Shown in pieces: positions 1 through 45,784 of a stretch of DNA of 45,784 nt (position 1 is its first letter; every line of letters starts with the position of its first letter). Source of the DNA: a virus; the IMG/VR virus record IMGVR_UViG_3300028920_000110, positions 1 to 45,784 of that record, one strand, 5' to 3'. The notes below the pieces were generated by a model, which saw only the letters and a program-made list of their open reading frames with translations, was not told the DNA's origin and searched no databases. A program made the position numbers and the translations under genes.

Positions 1-107
1 ATGATCACCTGAAAATCCATGTCATGGGGCTCGTCCTCGGATCGAGCCTCGACGATGAACATGATTATGAAGAGAACCAGGACCGACCACAAATAGAATT
101 CAATCAT
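1..107 (-). CDS. Small single-pass membrane protein, cut by the window edge
   Basis: The frame opens at an ATG at 107 with a GGAGG Shine-Dalgarno seven bases upstream. It runs off base 1 without a stop after 35 codons. Residues 4-19 are strongly hydrophobic (FYLWSVLVLFIIMFIV), followed by an acidic tail, so this is a one-pass membrane peptide of unknown role. It overlaps the gene at 100-291 by eight bases, as is usual in this genome. If base 1 is joined to base 45784, the frame continues M-K-R-W-stop, giving a 39-residue protein whose stop overlaps the start of the gene at 45305-45778. That is the main evidence for circularity. No function can be assigned. Confidence 0.6.
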   Translation of the reverse strand, partial: MIEFYLWSVLVLFIIMFIVEARSEDEPHDMDFQVI

Positions 108-291
108 CGCTCATCCTCCAGCCGTTAAGCTCCCTGGCACGGTAAAGGGCTTCCTTGCTCAACTGACCGAGAACCATCCGCTCTGGCTTCCCCGCCACGA
201 TCTCTCCGAAATCAACGGTCTGACCAGTCCGCATATTGATCTCGACACCAGCAAAGACACGCACCCAGTCGCTCCGGACGTCGTCAGTCAT
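100..291 (-). CDS. Hypothetical protein, 63 aa
   Basis: Unrecognised small soluble protein. The start at 291 has an AAGGAG Shine-Dalgarno that overlaps the stop codon of the gene at 295-480, so the two are translationally coupled. The sequence is mixed charged, without cysteines or membrane segments. It is one of a string of small genes at the downstream end of the leftward (early) unit, where phages often keep host-takeover genes. No motif supports a specific role. Confidence 0.6.
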   Translation of the reverse strand: MTDDVRSDWVRVFAGVEINMRTGQTVDFGEIVAGKPERMVLGQLSKEALYRARELNGWRMSDD

Positions 292-294
292 CGT

Positions 295-480
295 CTACTC
301 CTTATCATAGAACTTAGGAGTAGGAGCACCACCCTTAAAGCTGAACCCAACAGGTTCAGTAAGCATTACCTCCATCTTACTCCCACAAACGTCACAGCGC
401 TTAGGCTTATCCTTCACGCTCTGGATCACATCCTTGTCAATCTCATCACACTCTGGACATTTGAAATCATAAAGAGGCAT
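295..480 (-). CDS. FmdB-like zinc-ribbon protein, 61 aa
   Basis: The protein begins MPLYDFKCPEC and has a second pair, CDVCG, about 20 residues later. This is the single CxxC...CxxC zinc ribbon typical of the FmdB/CxxC_CxxC_SSSS family, whose members are small putative regulatory proteins common in bacteria and phages. I chose the ATG at 480 rather than an upstream in-frame start because it has an AAAGGA Shine-Dalgarno and because the family starts at exactly this M-P-x-Y motif. The C-terminal tail (PVGFSFKGGAPTPKFY) also fits the family. The target is unknown; DNA, RNA or protein binding are all possible. Confidence 0.75.
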   Translation of the reverse strand: MPLYDFKCPECDEIDKDVIQSVKDKPKRCDVCGSKMEVMLTEPVGFSFKGGAPTPKFYDKE

Positions 481-481
481 C

Positions 482-670
482 TTAAATCCTTTCAGTAATC
501 TTAACGTACAATGCCATGATAGCAAACAGAGGCCAAAACGCGCAACAGAATACTGTTTCTTCTGCTGTCATCCTTTCCTCTTCAAGTAGTTTGCCATCAT
601 TCCCAACGCCAATTAAGACAGCAACAATAATAAACCCAAACATATACAAGATAATACACATCGGCAACAC
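482..670 (-). CDS. Small membrane protein, GTG start
   Basis: About 62 residues with two hydrophobic segments (CIILYMFGFIIVAVLIGVG near the N-terminus and FCCAFWPLFAIMALYV near the C-terminus) separated by a charged loop containing KLLEEER, so probably a two-pass inner-membrane protein. The GTG at 668-670 is preferred because a GGAGG lies five bases upstream; the ATG at 661 would be too far from it. The stop of the secreted-protein gene (672) immediately precedes this start, which suggests coupled translation. The function is unknown. A holin-like or superinfection role would fit the topology, but nothing in the sequence proves it. Confidence 0.55.
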   Translation of the reverse strand: MLPMCIILYMFGFIIVAVLIGVGNDGKLLEEERMTAEETVFCCAFWPLFAIMALYVKITERI

Positions 671-671
671 A

Positions 672-1916
672 TTAACCTCCCCATGTAATTGCTTCAATAT
701 TCAGTCGCCGGGCCTCGTCCAACGCCTCGTCGCTGAGCATCCACGGCGTGTCATCTGGTTGGTAATAGATCCACAGTAGAACGGTGCGGATACCCCAGTC
801 CCAAAACGCAGGCACATAATCAGAAATACGTGCAATTTGGGACTCCGGTGTATTGCCACCAAACTCAGCAATGAAGATACGATGTTTCGGGAAGCGAGTT
901 ACCTCTTTAATGTGGTCCAGAACGATTGCCGGGTCGATCCCGTAGACATAGTAGGACACAGCCACATAGTCTGGCTCGTGTTCCATTAATCCGATACGCT
1001 CGGCCAAGGTGGGCAGACCCTCGGTCCATTCGTAGCGCGGCGGCATACCAGGGATGTTATACCCCCCACTCTTATTGATTGTCATAGCAAAGGTCACGTT
1101 CAGCTTGGAGCCTGGGTATCGCTGGAGCATTAGCGACCTTGCTTGCTTCACATGGATCATGAGGCGCTCGTACTGTGCGATGAGTCGATCCTGCCTAATC
1201 ATGTACTCGTGTCTCTTCTGTTCCAATGAACAGTGTGGACCGTTCCCGCTCTCAGGACAACACTCTTCCTGATCTGGACAATCCCAACAACCAAGGCTGT
1301 ACCATCCCTGCTCCCACGGTGTAACAACGATGGTGATATCCTTCCACCAGAACATTTCGTACAACCGGTAGACGATATGCCCCGCAGGTTCGAGAGTGTT
1401 TATCCGACATGCACCCGGCTGATCGTTGCCCTCGGTGTCGGCCCAGGCGTGCAGCCGGATGAAGATCTGCTTCGCCCTCGTGCGCCGGATGAACTGCTCG
1501 AACGCGCAGCCGGGCTCGTCCACCACCCACTCGCTACTAGGGAACGGTTCCTCGTGGTGTCCAGGGCAGTACGGCACCGTGTCAGTCCAAAGCTGTACCG
1601 TGCGGAATCCCTCATCGGCCAGGATCTCTGTCATCCCCAGGTCATCGGGTCCATAGTCAATGGCCGTTACACCAACTTGTCGCTTAAGAGTATAGTCTAC
1701 TCCAGGCTGTCGATAAACCCTGGTCCATATACGAGGGTCCATTCTACAGTTATCCCAACATTCTTGGCAGGCATCTGGATAGATTTGACACCATACGTCG
1801 TCAAGCGGAGGGCAATCTTCGCAACTATTCTGAGCTAGCAGAGAAGAGGTATTCAGAATCAACAGTCCTAGCAACATGATCGCACATCGCATCACAAAGT
1901 CTCTTGTCAATTGCAT
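672..1916 (-). CDS. Secreted glycoside-hydrolase-like protein, cysteine rich
   Basis: A 414-residue protein with a clear signal peptide: a basic start, a hydrophobic stretch at about residues 11-28 and a likely cleavage after SSLLA. The mature part looks like a (beta/alpha)8 barrel of the cellulase/clan-A type. VVTPWEQGW (E202) is placed like an acid/base glutamate at the end of strand 4, and FIAEFGG (E351) like a nucleophile glutamate at the end of strand 7. At least 14 cysteines after the signal, clustered at 32-57 and 210-229, suggest disulfides and export. It lies directly downstream of the integrase and its signal-peptide codons overlap the integrase 3' end by 92 bases, a typical site for a cargo (lysogenic conversion) gene. 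The base composition is more GC-rich than the integrase, suggesting separate origin. The substrate is unknown. The clan assignment rests on motif reading only. Confidence 0.6.
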   Translation of the reverse strand: MQLTRDFVMRCAIMLLGLLILNTSSLLAQNSCEDCPPLDDVWCQIYPDACQECWDNCRMDPRIWTRVYRQPGVDYTLKRQVGVTAIDYGPDDLGMTEILADEGFRTVQLWTDTVPYCPGHHEEPFPSSEWVVDEPGCAFEQFIRRTRAKQIFIRLHAWADTEGNDQPGACRINTLEPAGHIVYRLYEMFWWKDITIVVTPWEQGWYSLGCWDCPDQEECCPESGNGPHCSLEQKRHEYMIRQDRLIAQYERLMIHVKQARSLMLQRYPGSKLNVTFAMTINKSGGYNIPGMPPRYEWTEGLPTLAERIGLMEHEPDYVAVSYYVYGIDPAIVLDHIKEVTRFPKHRIFIAEFGGNTPESQIARISDYVPAFWDWGIRTVLLWIYYQPDDTPWMLSDEALDEARRLNIEAITWGG

Positions 1917-2907
1917 CTATTACATCCCTTTTTAATTTAAATCGTCCATAGGTAGAAGAATAGGCAGAGGCTTGAGAGGTTCTAATGTGTCCGGTCACCA
2001 GCGAAATCGTATCGTGGTCGAACCCCGCATCCTCTGCCCATGTCACCAAACATCGTCTGAACGGCTGGAACCCACTGATCTCCCTGCCACATTCTTTACT
2101 AATCTTTTTGAGTTCGTTAACCAATTCACTTCTTGACTTATTAAAAACTTGTTTTCTTCCAAGGTTGCACAACTTCCTCATTAAAGATGGGCTCAATGAA
2201 TCAATTGGCACCACATTCCCAATAGATGTTTTTCTAATGCTAGAAGGAATTGTTAGATTTTTAGCTATTAGATTAAAGTTTCCAGGTGTAAGTTTGTAGA
2301 ACTCCTGATCTCTTAGACCAAACTTGAGACACAGTTCAATAGCTAGCTTTAGATCAGGGCTTGCTTTAGACAGTAGCTCAGCAACAAACTCATCAGAAGG
2401 AACAAACATCTCTTGCTTAGGGATGCTAGAAAGCGCGCGAGGAATCCTCCATGTATACTGTACACCAAGTGCAGTCAACGCCGACCTAAGTGTAGTCAGT
2501 TCCTTAATGATTACCCTGCCAACGCCCTGCTTCCTGCGCACTACAGTGTAGTTGAGAATGTCAGATTGCATGAAGTAGAGACCGTGCGCACTACCAAAGT
2601 ATTCAAGGATTCTTTTAGAATGCCTTTGATATCCGGCCAGTGTTTCATCCTTGACTGTACCCTCGATACTCTCAAAATATTTTTTGAACAGTTCACCGAG
2701 GTTGGTAATGTCCATATCTTCTCTGATCCCATTCCTAATTAGTTCACATTTGTGCAGCCATGTACAAGCGGCAGCAAAGTTCTGTCTCTCGGTTCCAGCA
2801 CTAAACTTCCTTTGTGCTCTCCTCTTGCCATCAGCCGTTGGGACTGTAGTTCTAGCTATCCAAGTTGTGCCAGACTGTCTTAAACCTTTTGGGATTGTTT
2901 TCCTCAT
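1825..2907 (-). CDS. int: Tyrosine-type integrase
   Basis: A 360-residue site-specific recombinase of the phage integrase family, which would join phage and host attachment sites. It has an N-terminal basic arm-binding region (about 1-65), a SAM-like core-binding domain (about 70-150) and a C-terminal catalytic domain (about 165-325). Catalytic residues read as R199 (FGLRDQE), K226 (SSIRKTS), R284 in QPFRRC, H307 in TGHIR and Y316 (SAYSS), with the normal nine-residue spacing from H307 to Y316. The usual first histidine of the HxxR box is replaced by Q281, a tolerated but less common variant. It overlaps the resolvase-like gene upstream and the secreted protein downstream, leaving no intergenic attP next to it. 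It implies a temperate lifestyle. Confidence 0.9.
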   Translation of the reverse strand: MRKTIPKGLRQSGTTWIARTTVPTADGKRRAQRKFSAGTERQNFAAACTWLHKCELIRNGIREDMDITNLGELFKKYFESIEGTVKDETLAGYQRHSKRILEYFGSAHGLYFMQSDILNYTVVRRKQGVGRVIIKELTTLRSALTALGVQYTWRIPRALSSIPKQEMFVPSDEFVAELLSKASPDLKLAIELCLKFGLRDQEFYKLTPGNFNLIAKNLTIPSSIRKTSIGNVVPIDSLSPSLMRKLCNLGRKQVFNKSRSELVNELKKISKECGREISGFQPFRRCLVTWAEDAGFDHDTISLVTGHIRTSQASAYSSTYGRFKLKRDVIDAIDKRLCDAMCDHVARTVDSEYLFSASSE

Positions 2908-3217
2908 CGAGAAAGTTCTCCTTAAAATCCATGATGTTCATAACTACCAGTGCATTTTTATAATCATCCATTGCCTTATGAACTACCACCAGTGGAACAT
3001 CGCCATCATTAGCTGCTTTCTGTGCTTGATCCAGGGCGTCCGGATAAAACTCTCCCCCTGGCAACTTGGTCCGGTATTTCACCTCCACTGAGAGTGAGCA
3101 ATGTTCTATATCTTTCACATCTCCTCTCTGTCTCCCGCTCACAGGGACTCTCTTTCCCCCCAGTATTGCAGCGATCCTCCGTTCGCATCTCTTCCATGCT
3201 TTCTCTGGCATCCTCAT
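2852..3217 (-). CDS. Holliday-junction-resolvase-like PD-(D/E)XK nuclease
   Basis: A 121-residue protein with the core of a small PD-(D/E)XK endonuclease: E12 in the first helix (CERRIAAIL), D33 in RQRGDVKD and E45-x-K47 in SVEVKYR. This arrangement is seen in archaeal Hjc-like resolvases and in a large phage family annotated as Holliday-junction resolvases. It would resolve branched replication and recombination intermediates before packaging. The start at 3217 lies inside the DUF3310-containing frame, with which it shares 209 bases in another frame, and its 3' end overlaps the integrase start by 56 bases. The family is fairly secure; the exact substrate is inferred. Confidence 0.75.
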   Translation of the reverse strand: MRMPEKAWKRCERRIAAILGGKRVPVSGRQRGDVKDIEHCSLSVEVKYRTKLPGGEFYPDALDQAQKAANDGDVPLVVVHKAMDDYKNALVVMNIMDFKENFLDEENNPKRFKTVWHNLDS

Positions 3218-3449
3218 CCTCCATCCACTGAATCAACATATCAATATAGTGCAGAGCCTTGATGAGATCACCAACAGCATTGTCCTTATGTCTATACCGA
3301 TACATATACTTTACTACATTGCCGACGGCATAGTGTTCGAAGATGCCCATGTCTTTCATGTAGTCAATAGCTTCACGTTCACCAGCCGTATAGTGCGCGG
3401 GCCTATTCAAGTTCGGGAACTTCTCTTTCCTGGTAGTCTTTTTCAACAT
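3009..3449 (-). CDS. DUF3310-domain protein with a long overprinted tail
   Basis: The first 80 residues match the DUF3310 phage family (RPAHYTAGEREAIDYM, then VKYMYRYRHKDN and LIKALHYIDMLI), found in many phages and annotated as nucleotide-kinase-like or of unknown function. I chose the ATG at 3449 with a close GGAGG; an ATG at 3467 is also possible. After the domain the frame stays open for about 70 more residues of low-complexity, charged sequence. These lie entirely within the resolvase-like gene in another frame, so the tail may be incidental read-through or a real overprinted extension. It overlaps the upstream gene by 47 bases. Confidence 0.75.
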   Translation of the reverse strand: MLKKTTRKEKFPNLNRPAHYTAGEREAIDYMKDMGIFEHYAVGNVVKYMYRYRHKDNAVGDLIKALHYIDMLIQWMEDEDARESMEEMRTEDRCNTGGKESPCERETERRCERYRTLLTLSGGEIPDQVARGRVLSGRPGSSTESS

Positions 3450-3906
3450 CAACCTCCAGACAATCAAAGAGTATCTTCCTTAAGGCGCTCTCTTTAGTCA
3501 TGTCCTTGTCAACTTCTTTCCATTTCTCTTCAAGCCAGTCGAGCACAGGTTGGTACTGAGACTGGAAACATCCATCCCAAAGATTGCGTCCGCTTTTCCT
3601 GAGCCAACGTCTAGCTTCCCTCGTTTCTTTTATGCGGTTCTTTGCAACCCACCTTGCTTTATGGTTTCCTCTGTCCCCCTTGTTCTTCTTCAGCTTAGGG
3701 ATTCTAGTTCTACTCGTACTCCATGCGGAATCAATCATAGCGTTAATGATTACAGCCTGCATTAGTTTGCCACCAACGGAAGCGAATGCTCTGCTGTCTA
3801 CTGGAAAGAGCGATGGAGTAAAGGTACTCTTCCTTGCCCCCTGTTCTCTTGCAGCCTCTAGCTCATCAAGAGTGTACAGTTCATACAGTTCAATTGTTTC
3901 TTCCAT
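3403..3906 (-). CDS. Hypothetical protein, basic, 167 aa
   Basis: I do not recognise this protein. The start at 3906 has a GGAG Shine-Dalgarno and lies 17 bases inside the end of the helicase gene. The N-terminal 30 residues are acidic, the middle is very basic (TRIPKLKKNKGDRGNHKARW, then KNRIKETREARRWLRKSGR), and the C-terminus is acidic and helical. A nucleic-acid-binding role is plausible from the basic middle and from its position directly after the replicative helicase, for example a helicase-associated factor, but this is inference only. No catalytic motif or cysteine cluster is visible. Confidence 0.65.
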   Translation of the reverse strand: MEETIELYELYTLDELEAAREQGARKSTFTPSLFPVDSRAFASVGGKLMQAVIINAMIDSAWSTSRTRIPKLKKNKGDRGNHKARWVAKNRIKETREARRWLRKSGRNLWDGCFQSQYQPVLDWLEEKWKEVDKDMTKESALRKILFDCLEVDVEKDYQEREVPELE

Positions 3907-5167
3907 ACCATTTCTCCAATGAGCGGAAGCTAGTAGTATCTTTATCAAAGTGAAACGTTGCCGATCCAAGCGGACCGTTGCGATGCTTCTCGATAAAGCA
4001 TTCAATTACAAATGGATCATCTTTCTTAGGCTTCCAAAGGAACATAATCACATCAGCATCTTGTTCAAGCTGACCGCTGGCCCTGATGTCGGACAGCTTG
4101 GGACGGGCAGAGTCACGGTACTCAAGATTCCTGCTAAGCTGAGTCACAGCCCATACTGGTATGTTCAGATCTTTAGCGATAGCCTTGAGTCCCCGTGATA
4201 CTACTGTAACAGCTTCCTTGCTGTCATCTCCTGGACAGAGCAACTGTAGATAGTCTACAATCAATAGGTCTAACCCACCTTTTGAGTGCATCCTTCTAGC
4301 CTTGACTCGAACTTCGTCTACTGTCTGCCCTGCTAGGTCATCAATGATGAGTGGCATAGTAACGATGCGGTTCTTTGCATGTTCCAGTTCCAGTAGTTCT
4401 GCTTTGTCTAGGTCTGTAGGTTTCACCAATCTCTCATACTCAACCCCGCTCTCACTTGAGAGTAAGCGTCTGGCTAGCTGAGCCTCGCTCATCTCAGGAG
4501 AGACATAAAGTACAGGATGATTTCTCTTGGCAATATTTGCTGCGACTTGTAGGGAGAACGCACTCTTTCCGATTGATGGTCTAGCTCCCATCAGGATTAA
4601 GTCGCTAGCTCCCAAGCCTAGTAAATATTTGTCAAGGTCTGAGAAACCGGTTTGAATCCCACCGCATGATGCCTCGCCAGATAGAACTGTGGACAGCACC
4701 GAATCAACAGCGCTTCCAATGGAAACCTCTGAGGATTGTACTGTACCCTCAGTGATCTCATTCAAGTTAGCTAAGGAACTCTCTATCCGCTGTGACACAG
4801 AAAGAGATTCATCTTGAAGCTGTCGTCCTATCCTCACCAGATCTCTGCTTGCTGATTGCTCCTTTATAAGTTTTGCGTAGTGTCTAATGTTAGATGCAAC
4901 ACCAGAGTTGTCCATCATCTGACTGATACGAGATGAACCTCCTGCACGAGTGAGACATTTTCTTTGCTTCAGCTTGTTCCGTACACTGATCGGGTCAAGT
5001 GGTGCTCCCTCAATTGACAACTCAACCATAGCCTTAAAGACTAAACGATTGCGTTCATCATAAAAATCCCGCTCAGTCAGATATGGAAAGACCTCATCGA
5101 AAGCTGAACCATCGTTAAGGATTGTACCAAGTACAGCCCACTCCTCTTGTTCAGCAGAGTGTGACAT
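3890..5167 (-). CDS. dnaB: Replicative DNA helicase, DnaB family
   Basis: A 425-residue hexameric replicative helicase. The N-terminal DnaB domain spans about residues 1-110. The RecA-like C-terminal domain begins at about 165 with GIQTGFSDLDKYLLGL. Walker A is GARPSIGKSAF (about 194-204), Walker B is LLIVDYLQLL (about 301-310), and QLSR and the arginine-containing EKHRNGP motif (about 393-399) follow at family spacing. I start at the ATG at 5167 (TGATG overlap with the upstream stop) rather than the in-frame TTG at 5170. No primase, helicase loader or DNA polymerase is recognisable in the window, so the phage probably loads host replication proteins around this helicase. The length is normal for phage DnaB. 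Confidence 0.93.
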   Translation of the reverse strand: MSHSAEQEEWAVLGTILNDGSAFDEVFPYLTERDFYDERNRLVFKAMVELSIEGAPLDPISVRNKLKQRKCLTRAGGSSRISQMMDNSGVASNIRHYAKLIKEQSASRDLVRIGRQLQDESLSVSQRIESSLANLNEITEGTVQSSEVSIGSAVDSVLSTVLSGEASCGGIQTGFSDLDKYLLGLGASDLILMGARPSIGKSAFSLQVAANIAKRNHPVLYVSPEMSEAQLARRLLSSESGVEYERLVKPTDLDKAELLELEHAKNRIVTMPLIIDDLAGQTVDEVRVKARRMHSKGGLDLLIVDYLQLLCPGDDSKEAVTVVSRGLKAIAKDLNIPVWAVTQLSRNLEYRDSARPKLSDIRASGQLEQDADVIMFLWKPKKDDPFVIECFIEKHRNGPLGSATFHFDKDTTSFRSLEKWYGRNN

Positions 5168-5400
5168 CAATAATTATCCGGTGCCGAGTTACTTTCAGAC
5201 CCAGGCTTCACGGTCGGGCCTTCATCACGAGCCTTCGGTTCGAAGATGCCGTACCACTCACCGGTGAGAAACAGATACAGACTCATCTTACCATTGTCCT
5301 TAATCATAAGTTTACCACAAGGTTCCCATGAGGTACGCTCGTTCCCATCACGTCCAGTGTACTTACCGCCAGCCCTCATCACATTAAAAATTTCAGACAT
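5167..5400 (-). CDS. Hypothetical protein, 77 aa, in recombination/replication cluster
   Basis: A small, beta-rich-looking protein beginning MSEIFNVMRAGGKYTGRDGNE and containing a patterned CGKLMIKDNGKMSLYLFL segment, with a disordered Gly/Ser/Pro tail. This pattern (tag, 'Y-T-x-x-x-G', then short strands) recalls small phage proteins sometimes called single-strand-binding-like, but I cannot confirm the family. It is coupled to the helicase through a TGATG overlap and follows the annealing-protein gene by one base, so a role in replication or recombination is likely. Confidence 0.6.
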   Translation of the reverse strand: MSEIFNVMRAGGKYTGRDGNERTSWEPCGKLMIKDNGKMSLYLFLTGEWYGIFEPKARDEGPTVKPGSESNSAPDNY

Positions 5401-5401
5401 C

Positions 5402-6082
5402 TTACTCTTCTCCTTCTTCTCGTTTGATCAATGCTTTCTGTGCGTCAATAAAATTCATCAGACCAACAGGATTATTCACCTCCCCTAGCTTATCTACTCC
5501 TGTCATGTTAAGGATCACTCTTGAGTGCCACTGATCGTAGTTCTCCTGCCCCATGAGGCTGATTGCCTTACCGATCAAACCCTTGGACACAGAGACCAAT
5601 GCGTCTAGATCTGGATAATCTTCCTTCTGTGGGCTTCCGGGTGTTTGGGCTACCTCTACCTCATGTTCATCCTCAACGTCGCTCACATGGGATTCTGATG
5701 CGTCCTCGTGCATTTCCTGTGCAGCGAGGGCATTCAGTAGTTCCTCGGCAGAGCATAGCTGTTCTCCTCCGAGACCTACCATAGCAAGCGCGCGTCCAAC
5801 TGCTGAGGTCTCACAGTTCTCAACGGCTGAGGTACTGTTAACATTACTTGATGCCCACTTCTCTTCAGCGTGTCCAGTAGCCACGGTCCTGCCGCTAGGA
5901 TTTAGAATGGCTGCACGAAACACAACCTGTTCATCTGTAACAGAGACAGGTTCAGTAACGATTGCCCACCCTTTGTCGATAGTATATCCAAGGTCAACTC
6001 TAAATGTATGAATCCTCCCAGGTACAGTTTGATAGTCCTTGCCTCTGATGTTGGTAGTCTTGGTTCCAATCTTGGCGCTCAA
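5402..6082 (-). CDS. Single-strand annealing recombinase-like protein (ERF/Rad52-like), TTG start
   Basis: A 226-residue protein whose central stretch AVENCETSAVGRALAMVGLG (about residues 86-105) is the hallmark of ERF/Rad52-type phage single-strand annealing proteins. The first 110 residues form the annealing core; an acidic linker and a helical C-terminal domain follow. It would anneal complementary strands exposed by the exonuclease encoded at 6498-7340. The start codon is TTG at 6080-6082, supported by an AGGAGG seven bases upstream and by TTGA overlap with the previous stop; no in-frame ATG exists before the core domain. The function is well supported by motif and by neighbour, but the exact subfamily is uncertain. 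Confidence 0.78.
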   Translation of the reverse strand: MSAKIGTKTTNIRGKDYQTVPGRIHTFRVDLGYTIDKGWAIVTEPVSVTDEQVVFRAAILNPSGRTVATGHAEEKWASSNVNSTSAVENCETSAVGRALAMVGLGGEQLCSAEELLNALAAQEMHEDASESHVSDVEDEHEVEVAQTPGSPQKEDYPDLDALVSVSKGLIGKAISLMGQENYDQWHSRVILNMTGVDKLGEVNNPVGLMNFIDAQKALIKREEGEE

Positions 6083-6303
6083 TTTAATTCCTCCTCATCA
6101 TGTTCGTACGTTGATGCGTTAGCGATGGCATTCACTAGCCCTCTCTCAAGAATGCGTGCCTCCTCAACACCAAGGCTAGTACCAATAGTGGCATCATCAA
6201 CAGAGAATGTAATGACAATATCTCCATTGCCTGAGAACACTCCGATCTCTCCCTGTTTATTCATAAAGATTCTTTCAAGGTCATTCTTTACATCATCACT
6301 CAT
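6079..6303 (-). CDS. Hypothetical protein, acidic, 74 aa
   Basis: An acidic small protein (MSDDVKNDLERIF...) with a central beta-like segment GDIVITFSVDDATIG and a helical end. The start at 6303 has a GGAGA Shine-Dalgarno. The stop shares bases with the TTG start of the annealing protein, so the two are coupled. It sits between exonuclease and annealase in the recombination cluster. I do not recognise a family. Confidence 0.65.
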   Translation of the reverse strand: MSDDVKNDLERIFMNKQGEIGVFSGNGDIVITFSVDDATIGTSLGVEEARILERGLVNAIANASTYEHDEEELN

Positions 6304-6505
6304 CGTTGCTCTCCAACACACGACGTGCCATGCCAGCAACGAGATCACACATCTCTTCGCCAGTATGGTTTGGCGGATGCATTTCAAATTCAATCATTTG
6401 TCGCAGCACAGATTCCAACTCCTGAATGCGGTACAGTAAGCCTACATTCTCTCTTGCAAGAGCGTTAACTGTAGCGCGGATACTCTTGATCTCATCCTTA
6501 GACAT
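6296..6505 (-). CDS. Hypothetical coiled-coil protein, 69 aa
   Basis: Starts at the ATG at 6505 (MSKDEIKSIRATVNALARENV) with an AGAGG ten bases upstream. The first 45 residues have the heptad pattern of a coiled coil (IRATVNAL, LLYRIQELESVLRQMI). It overlaps the exonuclease 3' end by eight bases and the next gene by eight. It may be an accessory factor of the recombination enzymes around it, but nothing in the sequence shows this directly. Confidence 0.6.
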   Translation of the reverse strand: MSKDEIKSIRATVNALARENVGLLYRIQELESVLRQMIEFEMHPPNHTGEEMCDLVAGMARRVLESNDE

Positions 6506-7340
6506 AAGTAATGTACCTCTTGTACTTCTTAAGGAGTTGACGATATTCACGTCGTCCTTCCTCAATCCATGCCGGGGGCAACCGATACTCATGCACATTC
6601 CAGGGCTCCTCTTTACCAACAACAAAGAAAGTAAACCCTGAGATGTTAAACCCCATGGCTGTTAACATATCAGTATAGAACGCCGCTTGTCTGTCGTACC
6701 CATAGTTCTGAATGGAAAACTTGAATCCCTTTTTATGTCTGCCCTCTCCTTCCCACTCTGGACAGCGCGTTGTCTTGAGATCAACGATATGCCATTGACC
6801 ACCATCAAGAGGAACCAAGATGTCTGGTCTTACTTTACAGAGAATACCAGTATAAGGATCATTGATCCATCCACTCGTTTCAATATACCCAGACTCAATG
6901 TATTCCCCGAACTCAGTAGAACCATCAAGTGATTCAACCATTTTGTTTGCCTGTTCCCACATACTCGTAGATACAGGCGTCTTATTCTTTTCCTCACACT
7001 CCTTTTTGAATTCCTCCCACTGTTTACCCCGCCTTACCTTGCCGGTGTAAGGGGCAAACAAAAATTCAAGAGTACCCTCAAGCGCTCCGCTGTGAACCAT
7101 TTCACCCAACACAAAATGATCTGCCGGTGTATCATCCTCAAATGCATCTACACCAGCAACAAACCCAGGTAGATCTTCAAGCATGTCACCAAAATTGGAC
7201 GATGAAATGCCAGGCATACTGTGATACAGCCTGTTGTTAACCTCGTAGTACATTAGATTTAATGGATCAAGTGGCCGCAACCCCTCATCCTCACCCACCG
7301 CATTATGGTTTTCGTGTATTTCGTTTGGTGCGTAGTGCAT
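6498..7340 (-). CDS. RecE-like PD-(D/E)XK exonuclease
   Basis: A 280-residue nuclease related to the exodeoxyribonuclease VIII (RecE C-terminal) PDDEXK family, which degrades the 5' strand of double-stranded DNA ends to expose 3' tails. Visible signature: GEMVHSG (H83) in the N-terminal helix, KVRPDILVP (D173), HIVDLKTTR (D187, K189) and the QAAFY motif (Q218-Y222). The preferred start is the ATG at 7340, with an AAGGAGAG Shine-Dalgarno six bases upstream, rather than an in-frame start at 7376. It lies two small genes from an ERF/Rad52-like annealing protein; exonuclease plus annealase forms a standard two-component phage recombination system. Confidence 0.85.
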   Translation of the reverse strand: MHYAPNEIHENHNAVGEDEGLRPLDPLNLMYYEVNNRLYHSMPGISSSNFGDMLEDLPGFVAGVDAFEDDTPADHFVLGEMVHSGALEGTLEFLFAPYTGKVRRGKQWEEFKKECEEKNKTPVSTSMWEQANKMVESLDGSTEFGEYIESGYIETSGWINDPYTGILCKVRPDILVPLDGGQWHIVDLKTTRCPEWEGEGRHKKGFKFSIQNYGYDRQAAFYTDMLTAMGFNISGFTFFVVGKEEPWNVHEYRLPPAWIEEGRREYRQLLKKYKRYITYV

Positions 7341-7376
7341 TATCTCTCCTTGTTTGCTCGTCCATTCTATCACCAA

Positions 7377-7562
7377 CTAATCCAGATCGGCAAGGTCATC
7401 ATCTTGGAAAACCTCTTCAAAGTATTCTGGATCAAGCCCATACCCAAGATCATTAAGGCTGTTGTAACAATCGAGACAGACTGTCACGTTCCTGCCAGCA
7501 ACAAACGTCCGGCACTCGCAGTCTCCCTCGGGAATATCTCTACCGCAATTTGTGCACAACAT
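7377..7562 (-). CDS. Small zinc-ribbon protein, 61 aa
   Basis: Starts MLCTNCGRDIPEGDCECR at 7562, six bases after a GGAGG. Cysteine pairs CTNC, CEC and CLDC make a compact zinc-binding fold, with an acidic C-terminal tail (FEEVFQDDDLADLD). It may bind nucleic acid or a host protein. It is one of several small zinc-ribbon genes in the window. The first codons overlap the end of a tiny membrane-protein frame at 7540-7668. Confidence 0.65.
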   Translation of the reverse strand: MLCTNCGRDIPEGDCECRTFVAGRNVTVCLDCYNSLNDLGYGLDPEYFEEVFQDDDLADLD

Positions 7563-7668
7563 ACCAGACCTCCAATAAAATAGCGAACACAAGAATAACA
7601 GGGACAAGTACCATTGACGCAAACACACACGCTATCAAGAACCCACCGATCAAGTTAATTAAGTTCAC
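7540..7668 (-). CDS. Tiny membrane protein, 42 aa, GTG start
   Basis: A frame of 42 codons fills the otherwise empty gap between 7655 and 7562. It begins at a GTG at 7668 and is almost wholly hydrophobic over about 26 residues (FLIACVFASMVLVPVILVFA), ending in a short basic tail with a TAG at 7540. It overlaps the 3' end of the upstream gene by 14 bases and the zinc-ribbon gene by 23 bases in another frame, as neighbours here commonly do. The Shine-Dalgarno (AAGGA, 12 bases upstream) is weak, so the start and even the gene are uncertain. It would be a one-pass membrane peptide of unknown role. Confidence 0.42.
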   Translation of the reverse strand: MNLINLIGGFLIACVFASMVLVPVILVFAILLEVWYVVHKLR

Positions 7669-7957
7669 TGTTCTGTCCCATCCTTACTGCCGCATTGACC
7701 GCAGCGTGTAGGCTTGTTGGCGGGACACCCCGCACCATCAAGGCCATACACATAACCATGAACATACCCTTAACAACCTTACTGTTCTTTTCCTCTGAAA
7801 AAATTTCCCCTTGCATCACCCCGTGTGTCGGATCAAGATTGCTAGGCAACAGAAGATTCACTACACCGCTGATAGTGTTGCGGTCTTCATCATCAAGTTC
7901 ATTAATCATTGAATAAATTTTATCTGCAACAACTTTCATGGTAGTACCTTGTTCCAT
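7655..7957 (-). CDS. Hypothetical protein, 100 aa
   Basis: Starts at the ATG at 7957 with a GGAGGAG directly upstream; a second ATG at 7939 forms an ATGA overlap with the previous stop and is an alternative. It is a helical protein with a hydrophobic Met-rich segment (VKGMFMVMCMALMVRG) that could be a buried core or a weak membrane segment. No family recognised. It follows the amidoligase/amidotransferase cluster in the same operon. Confidence 0.62.
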   Translation of the reverse strand: MEQGTTMKVVADKIYSMINELDDEDRNTISGVVNLLLPSNLDPTHGVMQGEIFSEEKNSKVVKGMFMVMCMALMVRGVPPTSLHAAVNAAVRMGQNSELN

Positions 7958-8994
7958 TTCTCCTCCTCGATATAAAGATTGCACACTTTCTGAGCCTTTT
8001 CATATGGCATAGCCATATCAAAGCTATACCCTGTCCAATGTACTCCTTCCTTTGTAATTTCCGGAAGCATCTTAGCATTCTTCCACACCCAACGGAGAAA
8101 CTGATCTATTTCTTCAACACCAACATCGTCTCCAAGTTTATCATAATCTTTGAACAGATTTTTATACATTGGTGCTCGTTGGGTTTGCTGAAGATACTCT
8201 CTACGAATACCATCAAGTCTTTTCTCAGCATTAAACATCAGTGGAACCACATAATCATCTGTAGCATCTTTCGCCCTCTTTAATTCAGTAAGAATTTCAA
8301 CGAGCCTGTCATCCTTAAACATATAAGGTTGAAAGTGATCTGCATACATTATCTTTCCAACAAATTCAATATCATATCTATCTACAAGTTCAAGATAGTT
8401 TGCGAATGCTCTGAATTTTGTGCCGTACAATCCATCTTGAATGACTTGATTTTCACCATTGCTAAAGGGATCAGCTATTAAATAAATAGCGGCATTGCTA
8501 TACCTTTTCGCAATGCCTTCATCAATAAGGCGCGTCATCTTTTTAGCAGCAGAGGCAATCCACTCAGCCGCATCATTAGAGATAATAAGCGGCCCATAAT
8601 CGCTTGAACTTTCCTTTTTTATTCTTTCAATTAAGGCATCGTCAACCTTAGTATACAAAGCAGACCCACAATACGGACAAGTTAAAGGAATATCTTCAGA
8701 ACAAGCATATGTGTCAACAGCAACTAACGTCCCGCAACAATGGGTAAACCTAGCGTAATGTCCGTTTATGTATTCAGACCCCGCACACTTTATCCTCTCC
8801 GTAACTGTTGCGTGTGGCAACAAATCATATAGCGTCAAGCCTTCAGATCCAATGATGCTCACGTTCATATGTCTAGAATGCCTACCAACATTTATATCAA
8901 TATGTTGGCGAGTAATAACAACTTCATTGTTATCATTGAAGATAACAGAATGTTTTACACTTGTTTCATCATCGTAAAATAGAACCTCATACAT
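7936..8994 (-). CDS. Unknown zinc-ribbon protein of the amidoligase cluster, 352 aa
   Basis: I do not recognise the family. The start at 8994 (MYEVLFYDDE) has a GGAGG nine bases upstream and overlaps the amidotransferase stop by eight bases. The N-terminal half looks beta-rich and contains a zinc-binding region HCCGTLVAVDTYACS followed about ten residues later by CPYCGS (about residues 85-112). The C-terminal 230 residues are mostly helical and charged (for example EILTELKRAKDATDD), with no obvious catalytic triad. Its coupling to the amidotransferase and amidoligase genes suggests it acts with them, for example as a substrate adaptor, but this is inference from position. The local codon use is AT-rich like the two genes upstream, so the three probably travelled together. 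Confidence 0.68.
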   Translation of the reverse strand: MYEVLFYDDETSVKHSVIFNDNNEVVITRQHIDINVGRHSRHMNVSIIGSEGLTLYDLLPHATVTERIKCAGSEYINGHYARFTHCCGTLVAVDTYACSEDIPLTCPYCGSALYTKVDDALIERIKKESSSDYGPLIISNDAAEWIASAAKKMTRLIDEGIAKRYSNAAIYLIADPFSNGENQVIQDGLYGTKFRAFANYLELVDRYDIEFVGKIMYADHFQPYMFKDDRLVEILTELKRAKDATDDYVVPLMFNAEKRLDGIRREYLQQTQRAPMYKNLFKDYDKLGDDVGVEEIDQFLRWVWKNAKMLPEITKEGVHWTGYSFDMAMPYEKAQKVCNLYIEEEKWNKVLP

Positions 8995-9889
8995 TATATT
9001 CATCCTCCTTTTCTTTAGATGCTGGCGTAGTAAATGGGCGAGGATAGACGCCTGTTATATCATTACAAGATGGACACCTTGGAATAAGAACGTTGTTGTC
9101 ATCAATGTCAACTTCTTCTACCTTCTCGATGTTGAACTCACTCATACAGTGATAACAGTACCATACATCGGAGCCCAAAACATATGACGCCTTAGAATAT
9201 TCCTCATCATACAACCACCATTCAAGGTCAATCAAATCATTTAAATCATAAATGTCTCCGTAAATATTTTCGAATGTTACCTCTTTATAATCGCTGTCAT
9301 GTGTGTCATCACCGTCGAGGCATTCCCATGAATTGTTCTTATAATTTCTTTGATAGAGTGTATGGTTTAGATTACTATACCAACACCCACCACTCCAGAA
9401 ACCATCCTCCTCCCTAACAATATCAATGACTCCATCTTTATTGATGAAAGCAATCTTTGAACCTATTCCACAAAAATCTTCAAGCATAATTCTAATACCA
9501 CTATTTCTAATAAAATTCTTTGGTATCTGTCTAAGAATTTTATTGTTGAACTCTACAGTATCAGACTTTTTTGCAGAACCAAATTGATGAAAGACTCCAT
9601 TGTGTGCGAAGGCTAAAGACTTTTCATGTACCCAAAATGGGTGACAGTTTTCTTTGTTCACCGCTCCGTGAGTTGCAATCCTAAAATGTAGGATTGCTGG
9701 AATATTTGTCCAGTCTTTTGAACTCCAAAAAGTTTTGAAATCCTTGAGTTGCATAAAGCCCTTCTTGATATGCACCTTCCCACCCTCGGCCCATGCAATC
9801 CCTGCCCCATCATCATTTAATTTCCAACAGGATTCAATCTCATAATCTGGAATGCTTGCGCCTTTAGGCTTAGCAATAATTACACACAT
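8987..9889 (-). CDS. Class-II glutamine amidotransferase with C-terminal zinc ribbon
   Basis: An N-terminal-nucleophile glutaminase of the GATase-II type, which hydrolyses glutamine and passes ammonia to a partner enzyme. It starts MCVIIAKPKG, so Cys2 becomes the N-terminal nucleophile after methionine removal. Further family marks are HFRIATHG (68-75), ENCHPF (80-85) and AFAHNGVF (93-100), where N97 and G98 form the oxyanion hole. Beyond about residue 200 it is acidic and ends in a zinc ribbon (C245-x2-C248, C272-x2-C275), an uncommon addition. It lies 15 bases downstream of the amidoligase gene. The amide chemistry of the two enzymes matches, so they probably form one pathway. The acceptor substrate is unknown. 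Confidence 0.85.
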   Translation of the reverse strand: MCVIIAKPKGASIPDYEIESCWKLNDDGAGIAWAEGGKVHIKKGFMQLKDFKTFWSSKDWTNIPAILHFRIATHGAVNKENCHPFWVHEKSLAFAHNGVFHQFGSAKKSDTVEFNNKILRQIPKNFIRNSGIRIMLEDFCGIGSKIAFINKDGVIDIVREEDGFWSGGCWYSNLNHTLYQRNYKNNSWECLDGDDTHDSDYKEVTFENIYGDIYDLNDLIDLEWWLYDEEYSKASYVLGSDVWYCYHCMSEFNIEKVEEVDIDDNNVLIPRCPSCNDITGVYPRPFTTPASKEKEDEYNV

Positions 9890-9904
9890 ATATTTTCCTC
9901 CTTA

Positions 9905-11137
9905 TTACGCAGAGAGTGTAAGATAATCAGCAAAGTTAGGGTATGTGTTCGAGTTGTCAATGACAAAATCTTCAAGGTCGCTCACTTTAAGATGGTCAAT
10001 GTCTTTGTTTTTGGTCATCTCGATAAGAGCATGGAGAAATTCGATGTTCCTCAAGATTGTTTTCTTCTCAAGTGTACCTCTGAAAATTCTGCACTCAACT
10101 GTCGCGTGGTTCTGAAAATTCAGGGCTTTATATCTGTTTTGATTCATGCCACGTCCCGAGCACCACCGAGCTAGCGCCGCCTTTTCATTATCAGAAAGAT
10201 CAATACTAGCCCACTCTTGTAGTCTTTCCCCCTCTCTGTTAGCTATAGACTTAATAAACTCTTTGTTTTCAAAAATAAATTTGCTGAATTTGTAAAGATG
10301 TGTTCTTGTAATGAATGAACTCCGTCCTACATGAATGTGCATACCACAATCATTCGAAGTATAGCTTTTAGCGCCAATCTTTGACAGCTCCCTAAAAACA
10401 TCTAGCCTTTTATCGTTTTCTTTTATGCTGTCCAGAGTGAACGGATGAGACGCAATCTCAAATCCTTGTCCCGCAATAGAACCATCTTCCATAAGATAGT
10501 AGAATTCATCCTCATTATAATCATTCACAATATCAACAAAACAAGACAAAGACCTCCCGGAATAATCCGTGTTTACCTCTATCTCAATACCGAATGTTGG
10601 TACTCCCTTTCCGGGTTCTCCCATTATTTCTCCGTGTGTTCTACACGTTCTCAATTGCATCTTTTCTTTCTTACCCAAAAAGACTCTGAAACTAGGTTTA
10701 AAATCCCAAGAGTTTAACCCACTTAGATGATTCTCATGGTAGCAATCACTACAATATGGGCCATATCCAGATTCTTCGTAATAGTAACCATCCTCATTTC
10801 TGTATACTTCACAACAATCACTACAAGTATAAAATCCTTCATAAAAGCACGATTCACAGTACCACTCATGCGTACAATAATCTGAAAAAAGGTATGCATG
10901 ATCTTGTAGAATCAAATCGCGACAGGTCTCACAAGTACAATATACATCTTCATAACATGAATTGCAGATAATTTCATTGTGGTTAAGTGAATAATAATCA
11001 TCATCAAAAATACCATAACCACATTCATTACAATTTCCAACGTAATCGTCAGCACAGTCTGGACACAATCCGTTCTCATCAATTTCTGATTCATCAATAG
11101 TCCAGCAGGTACCACAGTGATTACATTCTGAACTCAT
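9905..11137 (-). CDS. Amidoligase (GCS/COOH-NH2 ligase superfamily) with LIM-like zinc domain
   Basis: A 410-residue ATP-dependent amide-bond-forming enzyme. The C-terminal domain (about 178-375) carries the amidoligase signature: FGIEIEV (182-188), EDGSI (217-221) with FEIASHP (226-232), CGMHIHVGR (264-272), NRYKALNF (334-341) and VECRIFRGT (348-355). The acidic and histidine residues of these motifs bind metal and ATP in the glutamine-synthetase/gamma-glutamyl-cysteine-ligase fold. The N-terminal 140 residues contain about two dozen cysteines as repeated CxxC knuckles, like a chain of LIM or treble-clef zinc fingers, which may select a protein or nucleic-acid target. The start at 11137 has an AAGGAG Shine-Dalgarno. 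The gene heads a three-gene cluster with a GATase-II and a zinc-ribbon protein. The enzyme class is secure; the product is not known. Confidence 0.87.
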   Translation of the reverse strand: MSSECNHCGTCWTIDESEIDENGLCPDCADDYVGNCNECGYGIFDDDYYSLNHNEIICNSCYEDVYCTCETCRDLILQDHAYLFSDYCTHEWYCESCFYEGFYTCSDCCEVYRNEDGYYYEESGYGPYCSDCYHENHLSGLNSWDFKPSFRVFLGKKEKMQLRTCRTHGEIMGEPGKGVPTFGIEIEVNTDYSGRSLSCFVDIVNDYNEDEFYYLMEDGSIAGQGFEIASHPFTLDSIKENDKRLDVFRELSKIGAKSYTSNDCGMHIHVGRSSFITRTHLYKFSKFIFENKEFIKSIANREGERLQEWASIDLSDNEKAALARWCSGRGMNQNRYKALNFQNHATVECRIFRGTLEKKTILRNIEFLHALIEMTKNKDIDHLKVSDLEDFVIDNSNTYPNFADYLTLSA

Positions 11138-11148
11138 TTCTCATCTCC

Positions 11149-11346
11149 TTAGAATCCGTTGCCGCCCATTCGCAACTGAGATTGTAAACTAACTCCATTT
11201 TCCTTGTCAAGTCTCGTGATTTCGAACTGACTACACAGCAGCAGGTAGATTTCAAATGCGATCTCCAACAGTGTCTTGCGTGTTTCACTCCCAATAGTAG
11301 ATTCAACGAGATCCGAATAGCTATTGTACTTGCCTTTAAATGTCAT
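11149..11346 (-). CDS. Hypothetical protein, 65 aa
   Basis: A small helical protein (TRKTLLEIAFEIYLLLCSQF) with a Shine-Dalgarno AAAGGGA at 8 bases and a stop that lies in the Shine-Dalgarno region of the amidoligase gene. A same-strand frame at 11121-11306 overlaps it but has no comparable start signal. It could encode a partner of the amidoligase by position, but there is no motif to support that. Confidence 0.55.
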   Translation of the reverse strand: MTFKGKYNSYSDLVESTIGSETRKTLLEIAFEIYLLLCSQFEITRLDKENGVSLQSQLRMGGNGF

Positions 11347-11361
11347 TTATTATTCCCTTTC

Positions 11362-11640
11362 TTACCTGTAAGCATTTACAACTGAGAATACACTAAAGAT
11401 TTCCGCCTTGTTGATATAAACTATCATTGAACCTCTACCCTTTAGTTCAAAAGAGCACATTTGATTGAGATGCGTTGACTTGAGACCCCAGTCTTTTTCG
11501 AGATTGAATCTCTTTTTGAATTGATCCATTGCAATTTCTACACCACAGTGAACGATCCATTTATAAGACCCTAACTCTTTGCCAGCCTTGTCAAAGGTGG
11601 TTACTCGCACCTGCGACACTTGATCTATGTTGATGTCCAT
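11362..11640 (-). CDS. Hypothetical protein, 92 aa
   Basis: Begins MDINIDQVSQVRVTTFD and alternates beta-like segments (VRVTTFD, YKWIVHCGVEIAM, GSMIVYINKAEIFSVFSVV) with charged turns, giving a compact mixed alpha/beta domain. No family recognised. It is one of five small genes between the control region and the amidoligase, where immediate-early genes would lie. Confidence 0.58.
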   Translation of the reverse strand: MDINIDQVSQVRVTTFDKAGKELGSYKWIVHCGVEIAMDQFKKRFNLEKDWGLKSTHLNQMCSFELKGRGSMIVYINKAEIFSVFSVVNAYR

Positions 11641-11650
11641 TTCAACTCCC

Positions 11651-11974
11651 CTAGTCAGCTTTGCGAAAAGGTGTTATGTAAATTTGATAGATGAATGTTG
11701 GTTGCGGATCATCGTCAAACGCAGACCAGTCCCCAATATCTCGAATTTCAACGTAATGGTCGTTCACTCTTGTGAATTCAGGCAGCAGGCTATCGTTCCA
11801 AACATCTTCGACCGTCTGAACTAACAGAGCTTCGAAGTCTAGGTCACCAGAATACACTTTGGTTGCAATTCTCCTGCACTCACAACTCTTGTAATATCCT
11901 GCGTTGTCTTGAGTGATATTATCATAGTCATCAACTCTATACACTCGAATCTTGAGCGCTTGTGGTCTCATCAT
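11651..11974 (-). CDS. Hypothetical protein, 107 aa
   Basis: Starts at an ATG that overlaps the previous stop (ATGA at 11971-11974), so it is translationally coupled. The sequence has beta-rich ends (LKIRVYRVDDYDN; TFIYQIYITPFRK) and two cysteines (CEC) near residue 31. The C-terminus 'FIYQIYITPF' suggests an edge strand of a small barrel. Family unknown. It is the second gene of the leftward unit. Confidence 0.58.
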   Translation of the reverse strand: MMRPQALKIRVYRVDDYDNITQDNAGYYKSCECRRIATKVYSGDLDFEALLVQTVEDVWNDSLLPEFTRVNDHYVEIRDIGDWSAFDDDPQPTFIYQIYITPFRKAD

Positions 11975-12375
11975 GCAACCTCACTCCCGAGAATCTCGCA
12001 ACCCGGATTCTGACTCTGAATTTTCCGGACCGCTTTGTAGGTGTCTATCGCGTCGACTCTGGACTCTACAATGGTTCCTCGATCGCTGTAAGTCACAAGG
12101 TAGGTTTTTACCTTGATCTCTGTTACTACTTCTGAGCATTCTACCGCCTTCTGCCGCGTTGTAGTTCTCCGAACGGGCTTCTGCCCATAGAATGCTCTGA
12201 CCTTGCTTGTAGCTCGGTTTCTGTTTTTCCCAGAGGGCTTGCCATTCGGAAGCATATCAACGGGGTGAGTTGACACCGTACGAACGGCTCTGCCTACCCT
12301 GTTGTCGAGGGCTGGTGGGAATGGGTCTTCCGGCCCCAACCATCTCCCGCCGGTAGTACAGTAGCCGTCCCTCAT
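11971..12375 (-). CDS. First gene of the leftward unit, basic hypothetical protein, 134 aa
   Basis: Starts at the ATG at 12375 with a strong AAAGGAG. The N-terminal 90 residues are basic and poorly structured (GKNRNRATSKVRAFYG, then KPVRRTTTRQ), and the C-terminal 45 residues look like a small alpha/beta domain (VTEIKVKTYLVTYSDRG...). As the promoter-proximal early gene it is a good candidate for a regulator or host-takeover protein; the basic N-terminus would suit nucleic-acid binding. I recognise no helix-turn-helix motif. Confidence 0.6.
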   Translation of the reverse strand: MRDGYCTTGGRWLGPEDPFPPALDNRVGRAVRTVSTHPVDMLPNGKPSGKNRNRATSKVRAFYGQKPVRRTTTRQKAVECSEVVTEIKVKTYLVTYSDRGTIVESRVDAIDTYKAVRKIQSQNPGCEILGSEVA

Positions 12376-12504
12376 CGTGGGCTCCTTTCTACGGGGTTCC
12401 TCCCGCTTGTCACCCCTGTATAATGCACTACCCATGCCAACATTGTTGAGACTGGGGAATCTTTTTTGTAAGTCATTGAAAACAAAGAAGAAGAATTTTC
12501 TTGG

Positions 12505-12510
12505 TATAAT
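12505..12510 (+). promoter_or_regulatory. Possible extended -10 element facing right
   Basis: TATAAT preceded by TTGG, that is TGG-TATAAT, on the plus strand. No convincing -35 lies upstream. It faces the leftward extended -10 at 12724 across about 200 gene-free bases, so any transcript would be antisense to the leader of the leftward unit. Chance occurrence in an AT-rich region is possible. Confidence 0.25.
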
Positions 12511-12530
12511 TGAAGCATAACTTAATATAG

Positions 12531-12802
12531 TCAGATATTACATTGATTCTAGTCATATCTCGCCTAACTCCATCTAGGTTTACAAATAATGTTCCGCTGT
12601 ACGTCATCGCTTTATTGGGAATCCCTGCTGTTATGCTTGTAACTCCTGTGTCCCCAACGAGTTCCTTTTACGTTAGTCAGATATTACATAAATGACGTTG
12701 TGCGCCGCATATTGAGACTGGACATTATACCATGTTATATCTGACTTGGCATGAATCTTGTTGAGACCGGTCTCATCAAATATCATTCCATGTTATATCT
12801 GA
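12531..12802. repeat. Four 13-base iterons, two in each orientation
   Basis: TCAGATATTACAT occurs at 12531-12543 and 12677-12689 on the plus strand. The near-identical TCAGATATAACAT occurs on the minus strand at 12732-12744 and 12790-12802; these two copies share a 16-base identity (CCATGTTATATCTGAC as read on plus) and lie 58 bases apart. One copy touches an extended -10 element. The arrangement suits a DNA-binding protein of the phage: a repressor, a replication initiator or integrase arm sites. Confidence 0.72.
12724..12732 (-). promoter_or_regulatory. Candidate extended -10 promoter for the leftward unit
   Basis: On the minus strand the sequence reads TGG-TATAAT, a perfect extended -10 element (TGnTATAAT). 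No good -35 is present, as is usual for extended -10 promoters. The iteron at 12732-12744 abuts it on the upstream side, so a protein bound there would overlap positions about -15 to -28. Transcription would start near 12717 and reach the first gene after roughly 340 bases of leader. The assignment is by sequence only. Confidence 0.42.
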
Positions 12803-12838
12803 CAACATTCGCGTAGTGCATAGGTGTTATCATGCCAT

Positions 12839-12852
12839 TGTCAGATCTGACA
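12839..12852. promoter_or_regulatory. Perfect 14-base palindrome, operator-like
   Basis: TGTCAGATCTGACA is its own reverse complement. It contains the TCAGAT core of the neighbouring iterons on both arms, so it looks like a head-to-head pair of iteron half-sites and would suit a dimeric regulator. Confidence 0.55.
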
Positions 12853-12863
12853 TATGGTGCGCA

Positions 12864-12936
12864 GGGGATAATGGGAATCATTATCAATTGATCTATTAAA
12901 GTCTTAGTAGGTGGGGGATGATGTTGGGAATCATTA
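12864..12936. repeat. Imperfect direct repeat around GGGAATCATTA
   Basis: GGGAATCATTA occurs at 12873-12883 and 12926-12936. Each copy is preceded by a G-rich GGGGATAATG or GGGGATGATG element, so the repeat unit is about 20-24 bases with small differences. It belongs to the same gene-free control region; its role is unknown. Confidence 0.45.
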
Positions 12937-12941
12937 CTGAT

Positions 12942-12986
12942 ATGGTGCTACACTTGTAGTATGCATGGTGCTACACTTGTAGTATG
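12942..12986 (+). repeat. Tandem perfect 22-base repeat with internal dyad
   Basis: Two identical 22-base copies (12942-12963 and 12965-12986) are separated by a single C. Each contains the dyad CTACA-CT-TGTAG. A repeated dyad at 23-base spacing (about two helical turns) would place two bound dimers on the same DNA face, so this looks like a pair of operators. Confidence 0.7.
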
Positions 12987-13045
12987 TGGGGAAACGAGAA
13001 CAATAATTATTACTATTAAGGTTTAGGGGGACCTAATCTAAATAA

Positions 13046-13163
13046 GAATGAATTCCTACTTAGGAATGAATTCCGAATAGGAATAATTCCTGCCATGCCG
13101 TGCAACGAAATGGCTATTGGCAACTGTTATCATTAGCGTTATCAGCCACTTAGGAATGGTTCC
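13046..13163. promoter_or_regulatory. Cluster of four GGAAT/ATTCC dyads
   Basis: GAATGAATTCC (13046-13056), GGAATGAATTCC (13063-13074), GGAATAATTCC (13080-13090) and GGAATGGTTCC (13153-13163) are short dyads. Two of them share the preceding ACTTA context. The first three are spaced about 17 bases apart. This spacing and symmetry are typical of operator clusters, although the bound protein is not identifiable. Confidence 0.5.
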
Positions 13164-13191
13164 TGTATCCTGCCTTGGTGCTAATGATAAC
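13126..13191. repeat. 12-base inverted repeat flanking an operator-like dyad
   Basis: GTTATCATTAGC at 13126-13137 and its exact complement GCTAATGATAAC at 13180-13191 flank 42 bases that contain the GGAATGGTTCC dyad. The nested symmetry could form a cruciform or bind a regulator; an origin element is also possible. Confidence 0.5.
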
Positions 13192-13222
13192 TATTACTCC
13201 TTCTGTGCCTGTAATATTCTTC

Positions 13223-13395
13223 CCCCCGTATCCACCCACCGAAGTTTTGTCGCTTACGATAAACCCCCTCACGTATCCCCACAGTAAAAACACCCCAATA
13301 TCCTATCCTCACAATACCTCTAAAACCCCACAGAATGCTTTCTAATCAATTTTAACCCCCTCACAGGTACTTGACCCCTCGTAGACTTCTAGAAC
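13223..13395. other. C-rich, G-poor gene-free stretch
   Basis: The plus strand here is rich in C runs and poor in G. AACCCCCTCAC occurs twice (13262-13272 and 13354-13364), and CCCCACAG also occurs twice. No gene frame with a start signal is present. Such strand asymmetry in a control region is compatible with an origin, a primer-RNA template or a single-strand-binding site. Confidence 0.4.
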
Positions 13396-13447
13396 GCCGC
13401 ACAGAACGATCTGAGAGGTTTTAGTAAATTATCCCTTTTAACGATGG

Positions 13448-13467
13448 ATCCTCCACTGAAGGAGGAT
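13448..13467. terminator. Perfect hairpin, possible terminator or boundary
   Basis: ATCCTCC-ACTGAA-GGAGGAT forms a 7-base-pair stem with a 6-base loop. No T run follows on either strand, so intrinsic termination would be weak. It separates the C-rich part from the AT-rich promoter repeats. Confidence 0.35.
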
Positions 13468-13630
13468 GCTTGAAGGTTCCTACTGAAAGCCTACGCGCGT
13501 ATAGAACTAGTATAGTTATACATGATATACATTATGTACGTATTACGTACGTTATGTACATATATGGCTATAGATGTACATATTACGTACATGATGTATA
13601 ACTGGTATAAATAAATATAATATGTTCTTC

Positions 13631-13659
13631 TTGTTAGTATTACGTACATGATGTATAAC
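13631..13659 (+). promoter_or_regulatory. Tandem promoter copy 1
   Basis: TTGTTA (13631-13636), 17 bases, TATAAC (13654-13659): close to the sigma70 consensus with ideal spacing. It spans the junction of repeat units 1 and 2 and points at the rightward unit. Confidence 0.5.
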
Positions 13660-13687
13660 TGGTATAAATAAATATAATATGTTCTTC

Positions 13688-13716
13688 TTGTTAGTATTAC
13701 GTACATGATGTATAAC
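13688..13716 (+). promoter_or_regulatory. Tandem promoter copy 2
   Basis: Identical TTGTTA-N17-TATAAC 57 bases downstream of copy 1, at the junction of repeat units 2 and 3. Confidence 0.5.
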
Positions 13717-13744
13717 TGGTATAAATAAATATAATATGTTCTTC

Positions 13745-13773
13745 TTGTTAGTATTACGTACATGATGTATAAC
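13745..13773 (+). promoter_or_regulatory. Tandem promoter copy 3
   Basis: Third identical TTGTTA-N17-TATAAC. A start near 13780 would give a leader of about 150 bases before the first gene of the rightward unit. Confidence 0.5.
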
Positions 13774-13882
13774 TAATATATCCTATACTAACTATACTAA
13801 TTATACGTATAACTAGTATTACTAATATAGATAGGGTAGCACAAGGATCAGTTTTGCGCAAGGGTATATGAAAGAGGTGGTG

Positions 13883-13911
13883 TTGCGTGGTAGAAAGTCA
13901 ACTGCTACAAT
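13883..13911 (+). promoter_or_regulatory. Promoter immediately upstream of the rightward unit
   Basis: TTGCGT (13883-13888), 17 bases, TACAAT (13906-13911). The 12 bases GTGGTGTTGCGT (13877-13888) recur exactly at 16598-16609 in front of the terminase genes, where another TATAAT follows. A TTTTGCGCAAGG element with the palindromic core TTGCGCAA lies just upstream (13852-13863) and again inside the first gene (14019-14030), and could be an operator. Confidence 0.5.
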
Positions 13912-13930
13912 GGTTGCGAAGGAGTAGGAA

Positions 13931-14254
13931 ATGGGCAATGTAACAAGAATACTGGATTTAGTGGATAAGTTTCAGTCGGCCAAGACAGACGCCGAGCTAG
14001 CTCAACACAGGAATAAGGTTTTGCGCAAGGACTTAGATGACATGAAAGAACTTTTTACCTTTGTGGTTGACTACGCAGCAACAGACAATGATAACTTTAG
14101 GGATGATTGCTTGGCGGCATGGAAAGAAAAAAACAAAATTGAGTATGTAGATTACCAACAGGCATTCAGTAAAGTTGTTAGTGAGCCAACCTTTCAATGG
14201 CAAAAGCTTTGCATTGACACGCTTGCTGAGAAGCTTATTGGAGGGAAGAAATGA
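13931..14254 (+). CDS. Hypothetical protein, 107 aa, first gene of the rightward unit
   Basis: Starts MGNVTRILDLVDKF with AAGGAG six bases upstream. It is highly helical and charged, with a probable coiled coil at residues 15-45, and has no cysteines or membrane segments. The stop overlaps the next start (ATGA). Family unknown. As the leading gene of the unit it may encode a regulator or an early helper rather than a structural protein. Confidence 0.62.
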   Translation: MGNVTRILDLVDKFQSAKTDAELAQHRNKVLRKDLDDMKELFTFVVDYAATDNDNFRDDCLAAWKEKNKIEYVDYQQAFSKVVSEPTFQWQKLCIDTLAEKLIGGKK

Positions 14255-14502
14255 GAAAGGGATACGTTCTATACTTCAAGTTGAAGAATGCGGATAAGTT
14301 TGAGGCTGTGCCGCTGAGGGAGAATGAAGCGTGGGATCTCTATGCGGCTCTCAAGGAGGTGTTGGAGCACGAAAGGAAATACAAGGCATCTGGCTTCTTT
14401 AGCGTAGAGCGGTACGTAATTTGTGATACGGAGGAAGAATATGAGTGTGAGAGAGATGAGTGTCCTGTACGACAGGGTTCTGCTGTCCCCTCTGCCGATT
14501 GA
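14251..14502 (+). CDS. Hypothetical protein, 83 aa
   Basis: Coupled to the previous gene by ATGA. The first 60 residues look folded (YVLYFKLKNADKFEAVPL followed by a helix WDLYAALKEVLEHERK). The cysteine-containing acidic C-terminus is encoded in the 62 bases that overlap the co-chaperonin gene in another frame. Unrecognised family. Confidence 0.58.
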   Translation: MRKGYVLYFKLKNADKFEAVPLRENEAWDLYAALKEVLEHERKYKASGFFSVERYVICDTEEEYECERDECPVRQGSAVPSAD

Positions 14503-14731
14503 GCGGAGCATTCATGTGGTTGGAAAGTTTGCCAATTATACTACCGACAATCTTGGTAGGGGTAGGGTTGTGGCATGTGGCCCTGACTGTAAGGGATTGG
14601 TGGAGGTTGGAGACATCGTCTGGGTTGGCAAGTTCACCGGGAAGAAAGTTGAAGATAGAGGAGAAACGTATTACCTATTCTATGAACGAGAACTACTTGC
14701 AAGGGAGGAAGAAGATAATGAATATTCTTGA
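14441..14731 (+). CDS. GroES-like co-chaperonin (Cpn10 family), 96 aa
   Basis: The length and pattern match GroES. The N-terminus has the VLYDRVLLSPLP strand (residues 8-19). A variable stretch at about 20-39 sits where the GroEL-binding mobile loop lies, then GRGRVVACGP (39-48), VEVGDIVWVGKFTGKKV (54-70) and YYLFYERELLA (77-87). In the family these are the KVGD-x-V strand and the ESDILA end. The ATG at 14441 has GGAGG six bases upstream. It would cap host GroEL to fold phage proteins, as T4 gp31 does, most likely the capsid protein encoded later in the unit. The mobile-loop hydrophobic tripeptide is not obvious, so affinity for host GroEL may differ from the standard. Confidence 0.75.
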   Translation: MSVREMSVLYDRVLLSPLPIERSIHVVGKFANYTTDNLGRGRVVACGPDCKGLVEVGDIVWVGKFTGKKVEDRGETYYLFYERELLAREEEDNEYS

Positions 14732-14903
14732 TGGTCCTAGTGGTTCGCATTCGTTTGGTTGTCGTCCTGTAACGATATTTGAGGTTGATATTGACGGTGA
14801 AAGATTTTATTTTTCTAAGCAAGAGCTATCTCACCTGATTACCGTTCTTAAGGGTGAGTATGACGCAGAGACCACTATTCAGGGCATCTGGGGGAAAGAA
14901 TGA
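14718..14903 (+). CDS. Hypothetical protein, 61 aa
   Basis: Starts MNILDGPSGSHSFGC at 14718, inside the last codons of the co-chaperonin gene, with an AGGAAG Shine-Dalgarno. A short beta segment VTIFEVDIDGERFYFS is followed by a helix QELSHLITVLKGEYD. The stop overlaps the next start (ATGA). A longer same-frame opening upstream has no start signal and is rejected. Family unknown. Confidence 0.55.
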   Translation: MNILDGPSGSHSFGCRPVTIFEVDIDGERFYFSKQELSHLITVLKGEYDAETTIQGIWGKE

Positions 14904-15133
14904 AAAGAATGAGTCGTGGTAGGACAGAAGATGGCAGGATTATACTGAGGTTCAAATGGATTTGCGACGACCCCCAATACACCGAGGCAGAACAGCTCCT
15001 ATGCCGCCTTTTTAACGAGTTGTCGGATCCCCATGGTATAGAATGGGGCAATGACCCCAGAGACGTTGGCATTATCCATGAGTGTACTCGCCTGATCAAA
15101 GAATACTTCCGAGAAGGGATGCGTGAAGAATGA
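14900..15133 (+). CDS. Hypothetical protein, 77 aa
   Basis: A small, mixed-charge protein with two cysteines and a helical C-terminus (ECTRLIKEYFREGMREE). It is coupled to both neighbours by ATGA overlaps. No family recognised. Confidence 0.57.
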   Translation: MKRMSRGRTEDGRIILRFKWICDDPQYTEAEQLLCRLFNELSDPHGIEWGNDPRDVGIIHECTRLIKEYFREGMREE

Positions 15134-15264
15134 GCGCATCCAGAGACAAGTTTTGGGAGATGATTCTTGCTTCAGAAAAGAAACACATTGAGGCAACCAT
15201 GAAAATCCAAGACTGGATGCTTAAACGACTAGAGGAAAGGGCTAGGGGGAGGAGAACTAAATGA
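15130..15264 (+). CDS. Tiny helical protein, 44 aa
   Basis: The frame MSASRDKFWEMILASEKK... ends in a strongly basic tail (RLEERARGRRTK). It starts in an ATGA overlap with the upstream stop, and its own stop overlaps the next start in the same way (ATGA at 15261-15264). It exactly fills the gap between its neighbours, which is good evidence that it is real despite its size. It is predicted to be one long amphipathic helix. Function unknown. Confidence 0.6.
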   Translation: MSASRDKFWEMILASEKKHIEATMKIQDWMLKRLEERARGRRTK

Positions 15265-15530
15265 GGTCCGCTAAATATGATTTTGACTATATGTGGTGTT
15301 GTCTTATGATTATTGTGGCGATTACATGCATGATGGTTTTGGGTTATGTTGTTATTTCCATTAGCGATGACGACATTGACAAGGATGAGTACGTCAAGAA
15401 GTGTGTTTCCATGTATTCAACCGTTGAACAGTATCCGACTGAAAATGCTTTTGAGGTGTGTAGAGAAGCTTATGACATTGGTTTCAGGAACGCATTCCCA
15501 ATTATGCAGTACAATGGAGGTAAGCGATGA
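15261..15530 (+). CDS. Single-pass membrane protein, 89 aa
   Basis: The N-terminal hydrophobic segment at about residues 12-34 (WCCLMIIVAITCMMVLGYVV) is followed by an acidic soluble part (SDDDIDKDEYVKKC). Topology is probably N-in with the C-terminal 50 residues outside. Two cysteines in the exterior part could form a disulfide. No family recognised. It overlaps both neighbours by four bases. Confidence 0.6.
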   Translation: MRSAKYDFDYMWCCLMIIVAITCMMVLGYVVISISDDDIDKDEYVKKCVSMYSTVEQYPTENAFEVCREAYDIGFRNAFPIMQYNGGKR

Positions 15531-15868
15531 TTGAACTAGATCCTAATGCAGCAGCAGCAGGGCAGCAACAGCAGGCTGAGCCGATTGGTGATATTCTCTG
15601 GGTTAAGTTTGGAGGAAATAAGTACATCAAGGGTGTTACAACGAATGTTGAAAACCCTGGTAGTAGCACAGTTGCGCCTGCCGTTGTCGATGAAATCGGA
15701 GCAATTGTCACTCCGATGGCAAAACAGGTTATTATTACATGGACGGACGGTACAATTACTCGTTTCATCCTGAACATTGATACGCTTATTACGATACACT
15801 ACAAGGTTAATAAGCCTTCTATGATTGAAGTTCCTACTCTCGTTCCGCCTATGAATGTTCATGGCTAG
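15527..15868 (+). CDS. Hypothetical beta-rich protein, 113 aa
   Basis: After a short Ala/Gln-rich N-terminus (AAAAGQQQQAE) the protein is beta-rich with a Gly/Pro/Thr-rich middle and a TITRFILNIDTLITIHYKV stretch. It could be a small structural or adaptor protein, but the family is not recognised. It starts in an ATGA overlap. Confidence 0.57.
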   Translation: MIELDPNAAAAGQQQQAEPIGDILWVKFGGNKYIKGVTTNVENPGSSTVAPAVVDEIGAIVTPMAKQVIITWTDGTITRFILNIDTLITIHYKVNKPSMIEVPTLVPPMNVHG

Positions 15869-16151
15869 GAGGGTTAAACGTCGCAATCGTAACAGGTTCT
15901 ACCGTTACGATTGTCCTAAATGTAACTATCATGTTGAATTCATGATGTTGTGGGACAAACACAAGAGCTACAAAGCCGGTTATTGTCCCAACTGTAGAGT
16001 CAGACTAGTGAGGAGTTTCAAGCATGAATCTGAAAAAGGTGTCACCGAAGAGCAAGAAGCCGAAATATCTCTGCCAAGTGGTGAAATGCACAAGAAAAGC
16101 CCTACCTGGCCGCGATATATGCGCTGCTCACGAAAAAAAGAGACTCAGTGA
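15861..16151 (+). CDS. Zinc-ribbon protein with basic N-terminus, 96 aa
   Basis: Starts MARRVKRRNRNRFYRYDC. CPKC and CPNC, 27 residues apart, form a zinc ribbon preceded by an arginine-rich arm, so nucleic-acid binding is likely. There is no Shine-Dalgarno; the start lies within the end of the upstream gene and probably depends on coupling (an ATG six bases earlier is equally possible). The last 43 codons overlap the next gene in another frame and may not be under selection. Confidence 0.55.
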   Translation: MARRVKRRNRNRFYRYDCPKCNYHVEFMMLWDKHKSYKAGYCPNCRVRLVRSFKHESEKGVTEEQEAEISLPSGEMHKKSPTWPRYMRCSRKKETQ

Positions 16152-16515
16152 CCAAGATCCTCACGAAATAACGGTTCAGCAGGCCGAGGCGTTGCTTGAT
16201 GACGTGGCAAAAATCGTGGATATAGTTGGTGAGGGAGCGAACCTTATGCATGATATGTGCCTATTGTTATATAGAGTTAACAATAATAAGCCGGTTAACA
16301 GGGCTTTAATGTATAGAGTGTACTTTGATGCTCAACGATGGGCAGAAAACGTTGAAAATGACGCTGAACGCCTGCTTGAATTTTTTAGAAAAACCATTAG
16401 AGGAGTTGTAGATTACAATGGCAGATTCAAAATCAAAGAGAATAACTTTAAAAGAGTTGCAAGCCTCGCTAGAGGAGGCGCTGACGATGATTGCGGAGCT
16501 GGAAATGAAGATTAA
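16024..16515 (+). CDS. Hypothetical protein with short zinc-binding N-terminus, 163 aa
   Basis: The basic N-terminus contains CQVVKC followed ten residues later by CAAH (residues about 17-36), a compact C-C-C-H zinc site of the type found in front of phage DNA-binding and HNH-like proteins. The rest is helical. The start has GAGGAG nine bases upstream. The C-terminal 32 residues are encoded where the tiny gene at 16418 begins in another frame. It lies just before the terminase genes, so a packaging role is possible but not shown. Confidence 0.6.
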   Translation: MNLKKVSPKSKKPKYLCQVVKCTRKALPGRDICAAHEKKRLSDQDPHEITVQQAEALLDDVAKIVDIVGEGANLMHDMCLLLYRVNNNKPVNRALMYRVYFDAQRWAENVENDAERLLEFFRKTIRGVVDYNGRFKIKENNFKRVASLARGGADDDCGAGNED

Positions 16516-16594
16516 CACGCACATCGGCACCCCTGATGCCCATAATACAGGCATGATGCGCTCTAAACCAGGCGTAAATAAAGCTAAGTCGTAA
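16418..16594 (+). CDS. Small helical protein, 58 aa
   Basis: The frame from 16418 reads MADSKSKRITLKELQASLEE and continues with amphipathic heptads (ALTMIAELEMKI) to a TAA at 16592-16594. A Shine-Dalgarno AGGAG lies 12 bases upstream. It overlaps the previous gene by 98 bases but extends well beyond it, and it would otherwise leave a gap before the terminase promoter. Likely a coiled-coil dimer; function unknown. Confidence 0.52.
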   Translation: MADSKSKRITLKELQASLEEALTMIAELEMKINTHIGTPDAHNTGMMRSKPGVNKAKS

Positions 16595-16603
16595 TATGTG
16601 GTG

Positions 16604-16633
16604 TTGCGTTGTGCAACATAAGCTTGATATAAT
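16604..16633 (+). promoter_or_regulatory. Promoter in front of the terminase genes
   Basis: TTGCGT (16604-16609), 18 bases, perfect TATAAT (16628-16633), in the only gene-free gap nearby (16595-16650). The -35 region lies in GTGGTGTTGCGT, identical to 16 kb-distant conventions of no kind but exactly matching 13877-13888 upstream of the first gene of the unit. A GTTGC...GCAAC dyad covers the -35 and spacer. The start would be about ten bases before the Shine-Dalgarno of the next gene. Confidence 0.6.
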
Positions 16634-16650
16634 TCTAAAGAGGGTAGGGA

Positions 16651-17259
16651 ATGCCAACAACTGAACATATCACCACCGACGAGGCCAGGAGAGCGCTTGC
16701 TGTTGCAAAACGCTACGAAAAAGAGGCCAATGGCAGTGGTGGTTCTGAAGATAGGCTTACTTTCTACCATTCGGTGAACCGGGAGCCGTTTGAGGGTGTC
16801 TCAGTCAAGGATTCTGACAAAATTCGAGCATATCTTGGTGCTCGGTACGCCGGATTTACAACTAAAGAATCTTATGCCATTGCTAGTGTCAGTCCGAATA
16901 AGATGCATGCGCTAAATAAAAGCTTCCCTGATGCAATTCAGCAGTGTCATAATGAAATCCAGGAGGCCGTGGCAAGGGAACACTACACCAATGCAGCATT
17001 TATGACTGCGGCGATGAGTGAATACTGCCCCATGGCTCTCAAGGTCATGTACAAGCTGATGATGGACACAAGCCAAAGCGGTTCACTTCGCGCTAAGATT
17101 GCGAAGGACATCATCGACATGGGCATGAAAAAGTCGGATGGTAGCCATGTTGCCGAGGAGTTTATGGTTCAACTGTCTGATACTATTGCTAGCTCCCTCA
17201 AAGGTATTGAAAACAAGCACATTGTCGATAAACCAGAAATTGAGGCATTACCAGAATGA
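16651..17259 (+). CDS. Probable terminase small subunit
   Basis: A 202-residue protein directly upstream (one small gene between) of the terminase large subunit. Residues 57-95 (IRAYLGARYAGFTTKESYAIASVSPNKM) look like a helix-turn-helix DNA-binding domain. It is followed by a long helical oligomerisation region (about 100-165) and a variable C-terminus. This is the organisation of small terminases, which recognise the packaging site and regulate the motor. No direct sequence signature is conserved in this class, so the call rests on position, size and predicted fold. The start has AGGG upstream and its own promoter. Confidence 0.6.
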   Translation: MPTTEHITTDEARRALAVAKRYEKEANGSGGSEDRLTFYHSVNREPFEGVSVKDSDKIRAYLGARYAGFTTKESYAIASVSPNKMHALNKSFPDAIQQCHNEIQEAVAREHYTNAAFMTAAMSEYCPMALKVMYKLMMDTSQSGSLRAKIAKDIIDMGMKKSDGSHVAEEFMVQLSDTIASSLKGIENKHIVDKPEIEALPE

Positions 17260-17453
17260 ACTTTACATGGGAACTACCGATTGAAGTAATTGAGGAATAT
17301 TTGAGTTGGCAGTTTGATACTACACAAATTCCCACAGTTCTTGGTGTAGAATTTGATAGTAACGGTGACTGTTTGCTGATTGAGCTAAGCGTGGATAGCG
17401 CGGATTCTGACAGGATTCCTGAATCTTCCTCCATTGGGTGTCGAATTGTTTGA
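17256..17453 (+). CDS. Hypothetical protein between the terminase subunits, 65 aa
   Basis: An acidic protein coupled to the previous gene by ATGA. It begins MNFTWELPIEVIEEYLSW and has a strand-rich second half. Its stop lies within the start region of the terminase large subunit (TTGA at 17450-17453). Function unknown. Confidence 0.58.
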   Translation: MNFTWELPIEVIEEYLSWQFDTTQIPTVLGVEFDSNGDCLLIELSVDSADSDRIPESSSIGCRIV

Positions 17454-19054
17454 CTAAGTGTCCGATCTGCGAAGCTAAAGGCATAAACCACGACGAGGTT
17501 GTGGAGAAGTGTCTGTCCTCACCTTATTGGGTGGGGACTTTGCTCGTTGGCTACGACTGGTTTGAGAATGATTTTCACAAACTGCTGGCTGACTGGTTTG
17601 TACACCACGTCGAAAAGGGATCTCGCAAATTTATCATAATGATTCCGCGCGATCACCTTAAAACCTCTATGTTTGGTGTCTGTTTGCTGCTTTGGTGGGC
17701 TCTCAAGAACCCCGAAATCCGAGTTCTCTACCGTATGGCAAACGCTACAAACGCCGAAAAAACCCTTGAAGTTGTTGCTGATTTGTGCGAAAACAGTCCG
17801 GAAATCGAGCACTACTTCCCCTCCAGAGCCCTCCGCAAGCACGATCCCAATCTCAATCACAAGTCAAATGCCAACTTACTTCGCCTTTCCCGCGAAGGAA
17901 AGTTCCGTGAGGCCACTATTGAGGCTCGTGGCATCTTCTCATCCGTTACCGGTGGTCACTTCAACGTCCATGTCAACGATGATCTCATTGACGAGACGAT
18001 GATTGACTCTGAAGCCACACAGGGCAAGGTGACTGGTGCCATCAAGCGCTCTGACGCAATGTTCGTTAAAGCAAATGAGGATTATGAGATACACATTGGA
18101 ACGTACTGGCCAGGCCCCCACTATAAGTGGTTGCTTGGTCTCAAAGATCGTTACACATCATGCATTCTTGGGTGCTATGTTGATGACCGCTATCGAGATT
18201 TTCTTTCCTCGATGGGTAAGACGACAACACTAAAGGATGGTGATCCAATTTGGCCGGAACACTTTGACAAAGAAACTCTAGAGGATATTGCCGCGAAGTC
18301 CGGCCCATTTGACTTTGCCCACCAATGGCTTAATATCCCAATGTCCGACGAGGAACGACGATTTGAGCGAGAGGATATCAGATATTACCGCCTCGCTGCT
18401 GATCGGCCCGCCTTAATCTATGACGCCTATGGCGAATCCCACCAGATACCCCTAGCCAACCTCTACAGGACAATTGCCATTGACCCCGCGACCGGCGAAG
18501 GCCAAGACACCGACGAAACCGCGATTACTGTTTGCGGTTACGACAAGAAGTCTGGCAACATCTTCGTTCTTGACGCCTGGACTAAACGCGCCTTGCCGTT
18601 CGAGGTTATCAACAAGGTTCTCGAATTCACAGCGAAGTGGGAGCCGAAAAAGATTTTGCCAGAGGATGTTTCATATCAGAAAACATTTAAGCATTATCTT
18701 AGATCTGCCATGAGTCAAGCGGGGTTAAGGGCAAAGATTGAACCAATTCCAGTTGGTTCAAAGAAAAAGGGTACGCGGATCATGGACGCGTTACAGCCCT
18801 TTGTTGCGAACAACCAAGTCTGGTTTCAAAAAGCACACAAAGACTTTGTTGATGAATTAGTCGGCATTCAAGTTGTTGGTGGGAAAGTTGTTGGTAAGTC
18901 ACCAAACTTTGTTGACTCCCTGTCGTTTCATGCTAGGAATTGGCGGGTTGGCGGTAAACCCAAGCCAAGACCTGCAGAAGAGGATGGGATAAATTTCGTG
19001 AATCCATTTAATGAGCCAATGCCAAGGTCGTATGGCCTTGCTTGCTCGACATAG
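17438..19054 (+). CDS. terL: Terminase large subunit
   Basis: The ATP-driven packaging motor and headful or site nuclease. N-terminal ATPase: variant Walker A PRDHLKTS (about 70-77) and acidic Walker-B-like VHVNDDLID (177-185). C-terminal RNase-H-like nuclease: D349 in IAIDPATG, E409 in ILPEDVS and D493 in NFVDSLS. The extreme N-terminus has CPIC, a possible zinc site. The given start is GTG (17438); a TTG at 17450, overlapping the previous stop as TTGA with a GGGTG upstream, is equally plausible. The length (538 aa) is normal. The variant Walker A P-R-x-H-x-K-T is common in podovirus large terminases. Confidence 0.93.
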   Translation: MSNCLTKCPICEAKGINHDEVVEKCLSSPYWVGTLLVGYDWFENDFHKLLADWFVHHVEKGSRKFIIMIPRDHLKTSMFGVCLLLWWALKNPEIRVLYRMANATNAEKTLEVVADLCENSPEIEHYFPSRALRKHDPNLNHKSNANLLRLSREGKFREATIEARGIFSSVTGGHFNVHVNDDLIDETMIDSEATQGKVTGAIKRSDAMFVKANEDYEIHIGTYWPGPHYKWLLGLKDRYTSCILGCYVDDRYRDFLSSMGKTTTLKDGDPIWPEHFDKETLEDIAAKSGPFDFAHQWLNIPMSDEERRFEREDIRYYRLAADRPALIYDAYGESHQIPLANLYRTIAIDPATGEGQDTDETAITVCGYDKKSGNIFVLDAWTKRALPFEVINKVLEFTAKWEPKKILPEDVSYQKTFKHYLRSAMSQAGLRAKIEPIPVGSKKKGTRIMDALQPFVANNQVWFQKAHKDFVDELVGIQVVGGKVVGKSPNFVDSLSFHARNWRVGGKPKPRPAEEDGINFVNPFNEPMPRSYGLACST

Positions 19055-19063
19055 GAAGGAAAC

Positions 19064-19369
19064 ATGCCTGAACCTAATAAACCCAAGATTCCCAAATTCA
19101 GTTCTGATCCGCTGCTTGCGCTCTTTCTTGAAGAGTTAATGAAATATCAAGCTGGTGAAACTGATAAAATGCCTAGTCCTACTGAATATGCTGGACTTGA
19201 TGAAGAGGCCAAGGGACAGCGTGACAAGATGATTGAACTGCAACAGCGTACAAAAAATCCATATCCAACACCTGTGCATCGGCCACAGGAAGATGTTAGT
19301 TGGATTGGTCAAATTCTTGGAATCTTCCGAGATGATGAAAAAGAAGCCGATGAAGTTATTGGATCGTAG
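19064..19369 (+). CDS. Hypothetical protein, 101 aa
   Basis: A Lys/Pro-rich N-terminus (MPEPNKPKIPKFSS), helical middle and acidic tail. It sits between terminase and portal with a GGAAGG Shine-Dalgarno. Could be a minor head protein or chaperone. No motif recognised. Confidence 0.6.
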   Translation: MPEPNKPKIPKFSSDPLLALFLEELMKYQAGETDKMPSPTEYAGLDEEAKGQRDKMIELQQRTKNPYPTPVHRPQEDVSWIGQILGIFRDDEKEADEVIGS

Positions 19370-19371
19370 TT

Positions 19372-19746
19372 ATGGGATATCCTGAATGGCTTAAAGACGA
19401 TCAGGCCAGATCAGCACTTATAAGCCTTTTGGTTGAAAGGGATAAGACTTATTTTCCGGAACTGCAAGCCGCTTCTGCTGAAAAGGCCCAGGCAGAGAGG
19501 GATTTTCACCTTCAAAACGCTAAGACTGAGCATGGACTAAGAGATGATGGTTTAATGTACGGAGTTCCCAATTCTGTTACATGGTTAATGGAAAGATTTC
19601 CGGATGTTGTAGAGGGGTCGCCTGAGTTTGGTGCAACGTATGATTATTACCAGGATCTCAAGGGCAAAGATGCGCCAACCCGTAAAATGGAATTTTCTGA
19701 TGAAGAGCTGAAGCTTTTATTTGATTATCTTTTCGAAATGGATTAA
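19372..19746 (+). CDS. Hypothetical protein, 124 aa
   Basis: Helical and acidic (MGYPEWLKDDQARSALISLL). Two bases follow the previous stop and the Shine-Dalgarno is poor, so translation is probably coupled. Unrecognised; its position before the portal gene suggests a head-assembly role only by context. Confidence 0.58.
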   Translation: MGYPEWLKDDQARSALISLLVERDKTYFPELQAASAEKAQAERDFHLQNAKTEHGLRDDGLMYGVPNSVTWLMERFPDVVEGSPEFGATYDYYQDLKGKDAPTRKMEFSDEELKLLFDYLFEMD

Positions 19747-19758
19747 GGAGGAGTTCGT

Positions 19759-20022
19759 ATGAAGACTCTACAGGATGTAAAAGAATTGCTGCATGAATGG
19801 GGAACTTCAAACAAGGTGGGTTCGCTGCTGTTGTTTAAGTACCCAGGCACGAAGGAGATCAACGTGCTCGAAGAGCGAGTTGTTAAGCTTCGTGAAATGG
19901 ATGAGGAGACGGCAAACGCCTTTGTTATTCTCATGGACAACCTTGGTATTGAGCGCGGAGAGGTTGTCAGAAACAAAGAGGGCTTGCCTGATCGAGTCAA
20001 ACTAACTCGCAGGATTGGATAA
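19759..20022 (+). CDS. Hypothetical protein, 87 aa
   Basis: Starts MKTLQDVKELLHEWG nine bases after a perfect AAGGAGG. Predominantly helical, with a charged surface. Ends one base before the portal start. Function unknown. Confidence 0.6.
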   Translation: MKTLQDVKELLHEWGTSNKVGSLLLFKYPGTKEINVLEERVVKLREMDEETANAFVILMDNLGIERGEVVRNKEGLPDRVKLTRRIG

Positions 20023-20023
20023 C

Positions 20024-22075
20024 ATGCTACAGATTGATGGTCCTTCGGACTATAGAAAAAGGGTTAAGTTCAAGGATGGTAAGCGAGAAGAGCTTATTAA
20101 ATACCTTGACGAGCAATACACCAAGTGCATTGCTGATAGACGGCCCCTGATTGAAAAGTGTAAGGCATGGAGCGAACAGGCTAACTCTAGGCGTAAGCGC
20201 CCGGATGCTAGTCCAGATTCCTCCGATGTCGATATGCCGCTTACCAGGAAGCGTATGACGCAAAACTCCGCTCGACTTAAGAACCCGCTGTTACAGCAGG
20301 AAACCTTCTTTGCCACCAGGCCGAGGAACGCCAAGGAAGAGGCCGCTAAGCTTGCGAAGTCTGTTGAGAAGGCTCTCGACTACATGGTTGACCGCATCGA
20401 CGTTCGCGCACTACTTGACGAGTGGATTGAGCAATTTCAGGTATTTCCATTTGGTGTTATTAAAACTCCATTTGTTTACGTCCGCGAAAAAGTAAATAGG
20501 TGGCAGGAGATTGACGCCGCATCGCACGAACAGATTATGTCAGACAAGCTTAATGAAGTTCCTGAAGCTAAAAAGCTACTCACCATGGAGCGCGATCTCG
20601 GCAATGGCGAAATAAAATACTATGTAGAGATTGATGCTTGGCTTGATACCAAGGTTGGGTGTTTCCCTGAAGTTGTGCCATTCGAAGATTTCATTGTTCC
20701 GATGGGGACCAAGGACATTGAATCGGCAGATATTATTTTTCACAGGATTCATCTCAGCAAACAGGCTGTTAAAGACAGGGTGAGAGAAGGAATCTACGAC
20801 AAAGAGTATGATGGCGAAAAGGTCATTGAAAGAATTGGCAAGCCATCTGAAGAGCCGGAACGACTCATGCTTCCCATCAACGCGCCGCATGATAGCGGAG
20901 AAATGCAGGAAAGCAATAAGTTTTATTACGGCATTCTTGAGACTTACGTAAGATTTGATGTTGATGGTGATGATGAAGAGGAAGAGATTCTTGTAACCTA
21001 CGAGCCGAAGAGTAAAACTATTCTTCGTGCTGACTACAACGGCTTCCATTCATATCGCCGCCCGTTTATTGTTCATCAGTATAAAAAGGTTGTTGGCAGC
21101 ATCTTTGGTGATCCGCTAACTTTTATGCTTGAGCCACTCCACGTCGCAAATTCGGCATCAGTTAATCAGCGCCTCGACGCCGCTTCGCTGGCTAACAAGA
21201 TTACGCTGTTTGTCCCCGAAGGATCAAAGATCCAGCGTATTCTTAGCCGAGGGGACATTACCGCTTCGGTTTACGAGATAGACTTTGATCCTAGCGACAT
21301 CTTCCAGTTCGCTATCAAGCCTTCGTTCAATCAGCTTCCTGATCTTGAAATGCGTTTTGAACAATCTGCTGATGAGATTGCGTCTTTGAATCCGTATTCA
21401 TTTGGTCGGGAACAGAGCGAGCGCCCCGTTGCTTCAGGCATGATCACCATTATTGAGGAATCTAAACAGCCTCAATACGATATGCTTGAGTCCTTCCGTG
21501 GCAAGCTTTCGCTCCTTGCCAAGCATATGCTTAGCAGGTATAAGCAGTTCTATCCTGAAGGCTTGGTGTATTACACCTATGGTAATGACGAGGAGGACAA
21601 CGAGCTACTTAAACAAGTTATGCAATGGCCGGATGGCCTAATTGAAAATGACGTAATTATCGAGACCAGAGCATCTAGCTCACAGATGAGCAAGACCATG
21701 CGCAAGCAAGAAGTTGTTGCGCTGATGGACAAGCTTCCCCAGTATCAGAGCACTCTCATGGGCTTGGCACAGGCTGCATCGGATGTTATGAATCCTGCTG
21801 CACCGGTTGCCGGTCAGTTACTTATGTCGTTCTGGGCAGGGCTTGATTATATGCTCAAAGAACTTGAGGTTCCGAATAAGGACGTCATCAATCCAAACTT
21901 GGGAGAGGCACTAGATTATGGTAAGAGAGTTCAGCAAGAGATTATGGGACTTCGTCAAGAGAATATGCAGCTTAAAGGTATTCTCACTAACCTACAGGGT
22001 GGAACTCCCAACGTACCGGCTGGAGTTGGAGGACCAGAACTTCCTGGACAGCCTCAGCAGGCACCAGGCGTATAG
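20024..22075 (+). CDS. Portal protein
   Basis: A 683-residue protein in the portal position. It fits the large podovirus portal type: basic N-terminal region with SRRKRPDASPDSSD, a long wing and stem region with LEPLHVANSASVNQRLD, the FGREQSERPVASGM segment (about 465-480) and a Gln/Pro-rich C-terminus. The portal forms the 12-fold ring at one capsid vertex through which DNA is packaged and ejected. I chose the ATG at 20024 (AGGA nine bases upstream) over the in-frame TTG at 20015. The helical C-terminal barrel region (DYGKRVQQEIMGLRQENMQL, about 620-655) supports the call. Confidence 0.82.
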   Translation: MLQIDGPSDYRKRVKFKDGKREELIKYLDEQYTKCIADRRPLIEKCKAWSEQANSRRKRPDASPDSSDVDMPLTRKRMTQNSARLKNPLLQQETFFATRPRNAKEEAAKLAKSVEKALDYMVDRIDVRALLDEWIEQFQVFPFGVIKTPFVYVREKVNRWQEIDAASHEQIMSDKLNEVPEAKKLLTMERDLGNGEIKYYVEIDAWLDTKVGCFPEVVPFEDFIVPMGTKDIESADIIFHRIHLSKQAVKDRVREGIYDKEYDGEKVIERIGKPSEEPERLMLPINAPHDSGEMQESNKFYYGILETYVRFDVDGDDEEEEILVTYEPKSKTILRADYNGFHSYRRPFIVHQYKKVVGSIFGDPLTFMLEPLHVANSASVNQRLDAASLANKITLFVPEGSKIQRILSRGDITASVYEIDFDPSDIFQFAIKPSFNQLPDLEMRFEQSADEIASLNPYSFGREQSERPVASGMITIIEESKQPQYDMLESFRGKLSLLAKHMLSRYKQFYPEGLVYYTYGNDEEDNELLKQVMQWPDGLIENDVIIETRASSSQMSKTMRKQEVVALMDKLPQYQSTLMGLAQAASDVMNPAAPVAGQLLMSFWAGLDYMLKELEVPNKDVINPNLGEALDYGKRVQQEIMGLRQENMQLKGILTNLQGGTPNVPAGVGGPELPGQPQQAPGV

Positions 22076-22094
22076 GGATTTGTGTATTTGGATT

Positions 22095-22241
22095 ATGAAT
22101 AAAAGAGTTAGTGTTATCAATAAAATGAGCGCAGAGCATTTTAAGGATAAAGAAAATATGGAGGTTTTACGTGGAAAGTTAGTTGCGTACAACGGTATCT
22201 TGAAGAATTTGGTAGCTAATACAACCTTAGAAATGGAGTAA
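22095..22241 (+). CDS. Small protein, 48 aa
   Basis: The frame MNKRVSVINKMSAEHF... continues through a helical, lysine-rich sequence to a stop at 22241, three bases before the scaffold start and inside its GGAG. No good Shine-Dalgarno lies upstream of 22095; an internal ATG at 22125 is possible. It fills the gap after the portal gene. Function unknown. Confidence 0.45.
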   Translation: MNKRVSVINKMSAEHFKDKENMEVLRGKLVAYNGILKNLVANTTLEME

Positions 22242-22244
22242 GAG

Positions 22245-23066
22245 ATGACGGATGAAGGTAAAAATCCAGAAGCGCCACAGGGTGAACAGCCTGATGCGGC
22301 GGCTTCAACAGTAGAAAGAGTAGACACCCCAGGACAATCGGTTGACACAAGCTTTGTTGATCAAGCGATTGCTGACGTGACCCCGCCTCCCGCGCCGGCC
22401 CCCACGTCTCCACCGATGCCTGCCCCTACTGCCCCAATCCCCGAGGGTCCGCCCCCTGGGATCAACCCTGACCTTGAATACATGGTCAAGCAGCCCCGTG
22501 AATTCGTTCGTGCGATTATCCAAGAGGCAATCAACAACGAAGTCATGCCGGGTATTGCGTCGAGCCAAAAGATTGCGGGATCTGTTGAGAACTTCTTGAC
22601 TAGTAGCGCTGAGGCTGAAACTCATATCGCTGCTAGCAGAATGAAAGAGATGACTCAGAAAGTGTTGGGTGCTGACGAGGATTATCGTTCTAATTCGGAT
22701 CTTCGGAAACGAATTAACAATTCCCTCAAAGAGCAGCTTACTAATGCTAAGAGCCGCGCCATGAATGGCGACTTCACTAATCTGAAAAACCTCTCGAATT
22801 TTGGACCTGAGCACTATGAAGCGATCCTTCTTGCTACTAAGAGACTTAGTGGTATTCCGGCGACGAGTTCTGTACCGGCGACCACATACCAACCCTCTTC
22901 GTATACAGAAGGTGTTACTGGCGCTCCTGCTGGTGACGGTGGTGTGGAACTTACGCCTGATGACGAGCTTGTTATTGCCGCCTATGAGCGGACACGGCCC
23001 GGTTATCGGGATAAGTACATCAAAATGAAGCAGGAAGCCATCCAGCGTGGTGATTGGGAATTTTAA
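22245..23066 (+). CDS. Probable scaffolding protein
   Basis: 273 residues. It has an acidic disordered N-terminus with a Pro-rich run (about 45-70), a helical central region (about 80-200) with FVRAIIQEAINNEV and RKRINNSLKEQLTNAKSRAM, and a charged C-terminus (YRDKYIKMKQEAIQRGDWEF) of the sort that binds capsid subunits. The position between portal and capsid, and this composition, are classic for internal scaffolds, which organise procapsid assembly and then leave or are cleaved. There is no sequence signature for the class, so confidence is moderate. Confidence 0.6.
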   Translation: MTDEGKNPEAPQGEQPDAAASTVERVDTPGQSVDTSFVDQAIADVTPPPAPAPTSPPMPAPTAPIPEGPPPGINPDLEYMVKQPREFVRAIIQEAINNEVMPGIASSQKIAGSVENFLTSSAEAETHIAASRMKEMTQKVLGADEDYRSNSDLRKRINNSLKEQLTNAKSRAMNGDFTNLKNLSNFGPEHYEAILLATKRLSGIPATSSVPATTYQPSSYTEGVTGAPAGDGGVELTPDDELVIAAYERTRPGYRDKYIKMKQEAIQRGDWEF

Positions 23067-23075
23067 GGAGTAATC

Positions 23076-23618
23076 ATGGCTAACAACAAACCATCAGTTA
23101 AAGACTGGGAGAGAAATCCAGCTATCTCGCGTGCCGGGACCAAGGGGTTTAACCCCAACGAAGAGATCCCGAAAATGCTTAAAGCAGAGTTCGATTGGTT
23201 GAAGGACTTTGATTTTGCGATGTGTATTGCTAGCGATATTCCGACCGCCCTTTATGGTGGCTGGAAGCATCTGCTTGCAGAATACTTCGATGTTGAGAAC
23301 TTTAATGCGGCCATCGGCCTTCGCTTTGGCCTTAACGATGCGGACGGTGTGATCAAGCTGGAGGAAAATTATATTATGATTATGCCTACAGCGGAAGCTA
23401 AGAGAGTGCTCGACGAGCGTAACGATGCGTTCGAGGAGCACTACGAAAAGGTTACACGATCTTCTGGCATCTACACTGACAAGAACGACCCTGACGGTCG
23501 TAAGTTGCAGGATAGAATGATCGAGAAGCATCCGGATAGTTTTGGTTTGGAAGAGGAACAGTTTTCTGTTGGCACCTCCAAAAAGCGAGGACCGGGTAGG
23601 CCGCCAAAAGAAAAATAA
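23076..23618 (+). CDS. Hypothetical protein with C-terminal AT-hook-like tail, 180 aa
   Basis: A mixed alpha/beta protein that ends in KKRGPGRPPKEK, whose GRP core matches an AT-hook minor-groove-binding motif. The central part (DIPTALYGGWKHLLAEYF) is unrecognised. It is flanked by scaffold and decoration candidates, so it may be a head-associated protein that contacts DNA. The tail may also simply be a charged linker. Confidence 0.6.
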   Translation: MANNKPSVKDWERNPAISRAGTKGFNPNEEIPKMLKAEFDWLKDFDFAMCIASDIPTALYGGWKHLLAEYFDVENFNAAIGLRFGLNDADGVIKLEENYIMIMPTAEAKRVLDERNDAFEEHYEKVTRSSGIYTDKNDPDGRKLQDRMIEKHPDSFGLEEEQFSVGTSKKRGPGRPPKEK

Positions 23619-23629
23619 GGAGAAATATA

Positions 23630-24130
23630 ATGGCCGCTAAATCTTGGGACAAACTTCAGCCCACCGCTCGTGGTGCTGGTGGTGAAGTCCTTCCGGTTTA
23701 TAAATTCCCGGAAGCAGCTAGTCAAAGCTATAAAGCTGGTGCTGTTGTGGAACTTGTTGCTGGAAAAGTGACTGCTTGTGACAACGGCGCTGCTCGCATT
23801 CTTGGCATTGTTCAGCAAGACGCCTCTGGTACTACTGATACTGATGCCTATGTTGAGGTTTTCCGCCCTGGTGATCTCATTGAAATGGGTTGCGTTGACG
23901 CTGCCGCTACCGATGTTTTGGTTGCTGCAAGTGGTCTTAAGGCCGGTTATACTTATGCTGTTGCTATTAATGGCGACGGCGTTTGCAATGCCGATCTTAA
24001 TACCGAAAATGCATTGACTGAGGAACTTGTTTTCGTTCAGCCGATCTATGATGTGAACGGAGACTCAACTTACCGTGGAGTGTTTGTGTTGGAAAGCCTG
24101 GCACCTAACCTCCAGGGTGGAACGGCGTAA
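23630..24130 (+). CDS. Probable capsid decoration or stabilising protein
   Basis: 166 residues of beta-rich, Gly/Ala/Val-rich sequence (PVYKFPEAASQSYKAGAVVE; AARILGIVQQDASG; YVEVFRPGDLIEMG) ending in YRGVFVLESLA. The composition and location directly before the major capsid gene resemble small beta-barrel head-decoration proteins such as the DUF2190 type. AGGAG precedes the start. Inference from composition and position. Confidence 0.55.
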   Translation: MAAKSWDKLQPTARGAGGEVLPVYKFPEAASQSYKAGAVVELVAGKVTACDNGAARILGIVQQDASGTTDTDAYVEVFRPGDLIEMGCVDAAATDVLVAASGLKAGYTYAVAINGDGVCNADLNTENALTEELVFVQPIYDVNGDSTYRGVFVLESLAPNLQGGTA

Positions 24131-24140
24131 GGAGTAAACC

Positions 24141-25043
24141 ATGAATAACACTTATCGTTTCGCTAAGTCGGTTGCTCTGGTTGACTATATGGACCCGTTC
24201 CGCCAAAACCAGGACAACTATACGTGGGGATGGGAAAGTATTTCCACTAAGAAATCCACCAACCGTGCGACCGAACAGGTCTTCTCGTTCGGTGGTCTCC
24301 CGGCTGCGATGCAGACCGGCGAGTTGCAGCCGATCTTCTACGCTGACATGAGCGAGCAGGCAGCGACCACGTTCACCGTGAACAAGTTCACGCTTGCCAC
24401 CATGTTCTCGTATGAGTTCCTGAAGGATGCGTACCATCTGCCCGACATGATGTCTGAGGCGGGAACCGCCGCTGGTGAGTCCCACTCCTTTATCAAGGAT
24501 CAGGCTATGGCCGCTCCGCTGAACCGCGCGTTCAACTCTTCGTACACCATGTACGACGATGTTGAGCTTTGCGGAACCCACACACTCGACTCTGGTGACA
24601 GCTACGTGAATAAACTCACCACGGCTTCCATCAGCTACGACAACGTGTGGCTCGGTGTCAATCACTTCGAAACCACGCCTCTGTCTCAGAGCGGTCTGTA
24701 CATCACGGATACTCCTGAGTATATCCTGTACCACCCCTCTAAGCACAAAGAGGTTAGGGCCATCCTTGAAAGTGACAAGGAGCCTGGCACCGCTGATAAC
24801 GACAAGAACACGCTGAAGGATTACAACCTGAAGCCTCTGCCCTGTCGTCATCTTTCCACTACGACAAACTGGTTTATCGTGGGTAGCAAGTTCAAGAAGG
24901 ACTTCCTGTGCATCGAGCGCGAGACTCCTCAGACTGCCACCGACGACGACTTTGATCGTATGGGCATGAAGTTCCGGTCCCATCAGCGCTTTGCCGTTGG
25001 TATCCGTGACTTCTTCTGGATCGTCGGCAACGTCGGCGTGTAA
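24141..25043 (+). CDS. Major capsid protein (HK97 fold)
   Basis: 300 residues in the expected position. It shows features of the small HK97-type coat proteins: N-arm with a WGWESIS segment, an E-loop-like stretch (FYADMSEQAATTFTVNKFTL), a spine helix around SFIKDQAMAAPLNRAF and a C-terminal P-domain strand HQRFAVGIRDFFWIVGNVGV. The codons are markedly more GC-rich at third positions than the neighbours, consistent with high expression. A strong hairpin terminator follows at 25059. The GroES-like protein encoded at 14441 is a likely folding partner. Confidence 0.82.
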   Translation: MNNTYRFAKSVALVDYMDPFRQNQDNYTWGWESISTKKSTNRATEQVFSFGGLPAAMQTGELQPIFYADMSEQAATTFTVNKFTLATMFSYEFLKDAYHLPDMMSEAGTAAGESHSFIKDQAMAAPLNRAFNSSYTMYDDVELCGTHTLDSGDSYVNKLTTASISYDNVWLGVNHFETTPLSQSGLYITDTPEYILYHPSKHKEVRAILESDKEPGTADNDKNTLKDYNLKPLPCRHLSTTTNWFIVGSKFKKDFLCIERETPQTATDDDFDRMGMKFRSHQRFAVGIRDFFWIVGNVGV

Positions 25044-25058
25044 TTTAATCTAATGCTG

Positions 25059-25090
25059 CGGGGGCGGTTGCCGCCGCCCCCGTGCTTCTT
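25059..25090 (+). terminator. Strong hairpin terminator after the capsid gene
   Basis: CGGGGGCGG (25059-25067) pairs perfectly with CCGCCCCCG (25074-25082) around a 6-base loop, giving nine GC pairs. The downstream tract TGCTTCTT is only moderately T-rich, so partial read-through is likely. This would set capsid message above the downstream genes. Confidence 0.75.
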
Positions 25091-25107
25091 AGAAAGGAAG
25101 TGGCATA

Positions 25108-25641
25108 ATGGCACGATATACTCATTTTGATGGGATCTCCTCGAAAGTGAACGGATTTGCCGTTGGCGCGCAGGGGAGCGAAGTTTCGATTTGCAGTCAG
25201 GCTGGAGTTCTTGCTCAGGCTGGCGAACCTCTTCGGGCTTATACAAAAAAGATTTCCATTGGCTTTGCCGATGGTACTACTGAAACCGATACCGGGTGGG
25301 ATGTTCCTTCCAATGCAGTTGTTTTGGGTGTTTATGTTAACGTTACTACTGCGGAAGCAACTGGTGCAGACAAAACCATCGACGTTGGTACTGGTGGAAC
25401 CTCTGATGACCCAAACGGGTTTCTTGACGGTGTTAGCGTTGCTTCTACTGGCCTTGTTAAAGGTACGCTTGCAAATGGCGCGGTTACCCTTGGCGCTCTT
25501 CTGAAGATCGCTGATGGGACAACTGACGTTCCTGAGCCTAATGTTTCTGCGGCTGGTGATTCCGTTACTTGGACTCCAGGATCTAATGACTTTGCTGAGT
25601 TGGCGGCTGATATTTATTTCGTTTATGTCTTGCTGTCGTAA
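25108..25641 (+). CDS. Beta-rich structural protein, 177 aa
   Basis: Gly/Ala/Thr/Val-rich beta sequence (KTIDVGTGGTSDDPNGF, GDSVTWTPGSNDFAELA) starting after AAAGGAAG. It resembles head-fibre or decoration proteins encoded just after the capsid in many podoviruses. No named family can be assigned from reading alone. Confidence 0.55.
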   Translation: MARYTHFDGISSKVNGFAVGAQGSEVSICSQAGVLAQAGEPLRAYTKKISIGFADGTTETDTGWDVPSNAVVLGVYVNVTTAEATGADKTIDVGTGGTSDDPNGFLDGVSVASTGLVKGTLANGAVTLGALLKIADGTTDVPEPNVSAAGDSVTWTPGSNDFAELAADIYFVYVLLS

Positions 25642-25652
25642 GGTGGTTTGTT

Positions 25653-26045
25653 ATGTCTAGTTCTAGAGTAAACCCACCTGTTATCAAAGCCCTTGAAGGT
25701 ACAGCGCTTGCTCAAGATGCAGACGCAACTGGTGAATGGATTGATGTGAGCGCCTGGACTGACAAAAGGGTTTCAGTACAAGTTGACGGTGCTAACACTG
25801 ACTATGATCTTGAGATGCACATTTCACCCAAACACTACTATGAGTTGAATAATATGGCAGCAACCACAGAAGACTATGAGGTTGTTTCGCTTCTTGAGGC
25901 AAACAATGTGCAGACTCTAACCAGTATTGATGCTGAAGATGTAGATGAGTTGCAGAGACCATTTCGTTCAGTTCGTTTTGTTCTCGGTAATGATTCTGCA
26001 ACAGCTCTTACTGAGTACGAAGTATTTATTGAGGGCTGGTCGTAA
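25653..26045 (+). CDS. Hypothetical structural protein, 130 aa
   Basis: A beta-sandwich-like sequence (TGEWIDVSAWTDKRVSVQVD, SVRFVLGNDSATALTEYEVF), acidic, with no cysteines. It probably decorates the head or belongs to a fibre. Its stop overlaps the next start as TAATG. Confidence 0.55.
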   Translation: MSSSRVNPPVIKALEGTALAQDADATGEWIDVSAWTDKRVSVQVDGANTDYDLEMHISPKHYYELNNMAATTEDYEVVSLLEANNVQTLTSIDAEDVDELQRPFRSVRFVLGNDSATALTEYEVFIEGWS

Positions 26046-26869
26046 TGAGACATACGCTGTTGCTGTCTGATATCCTTTCGTCTCGAAAGGGGGGTGGCGG
26101 TGGCGGGGACAGCCCCATCGAGCTACCGGTGCTTCACAGGGTCTCAACCACACAGACGGTCGGGCAACCGCTCACGTCGCCGTGGTTCGGCCAAACGTCA
26201 GTGGACGGGTACAGCGGCGACCTAGAATACGCGCCAACCGTTGTGAACGGAACCACCCTCGCTGGTCAGAACCCCGGAGTCACTATCCGCTGTGGGAACG
26301 ATGCCAACGATGGAACCAGAGTCTTTCTGGACATCGGCGGCTACCTCCCGCGCGAAGGCTTCCGGATGCAGGTGAGGGCGGCTTACATCGACAACAATGC
26401 CGAGGACAATCTGCGGTGGGGGCTTTGCGAGGAGCCGTTTACGAATGATACTCTGTCCAGCTACCCGAATCTGATCTACTGTCACTCAAGTAAGGTCAAT
26501 CACAAGATCAGCGTGTATTTCCTGGGAGATAAGGTCAACGATCCGCTGGCTTGGGATTCCGCGAATACCGACAATACGGTCGGTGCTCTGTTTGGCGCTT
26601 CGTGGCACATCTGGAATTGGGAGTACGACTTCTCGGACAAGGTCAAGTGTCAGCTATACCGGAGACAGGATTCCGCCCTCTGCCACTCAGGGACTATCGG
26701 CACCGGTTACGACATCTCCGGGCTGTCGTTCAATGGTGGCTCGCAGAACCTTCGATATTTCTGGTTTATGAACAGCAGGGCCTTCAACGTCTACTGCAAG
26801 CGTACCGAAATTCAACTGGTCTGGTTTGGGTCGCTGACGGACTCGTTCCCGGCCTACAATGCGTATTAG
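26045..26869 (+). CDS. GC-rich beta-sandwich protein, fibre or receptor-binding candidate
   Basis: 274 residues: a short N-terminal arm, a run of six glycines (about 17-22), then a beta-rich domain with many Trp/Tyr/Asn residues that looks like a lectin/concanavalin-type jelly roll (FRMQVRAAYID, WHIWNWEYDFSDKVKCQLY, RYFWFMNSRAF). The nucleotide composition is distinctly GC-richer than the genes on both sides, suggesting recent acquisition. A flexible linker followed by a sugar-binding-like domain suits a surface or fibre protein. Function is inferred. Confidence 0.58.
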   Translation: MRHTLLLSDILSSRKGGGGGGDSPIELPVLHRVSTTQTVGQPLTSPWFGQTSVDGYSGDLEYAPTVVNGTTLAGQNPGVTIRCGNDANDGTRVFLDIGGYLPREGFRMQVRAAYIDNNAEDNLRWGLCEEPFTNDTLSSYPNLIYCHSSKVNHKISVYFLGDKVNDPLAWDSANTDNTVGALFGASWHIWNWEYDFSDKVKCQLYRRQDSALCHSGTIGTGYDISGLSFNGGSQNLRYFWFMNSRAFNVYCKRTEIQLVWFGSLTDSFPAYNAY

Positions 26870-26882
26870 AAAGGGAAAAGAC

Positions 26883-27002
26883 ATGAGTAAGTTTGATAAA
26901 TTTATTGATTCATTGCCCCCGATTGTTAAGGGCTATTGTTTTGTTGTTTCGAGCGTTGTAACGCTTGTTGGTATTGGATATCTTGCGTCTAAGGTATTCT
27001 AA
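26883..27002 (+). CDS. Tiny membrane protein, 39 aa, holin cluster
   Basis: MSKFDKFIDSLPPIVKG followed by a hydrophobic segment YCFVVSSVVTLVGIGYLA and a short end. Its TAA shares bases with the next ATG (TAATG at 27000-27004). An AGGGAAAAG Shine-Dalgarno precedes it. It is the first of three consecutive membrane-protein genes and could be a holin-like or anti-holin peptide. Confidence 0.6.
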   Translation: MSKFDKFIDSLPPIVKGYCFVVSSVVTLVGIGYLASKVF

Positions 27003-27277
27003 TGTATAACATCCATTCCTTTATGAATTCGTGGAAGGGAGTCCTCAGTCTTATTGTTTCATTGATTGTAGTCATTACCTTTTTCTCTACTACTGTGGAA
27101 AACAAGATGGATGCTAAGATCAGCCTACACGAAGCCGAGGCAGAGGCAGAATACCAAAAGGATTTGGGTGAACTCAAAATTGATATTGAGGTTCTTAAAG
27201 AGGGCGTTAAGAACAATCAAGTCGCAACAAAGCATAATCAGGAACTTTTGGAAGAAATTTTGAGAAAGGTAGATTAA
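27002..27277 (+). CDS. Membrane-anchored coiled-coil protein, holin or i-spanin candidate
   Basis: 91 residues: a hydrophobic segment at about 14-30 (VLSLIVSLIVVITFFS), then an acidic helical stretch with heptads (EAEAEYQKDLGELKIDIEVLKEG). With the N-terminus inside, the helical part would face the periplasm, which is i-spanin topology, but no matching o-spanin lipoprotein was seen. Alternatively it is a regulator of the holin encoded next. Confidence 0.6.
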   Translation: MYNIHSFMNSWKGVLSLIVSLIVVITFFSTTVENKMDAKISLHEAEAEAEYQKDLGELKIDIEVLKEGVKNNQVATKHNQELLEEILRKVD

Positions 27278-27278
27278 C

Positions 27279-27692
27279 ATGGGATTCAACATTGCTAGCT
27301 TTATCGAAGGTATCTTTAAGCCAGCAGTTAAGCTCGTTGATGAGCTACATACTAGCAAGGAGGAGAAGGCTGCAATCAAGCTGGCTATGATGAATGCCCA
27401 AGCCGCTGCTTTTGCCAAGTTGGAAGAGTTGCGGTCTAATATTATTGTTGCAGAAGCAAACAGTAAGCATTTTCTTACTGCCAATTGGCGACCAATTACA
27501 ATGCTTTCGTTTGTGTTTATGCTAGTTTGGAACTACGCCGGTGTACCCATCTTGTCGTGGGTTTCAGCTTTGTTTGGTGGTCCCCCGGTTCCTCCGGTTG
27601 AACTTCCGGCTGGACTATGGGCTGTGATTACCACTGGACTTGGTGGGTACATTGGCGCTAGGACATACGAAAAAGTACAAGGGAAGCAGTAA
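27279..27692 (+). CDS. Holin of the 3TM family
   Basis: 137 residues. The N-terminal half is a soluble amphipathic region with EEKAAIKLAMMNAQAAAF. Then come the signature NWRPITMLSFVFMLVWNYAG (about 69-88), a short hydrophobic hairpin and GLWAVITTGLGGYIGARTYEK (about 112-132). This is the arrangement of the GTA/3TM holin family, whose members make the membrane lesions that release the endolysin. The endolysin gene is 15 kb downstream, so the lysis functions are split. Confidence 0.8.
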   Translation: MGFNIASFIEGIFKPAVKLVDELHTSKEEKAAIKLAMMNAQAAAFAKLEELRSNIIVAEANSKHFLTANWRPITMLSFVFMLVWNYAGVPILSWVSALFGGPPVPPVELPAGLWAVITTGLGGYIGARTYEKVQGKQ

Positions 27693-30158
27693 TTGATTTA
27701 TAACCCTGTAAAGCAGGCCACGCGGCAATCGCTGCTGTCGATGGCAAAGAATTCCGAGGATGTGAGATTTCACACTCGGCTTATTGAGGCTGTAGCTTTC
27801 AGGCATGAGTTGAAAGATATTACGTCAGGGGAGATTCCTATTAGTCACACTTCCCTACAGGATATTGGAACTAATACCCACGCTCAGATTGATACTCACA
27901 TAGCTGATGCTATCATTCACTTTACTGAAGCCTCAATTGATCATACTGCGATTGCAAACATTGGAACCAATACTCATGCGCAGATTGACACGCACATTGG
28001 AGATTCTACTATCCACTTCACTGAGGCGTCGATTGATCATGGATCTATATCTGGTCTTGGTGACAACGATCATACTCAGTATCTTTTAAGAAGCGAGTGG
28101 GGTCAGAACGGCTTTGAAGACGAGGACGAAGTTTCCCTTGTATGGGATGATGGTACACTCACGCTGACGGTTTCGCCAGTAGTTACTAGCTTTTCTTACT
28201 TTCTCAACGGGGTGAAGTACACCGAGACTGGTAGCCTTACCGAGACAATTACCGACGACGAGGGGCTATGGGTCTTTTACATCGACTCAGAAGGCTCGAT
28301 CACCAGCGCTCTCAACCCATCTACGGCGGACGTTGCGAACGTCATCGTCAATTACACCATCATCGCCTATGTCTACTGGGATGCGACGAACAACGATGGT
28401 CGCTTGCTTCCTGAGTGGCATGGCGCGAGTATGTCCCCGCAAACCCACCGCTATCTCCACTTCACACAGCACGCTCAGTGGGTGAGCGGCATGGCTATCG
28501 AGGACATCGACACGAGCGGCAACGGTAACTCCGACTCTGACGCACAGTTCGGGATCGGCACCGGGGCCTTCGACGACGAGGATGTTTTCTGGCAGTTGTC
28601 CGCAATCGCCGCTGGCGATCCCATCGAAATCTGGTATCGAGAAGGGGCGAGCGCCTGGCGGTGGACCGAGACGACGATCTCCGGTGAGTCCTTCCCCGTT
28701 ATCCCGTTCTCTGGCGGCTCCGGGCGGCTGGCATGGAATGAAAACAATGGCGGTACGTGGCAGCAGACCGAGGTAGACAACAATGACTTTGTTCTCTGTC
28801 ACATCTTCGCCACCAACATCACCGCCGACGATGGGACGGGGCCGAAGTACATCGCCATCCAAGGGCAGAACGAGTACAACACTATAGGGCTAGCGCGAGA
28901 CGGTGCTTTGGTGGAAATCAACGCCATTGCTTACGGGACGCTCCCGCTTGAGGAGATCGTCCCCATCGCCACAGTCATCTACCAGACCTCCGACGGGGAC
29001 GCAAACAAGGTCAAAGCGAGAACTCAGCCCACTGACTCCGGGGCCGATTGGGTGGACTGGTTGACAAACGAGCCCGGCGAGGGCAGCGCCTCGGATCACG
29101 GCAGCTTGGCTGGCCTTGGCGACGACGACCACACGCAATACCTCCTTGCCGATGGAACGCGGGCGCTGACTGGTGCATGGTCCGCTGGTCAAACAATCAC
29201 AGCACCAGGGTTTGTGGCTTCTGTCGGAAATGATTTTGAGGTAAACAGCGGGGCGTTTAAGGATTCAGTCATCGGGGACATGCTCAAGTATGAGTCCAGC
29301 GGAACACCGCGCACCATTGTTGGAAACACTGGAGCCTGGGTAGAGCTTGCCTCAAATGGACTCGTAAACATAGCCAGCGCCGACATTCTGCTTGCTATCG
29401 ACAAATACTTACAGGCGTTCAGCGGTTCTGCCAAAAACCTGATTGGTCTTTCGGCTAGTGGTGTTGAGGTTGGAAATTCAGGAGAAACACTTCTGCTTAA
29501 GTCCACGAACTATGCCACCTTTGATTCATGTGAACCGCTGCTACAGAATGCTAAATATCTTAAGGGGACCAACACATCAGCCGCCGTCAAAGATCTCCTT
29601 GGGATCAACGGATCTGATGAGGTCATTCTTGGTGACACCGATCAGTCTATGCAAATCAAGGCGTATACTGATTCTGGGATGTATGTCTACGGAGACAGCC
29701 TTCACCGATTTGAGCGCGAAATGAAAACTGGTGGAACGATTACTTCTAACCAGGCGTCCCTGGTCTTAGCTATGACTTCTGATGGTTCAACGTCTATAGG
29801 GAATGATGGTGGCCCGGACTTTCTGTTTGAGTGTGAGAATGCTGCCGGTAGCGCTAAGTATCTTGCTCGCATTGCTGCTTTGTGGGAAAATTCTGCTGCC
29901 GGTTCTGAATCTGCGTACCTTAAGTTTATGATCAGGGGTGGTACAAGTGTTGCTTTTGCTACGACTTTCGGGATGAAGATCATTCCTGGTGTGCATGTTG
30001 TCCAAGCATGTGATAGCGCGGCTCCAGCAGACGCTGATATGGAAACTGAATCTTGTTGCTTTTACTATGACGGTAGCGCAGGAACCAAGTATTTGAAAGT
30101 TAAACACAAGGACAGCGGTGGAACGGTTCGAACCGGCACTGTTGCAACGGTGGCATAA
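27693..30158 (+). CDS. Tail fibre protein, 821 aa, TTG start
   Basis: Two copies of IGTNTHAQIDTHI...HFTEASIDH (about residues 57-84 and 89-116) and two copies of GLGD-[ND]-DHTQYLL (28039-28089 and 29098-29148) are fibre shaft or hinge repeats found in many tail fibres. Between the two GLGD copies lies a GC-rich, roughly 330-residue module that looks inserted. The C-terminal third contains repeated strand units (TLLLKSTNYATFDS; VILGDTDQSMQIKAY) and ends in a beta sequence. The start is a TTG directly after the previous TAA with AAGGGA upstream; an ATG at 27741 is an alternative. It would bind the host surface. Confidence 0.8.
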   Translation: MIYNPVKQATRQSLLSMAKNSEDVRFHTRLIEAVAFRHELKDITSGEIPISHTSLQDIGTNTHAQIDTHIADAIIHFTEASIDHTAIANIGTNTHAQIDTHIGDSTIHFTEASIDHGSISGLGDNDHTQYLLRSEWGQNGFEDEDEVSLVWDDGTLTLTVSPVVTSFSYFLNGVKYTETGSLTETITDDEGLWVFYIDSEGSITSALNPSTADVANVIVNYTIIAYVYWDATNNDGRLLPEWHGASMSPQTHRYLHFTQHAQWVSGMAIEDIDTSGNGNSDSDAQFGIGTGAFDDEDVFWQLSAIAAGDPIEIWYREGASAWRWTETTISGESFPVIPFSGGSGRLAWNENNGGTWQQTEVDNNDFVLCHIFATNITADDGTGPKYIAIQGQNEYNTIGLARDGALVEINAIAYGTLPLEEIVPIATVIYQTSDGDANKVKARTQPTDSGADWVDWLTNEPGEGSASDHGSLAGLGDDDHTQYLLADGTRALTGAWSAGQTITAPGFVASVGNDFEVNSGAFKDSVIGDMLKYESSGTPRTIVGNTGAWVELASNGLVNIASADILLAIDKYLQAFSGSAKNLIGLSASGVEVGNSGETLLLKSTNYATFDSCEPLLQNAKYLKGTNTSAAVKDLLGINGSDEVILGDTDQSMQIKAYTDSGMYVYGDSLHRFEREMKTGGTITSNQASLVLAMTSDGSTSIGNDGGPDFLFECENAAGSAKYLARIAALWENSAAGSESAYLKFMIRGGTSVAFATTFGMKIIPGVHVVQACDSAAPADADMETESCCFYYDGSAGTKYLKVKHKDSGGTVRTGTVATVA

Positions 30159-30964
30159 TGAGGGCGACTAATCGACCAAAGCCTTATGGTGGGCAGCTTG
30201 ATAGATGTCAAGTCTGTGGTGACAAATATCACCGCGAGAATCTCGTCAGAACGCCCGTAGAGTTTCTTCAGGGGGAGGGGTCCAACCTATTCACCAACTC
30301 TACGTACAACGGCATATATTGGGTTGTAGACACATCCAGTGATGAGGGGGAGATATCCTATGGGGTTCATAAGGATGAAGCAAGGACGTCAGTTTCAGAT
30401 GACAACGTTGTGTCTGTCGTTAATGGAGTACAAACGTGGGAAGGTAGCGGCACTCTTCGCTCTACTTCGCCGTCATCAACCCTTGATCCTGGATCTTATG
30501 CTACATTTTCTCTTTGGATTGGTCCTTATGAGCGGAATACTAGTCCTTCTATGTCGATTGATCTTGGGATAACCAATAGCGATGGTTCATCCGGGCAAAA
30601 GATTCGTACTTGGAATATTAACGGTGATAAGCGTATTTGGTTTACCGAGGCTGTTGCAACGCTTTCGGCGGCAGGGCTTGGAGATGCTGGCGAGTTTTAT
30701 TTTTACGCGGATGTAACCAATGATGGTAAGTGGTGGGCTGATAAAATGCAGCTTGAACAGACCACCTCCTCTGACGCTAAGCCTGGAACCTTTGTTACGT
30801 CAAGTGGAGCTGCCACAACGTATGCAACTGATACAGCTATGGTAACAAATCGCAAGGTTTGCAGGCGCTGTTTCGAAACCGTATGGAAAAAGAGTCAAGA
30901 GATTGGCCGAACTAATGAGAGCCCGGTTGCTCCTCCAGTTCGTCCATTTTCACAGGAGTTTTAA
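30158..30964 (+). CDS. Split zinc-ribbon protein with an inserted carbohydrate-binding-like domain
   Basis: 268 residues. CQVC (C17, C20) lies near the N-terminus and CRRC (C235, C238) near the C-terminus. The two pairs could form one zinc ribbon, interrupted by about 200 residues of beta-sandwich sequence (LFTNSTYNGIYWV; WWADKMQLEQTTSSDAKPGT) typical of carbohydrate-binding-module-like domains in phage structural proteins. It lies between fibre and head-tail adaptor, so it is probably a virion protein. TAATG coupling on both sides. Confidence 0.6.
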   Translation: MRATNRPKPYGGQLDRCQVCGDKYHRENLVRTPVEFLQGEGSNLFTNSTYNGIYWVVDTSSDEGEISYGVHKDEARTSVSDDNVVSVVNGVQTWEGSGTLRSTSPSSTLDPGSYATFSLWIGPYERNTSPSMSIDLGITNSDGSSGQKIRTWNINGDKRIWFTEAVATLSAAGLGDAGEFYFYADVTNDGKWWADKMQLEQTTSSDAKPGTFVTSSGAATTYATDTAMVTNRKVCRRCFETVWKKSQEIGRTNESPVAPPVRPFSQEF

Positions 30965-31647
30965 TGTCAAGATTAGTTAATGGAAGTGACATGCTGGACA
31001 TGGTTAGAGATATGTGCGGTGGTGAAACCGAGAGCGTTTTAACCAGGGAGCGCATTCTTATTTATATTAACCAGTCTTACTACGAGGTTGCCGCTGCTAC
31101 TAGATCGGACTTGCTCGGCGGAACAACAACTGTAACAACTTCTAGTGGTACTGCTGAGTACACGCTGTCATCTGATGATGTACTAAAAATTAACGACTTT
31201 GTAGATGAAACCAACAACATTCTCCTCGAAGAGATAAGTGAAACTCAGTATCACGAATACACTCAGGGCAACCCACAAACCGGGACTCCTGTGTATTGGT
31301 TTATCTCTGGTGCAGACACGAGCGGCAAGTGGAAGGTCACGTTCTGGCCCACACCTGCTGGAACGTACACTATTGTTGGGCATATACTGTCTAAGCCAAT
31401 TTCGATTAATGCTGATAATGCGGACGTTCCGTCAGTTCTAATTACGCATGAACTTTACGACGATAGCATTATCTATCGTGCAGCTGCGCGTGGGTGGGCT
31501 ATGCTTGGTGATACCAAGAAGGCCAGGGAATACAGGAATCTAGCTCGTGATAACGATTCCGTTGCTGGCAAGGTGGCGCGAAACACTTCTGAAGTTCGTC
31601 AGACTATGGTTTCGCCTATCGGAAAGGCTTTGCGAAGTGTCCGCTGA
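30964..31647 (+). CDS. Head-tail adaptor protein
   Basis: 227 residues with the podovirus adaptor layout: helical N-terminus (MLDMVRDMCGGETESVLTRE), a beta domain (TTTVTTSSGTAEYTLSSDD; WKVTFWPTPAGTYTIVGHI) and a helical C-terminus including ARGWAMLGDTKKAREYRNLA. Proteins of this shape (P22 gp4-like / DUF6682 type) sit under the portal. Its position before the nozzle-like protein fits. The 3' end overlaps the next gene by 11 bases. Confidence 0.68.
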   Translation: MSRLVNGSDMLDMVRDMCGGETESVLTRERILIYINQSYYEVAAATRSDLLGGTTTVTTSSGTAEYTLSSDDVLKINDFVDETNNILLEEISETQYHEYTQGNPQTGTPVYWFISGADTSGKWKVTFWPTPAGTYTIVGHILSKPISINADNADVPSVLITHELYDDSIIYRAAARGWAMLGDTKKAREYRNLARDNDSVAGKVARNTSEVRQTMVSPIGKALRSVR

Positions 31648-34600
31648 ACAGTGGGAATATCAGTCATTCGATAAAGCTACGATCATTGATCGTCGCCACT
31701 TCCGGGAGGTTAAGCTTCCCGGCATGGTTGATATGGTTAACATTATTCCGTCAAGGTCTGATGTCTCTCCTACCGTAAGACCAGATTTGTTCCCGATGCC
31801 TGATTTGGTTTTTTCATTCATAAAAGATCTGAACATCCCGAATACCGACAGGTTCTACGATGGCATCAACACAATGACTGGGTTGTATGGGTCTGATCAG
31901 ATCACGTATCTGACTAGGTTCCTTGCCTATGGCTCAGACAACGGTGACATGAAGATACTAAGCGGAACACATTCTAATGGTACAATTTCAGGTACTCAAG
32001 GAGATTCAAGGGTAAGAGGTATTGACACACAATTTCTTTCGAAGGCTTATCGCGGAGCCATTCTTCGTGTTGATACAGTTGGTACAAACTTTACTGGTGG
32101 CTATTACAGGTGGAATGCATCAGACAACGGTACTGATGAATACTATTTAACAAAAGTTGATGGAAGTGATCCGGGAATTACCGGTGATTTAGTTAGTATG
32201 GGGTTTGCCTCTGGTAGTGGCAGAAGTACGTGGACGCATGGAACAGTAGGCTCTTTAAGGCCAGGCGAATTTGCGTTTGATGATAACGAAAACATTGCGC
32301 TTGGTTTTGACACTCTTTACATTAGAGACACAACGTCCGCTCCTGGGTCTTATTCAGGAGAAACTGGAAGGTGGGGTGCTCTTTACACTGGTGAAAATAT
32401 TTCAGGGTCTCCCGATGAGTGGCATGCTTCTACATCTGGTACAAATGAATATTATCTCAGGTTGATTGGCGGTGGTCAACCATCACAGAAGGTTGTTAAT
32501 ATATTTGTTTCTATGATGTCATTCAGAAAAGATGGTGCTTATAGAATGGCCTCCGGCAATATTCCTTCTGGGAAAATCATAAGCGCTGGAACTCTTGGGT
32601 CTCTGGCTGATGGCGAATACGCAATTGGTGATAATGATTCCCTTACCTATGACACAATATATCTTAGAGATGACACGGCAGATCCAGACACCCAGGCTGT
32701 TGCCAGTTCCCGTGCCAGACTCCTTACTCAAAGTGGTTATCTTGCGCTTAATTCCGACAATGGATTTAAGTGGACTCAGTCTGACTATAGACCAGACGTA
32801 TATTATCTTGAAGATGCTTCCGGTGGAGATCCGGGACTTCCGGGAACTGGGCCAGTTGCGTTTGCTTATGAAAGAAATTCAGATGGTACGCTTATTGGCA
32901 TGGGTGTTGCCGGTGGACTTAAAATTGATAAAAACATTCTTTTTGTTGATAGCGACTATTACGATGAATTGGGATATAAAACAGTTTATGTTAACTGGGC
33001 TGAAGGAGATCCAGATGTTTCTTCTCCACCAACCGTTATATACGCAAATTTTTCAGAAGCATCCATTCCATCTTTTTTTGGTATTGATATTGTTACGAGT
33101 GAATATGAGTGGACTCAGGTTGGCTCTACTGATGAGTGGTATTTGCAGGCAAGGGGAACCGGTGATCCAGGAGTTTCACAGCCATTTACTGTAAATGTGT
33201 TTGACCCAACTGAGAGCACTAACAATTGGTATAAGAATCTTGGAAAATCAACCGTTGGTTCTCTTGGTGAAAAACAGTGGGCATGGGGGCAAGACCCTGG
33301 TACTTCATTCGATACTATTTATGTTTATTCAGAAGAAGATCCAAATGTACAACCATTTGGGTATGGCGCGCTTTATTATTATACGTTTTTTGCTACAGAA
33401 AAAAGATGGAATCAGAGTGCTACTGCTAATGAATGGTATGTTACCGAGGCTGACGGAACTGAACTAACATTGTCTAAACCATCTGGTATTTCAGTTGATG
33501 ACGTAGAATATACAGAGGGAACAATAGGTTCTTTGGCAGAGAATGAGTGGGACTATGGCAAACTTGTTGCTGACGGTCTCTCTAACGATACAATTTATAT
33601 CTATAGTACCACTGATCCAAATGGTGTTGCTCCTTCTGATGGGCTATATACTGATTATGTTAAACCAAAGAAAGTGACACTTCCATCTTCAACCGGGGAT
33701 TATGATTATTACTTAGTTGATCGCATTAACGATAATGAAGAGCTTTATATTTTTGGAAGTCTCAACACTGATATTGCTGGAACTGTTCCACAGTTTTACT
33801 ATGGGCATAATGCATTCAACTCCGATTATAAATTAAACGTCCAATCGTGGGCTACTGGAGTTATCTATAATGCACCGACAATTAGAGACAGCTTTTACGA
33901 GGACGATATCAGTGGACCGTTCTATGCTTCACTTACTAAAGGAGATTGGAAGTACGGAGGAAAGGTCACTGTTGACGACGAGTTCGAGGGTACTGGAACA
34001 GATTTCAGTTATCAGCCGCTACTTGCAAGCAACGGAATTGTGTATGTACAAGCATTTGCCAATGGACTTATAGATTCCGGATCCACTGATGTTGGTTATC
34101 TTGGTCAAAGCAATGGCCTTGGTGAAGACAACAGTTGGACTAGATATGTAACTAACAATCATTATGGCGCAACAGTTACACTTACTTATTCAGATGATGT
34201 TGATTCAGCTAATTTTGTTAGCATTCAATATAGTGAGGGGTCTTTTTATTTGGCTGGCTCTCTTGCAAATAGTACAGCAGATAAGTGCTATCCCGGCGTT
34301 GCGTATACAGCTAGCCCAGGTGGTCTTACGTGGACAACAAAGGTTGATACTGGCCTCGGAGAATGGGATGACTCCAGTGGGGTTGAAAAAGCAAATACAG
34401 ATTTTATGTGTATTTCTGCAACAAGTGATGGCACAAATATTGTTACAGCAAACTGGAGAGCAAGTGATGATAGGGTTCATTTGAGATACAGTGATGACAA
34501 TGGAGCCACATGGAATGATGCTCCGATTGGTGGAGGCAATGCTTACTTCACTGGCGACAAATACTCAAAGATTAGATGGACCGGGAATGAGTTTGTTGTC

Positions 34601-36673
34601 TGTGGCAGCGGATCAACCGTATATTATTCCTCTGATGGTACAGCCTTTACATCAGAAACCATGCCAGGAACGGTTAGAGATATTGCTTACAACGGCCTAG
34701 ATCTTTATGCCGCTGTTAATCAAGACGGTGTTGTGTATACATCAGAAGCCATGCCAACAGTTGACGGATGGGAGTCTGTCACCCTTAATGAAACTGAATC
34801 ATCTGGTAGAACAAACTGGATTGTATGGGACAGCTTTGGTGAAAGGTTCATGGTAAATGACAACAAGGCTATTCAATACAGTAAAGACTTTGATGAAGGA
34901 ACTGGTGGCGATGGCATTAGAATACAGCTTATCACAGACTTCACACAAAGAAATGAACCTAAAGCACCGAGTAATATAGTGTCAGATTTTAGTACCATTG
35001 CATATGCATTATATGATGGTGGTGCTGAATATTTGAGACACATGGTTATTAGTAGATATGATAACTACTTTTGGGATGTTGATCTATTTGCTCCGCTCAG
35101 TGACATATATCGTGCCTCATCTTTTATTGTGCTTGAGGGATATGTAATCCTTCTTGGCACAAGAGAATGGGAAGAAGACAAGTGGGTTTATTATCCTCGT
35201 CGTGCGAGGTTCACGTCTCCGGGAACTTACGATGATTTTGAATCTACTGGATCAGGATTTGCTGATGCACCTGGAGAGGGCGCGTTCCTTGATGGACGAC
35301 CGGTTAATGGCAGGGGGGTGGTCTTTGAAACTAATAGGGTTAGCGCAATTGTTCCCCGTGGAGATATCACGGACCCGTTTGATTACGATGTCATCAAAGA
35401 AGACTTTTCTATCATTAGTAATCCTGTGGTCGTGGATGATAAGTGTTACGTTATTGGCGACGATGGACTACTTTATGGAACTGATGGTGTCAACTTATCA
35501 GAACTTGGATCGTCATTTGACCTCACTAAGTTCGATGATTTTAATGAAAAGAAACCGGTCTATCTAAACTACTCTAGGCTGTTCAAGTGTTTGACAATTT
35601 ATCAATATGATATGACAAAGACTGAACATTCATTTTATTTGGTTAGTTTGGACAACGGCACTGTAAGCAGAATTATTGTTCCCAAAAGAGCGGCTGCTGC
35701 TGGAGATGATGGTATTCCAACTTTCATTACAGGCGTTGATGACTCTGTTGATAAAAGAATGACGGTTAGTTATTCTCCGGATACATCTCAAAGTGAAGAG
35801 TACATAAGACTCGTTGCTTATGGTGCCGGAAGGCCAATTACCGGTCGAGATATTATCAAAACTAATGATTTTCCTTTTTATTGGAGATCATATATTGAGT
35901 CTGGTGAGTTTTATCTTGCACCAGAAGGCCAACAGGCCGCTCTTAAGCACGTTCTTCTTAGGACTGATACTGAAAATGAAGTTGGGGCAGGTACAGATTT
36001 ACCGTATGCTTCAGTATTGTATAGAGATTTGAAGGACAGTGATTGGAACACCCCTAATACATTAGACTTTGTTAACACTTCTGTTGGCACAATTGATATT
36101 GATAATACCGGTGTAACCATTGAGGGGCTTCCAATAACTAACGTTCTAATCGTTGGTGATGACATAACAAACTCTATTAGCAATCTTCCTGTCCCGGCTG
36201 AATACATTAGGTTTTACACCTATACCGGTGGTGCGTATACTGCTGTGTCACCAACCACCAGTGGAAGAACAGCAACATTCTCTGCTGCTATACCAACTGG
36301 TACATCCGTTTATGGCTATTGGAACAATAATCCTATAGTGTGTGCTTCGGTTGGTGATGTACTTGAAGACCCATATGAATTTTATCGCATTACAGCAATT
36401 ACTAGCATCACCTCAATGTCTCTTGACCACAATCAAACTTCAGGAGAAACTGTAGCTCAGGCAGACATTGTACACAAACCAACCGTTAGGCTCGAATCTG
36501 GGGAGGGCGGTGAAGTCCCGTTTGGGGCAAATAAATTATTGGACGGTGGCCGATTCAGGGTCGAGATTTATCCGGTGGAAGGGCAAGACGCACCGACAAC
36601 TATTAAACTGACTGGGATATCCTTCGGGTTTATCCCACAGGGAAGAAAAATACTCAAACCGAGTGGAGGATAA
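31637..36673 (+). CDS. Giant nozzle-like tail protein with internal repeats and beta-propeller, 1678 aa
   Basis: The start is a GTG at 31637 with GGAAAGG upstream. Residues 1-150 and about 1120-1678 look like a podovirus tail nozzle (P22 gp10/T7 gp12 type), including PRRARFTSPGTYDDFE and VIGDDGLLYGTDGVN. Between them lie about five repeats (residues 155-663) alternating a W-x-x-S...EWYL...GDPG unit with a GS-L...GEWAWGDND...FDTIYV..DDP unit, each pair about 100 residues. A BNR/sialidase-like propeller region follows (about 830-1085) with YSDDNGATWNDA. The nozzle is normally 450-800 aa, so most of the protein is inserted surface domains. Confidence 0.75.
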   Translation: MSAEQWEYQSFDKATIIDRRHFREVKLPGMVDMVNIIPSRSDVSPTVRPDLFPMPDLVFSFIKDLNIPNTDRFYDGINTMTGLYGSDQITYLTRFLAYGSDNGDMKILSGTHSNGTISGTQGDSRVRGIDTQFLSKAYRGAILRVDTVGTNFTGGYYRWNASDNGTDEYYLTKVDGSDPGITGDLVSMGFASGSGRSTWTHGTVGSLRPGEFAFDDNENIALGFDTLYIRDTTSAPGSYSGETGRWGALYTGENISGSPDEWHASTSGTNEYYLRLIGGGQPSQKVVNIFVSMMSFRKDGAYRMASGNIPSGKIISAGTLGSLADGEYAIGDNDSLTYDTIYLRDDTADPDTQAVASSRARLLTQSGYLALNSDNGFKWTQSDYRPDVYYLEDASGGDPGLPGTGPVAFAYERNSDGTLIGMGVAGGLKIDKNILFVDSDYYDELGYKTVYVNWAEGDPDVSSPPTVIYANFSEASIPSFFGIDIVTSEYEWTQVGSTDEWYLQARGTGDPGVSQPFTVNVFDPTESTNNWYKNLGKSTVGSLGEKQWAWGQDPGTSFDTIYVYSEEDPNVQPFGYGALYYYTFFATEKRWNQSATANEWYVTEADGTELTLSKPSGISVDDVEYTEGTIGSLAENEWDYGKLVADGLSNDTIYIYSTTDPNGVAPSDGLYTDYVKPKKVTLPSSTGDYDYYLVDRINDNEELYIFGSLNTDIAGTVPQFYYGHNAFNSDYKLNVQSWATGVIYNAPTIRDSFYEDDISGPFYASLTKGDWKYGGKVTVDDEFEGTGTDFSYQPLLASNGIVYVQAFANGLIDSGSTDVGYLGQSNGLGEDNSWTRYVTNNHYGATVTLTYSDDVDSANFVSIQYSEGSFYLAGSLANSTADKCYPGVAYTASPGGLTWTTKVDTGLGEWDDSSGVEKANTDFMCISATSDGTNIVTANWRASDDRVHLRYSDDNGATWNDAPIGGGNAYFTGDKYSKIRWTGNEFVVCGSGSTVYYSSDGTAFTSETMPGTVRDIAYNGLDLYAAVNQDGVVYTSEAMPTVDGWESVTLNETESSGRTNWIVWDSFGERFMVNDNKAIQYSKDFDEGTGGDGIRIQLITDFTQRNEPKAPSNIVSDFSTIAYALYDGGAEYLRHMVISRYDNYFWDVDLFAPLSDIYRASSFIVLEGYVILLGTREWEEDKWVYYPRRARFTSPGTYDDFESTGSGFADAPGEGAFLDGRPVNGRGVVFETNRVSAIVPRGDITDPFDYDVIKEDFSIISNPVVVDDKCYVIGDDGLLYGTDGVNLSELGSSFDLTKFDDFNEKKPVYLNYSRLFKCLTIYQYDMTKTEHSFYLVSLDNGTVSRIIVPKRAAAAGDDGIPTFITGVDDSVDKRMTVSYSPDTSQSEEYIRLVAYGAGRPITGRDIIKTNDFPFYWRSYIESGEFYLAPEGQQAALKHVLLRTDTENEVGAGTDLPYASVLYRDLKDSDWNTPNTLDFVNTSVGTIDIDNTGVTIEGLPITNVLIVGDDITNSISNLPVPAEYIRFYTYTGGAYTAVSPTTSGRTATFSAAIPTGTSVYGYWNNNPIVCASVGDVLEDPYEFYRITAITSITSMSLDHNQTSGETVAQADIVHKPTVRLESGEGGEVPFGANKLLDGGRFRVEIYPVEGQDAPTTIKLTGISFGFIPQGRKILKPSGG

Positions 36674-36674
36674 T

Positions 36675-37199
36675 GTGGAACAGAGAAATGTCGAAATGGA
36701 CCCAGGACGGTTTGCTAGCATTGGAACCCCCAAAAGTATGAATGCCGCAACCCCTGATCCTGGTGGGTTCCAGATTCCAGACAATCAACAGTTTGCTGTG
36801 GCTGGCATGGAAGCCGCTGCTGGCAATGCCGCTCAAGTACAGCAACTGCAAACGGCAATTGAGGATGCTGCTCGAAGACTTCAGTGGTTGAGTGCTAATG
36901 GCGCTCATCCCAATCAACTCTTCGAGGCGCAGAATCAGCTTCAGGATCTACAAGGTAGACTAATGCAAATGCAAAACTCTGCTACTACTTCGTGGGCAGA
37001 AAGAGCATCGCGCCTTGAAGGAAGTCAGGGTGCTGGATCAATGGGGATCAATGGTGGTGGTGGAAAGCCAAGCCCCACCAGACAAAGAGCGCAGCAGGTT
37101 TCTCAAAACGAACTTGCTCGCATAATGAATATGTTTGGCGAGGGTGGTAGCGCTGGTCCCCTTAGTGCTGCCAACCGAGAAATTTCAGGTGGGTTCTAA
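36675..37199 (+). CDS. Virion-internal candidate, 174 aa, GTG start
   Basis: Starts at GTG 36675, five bases after GGAGG. Gln/Ala/Gly-rich with a helical middle (NAAQVQQLQTAIEDAARRLQWL) and a disordered C-terminus. The composition and the position among ejection-protein candidates suggest an internal virion or tail-tip component. No recognised family. Confidence 0.55.
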   Translation: MEQRNVEMDPGRFASIGTPKSMNAATPDPGGFQIPDNQQFAVAGMEAAAGNAAQVQQLQTAIEDAARRLQWLSANGAHPNQLFEAQNQLQDLQGRLMQMQNSATTSWAERASRLEGSQGAGSMGINGGGGKPSPTRQRAQQVSQNELARIMNMFGEGGSAGPLSAANREISGGF

Positions 37200-37657
37200 T
37201 GTCTAACTACTTCGATGATATGCTTGCCTCTATTCTAGAGCTTAAGCGTTTCCCGGAGGGTAGAGAAAAACAAGTCTGGAATAAAGAATCCGGCGAATAT
37301 GATACTGTCCCCATTGCAGAAGATTATCAGGACCGGAAAGATATAGCGGAGTCAAGAATGGAAGCTTCTCAAAGAGAAGGGGACATGCTCCGATATCAAC
37401 TTGGCAGCAAGCGTGGACGTCGCAAGGGAGAGGAAGAGGGTATCTTTTCTCTTGCCTGGTATCCAGGGATTGACTACCAAATTAAGTCTGCTGGTAAAGG
37501 GCTTGGGAACTCAACAATGGCGCAAGCCATGCACCGCATGACATCGGAAGAAAAAGAAGCTTTCAAAAAAAAGCTTAGAGAATGGGCAAATAGACAAGGA
37601 TCTATGATGGATACAGTCGAGGGTCGCAGAGGTGGTCAACTTGGTGGGAGGTTCTAA
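37199..37657 (+). CDS. Virion-internal candidate, basic, 152 aa
   Basis: A helical, highly charged protein (RMEASQREGDMLRYQLGSKR, then GRRKGEEEG) with a WYPGIDYQIKSAGKGLG segment and a Gly/Arg-rich end. Coupled on both sides by TAATG. Likely a minor virion protein by context. Confidence 0.55.
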   Translation: MSNYFDDMLASILELKRFPEGREKQVWNKESGEYDTVPIAEDYQDRKDIAESRMEASQREGDMLRYQLGSKRGRRKGEEEGIFSLAWYPGIDYQIKSAGKGLGNSTMAQAMHRMTSEEKEAFKKKLREWANRQGSMMDTVEGRRGGQLGGRF

Positions 37658-38514
37658 TGCCCCAATTTACATCTAATAGTTTTTTGAATCCTACCATGAA
37701 TACCTTTACTCGTGGTAGTGAAACGTCTAACTGGAACGCAAACCAGATGCCAGAAAATGCGCAATGGAATCAGTTCTTTAATCCTAACAGGGCTGGATCT
37801 ACTGGGTATTTTAATCCGTATACAAGCGAGATGGTTTATAATCCAGTTGATCCTGGTGTTGGCATTAAGCATGGTAACATCAAGGGGGCTGCCGGTTCTA
37901 ACATGCTGTCTTGGACTGACCCTAAAACTGGACAGAAAATTGTTAATCCAGGCGCTTTGATGAATATGTTCGGGGGCCTTGGTGGTGCTACCGGCAACAA
38001 CTATACACCGTCAGAATTTGAAGGGCCAACCATTACCACTCCTGGTGGTTGGGGAGGCTATGACTTTAATATGCAAACGGTTGATCCTGCTGCTGCCATT
38101 GAAGCCAACAAATACAAGATGCAAGAAACTCTTGACGAGGGCTTTGCGCAGGCTGGAAACCGACTTGGCAAAAGCGGTTGGTCAATGAGCACCGGGTACA
38201 CTGGCGACCTTGGAGACACAAGTCGTAAGGCCGCTCAGGATATGAACGAGATCATTGCTCGTTATACCTATGATGCATCTAAATTCAACCGCGAACAGGA
38301 ACTTGCTCAGCAGTTGGCTGAACAGCAGGCATCACTTGCTTCTTGGCAGGCTGAAGGCGGGTGGGATCTCACTGGGCAGATGGGTAATGCTGCTAATGCA
38401 CTTGCTGCATGGCAGGCGCTTGAGAGGAACAGGCTGGCTGACGCAAACTTTGATGCTACCATGAGTCAAGATCAACAGAATATGATCATGTCTATGATTG
38501 GGGGGCTGATCTAA
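37657..38514 (+). CDS. Virion-internal or ejection protein candidate, 285 aa
   Basis: Asn/Gly/Pro-rich N-terminal half (residues 1-130) and a long Ala/Gln-rich helical C-terminal half (AAAIEANKYKMQETLDEGFA; EQELAQQLAEQQASLASWQAE). This pattern is seen in podovirus internal core proteins that form the ejectosome. Function is inferred from composition and order. Confidence 0.58.
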   Translation: MPQFTSNSFLNPTMNTFTRGSETSNWNANQMPENAQWNQFFNPNRAGSTGYFNPYTSEMVYNPVDPGVGIKHGNIKGAAGSNMLSWTDPKTGQKIVNPGALMNMFGGLGGATGNNYTPSEFEGPTITTPGGWGGYDFNMQTVDPAAAIEANKYKMQETLDEGFAQAGNRLGKSGWSMSTGYTGDLGDTSRKAAQDMNEIIARYTYDASKFNREQELAQQLAEQQASLASWQAEGGWDLTGQMGNAANALAAWQALERNRLADANFDATMSQDQQNMIMSMIGGLI

Positions 38515-39716
38515 TGCCAGGAAAAGAAAACCTTGTTAAGTATCTATTCCCCTGGCTTAAGCCAGAAGATCATCCATCTGTAGACCCAACTGAAGAGCTA
38601 ATTGTCAAGGCTCTTGTTGAAGCTTCTGGGAATGAAGAACAATCACTTTCAGCATGGTTGAGGGATAAGATTGGCAAATCTGCCAGGCAGACCTTTGATC
38701 GCCTGAAACCATACGATAACGAAAAAGCAGTAACCATTTTTCCTGGGCTTGGTGAAGGCGGAAAAGAGCCGGTATGGGAGTCTGGCGGTGCTGCTGCCAG
38801 GGCTACTGCCCAACCCAAGCGAGACTTTGCGGATAAGATCGTTGATGCACTCACGTCCCAAGATGAGACCGATACTGATACTGTAGAGCAGGAAAGCGGG
38901 TGGAGTGACTGGGTTGAGCCCGAGGCTCCAGAAGCGCAGATTATTCAATCCATTCTTGATGCAAACCAGGGTGACTTCAGCGCTGGATTCGGTGAGGACT
39001 GGGAGGGTGGCACTGGTGGTTCGTTCTCTCAGATGGAAGAGACTGATGAGATCATTGCTCGTAGAGAGGAGATGCTTGATTGGCTTGCGATGCAGCCTGG
39101 TCGTGATGCGGCGTCTATTCTCAGTGATCCTGCAATGGCTAGGCACTATGCTAATCCAGCCGCTGTTGCACAGGTTCTTACAAAGCAAGCTGAAAGCAAT
39201 ATGATAGAGCGCCATCGTGATAACGCTATCAAAATGATGGAAGCTGCTGTTGGGCAGAACGGTAAGATGACCCCTACTTCTGCTGCTATGATTGCACAAT
39301 CTACTGGTGTTGAAGTTCCAAAAGGGATGATTGGATTTGATTGGCCCGACGTTGAGGATCATATTGCGCAGACTTCAAATGAACTACAAAACGATATAAT
39401 GAGAACGTTTATTGTTCCTAATATACTTAATCCAGGAGCCAAGGGGATTCCAAAGGACGTACAACTTGCGAGGCGCAAAGGACTCAGGAAAGCCAATGAG
39501 GTTATAGAGAAGTACCGATCCATTGCAGCTACTCGTGGGATGGACCCGACCGATATCATTACAAGAATGAACAGTGAACTAGCAGCCATTTCCGCTGAAT
39601 CAAACCTTGAACTTAGTATTATGAATCCTCAAGAACCTGCATGGCCTGGGCTTAACCCAATGGTCAACAAGGCTGCTGATAGAGACGAACTAGTGTTTGA
39701 AAAAATTGGAAGCTAA
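38514..39716 (+). CDS. Virion-internal or ejection protein candidate, 400 aa
   Basis: A largely helical, acidic protein with long charged segments (MIERHRDNAIKMMEAAVGQN) and no clear catalytic motif. It lies between the Ala/Gln-rich protein and the 1127-residue internal protein, with TAATG overlaps. The three together resemble the gp14-gp15-gp16 order of T7-like internal proteins in arrangement only, not in recognisable sequence. Confidence 0.58.
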   Translation: MPGKENLVKYLFPWLKPEDHPSVDPTEELIVKALVEASGNEEQSLSAWLRDKIGKSARQTFDRLKPYDNEKAVTIFPGLGEGGKEPVWESGGAAARATAQPKRDFADKIVDALTSQDETDTDTVEQESGWSDWVEPEAPEAQIIQSILDANQGDFSAGFGEDWEGGTGGSFSQMEETDEIIARREEMLDWLAMQPGRDAASILSDPAMARHYANPAAVAQVLTKQAESNMIERHRDNAIKMMEAAVGQNGKMTPTSAAMIAQSTGVEVPKGMIGFDWPDVEDHIAQTSNELQNDIMRTFIVPNILNPGAKGIPKDVQLARRKGLRKANEVIEKYRSIAATRGMDPTDIITRMNSELAAISAESNLELSIMNPQEPAWPGLNPMVNKAADRDELVFEKIGS

Positions 39717-42700
39717 TGCCTATTAAAGTTACTAACCGTCGTACTGGTAAAGAGTATTTCTTCCCTGACTATATGTCAGAGGAGGAGATTAGACAACGGA
39801 TGGTATCTGCTAGTGACGAAGAATTGGTGACAACCGATCTGCTTTCTGCCGCTCAGCGTGGGTTTGCCAAGCACATCCCTGATATTGTGGACCTTGGTGC
39901 CGGCGCTGTCGGTCTAGCAAATGATGCCATCGACCTTGTCACCGGTGAGGTAAAAGAAACTCCAATTGAAGATGACATCCGTGAGTTTGGCGACAAGCTA
40001 AGGGGTAAGCTTGCTGGTGAGTCCATGATGGAGCACTCGGACACGTTTGCTGAAAAGACTGTTGAGGCTGCTGCTGGACTGCCAGGCGTATTGCTCTCAT
40101 TCTTGCCTACAACCGTTGGTACTGGTGGCCTTGGTACAGTGGGTAAGGCTGCTGTCTCAATGGGCATACACGGCGGTCTGATGAGTTCTGGAGAGGGTTT
40201 AACCCAGACAGCTATGGGCGCTGCTCGTGGTGCTGCTGAGGGCGCGGCGTTTGGGCAGATGACAAAGTTTGCTGGTGGCATCCCTAGCATCTTTGCTCGG
40301 CGTGTTGCTCACGGTGCAGGCTCAGCCGGTCTTGTTACTGGTATTGGCACATTAGCTGGTGCTGACTTTGAGGATGCTGCTGCACAGGGGCTTGCTCTCG
40401 GTGCTATGGGCTTTATGAACCCAGGCAAAAGCAATCAAGAGAAGGCATACATGAGGGCGCGCAAGGAAGTACAAGAGCGCGCGCTTAAGCTAATGGACAA
40501 GGACAAGGATCTTACCTCAGAGAGCGCCATGCTTAAAGCTGCTGAGATGATGAAGCTTGAACAAAAGGAAGCCAGGACTTCCGAAATTGAAGCTGACCCA
40601 ACCAAAGCCCTTAAGCTTAAGCCTGAAGATCCATCGCTCCTCACTGAAGATCCAAGCTTTACTCAGGTAAAGGGCAAGGTTCCACCGCTTAGTGATCGCA
40701 TGGTAGACCAGGAGTTGCAGGCATCTACCCACCGGGTTAGAACTAAGCAGTACAAAGAAGCATTTGATGCTATCTCTGATGAATCATTTGATAGAATCAA
40801 ACACACCTTTCATCCTGTTGAGATTGATAAGGTCCTCCATGAGATCAACAATATGTCACCGGCACAGAAGCGCGCCATTGCTGAGGCTCATGGCAAAGAA
40901 TACCTAACCGCTAACGAGTTGGTTAAGGCCCACATTATCCTCAAACAGTATGCACATGAGCAAGCACATTGGTATCGCACAATTCGTGAAGAGTACAACG
41001 CTGCTGACATGGCTAACAATAGGCCAAAGGCTAAAGAGCTTGACGCTAAAATGCGTGAGGCTGAGAACGACTTTGTAGACACAATGGCTACATATGTTGG
41101 TCTTGGTAAGGAGTGGAGTAAGGTCGGGCAGGCTCGTAAGGTTGTCTATGGTGACGCACCGGTAGGCGAGAAGGCATTACAGAAGGTGCTGTCAGGGAAG
41201 GATGTTAACCCCGTTCCGCGTGAGATTATCCAGAAGATCATGCAAAACCCCGAAGATTATAGGGCTGCACATCAGGCTATTCGTGCTGCTAGTAACCCTA
41301 GCACTCAGGCGTATGTATATGAGGCATGGATCAATGGCCTACTCTCTGGTCCCCCAACTCACTTTGTTAATGCTGCTTCAAACCTTGCAGTTCAGATTGC
41401 TGACACCCTCGTAGAACGTCCGGCCAGAATCGGGTTCGATACCGCTCGTCATCTTGCAGGGGGTAAGAAGGTTGCTCGTGAACGCTACGCTGCGGAGATG
41501 GTTGGCGACATGGTTGGCTGGTGGCAGGGTGCCAAGATTGGTGTCAAAGATTTTATTGAAGCCATGAGGGATGAGACTTATAAGCAAGAGATTTCTTCCA
41601 AGCTTGATAACCCGTACTATATTATTGGTACAGGGCGTGAGTCTAGTACCGCTGCGAGGGTTGGTGGTAAGATTACTCGTATGCCATCTAGAATTCTCCG
41701 TGCGTCTGACCTCCTGTTTAAGGCTATTGGCGCTCAGCGTGAGGGTTGGGCAACTGCCTATCGCCTTGGTAGAAAGAAGGGGTTGTCTGGTGACAAGTTA
41801 GGTGAGTTTGCTGTTGAGACCATGAAAAACCCTGACAAGGTTATGCTTGAACAGATGCATAAGGGTGGCACAATGGTTCCTAAGAAGCTCTCTGATACAA
41901 TGAGAGAGTACGGCGAGCTAATGACCTTCACCAACAAGCCCAATGATATTACCAAGTGGGTGATGCAGTCTCGTGAAAAGTGGTCGCCTGTTAAGTGGGT
42001 CATCCCGTTTGTTAGAACCCCTGCTAACATTATCAGGTATGCCTCAAAGAGAACTCCGCTCGGCCTTAACAACGCAATGAAAAAGTATTCTCAGTACAGG
42101 CGCGGTGAGATTGACGCTGGTGTTCTAGCTGATGAGGCTGCTGGTACTTTGGTTGGTACTGTTCTTACCGGCATGATCCTTGCTGCTGCTGAGGGTGACA
42201 TCATTACTGGTGGTGGCCCGACTGACTGGGTAGAACAACAGAATAAGAGGCAGACAGGATGGCAACCCTACTCAATTAAGATGCCTAACGGTGAGTATTA
42301 CTCATACTCTCGCATTGAACCAATGTCAACCATTCTTGGCATGGCCGCTGATGCCAGAGAGTTGAGAGAGGTTGAAAGCGACGAATGGGCTAACAAGATG
42401 ATTGCTGCGGTGAAAGAGAACCTCACCAACAAAACGTTCCTGACTGGGATCGAGGCCCTGTTCTCCGCTGTCAACAACCCGGATATGTTTGCTGCGGCAT
42501 ACATGAAGACCATGATGGGGTCTATGGTTCCCAATGTTGTTAACCAGGTTACCAATGTAATTGATCCCTATTCCCGTGAGACTCAGGCCATGGAACTGCT
42601 GCATGGTATCCCAGAGGCTGCGGCAAAGAGAATGCCACTCCTCTCGGAACAATTACCGCAACGGTATGCTGCAACAGGAGCCCCCATAGAGAAGCCAGAT

Positions 42701-43099
42701 CGCTTTCTAAGCGGCGTTATCGGTGACATAGCCAGGGGTATTAGCCCTATTGCTAAAAGCAAACCAAAGGGCGCTGAGGCCGCTCTAGAGTATGAATTCG
42801 ATGAACTCAGTGACTTCGAGGGTGTACCGCCATCAATGCCTAAGCGAACCATCAGGCTTGACTGGGGATTTGGCAGGAGAGAGAACGTTAAGTTAACTGA
42901 CGAAGAGTATCAGGTGTATGTTGCCTTTAGACAACAGGCTACTAATGTGGCTAGACAGCTAGTCGCATCACAGGGATGGCGGGATAGGCCAGACTGGATG
43001 CGAGCACAGATACTTAGCTCACTGTACAGAAAGTACAACTCAGCCGCCAGACAAAGGGTTAACTACAGCGTTAGACAACGTAAGTTTGCAGAAATGTAG
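39716..43099 (+). CDS. Large internal virion (DNA ejection) protein, 1127 aa
   Basis: The N-terminus (MPIKVTNRRTGKEYFFPDYM, then SEEEIRQRM) resembles the short N-terminal module common on large phage internal proteins. Residues about 115-245 hold several Gly/Ala hydrophobic stretches that could insert in membranes (LPGVLLSFLPTTVGTGGLG; AGLVTGIGTLAGADF). The middle is helical. The segment INGLLSGPPTHFVNAASN (about 541-558) matches a motif of large polyvalent and core proteins. A further hydrophobic stretch AGTLVGTVLTGMILAAAE lies at about 810-830. Such proteins leave the virion and help DNA cross the envelope. No lytic transglycosylase motif was seen. Confidence 0.7.
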   Translation: MPIKVTNRRTGKEYFFPDYMSEEEIRQRMVSASDEELVTTDLLSAAQRGFAKHIPDIVDLGAGAVGLANDAIDLVTGEVKETPIEDDIREFGDKLRGKLAGESMMEHSDTFAEKTVEAAAGLPGVLLSFLPTTVGTGGLGTVGKAAVSMGIHGGLMSSGEGLTQTAMGAARGAAEGAAFGQMTKFAGGIPSIFARRVAHGAGSAGLVTGIGTLAGADFEDAAAQGLALGAMGFMNPGKSNQEKAYMRARKEVQERALKLMDKDKDLTSESAMLKAAEMMKLEQKEARTSEIEADPTKALKLKPEDPSLLTEDPSFTQVKGKVPPLSDRMVDQELQASTHRVRTKQYKEAFDAISDESFDRIKHTFHPVEIDKVLHEINNMSPAQKRAIAEAHGKEYLTANELVKAHIILKQYAHEQAHWYRTIREEYNAADMANNRPKAKELDAKMREAENDFVDTMATYVGLGKEWSKVGQARKVVYGDAPVGEKALQKVLSGKDVNPVPREIIQKIMQNPEDYRAAHQAIRAASNPSTQAYVYEAWINGLLSGPPTHFVNAASNLAVQIADTLVERPARIGFDTARHLAGGKKVARERYAAEMVGDMVGWWQGAKIGVKDFIEAMRDETYKQEISSKLDNPYYIIGTGRESSTAARVGGKITRMPSRILRASDLLFKAIGAQREGWATAYRLGRKKGLSGDKLGEFAVETMKNPDKVMLEQMHKGGTMVPKKLSDTMREYGELMTFTNKPNDITKWVMQSREKWSPVKWVIPFVRTPANIIRYASKRTPLGLNNAMKKYSQYRRGEIDAGVLADEAAGTLVGTVLTGMILAAAEGDIITGGGPTDWVEQQNKRQTGWQPYSIKMPNGEYYSYSRIEPMSTILGMAADARELREVESDEWANKMIAAVKENLTNKTFLTGIEALFSAVNNPDMFAAAYMKTMMGSMVPNVVNQVTNVIDPYSRETQAMELLHGIPEAAAKRMPLLSEQLPQRYAATGAPIEKPDRFLSGVIGDIARGISPIAKSKPKGAEAALEYEFDELSDFEGVPPSMPKRTIRLDWGFGRRENVKLTDEEYQVYVAFRQQATNVARQLVASQGWRDRPDWMRAQILSSLYRKYNSAARQRVNYSVRQRKFAEM

Positions 43100-43129
43100 T
43101 TGCTTCCCTGTCTCAATATCGTATAGAAT
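43100..43129 (+). promoter_or_regulatory. Possible promoter before the endolysin gene
   Basis: TTGCTT (43100-43105), 18 bases, TAGAAT (43124-43129), in the 50-base gap before the endolysin. This would allow lysis expression separate from the long upstream message. The hexamers are moderate matches only. Confidence 0.35.
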
Positions 43130-43149
43130 AGATACTGAAAGGGGGAGCT

Positions 43150-43608
43150 ATGAGTAACATTCTCGTTCCAGAGAAGATCATTATACATTGCTCGGCCACT
43201 ACAGATACAGACGATAGAAACTGGGATGCCATCCGTAGGTATCATAAAGAAACCCTTGGCTGGAATGACATCGGATATCATTTCGGCATTGAAAAGGTTG
43301 GCGAATCATACCGGGTTCTTTATGGCAGGCGTCCTTATATCAAGGGCGCTCACTGTCGAGCCAATGGTAGGAATCACGACTCACTTGGTGTTTGTTTTGT
43401 AGGCAACTTTGATGAAGAGCCACCCAATGAACATCAATGGGATCTTGGTGTTCGACTTGTTGGTTCCCTCTGTATTGCACACCAGATTAGTCCTACTTAT
43501 ATTTATCCACATAATAAATTTGAAGAGTATAAAACCTGTCCTGGAAAGAAGTTTGATATGTCTTCATTCGTATGTTACGTTGCTAGGCATATGTCGCGTT
43601 CATATTAA
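43150..43608 (+). CDS. Endolysin: T7-lysozyme-type N-acetylmuramoyl-L-alanine amidase
   Basis: 152 residues, a whole-protein match in layout to T7 lysozyme (Amidase_2), which cuts the amide between muramic acid and the stem peptide. Zinc ligands read H13 (IIIHCSATT), H121 (YPHNKF) and C130 (KTCPGKKF). Catalytic Y43 (IGYHFGI) and K128 are in place, and the spacing is almost residue-for-residue that of T7. There is no signal peptide, so export depends on the holin 15 kb upstream. T7 lysozyme also inhibits its phage RNA polymerase, but no such polymerase is encoded here. Confidence 0.92.
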   Translation: MSNILVPEKIIIHCSATTDTDDRNWDAIRRYHKETLGWNDIGYHFGIEKVGESYRVLYGRRPYIKGAHCRANGRNHDSLGVCFVGNFDEEPPNEHQWDLGVRLVGSLCIAHQISPTYIYPHNKFEEYKTCPGKKFDMSSFVCYVARHMSRSY

Positions 43609-43617
43609 GGAGCCCTA

Positions 43618-44328
43618 ATGGATTGGATGACAGATGAAATTATCAATAAAGCTAAAAGTGTTTTGGATACGAACCCAGTTAATCTCCGTAAAGCGATTGC
43701 TGGAAGCCTTGGCATCACTGAATATAAGGCTAGAGAAATTATCAGAAAGATTGAAGATAAGACTCCTGATATCTCTTGTCCGACTTTCGGAGTATTCGAC
43801 CTCGAAACGACAGCGCTAGAGGCACACTTCGGTAGACTGTTGTGCTGTAGCGTACTGAGCGTCCCCTCAATGGAGGTAAAAACATTTAGGTGGGATGACT
43901 ACAGTAATAGGATCTCTGACGATAGAGCGCTTGCTGTTGCTATTAGAGACCACCTTGAAGCACACAACATTACCGTTGGTTGGTACACCAAGGGGTTTGA
44001 TATTGGATTCCTACGCGGTAGGTTAGCGTACTGGGGTGAGAGACTGCTTAAGTCTCAGCTTCACTTCGATCCTATGTGGGGATACCGTGGATGGCGAGGA
44101 GTTAAGATTGGTTCGTCGAGCATGAAGAACGTTGCCGAGTTCCTGCACCTTGATGAACAGAAGTACAACGTACCTAAAGAGGTTTGGGTTAACGCCGGCA
44201 CTGGAGACATTGAAGCACTTGAAACTATTATCGAGCGGTGTGAGTCTGACGTTAGGGTTACTTGGGAGATTGCACAGCATTGTCTTGATAACAATCTGCT
44301 GAAGAACCCCTTCCAGATGTATCCGTAA
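43618..44328 (+). CDS. DEDD-family 3'-5' exonuclease-like protein with altered third motif
   Basis: 236 residues. An N-terminal helical domain (about 1-45, NPVNLRKAIAGSLGITEYKA) looks like a helix-turn-helix. An RNase-H-like exonuclease fold follows: FDLETT (D61, E63), GWYTKGFDIGFLRGR (D128) and RCESDVRVTWEI (D211). These are the four acidic metal ligands. The Tyr or His normally four or five residues before the last Asp is replaced by R207/E206, so the activity may be reduced or use a different general base. It could process DNA or RNA ends late in infection. Family resemblance is to the YprB/DnaQ-type exonucleases. Confidence 0.72.
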   Translation: MDWMTDEIINKAKSVLDTNPVNLRKAIAGSLGITEYKAREIIRKIEDKTPDISCPTFGVFDLETTALEAHFGRLLCCSVLSVPSMEVKTFRWDDYSNRISDDRALAVAIRDHLEAHNITVGWYTKGFDIGFLRGRLAYWGERLLKSQLHFDPMWGYRGWRGVKIGSSSMKNVAEFLHLDEQKYNVPKEVWVNAGTGDIEALETIIERCESDVRVTWEIAQHCLDNNLLKNPFQMYP

Positions 44329-44348
44329 GGGCGGGAGGAACATTGATT

Positions 44349-44543
44349 ATGACTAGAGAAATTGCCTGGGATATTGGAGTGGAACTGCAAGAGGTTACAG
44401 GCGTATGGTATGTCACCTTGAATGGTGTCAAACTTGGCGAGCCATTTGGCAGGAAAGAAGATTGCATCAAGACCGCTTCTTGGGTTGCCAACGGTGCCGG
44501 ATCATTTGCTGATGCAATCAATACGGAGATGGAGAAAGAATAA
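44349..44543 (+). CDS. Hypothetical protein, 64 aa
   Basis: Starts MTREIAWDIGVELQEVTG ten bases after GGAGG; a TTG at 44343, four bases after the same site, is possible. A small alpha/beta domain (VWYVTLNGVKLGEPFGR) with a helical end. Stop overlaps the next start (TAATG). Function unknown. Confidence 0.58.
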   Translation: MTREIAWDIGVELQEVTGVWYVTLNGVKLGEPFGRKEDCIKTASWVANGAGSFADAINTEMEKE

Positions 44544-44767
44544 TGTGGCTTGGTCCATCAAAGAAATGCTCTTACTGTGGTAAGAAGTTTGTCCAGACCA
44601 CTGATGGTAGGGGTAGAGCTACTTGTGACTGTGGTGGGAGATGTCTTTGTTGGGGTAAGATTACATGGCATGAACCCGGAGACTGGGAGAAAGACCCCTT
44701 AGTCTCCGGGTGGTTCTGTGATAAGTGTGGACCCTTTGTTCTTCACAAAGAGTTAAAGGATGGGTAG
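44543..44767 (+). CDS. Zinc-ribbon protein, last gene of the rightward unit, 74 aa
   Basis: Cysteine pairs CSYC, CDC, CLC and CDKC in 74 residues indicate one or two zinc ribbons. It is the last plus-strand gene and overlaps the convergent gene by 15 bases. A strong inverted repeat lies within its codons (44674-44711). Function unknown. Confidence 0.65.
   Translation: MWLGPSKKCSYCGKKFVQTTDGRGRATCDCGGRCLCWGKITWHEPGDWEKDPLVSGWFCDKCGPFVLHKELKDG
44674..44711. terminator. Perfect 11-base inverted repeat at the convergence of the two units
   Basis: ACCCGGAGACT (44674-44684) is exactly complementary to AGTCTCCGGGT (44701-44711) around 16 bases. A second small stem (CTTTGT/ACAAAG, 44734-44750) follows. 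No T run is present. The location 50-90 bases before the convergent stops fits a bidirectional terminator, but the sequence is also coding. Confidence 0.45.
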
Positions 44768-45037
44768 ATCCTGGGCGGGGATGCAGTACGTACAACTCTC
44801 ATCATCCTCGTCATCGCCTGCAACCTTATAAGGAATCCCATTGGTATCGAAGTCGTCATCAGTATCCTCATCGAACTGCCAACCAAGACGATCCTTCAGT
44901 TCATCCTCAAAGATTGCATGAGCGCCATACAAGGATACTCCAGATGACAGTGCTTCAGTATACGCAAACCTGGCTGCTTCAATTGCTTTCTCAACTTCCT
45001 CCTCAGTAACCACAACGACCTTATTCATTTTTGACAT
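44753..45037 (-). CDS. Hypothetical acidic protein, 94 aa
   Basis: Starts MSKMNKVVVVTEEEVEKAIEAA at 45037 with GGAGG upstream. Helical N-terminal half, acidic C-terminal half (FDEDTDDDFD, then GDDEDDESC). It is the last gene of the leftward unit and meets the rightward unit with a 15-base overlap. Such acidic small proteins may mimic DNA, but there is no direct evidence. Confidence 0.6.
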   Translation of the reverse strand: MSKMNKVVVVTEEEVEKAIEAARFAYTEALSSGVSLYGAHAIFEDELKDRLGWQFDEDTDDDFDTNGIPYKVAGDDEDDESCTYCIPAQDLPIL

Positions 45038-45305
45038 TAACACCCTCCTCCCAATCATAAATTATATCTGCAAGTTTTTCGTTCTCTTCTTCTAGCTCAG
45101 CAATTCTCTCCTGCATTCCTATTACTTGATTATCCCAACGATACAGGTTATCGTGGATAGTCCACATTAGATTCTCTTCTTTCTTCTTATGCTCTTTCAT
45201 GAGTTCATAAATTGCATCTATTGCGGCATGTATAAATGGAATCGCATCATGACCAGATTCAGTTTTAGCTAATGCGGAACGAAGAATTACGATTGGATGA
45301 TTCAT
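45021..45305 (-). CDS. Hypothetical coiled-coil protein, 94 aa
   Basis: The start at 45305 (MNHPIVILRSALAK) has a GGGAGGAG directly upstream and overlaps the upstream stop (TAATG). Residues 45-80 are heptad-patterned (QERIAELEEENEKLADII). A dimer is likely. Function unknown. Confidence 0.62.
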   Translation of the reverse strand: MNHPIVILRSALAKTESGHDAIPFIHAAIDAIYELMKEHKKKEENLMWTIHDNLYRWDNQVIGMQERIAELEEENEKLADIIYDWEEGVNVKNE

Positions 45306-45778
45306 TACTCCTCCCACCTGATACCACGATCTTCCATCTCCTCGTCGATACATTTAAGCACCCAGTCGAGGGTGTTGTATGCAACTTCACCGTTATGGTC
45401 ATCGCACCCATACTCCATCTCGTTGGGGATGACGTTATGCACAAGCTCCCACAGCACCGAGTGCATCGCCTCGGCCCGGAGACACAGGCGGAGCCTCCGC
45501 ATCGAATCGGGATCATTCGCATAGAAGTGGATCGTTACGAAGGGCGGCTCCGGGGCGATGGCTTCGATGTCTACTTGGCGCAGATTTTCCAACCGCAAGT
45601 GGGTACTTTCGTCCAGATTATCCACTGTACTCCGTTTCTCGTCGATTGTCTGCGAGACAATCTGCTCCGAATCCTCGGTTGGTTGGTCGTAATGACCGAG
45701 GTGATCGTGTTCCCTCGGGTTCGACAACAGATCGTTGTCATTTGACGTGGTTTTGTTGTCGCTCATCGTCGTTACCAT
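45305..45778 (-). CDS. Hypothetical protein, 157 aa
   Basis: Disordered, acidic N-terminus (about 1-60), then a folded part with FVTIHFYANDPDSMRRLRL and MHSVLWELVHNV, ending in an acidic helix. An ATG at 45766 is an alternative start. A plus-strand frame of similar length over the same bases lacks start signals and is rejected. With the ends joined, the start overlaps the stop of the small membrane-protein gene at 1-107. Confidence 0.6.
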   Translation of the reverse strand: MVTTMSDNKTTSNDNDLLSNPREHDHLGHYDQPTEDSEQIVSQTIDEKRSTVDNLDESTHLRLENLRQVDIEAIAPEPPFVTIHFYANDPDSMRRLRLCLRAEAMHSVLWELVHNVIPNEMEYGCDDHNGEVAYNTLDWVLKCIDEEMEDRGIRWEE

Positions 45779-45784
45779 CTTTTC

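Follow-up and report, generated by a model that had tools for sequence, protein, structure and literature searches.

A conserved amidoligase-glutamine amidotransferase pair with a LIM-like zinc array in phages and mobile elements of gut bacteria

Here we report that a zinc-array amidoligase and a class-II glutamine amidotransferase (GATase), encoded by adjacent genes in the 45,784-nucleotide viral DNA analysed here (IMG/VR record IMGVR_UViG_3300028920_000110; hereafter, the window), form a unit that spans phages of very different hosts and mobile elements of gut bacteria. The two proteins probably act as one two-protein enzyme that uses glutamine to amidate a carboxylate of a macromolecule, with the zinc array docking this target.

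The pair and a third gene occupy the minus strand (Table 1). The amidoligase stop and the GATase start are separated by 15 nt, the third gene, starting at 8994, shares 8 nt with the 3' end of the GATase gene, and good ribosome-binding sites are found at all three genes. The GC content is 0.38 at positions 8001-11000, compared with about 0.46 across most of the window. Thus, the trio described in the first-pass annotation is real, adjacent, tightly coupled and AT-rich, and it lies among replication genes, in a leftward block that also holds a DnaB helicase, exonuclease VIII-like and recombination genes, and an integrase. The amidoligase is preceded by TTGACA-18-TACAAT (11210-11181), a sequence that is no more than a lead, since the promoter scan produced fewer matches in the real sequence than in shuffled ones. 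No PADLOC model matched the three window proteins or the bacterial amidoligase and GATase, and a known anti-phage defence system was rejected on this basis.

Table 1. Coordinates of the amidoligase-GATase locus and its protein features in the window
Feature	Position	Strand	Basis or remark
Amidoligase (Amidoligase_2, PF12224), 410 aa	9905..11137	-	N-terminal zinc array and GS/GCS-fold ligase domain
Ligase catalytic domain, residues 177-405	9923..10609	-	Alignment, AlphaFold2 model, Foldseek
LIM-like zinc array, residues 5-132	10742..11125	-	Nine overlapping CxxC motifs
Class-II glutamine amidotransferase, 300 aa	8987..9889	-	PF13230, 29.7 bits (cut-off 23)
GATase C-terminal zinc ribbon, CYHC...CPSC	9059..9163 (approximate)	-	Sequence
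Third gene, 352 aa, central CxxC zinc-ribbon-like motif	7936..8994	-	No known family
Small protein 3' of the third gene	7655..7984	-	Conserved in the related virus L087 (E 8e-10)

In IMG/VR, 153 of the 160 related loci have the GATase directly after the amidoligase, with the same order and adjacency in the amidoligase-seeded (76/80) and GATase-seeded (77/80) viral sets. Most bacterial loci (59/67) likewise have a GATase beside the amidoligase, mostly in Ruminococcaceae mobile-element contexts, and a single Atopobiaceae ORF comprises both domains. Furthermore, the two proteins co-diverge (Mantel r 0.68 over 85 dereplicated pairs; 0/2000 permutations). The locus counts and the co-divergence rule out chance pairing or an artefact and, together with the retention of catalytic residues, support the pair as a unit. 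Exceptions that count against the two-protein enzyme are Clostridioides difficile phage AR1086-1, which encodes the amidoligase with no GATase found nearby, and two loci (L099 and L103) with a GATase but no amidoligase.

The amidoligase scores 38 bits against PF12224 (cut-off 22). In an alignment of 65 relatives, mostly zinc-array forms, residues G183, E185, E187, D218, E227, H267, H269, R301, N340, E348 and R350 are invariant, and the metal- and ATP-binding residues of the GCS/GS type are conserved. In a Foldseek search of the PDB, the best matches of the AlphaFold2 model (pLDDT 87.6) were glutamine synthetase, YbdK, Dop and GCL, with a probability of 1.00 and low TM-scores, about 0.3 over the whole query including the zinc region. 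Misalignment of the metal-binding residues, named in the first-pass annotation as a possible flaw, was not seen in the alignment or the model: the ligase residues are retained, as are the zinc cysteines. With a GS/GCS fold and the catalytic residues of the family intact, the protein is predicted, from sequence and model, to catalyse ATP-dependent amide bond formation.

The structural matches include PafA besides Dop and bring up another arrangement, in which the amidoligase would add an amino compound to proteins (compare PafA and Pup) and the GATase, which has the NTN-hydrolase fold, would remove the tag. Peptide tagging was reportedly predicted among related ligases by Iyer et al. 2009. Nevertheless, we regard this arrangement as improbable, given that the GATase retains the glutamine-site residues of true amidotransferases and that the genes adjoining the pair across lineages revealed no conserved small tag protein. 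YbdK, the closest named ligase family, would instead agree with an auxiliary metabolic gene set that produces a gamma-glutamyl or amidated metabolite, and the amidoligase, GATase, glutathione synthase and cyclotransferase genes of Phage-ZRK32 have been proposed to function in nitrogen metabolism (PMC10945688). Such a role in small-molecule or nitrogen metabolism is quite improbable here: one would not expect a small-molecule ligase to carry a long, conserved LIM-like array, no further metabolic genes were seen adjoining the pair in the window, and the pair is also carried by bacterial mobile elements.

The nine CxxC motifs of the zinc array precede the amidoligase domain, and the pairs 36/39, 58/61, 69/72, 94/97, 105/108 and 129/132 are at least 90% conserved among the 65 relatives. 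The profile of this alignment matched solved LIM proteins in the PDB (E 1.9e-5 for the best and 6e-5), and the LIM matches in Foldseek were weak. We refer to the array as LIM-like because seven residues, rather than the canonical two between zinc modules, separate C61 from C69 and C97 from C105. LIM domains are protein-binding modules, and the array would dock the complex on its target, a host protein or a protein-bound substrate being likelier than nucleic acid. The first-pass annotation had considered nucleic acid as a target. Zinc ribbons frequently bind nucleic acid and the trio is situated among replication genes, as would suit modification of DNA or RNA bound by the zinc domains; however, the profile points to protein-binding modules, and the window genes that were scanned included no recognisable base-modification genes, so that a nucleic-acid target finds no support and appears highly improbable. 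Two considerations count against docking itself: LIM-like arrays could have a purely structural role, and zinc modules are few or missing in relatives of the MEP and phiEco32 types.

The GATase has an N-terminal Met-Cys nucleophile, and R70, T73-H74-G75, N97-G98 and D110 are invariant; the Met/Val-Cys start recurs across nearly all of the 223 homologues. About half of the viral GATases, and none of the bacterial ones, have at least two CxxC motifs beyond residue 170. Identity with GlmS or PurF was rejected because the glmS model scored 42.9 bits against an equivalog cut-off of 418, with the GATase part alone matching, and because the synthase domain is absent. GATase-like proteins may work as hydrolases rather than ammonia donors, which counts against the two-protein enzyme.

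The third gene is less well anchored. Its start at 8994 is favoured over a longer ORF from 9003 because the Shine-Dalgarno sequence AAGGAGG abuts the ATG at 9003 but sits 9 nt from that at 8994. Family, sequence and viral-contig searches yielded no family match and no detectable homologue of the product, and its single-sequence fold model was uninformative (pLDDT 39.5). Degenerate versions of known enzymes were ruled out, an ATP-grasp because the product did not match the RimK-type LUZ24 protein and an amidoligase because the amidoligase profile matches just a short zinc motif. L087 and L156, the two viruses that neighbour the window most closely in the amidoligase tree, have a CxxC protein of 366-391 aa in the same slot (L087:4813-5910 and L156:7233-8405), and no such protein was found in this slot in 134 other loci. 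We treat these genes as equivalent in position only, because neither pairwise BLAST nor shuffles were convincing (global z 2.5, 0.5 and 1.9). Scans of viral contigs with the single amidoligase or third-protein sequence found nothing, and the L087 third protein retrieved only itself; the relatives analysed here came from alignment-based scans. Thus, of the conserved trio proposed in the first-pass annotation, the amidoligase-GATase pair stands, and at the position of the third gene the two nearest relatives have a CxxC protein of similar length. The zinc modules ascribed to all three products are evident in the amidoligase and the GATase and weaker in the third protein, which has a single good CxxC with cysteines nearby. 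The small protein 3' of the third gene is a candidate fourth member of the unit; the same slot in L156 holds a 118-aa ORF without detectable similarity.

In the mechanism we favour, with the chemistry predicted from the family relationships of the two proteins, the GATase would release ammonia from glutamine through its N-terminal cysteine, and the GS/GCS-fold ligase would activate a carboxylate with ATP and join it to this ammonia, or to another amine, yielding an amide. Docking through the LIM-like array may be helped in the clade of the window by the GATase zinc ribbon and perhaps by the third zinc protein. The phage would make the pair early, during host takeover, presumably to its benefit. 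The earlier proposal that the pair amidates or tags a macromolecule selected by zinc domains is consistent with the conserved pairing, catalytic residues and zinc cysteines, although not in its extension to nucleic acid.

More speculatively, the zinc-array amidoligase and the GATase might constitute a distinct protein-modification system of mobile elements, in which the LIM-like array selects a host protein whose carboxylates are amidated or tagged. Such a system, which we propose only tentatively and consider rather unlikely, would be widely shared, both by phages infecting many hosts and by integrative elements from gut Firmicutes, and its purpose would be cell takeover or the blocking of a defence. 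Although amidoligase-GATase pairs are common in phages, no experimentally shown target was found in the literature consulted; no biochemistry was found there for the zinc-array branch either, which counts against the two-protein enzyme. The branch is suited to testing, with only two genes, intact active sites and an obvious docking module, and its members include those of the cultured Mycobacterium smegmatis phage Marvin, with a shorter zinc region, and of cultured gut bacteria. A protein target would reveal a widespread, unrecognised phage-borne protein modification, whereas with peptidoglycan as the target a prediction from 2009 would at last be tested.

The pair is not a new kind of system, as the first-pass annotation had supposed, because amidoligase and GATase were reportedly described together by Iyer et al. 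2009, with a prediction of cell-wall or peptide modification, and were described again in later phage papers; documented examples come from phiEco32, LUZ24-like phages, RIO-1, PSA-HP1, Marvin and MEP401/MEP402. For the homologous genes of phiEco32, LUZ24, RIO-1 and PSA-HP1, a peptidoglycan change or superinfection exclusion has been predicted (PMC5498523, PMC10580990, PMC11318856), the peptidoglycan-modification cassette of the first three being attributed to Iyer 2009 and to Hardies 2013 as cited in PMC5498523. The window pair could be a trimmed form of this podoviral cassette that amidates or re-links precursor stem peptides and so blocks competing phages. The published basis is a prediction with no supporting experiment. 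The very different phage hosts in which the pair occurs all have peptidoglycan, and the cassette shares Amidoligase_2 and a class-II GATase located among early replication genes. However, the amidoligases of phiEco32, LUZ24 and RIO-1 lack CxxC motifs and form a separate, long-branched clade. The window also lacks the COOH-NH2 ligase, which is annotated in RIO-1 and gave PF14395 matches in phiEco32 and LUZ24, and the gamma-glutamyl cyclotransferase (GGCT, PF06094) found in LUZ24, phiEco32 and RIO-1. The cassette further includes an ATP-grasp protein; the RimK (ATP-grasp) model had no match in the window, and this model is weak on positive controls too, missing LUZ24. The second ligase, ATP-grasp and cyclotransferase were likewise not found in the zinc-array viruses checked, save a cyclotransferase in one 166-kb virus. 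On balance, the peptidoglycan reading is possible but doubtful.

Lipid II is amidated by the MurT-GatD complex, which likewise combines a glutaminase and an ATP-dependent amide ligase in two proteins; the Cys4 zinc ribbon of MurT belongs to a class with a known role in protein contacts (PMC5871853, PMC6113224). This complex shows that the lipid II chemistry invoked for peptidoglycan exists and, by analogy, may serve as a working precedent for the two-protein amidation that we favour. MurT belongs to the Mur ligases and GatD to the class-I GATases, and neither fold is related to those of the window proteins, a GS/GCS fold and a class-II GATase.

Closer counterparts are encoded by Marvin (gp105/gp106) and MEP401/MEP402, where Amidoligase_2 and GATase are adjacent, in the same order as here, and homologous in their catalytic domains. 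The zinc region of the Marvin amidoligase is shorter than the nine motifs of the window, and the MEP amidoligases have a long, different N-terminus with few CxxC motifs. The Ruminococcaceae mobile-element cassettes (DUF960 - zinc-array amidoligase - GATase - serine recombinase) have the same amidoligase followed by a class-II GATase, but are chromosomal, occur in several copies with a recombinase and sometimes a relaxase, and encode a GATase without the C-terminal zinc ribbon. The zinc-array form is a separate branch, widespread and little noticed, and a variant of an already known pair.

The amidoligase and the class-II glutamine amidotransferase (GATase) form a conserved pair, which is the working core of the system. 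IMG/VR was scanned with alignments of both proteins, and pairing was defined as a GATase located within 150 bases after the amidoligase. This arrangement was detected in 76 of the 80 amidoligase-seeded loci and 77 of the 80 GATase-seeded loci. Among the exceptions, two loci (L007 and L047) end near the gene, and L158 encodes an amidoligase below the profile threshold; in two larger virus contigs (L099 and L103) encoding a related GATase, no amidoligase was found nearby. Comparison of the sequences further shows strong co-divergence of the two proteins (85 pairs after dereplication; Mantel r 0.68, 0 of 2000 permutations), to which shared genome history contributes. In a 166-kb virus (L065:5923-11134), one GATase is flanked by two zinc-array amidoligases, and the genome also encodes a gamma-glutamyl cyclotransferase (GGCT).

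Features of the window
Feature	Position	Strand	Remark
Amidoligase	9905-11137	minus	good ribosome site
GATase	8987-9889	minus	good ribosome site
Third gene, unknown protein	7936-8994	minus	good ribosome site
Integrase	1825-2907		
SU10-type portal	20015-22075		PF23899, E 6.8e-22

The window comprises a complete IMG/VR virus record of 45,784 bases. Re-examination of the open reading frames, ribosome sites, spacing and GC content bore out the coordinates and descriptions of the three genes in the first-pass annotation. The amidoligase and GATase genes are separated by 15 nt, the GATase and third genes overlap by 8 nt, and the ribosome site of the third gene fits a start at 8994 better than one at 9003. 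The GC content of the three genes is ~0.38 vs ~0.46 across most of the window. The same block encodes a DnaB helicase, exonuclease VIII-like and Mgm101-like recombination proteins, and the integrase; the structural genes, including those for a T7-like terminase and the portal, are in the opposite orientation. The integrase and the SU10-type portal suggest that the virus is temperate and related to C3-type podoviruses. Between the leftward and rightward units, the intergenic stretch (12436-13930) contains a 57-bp tandem repeat, present three to four times (13581-13780), along with an operator-like motif of 15 nt (GTCAGATATTACAT / ATGTTATATCTGAC) at 12528, 12674, 12732, 12790 and 12838, possibly repressor sites or an origin.

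The amidoligase matches PF12224 (38 bits, cut-off 22), and the GATase matches PF13230 (29.7 bits, cut-off 23). The active-site residues of both predicted enzymes look intact, given that the GATase Met-Cys start, R70, T-H-G, N97-G98 and D110 are retained in all compared phages, the GCS/GS residues of the ligase are retained in 65 of 65 aligned relatives, and the confident AlphaFold2 model of the amidoligase (pLDDT 87.6) matches glutamine synthetase, YbdK, Dop and glutamate-cysteine ligase. Nearly all of the 223 GATase homologues start with Met/Val-Cys.

Nine CxxC motifs precede the catalytic domain of the window amidoligase. In the 65-sequence alignment, the members of which were picked mainly from zinc-array amidoligases, conservation reaches 90% or more for six CxxC pairs. 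The profile of this alignment matched solved LIM proteins (E down to 1.9e-5), and Foldseek yielded weak LIM matches for the model. The modules are separated by seven residues, compared with two in classical LIM domains, which makes "LIM-like" the fair term. No paper combining "LIM domain" and "amidoligase" was found in a literature search; however, annotators had already noticed this feature: the structure library includes a well-matching viral protein under the name "LIM domain containing protein". The CxxC count among viral amidoligase relatives peaks at two and at eight or more, and is six in most bacterial amidoligases. At least two CxxC motifs follow residue 170 in about half of the viral GATases vs none of the bacterial ones.

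The first-pass annotation treated the third, zinc-ribbon protein as part of a trio, which holds only in part. Family searches assigned this protein to no family, no homologue was found among phages or in IMG/VR, and its structure model was unusable. In the amidoligase tree, two viral loci, L087 and L156, form a group with the window (support 96/94), and in both, the gene directly after the GATase encodes a CxxC-containing protein of 366 or 391 aa, followed, as in the window, by a protein of ~100 aa. Among the 137 loci with a gene in this position, only these three encode a CxxC protein of 320-420 aa, a class that was defined after the pattern had been noticed, and sequence comparison did not demonstrate homology among the three proteins. 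Thus, a small clade probably does possess the trio. Another small protein, Cys-rich and zinc-knuckle-like, is encoded in the same operon (7377-7628), with a similar-looking counterpart in L087; in about 40 viral loci, a small zinc protein family is represented close to the pair.

In bacteria, the GATase adjoins the amidoligase in 59 of 67 loci, mainly from Ruminococcus flavefaciens and its relatives, the genomes of which carry several copies. The amidoligase is preceded by a DUF960 protein in 33 loci and followed by a small serine recombinase in 32. This cassette, which occurs in multiple chromosomal copies (DUF960, zinc-array amidoligase, GATase, small serine recombinase), with a MobA-type relaxase sometimes nearby, is apparently a mobile element; no prior description of it as such was found. 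In an Atopobiaceae MAG (L213:4947-6989), the zinc array, amidoligase and GATase are joined in a single 681-aa open frame, with the GATase Met-Cys internal, at residue 429, so that internal initiation is possible.

The best-supported reading of the pair is a glutamine-dependent amide ligase, in which the GATase would supply ammonia, the ligase would activate a carboxylate with ATP, and the zinc array would pick the target. MurT-GatD does the job proposed here with unrelated folds, and MurT, too, carries a zinc module, a Cys4 zinc ribbon. We favour a protein partner for the array because its modules are LIM-like; peptidoglycan precursors are a serious rival target. Homologous genes have been denoted a "peptidoglycan modification cassette" in RIO-1, phiEco32, LUZ24, PaP3, tf and other phages (PMC5498523), and the OM43 phage paper, citing Iyer et al. 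2009, attributes to phiEco32 a cell-wall modification that counters superinfection (PMC10580990). Nitrogen metabolism has been proposed as an alternative role (PMC10945688). The literature yielded no experimental test of the target.

The pair is not the new modification system initially proposed: it was already described in the RIO-1, phiEco32 and LUZ24 literature (PMC5498523) and in MEP401, MEP402 and >30 related genomes (PMC10580990). The zinc-array form nevertheless differs from the podoviral cassettes. The amidoligases of phiEco32, LUZ24 and RIO-1 contain no CxxC motifs and form a separate long-branch clade (support 100/94); elsewhere in the tree, in which the deep branches are weak, zinc-array amidoligases do not come out as one clade, with few-CxxC forms nested among them. 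In 35 loci (cluster 14, e.g. L159:6960-7709), almost all with few-CxxC amidoligases, the GATase is directly followed by a RimK-like ATP-grasp gene. By gene content, the zinc-array form is a predicted two-gene unit because the additional cassette genes are rarely or never found alongside it: GGCT, present in the phiEco32, LUZ24 and RIO-1 cassettes, was not found in the window virus and was detected in only one of the zinc-array viruses checked, of 166 kb; the PF14395 ligase of LUZ24 and phiEco32 was likewise not found in the window virus; and a RimK-type ATP-grasp accompanies 34 few-CxxC amidoligases vs 1 of the 89 with five or more CxxC motifs.
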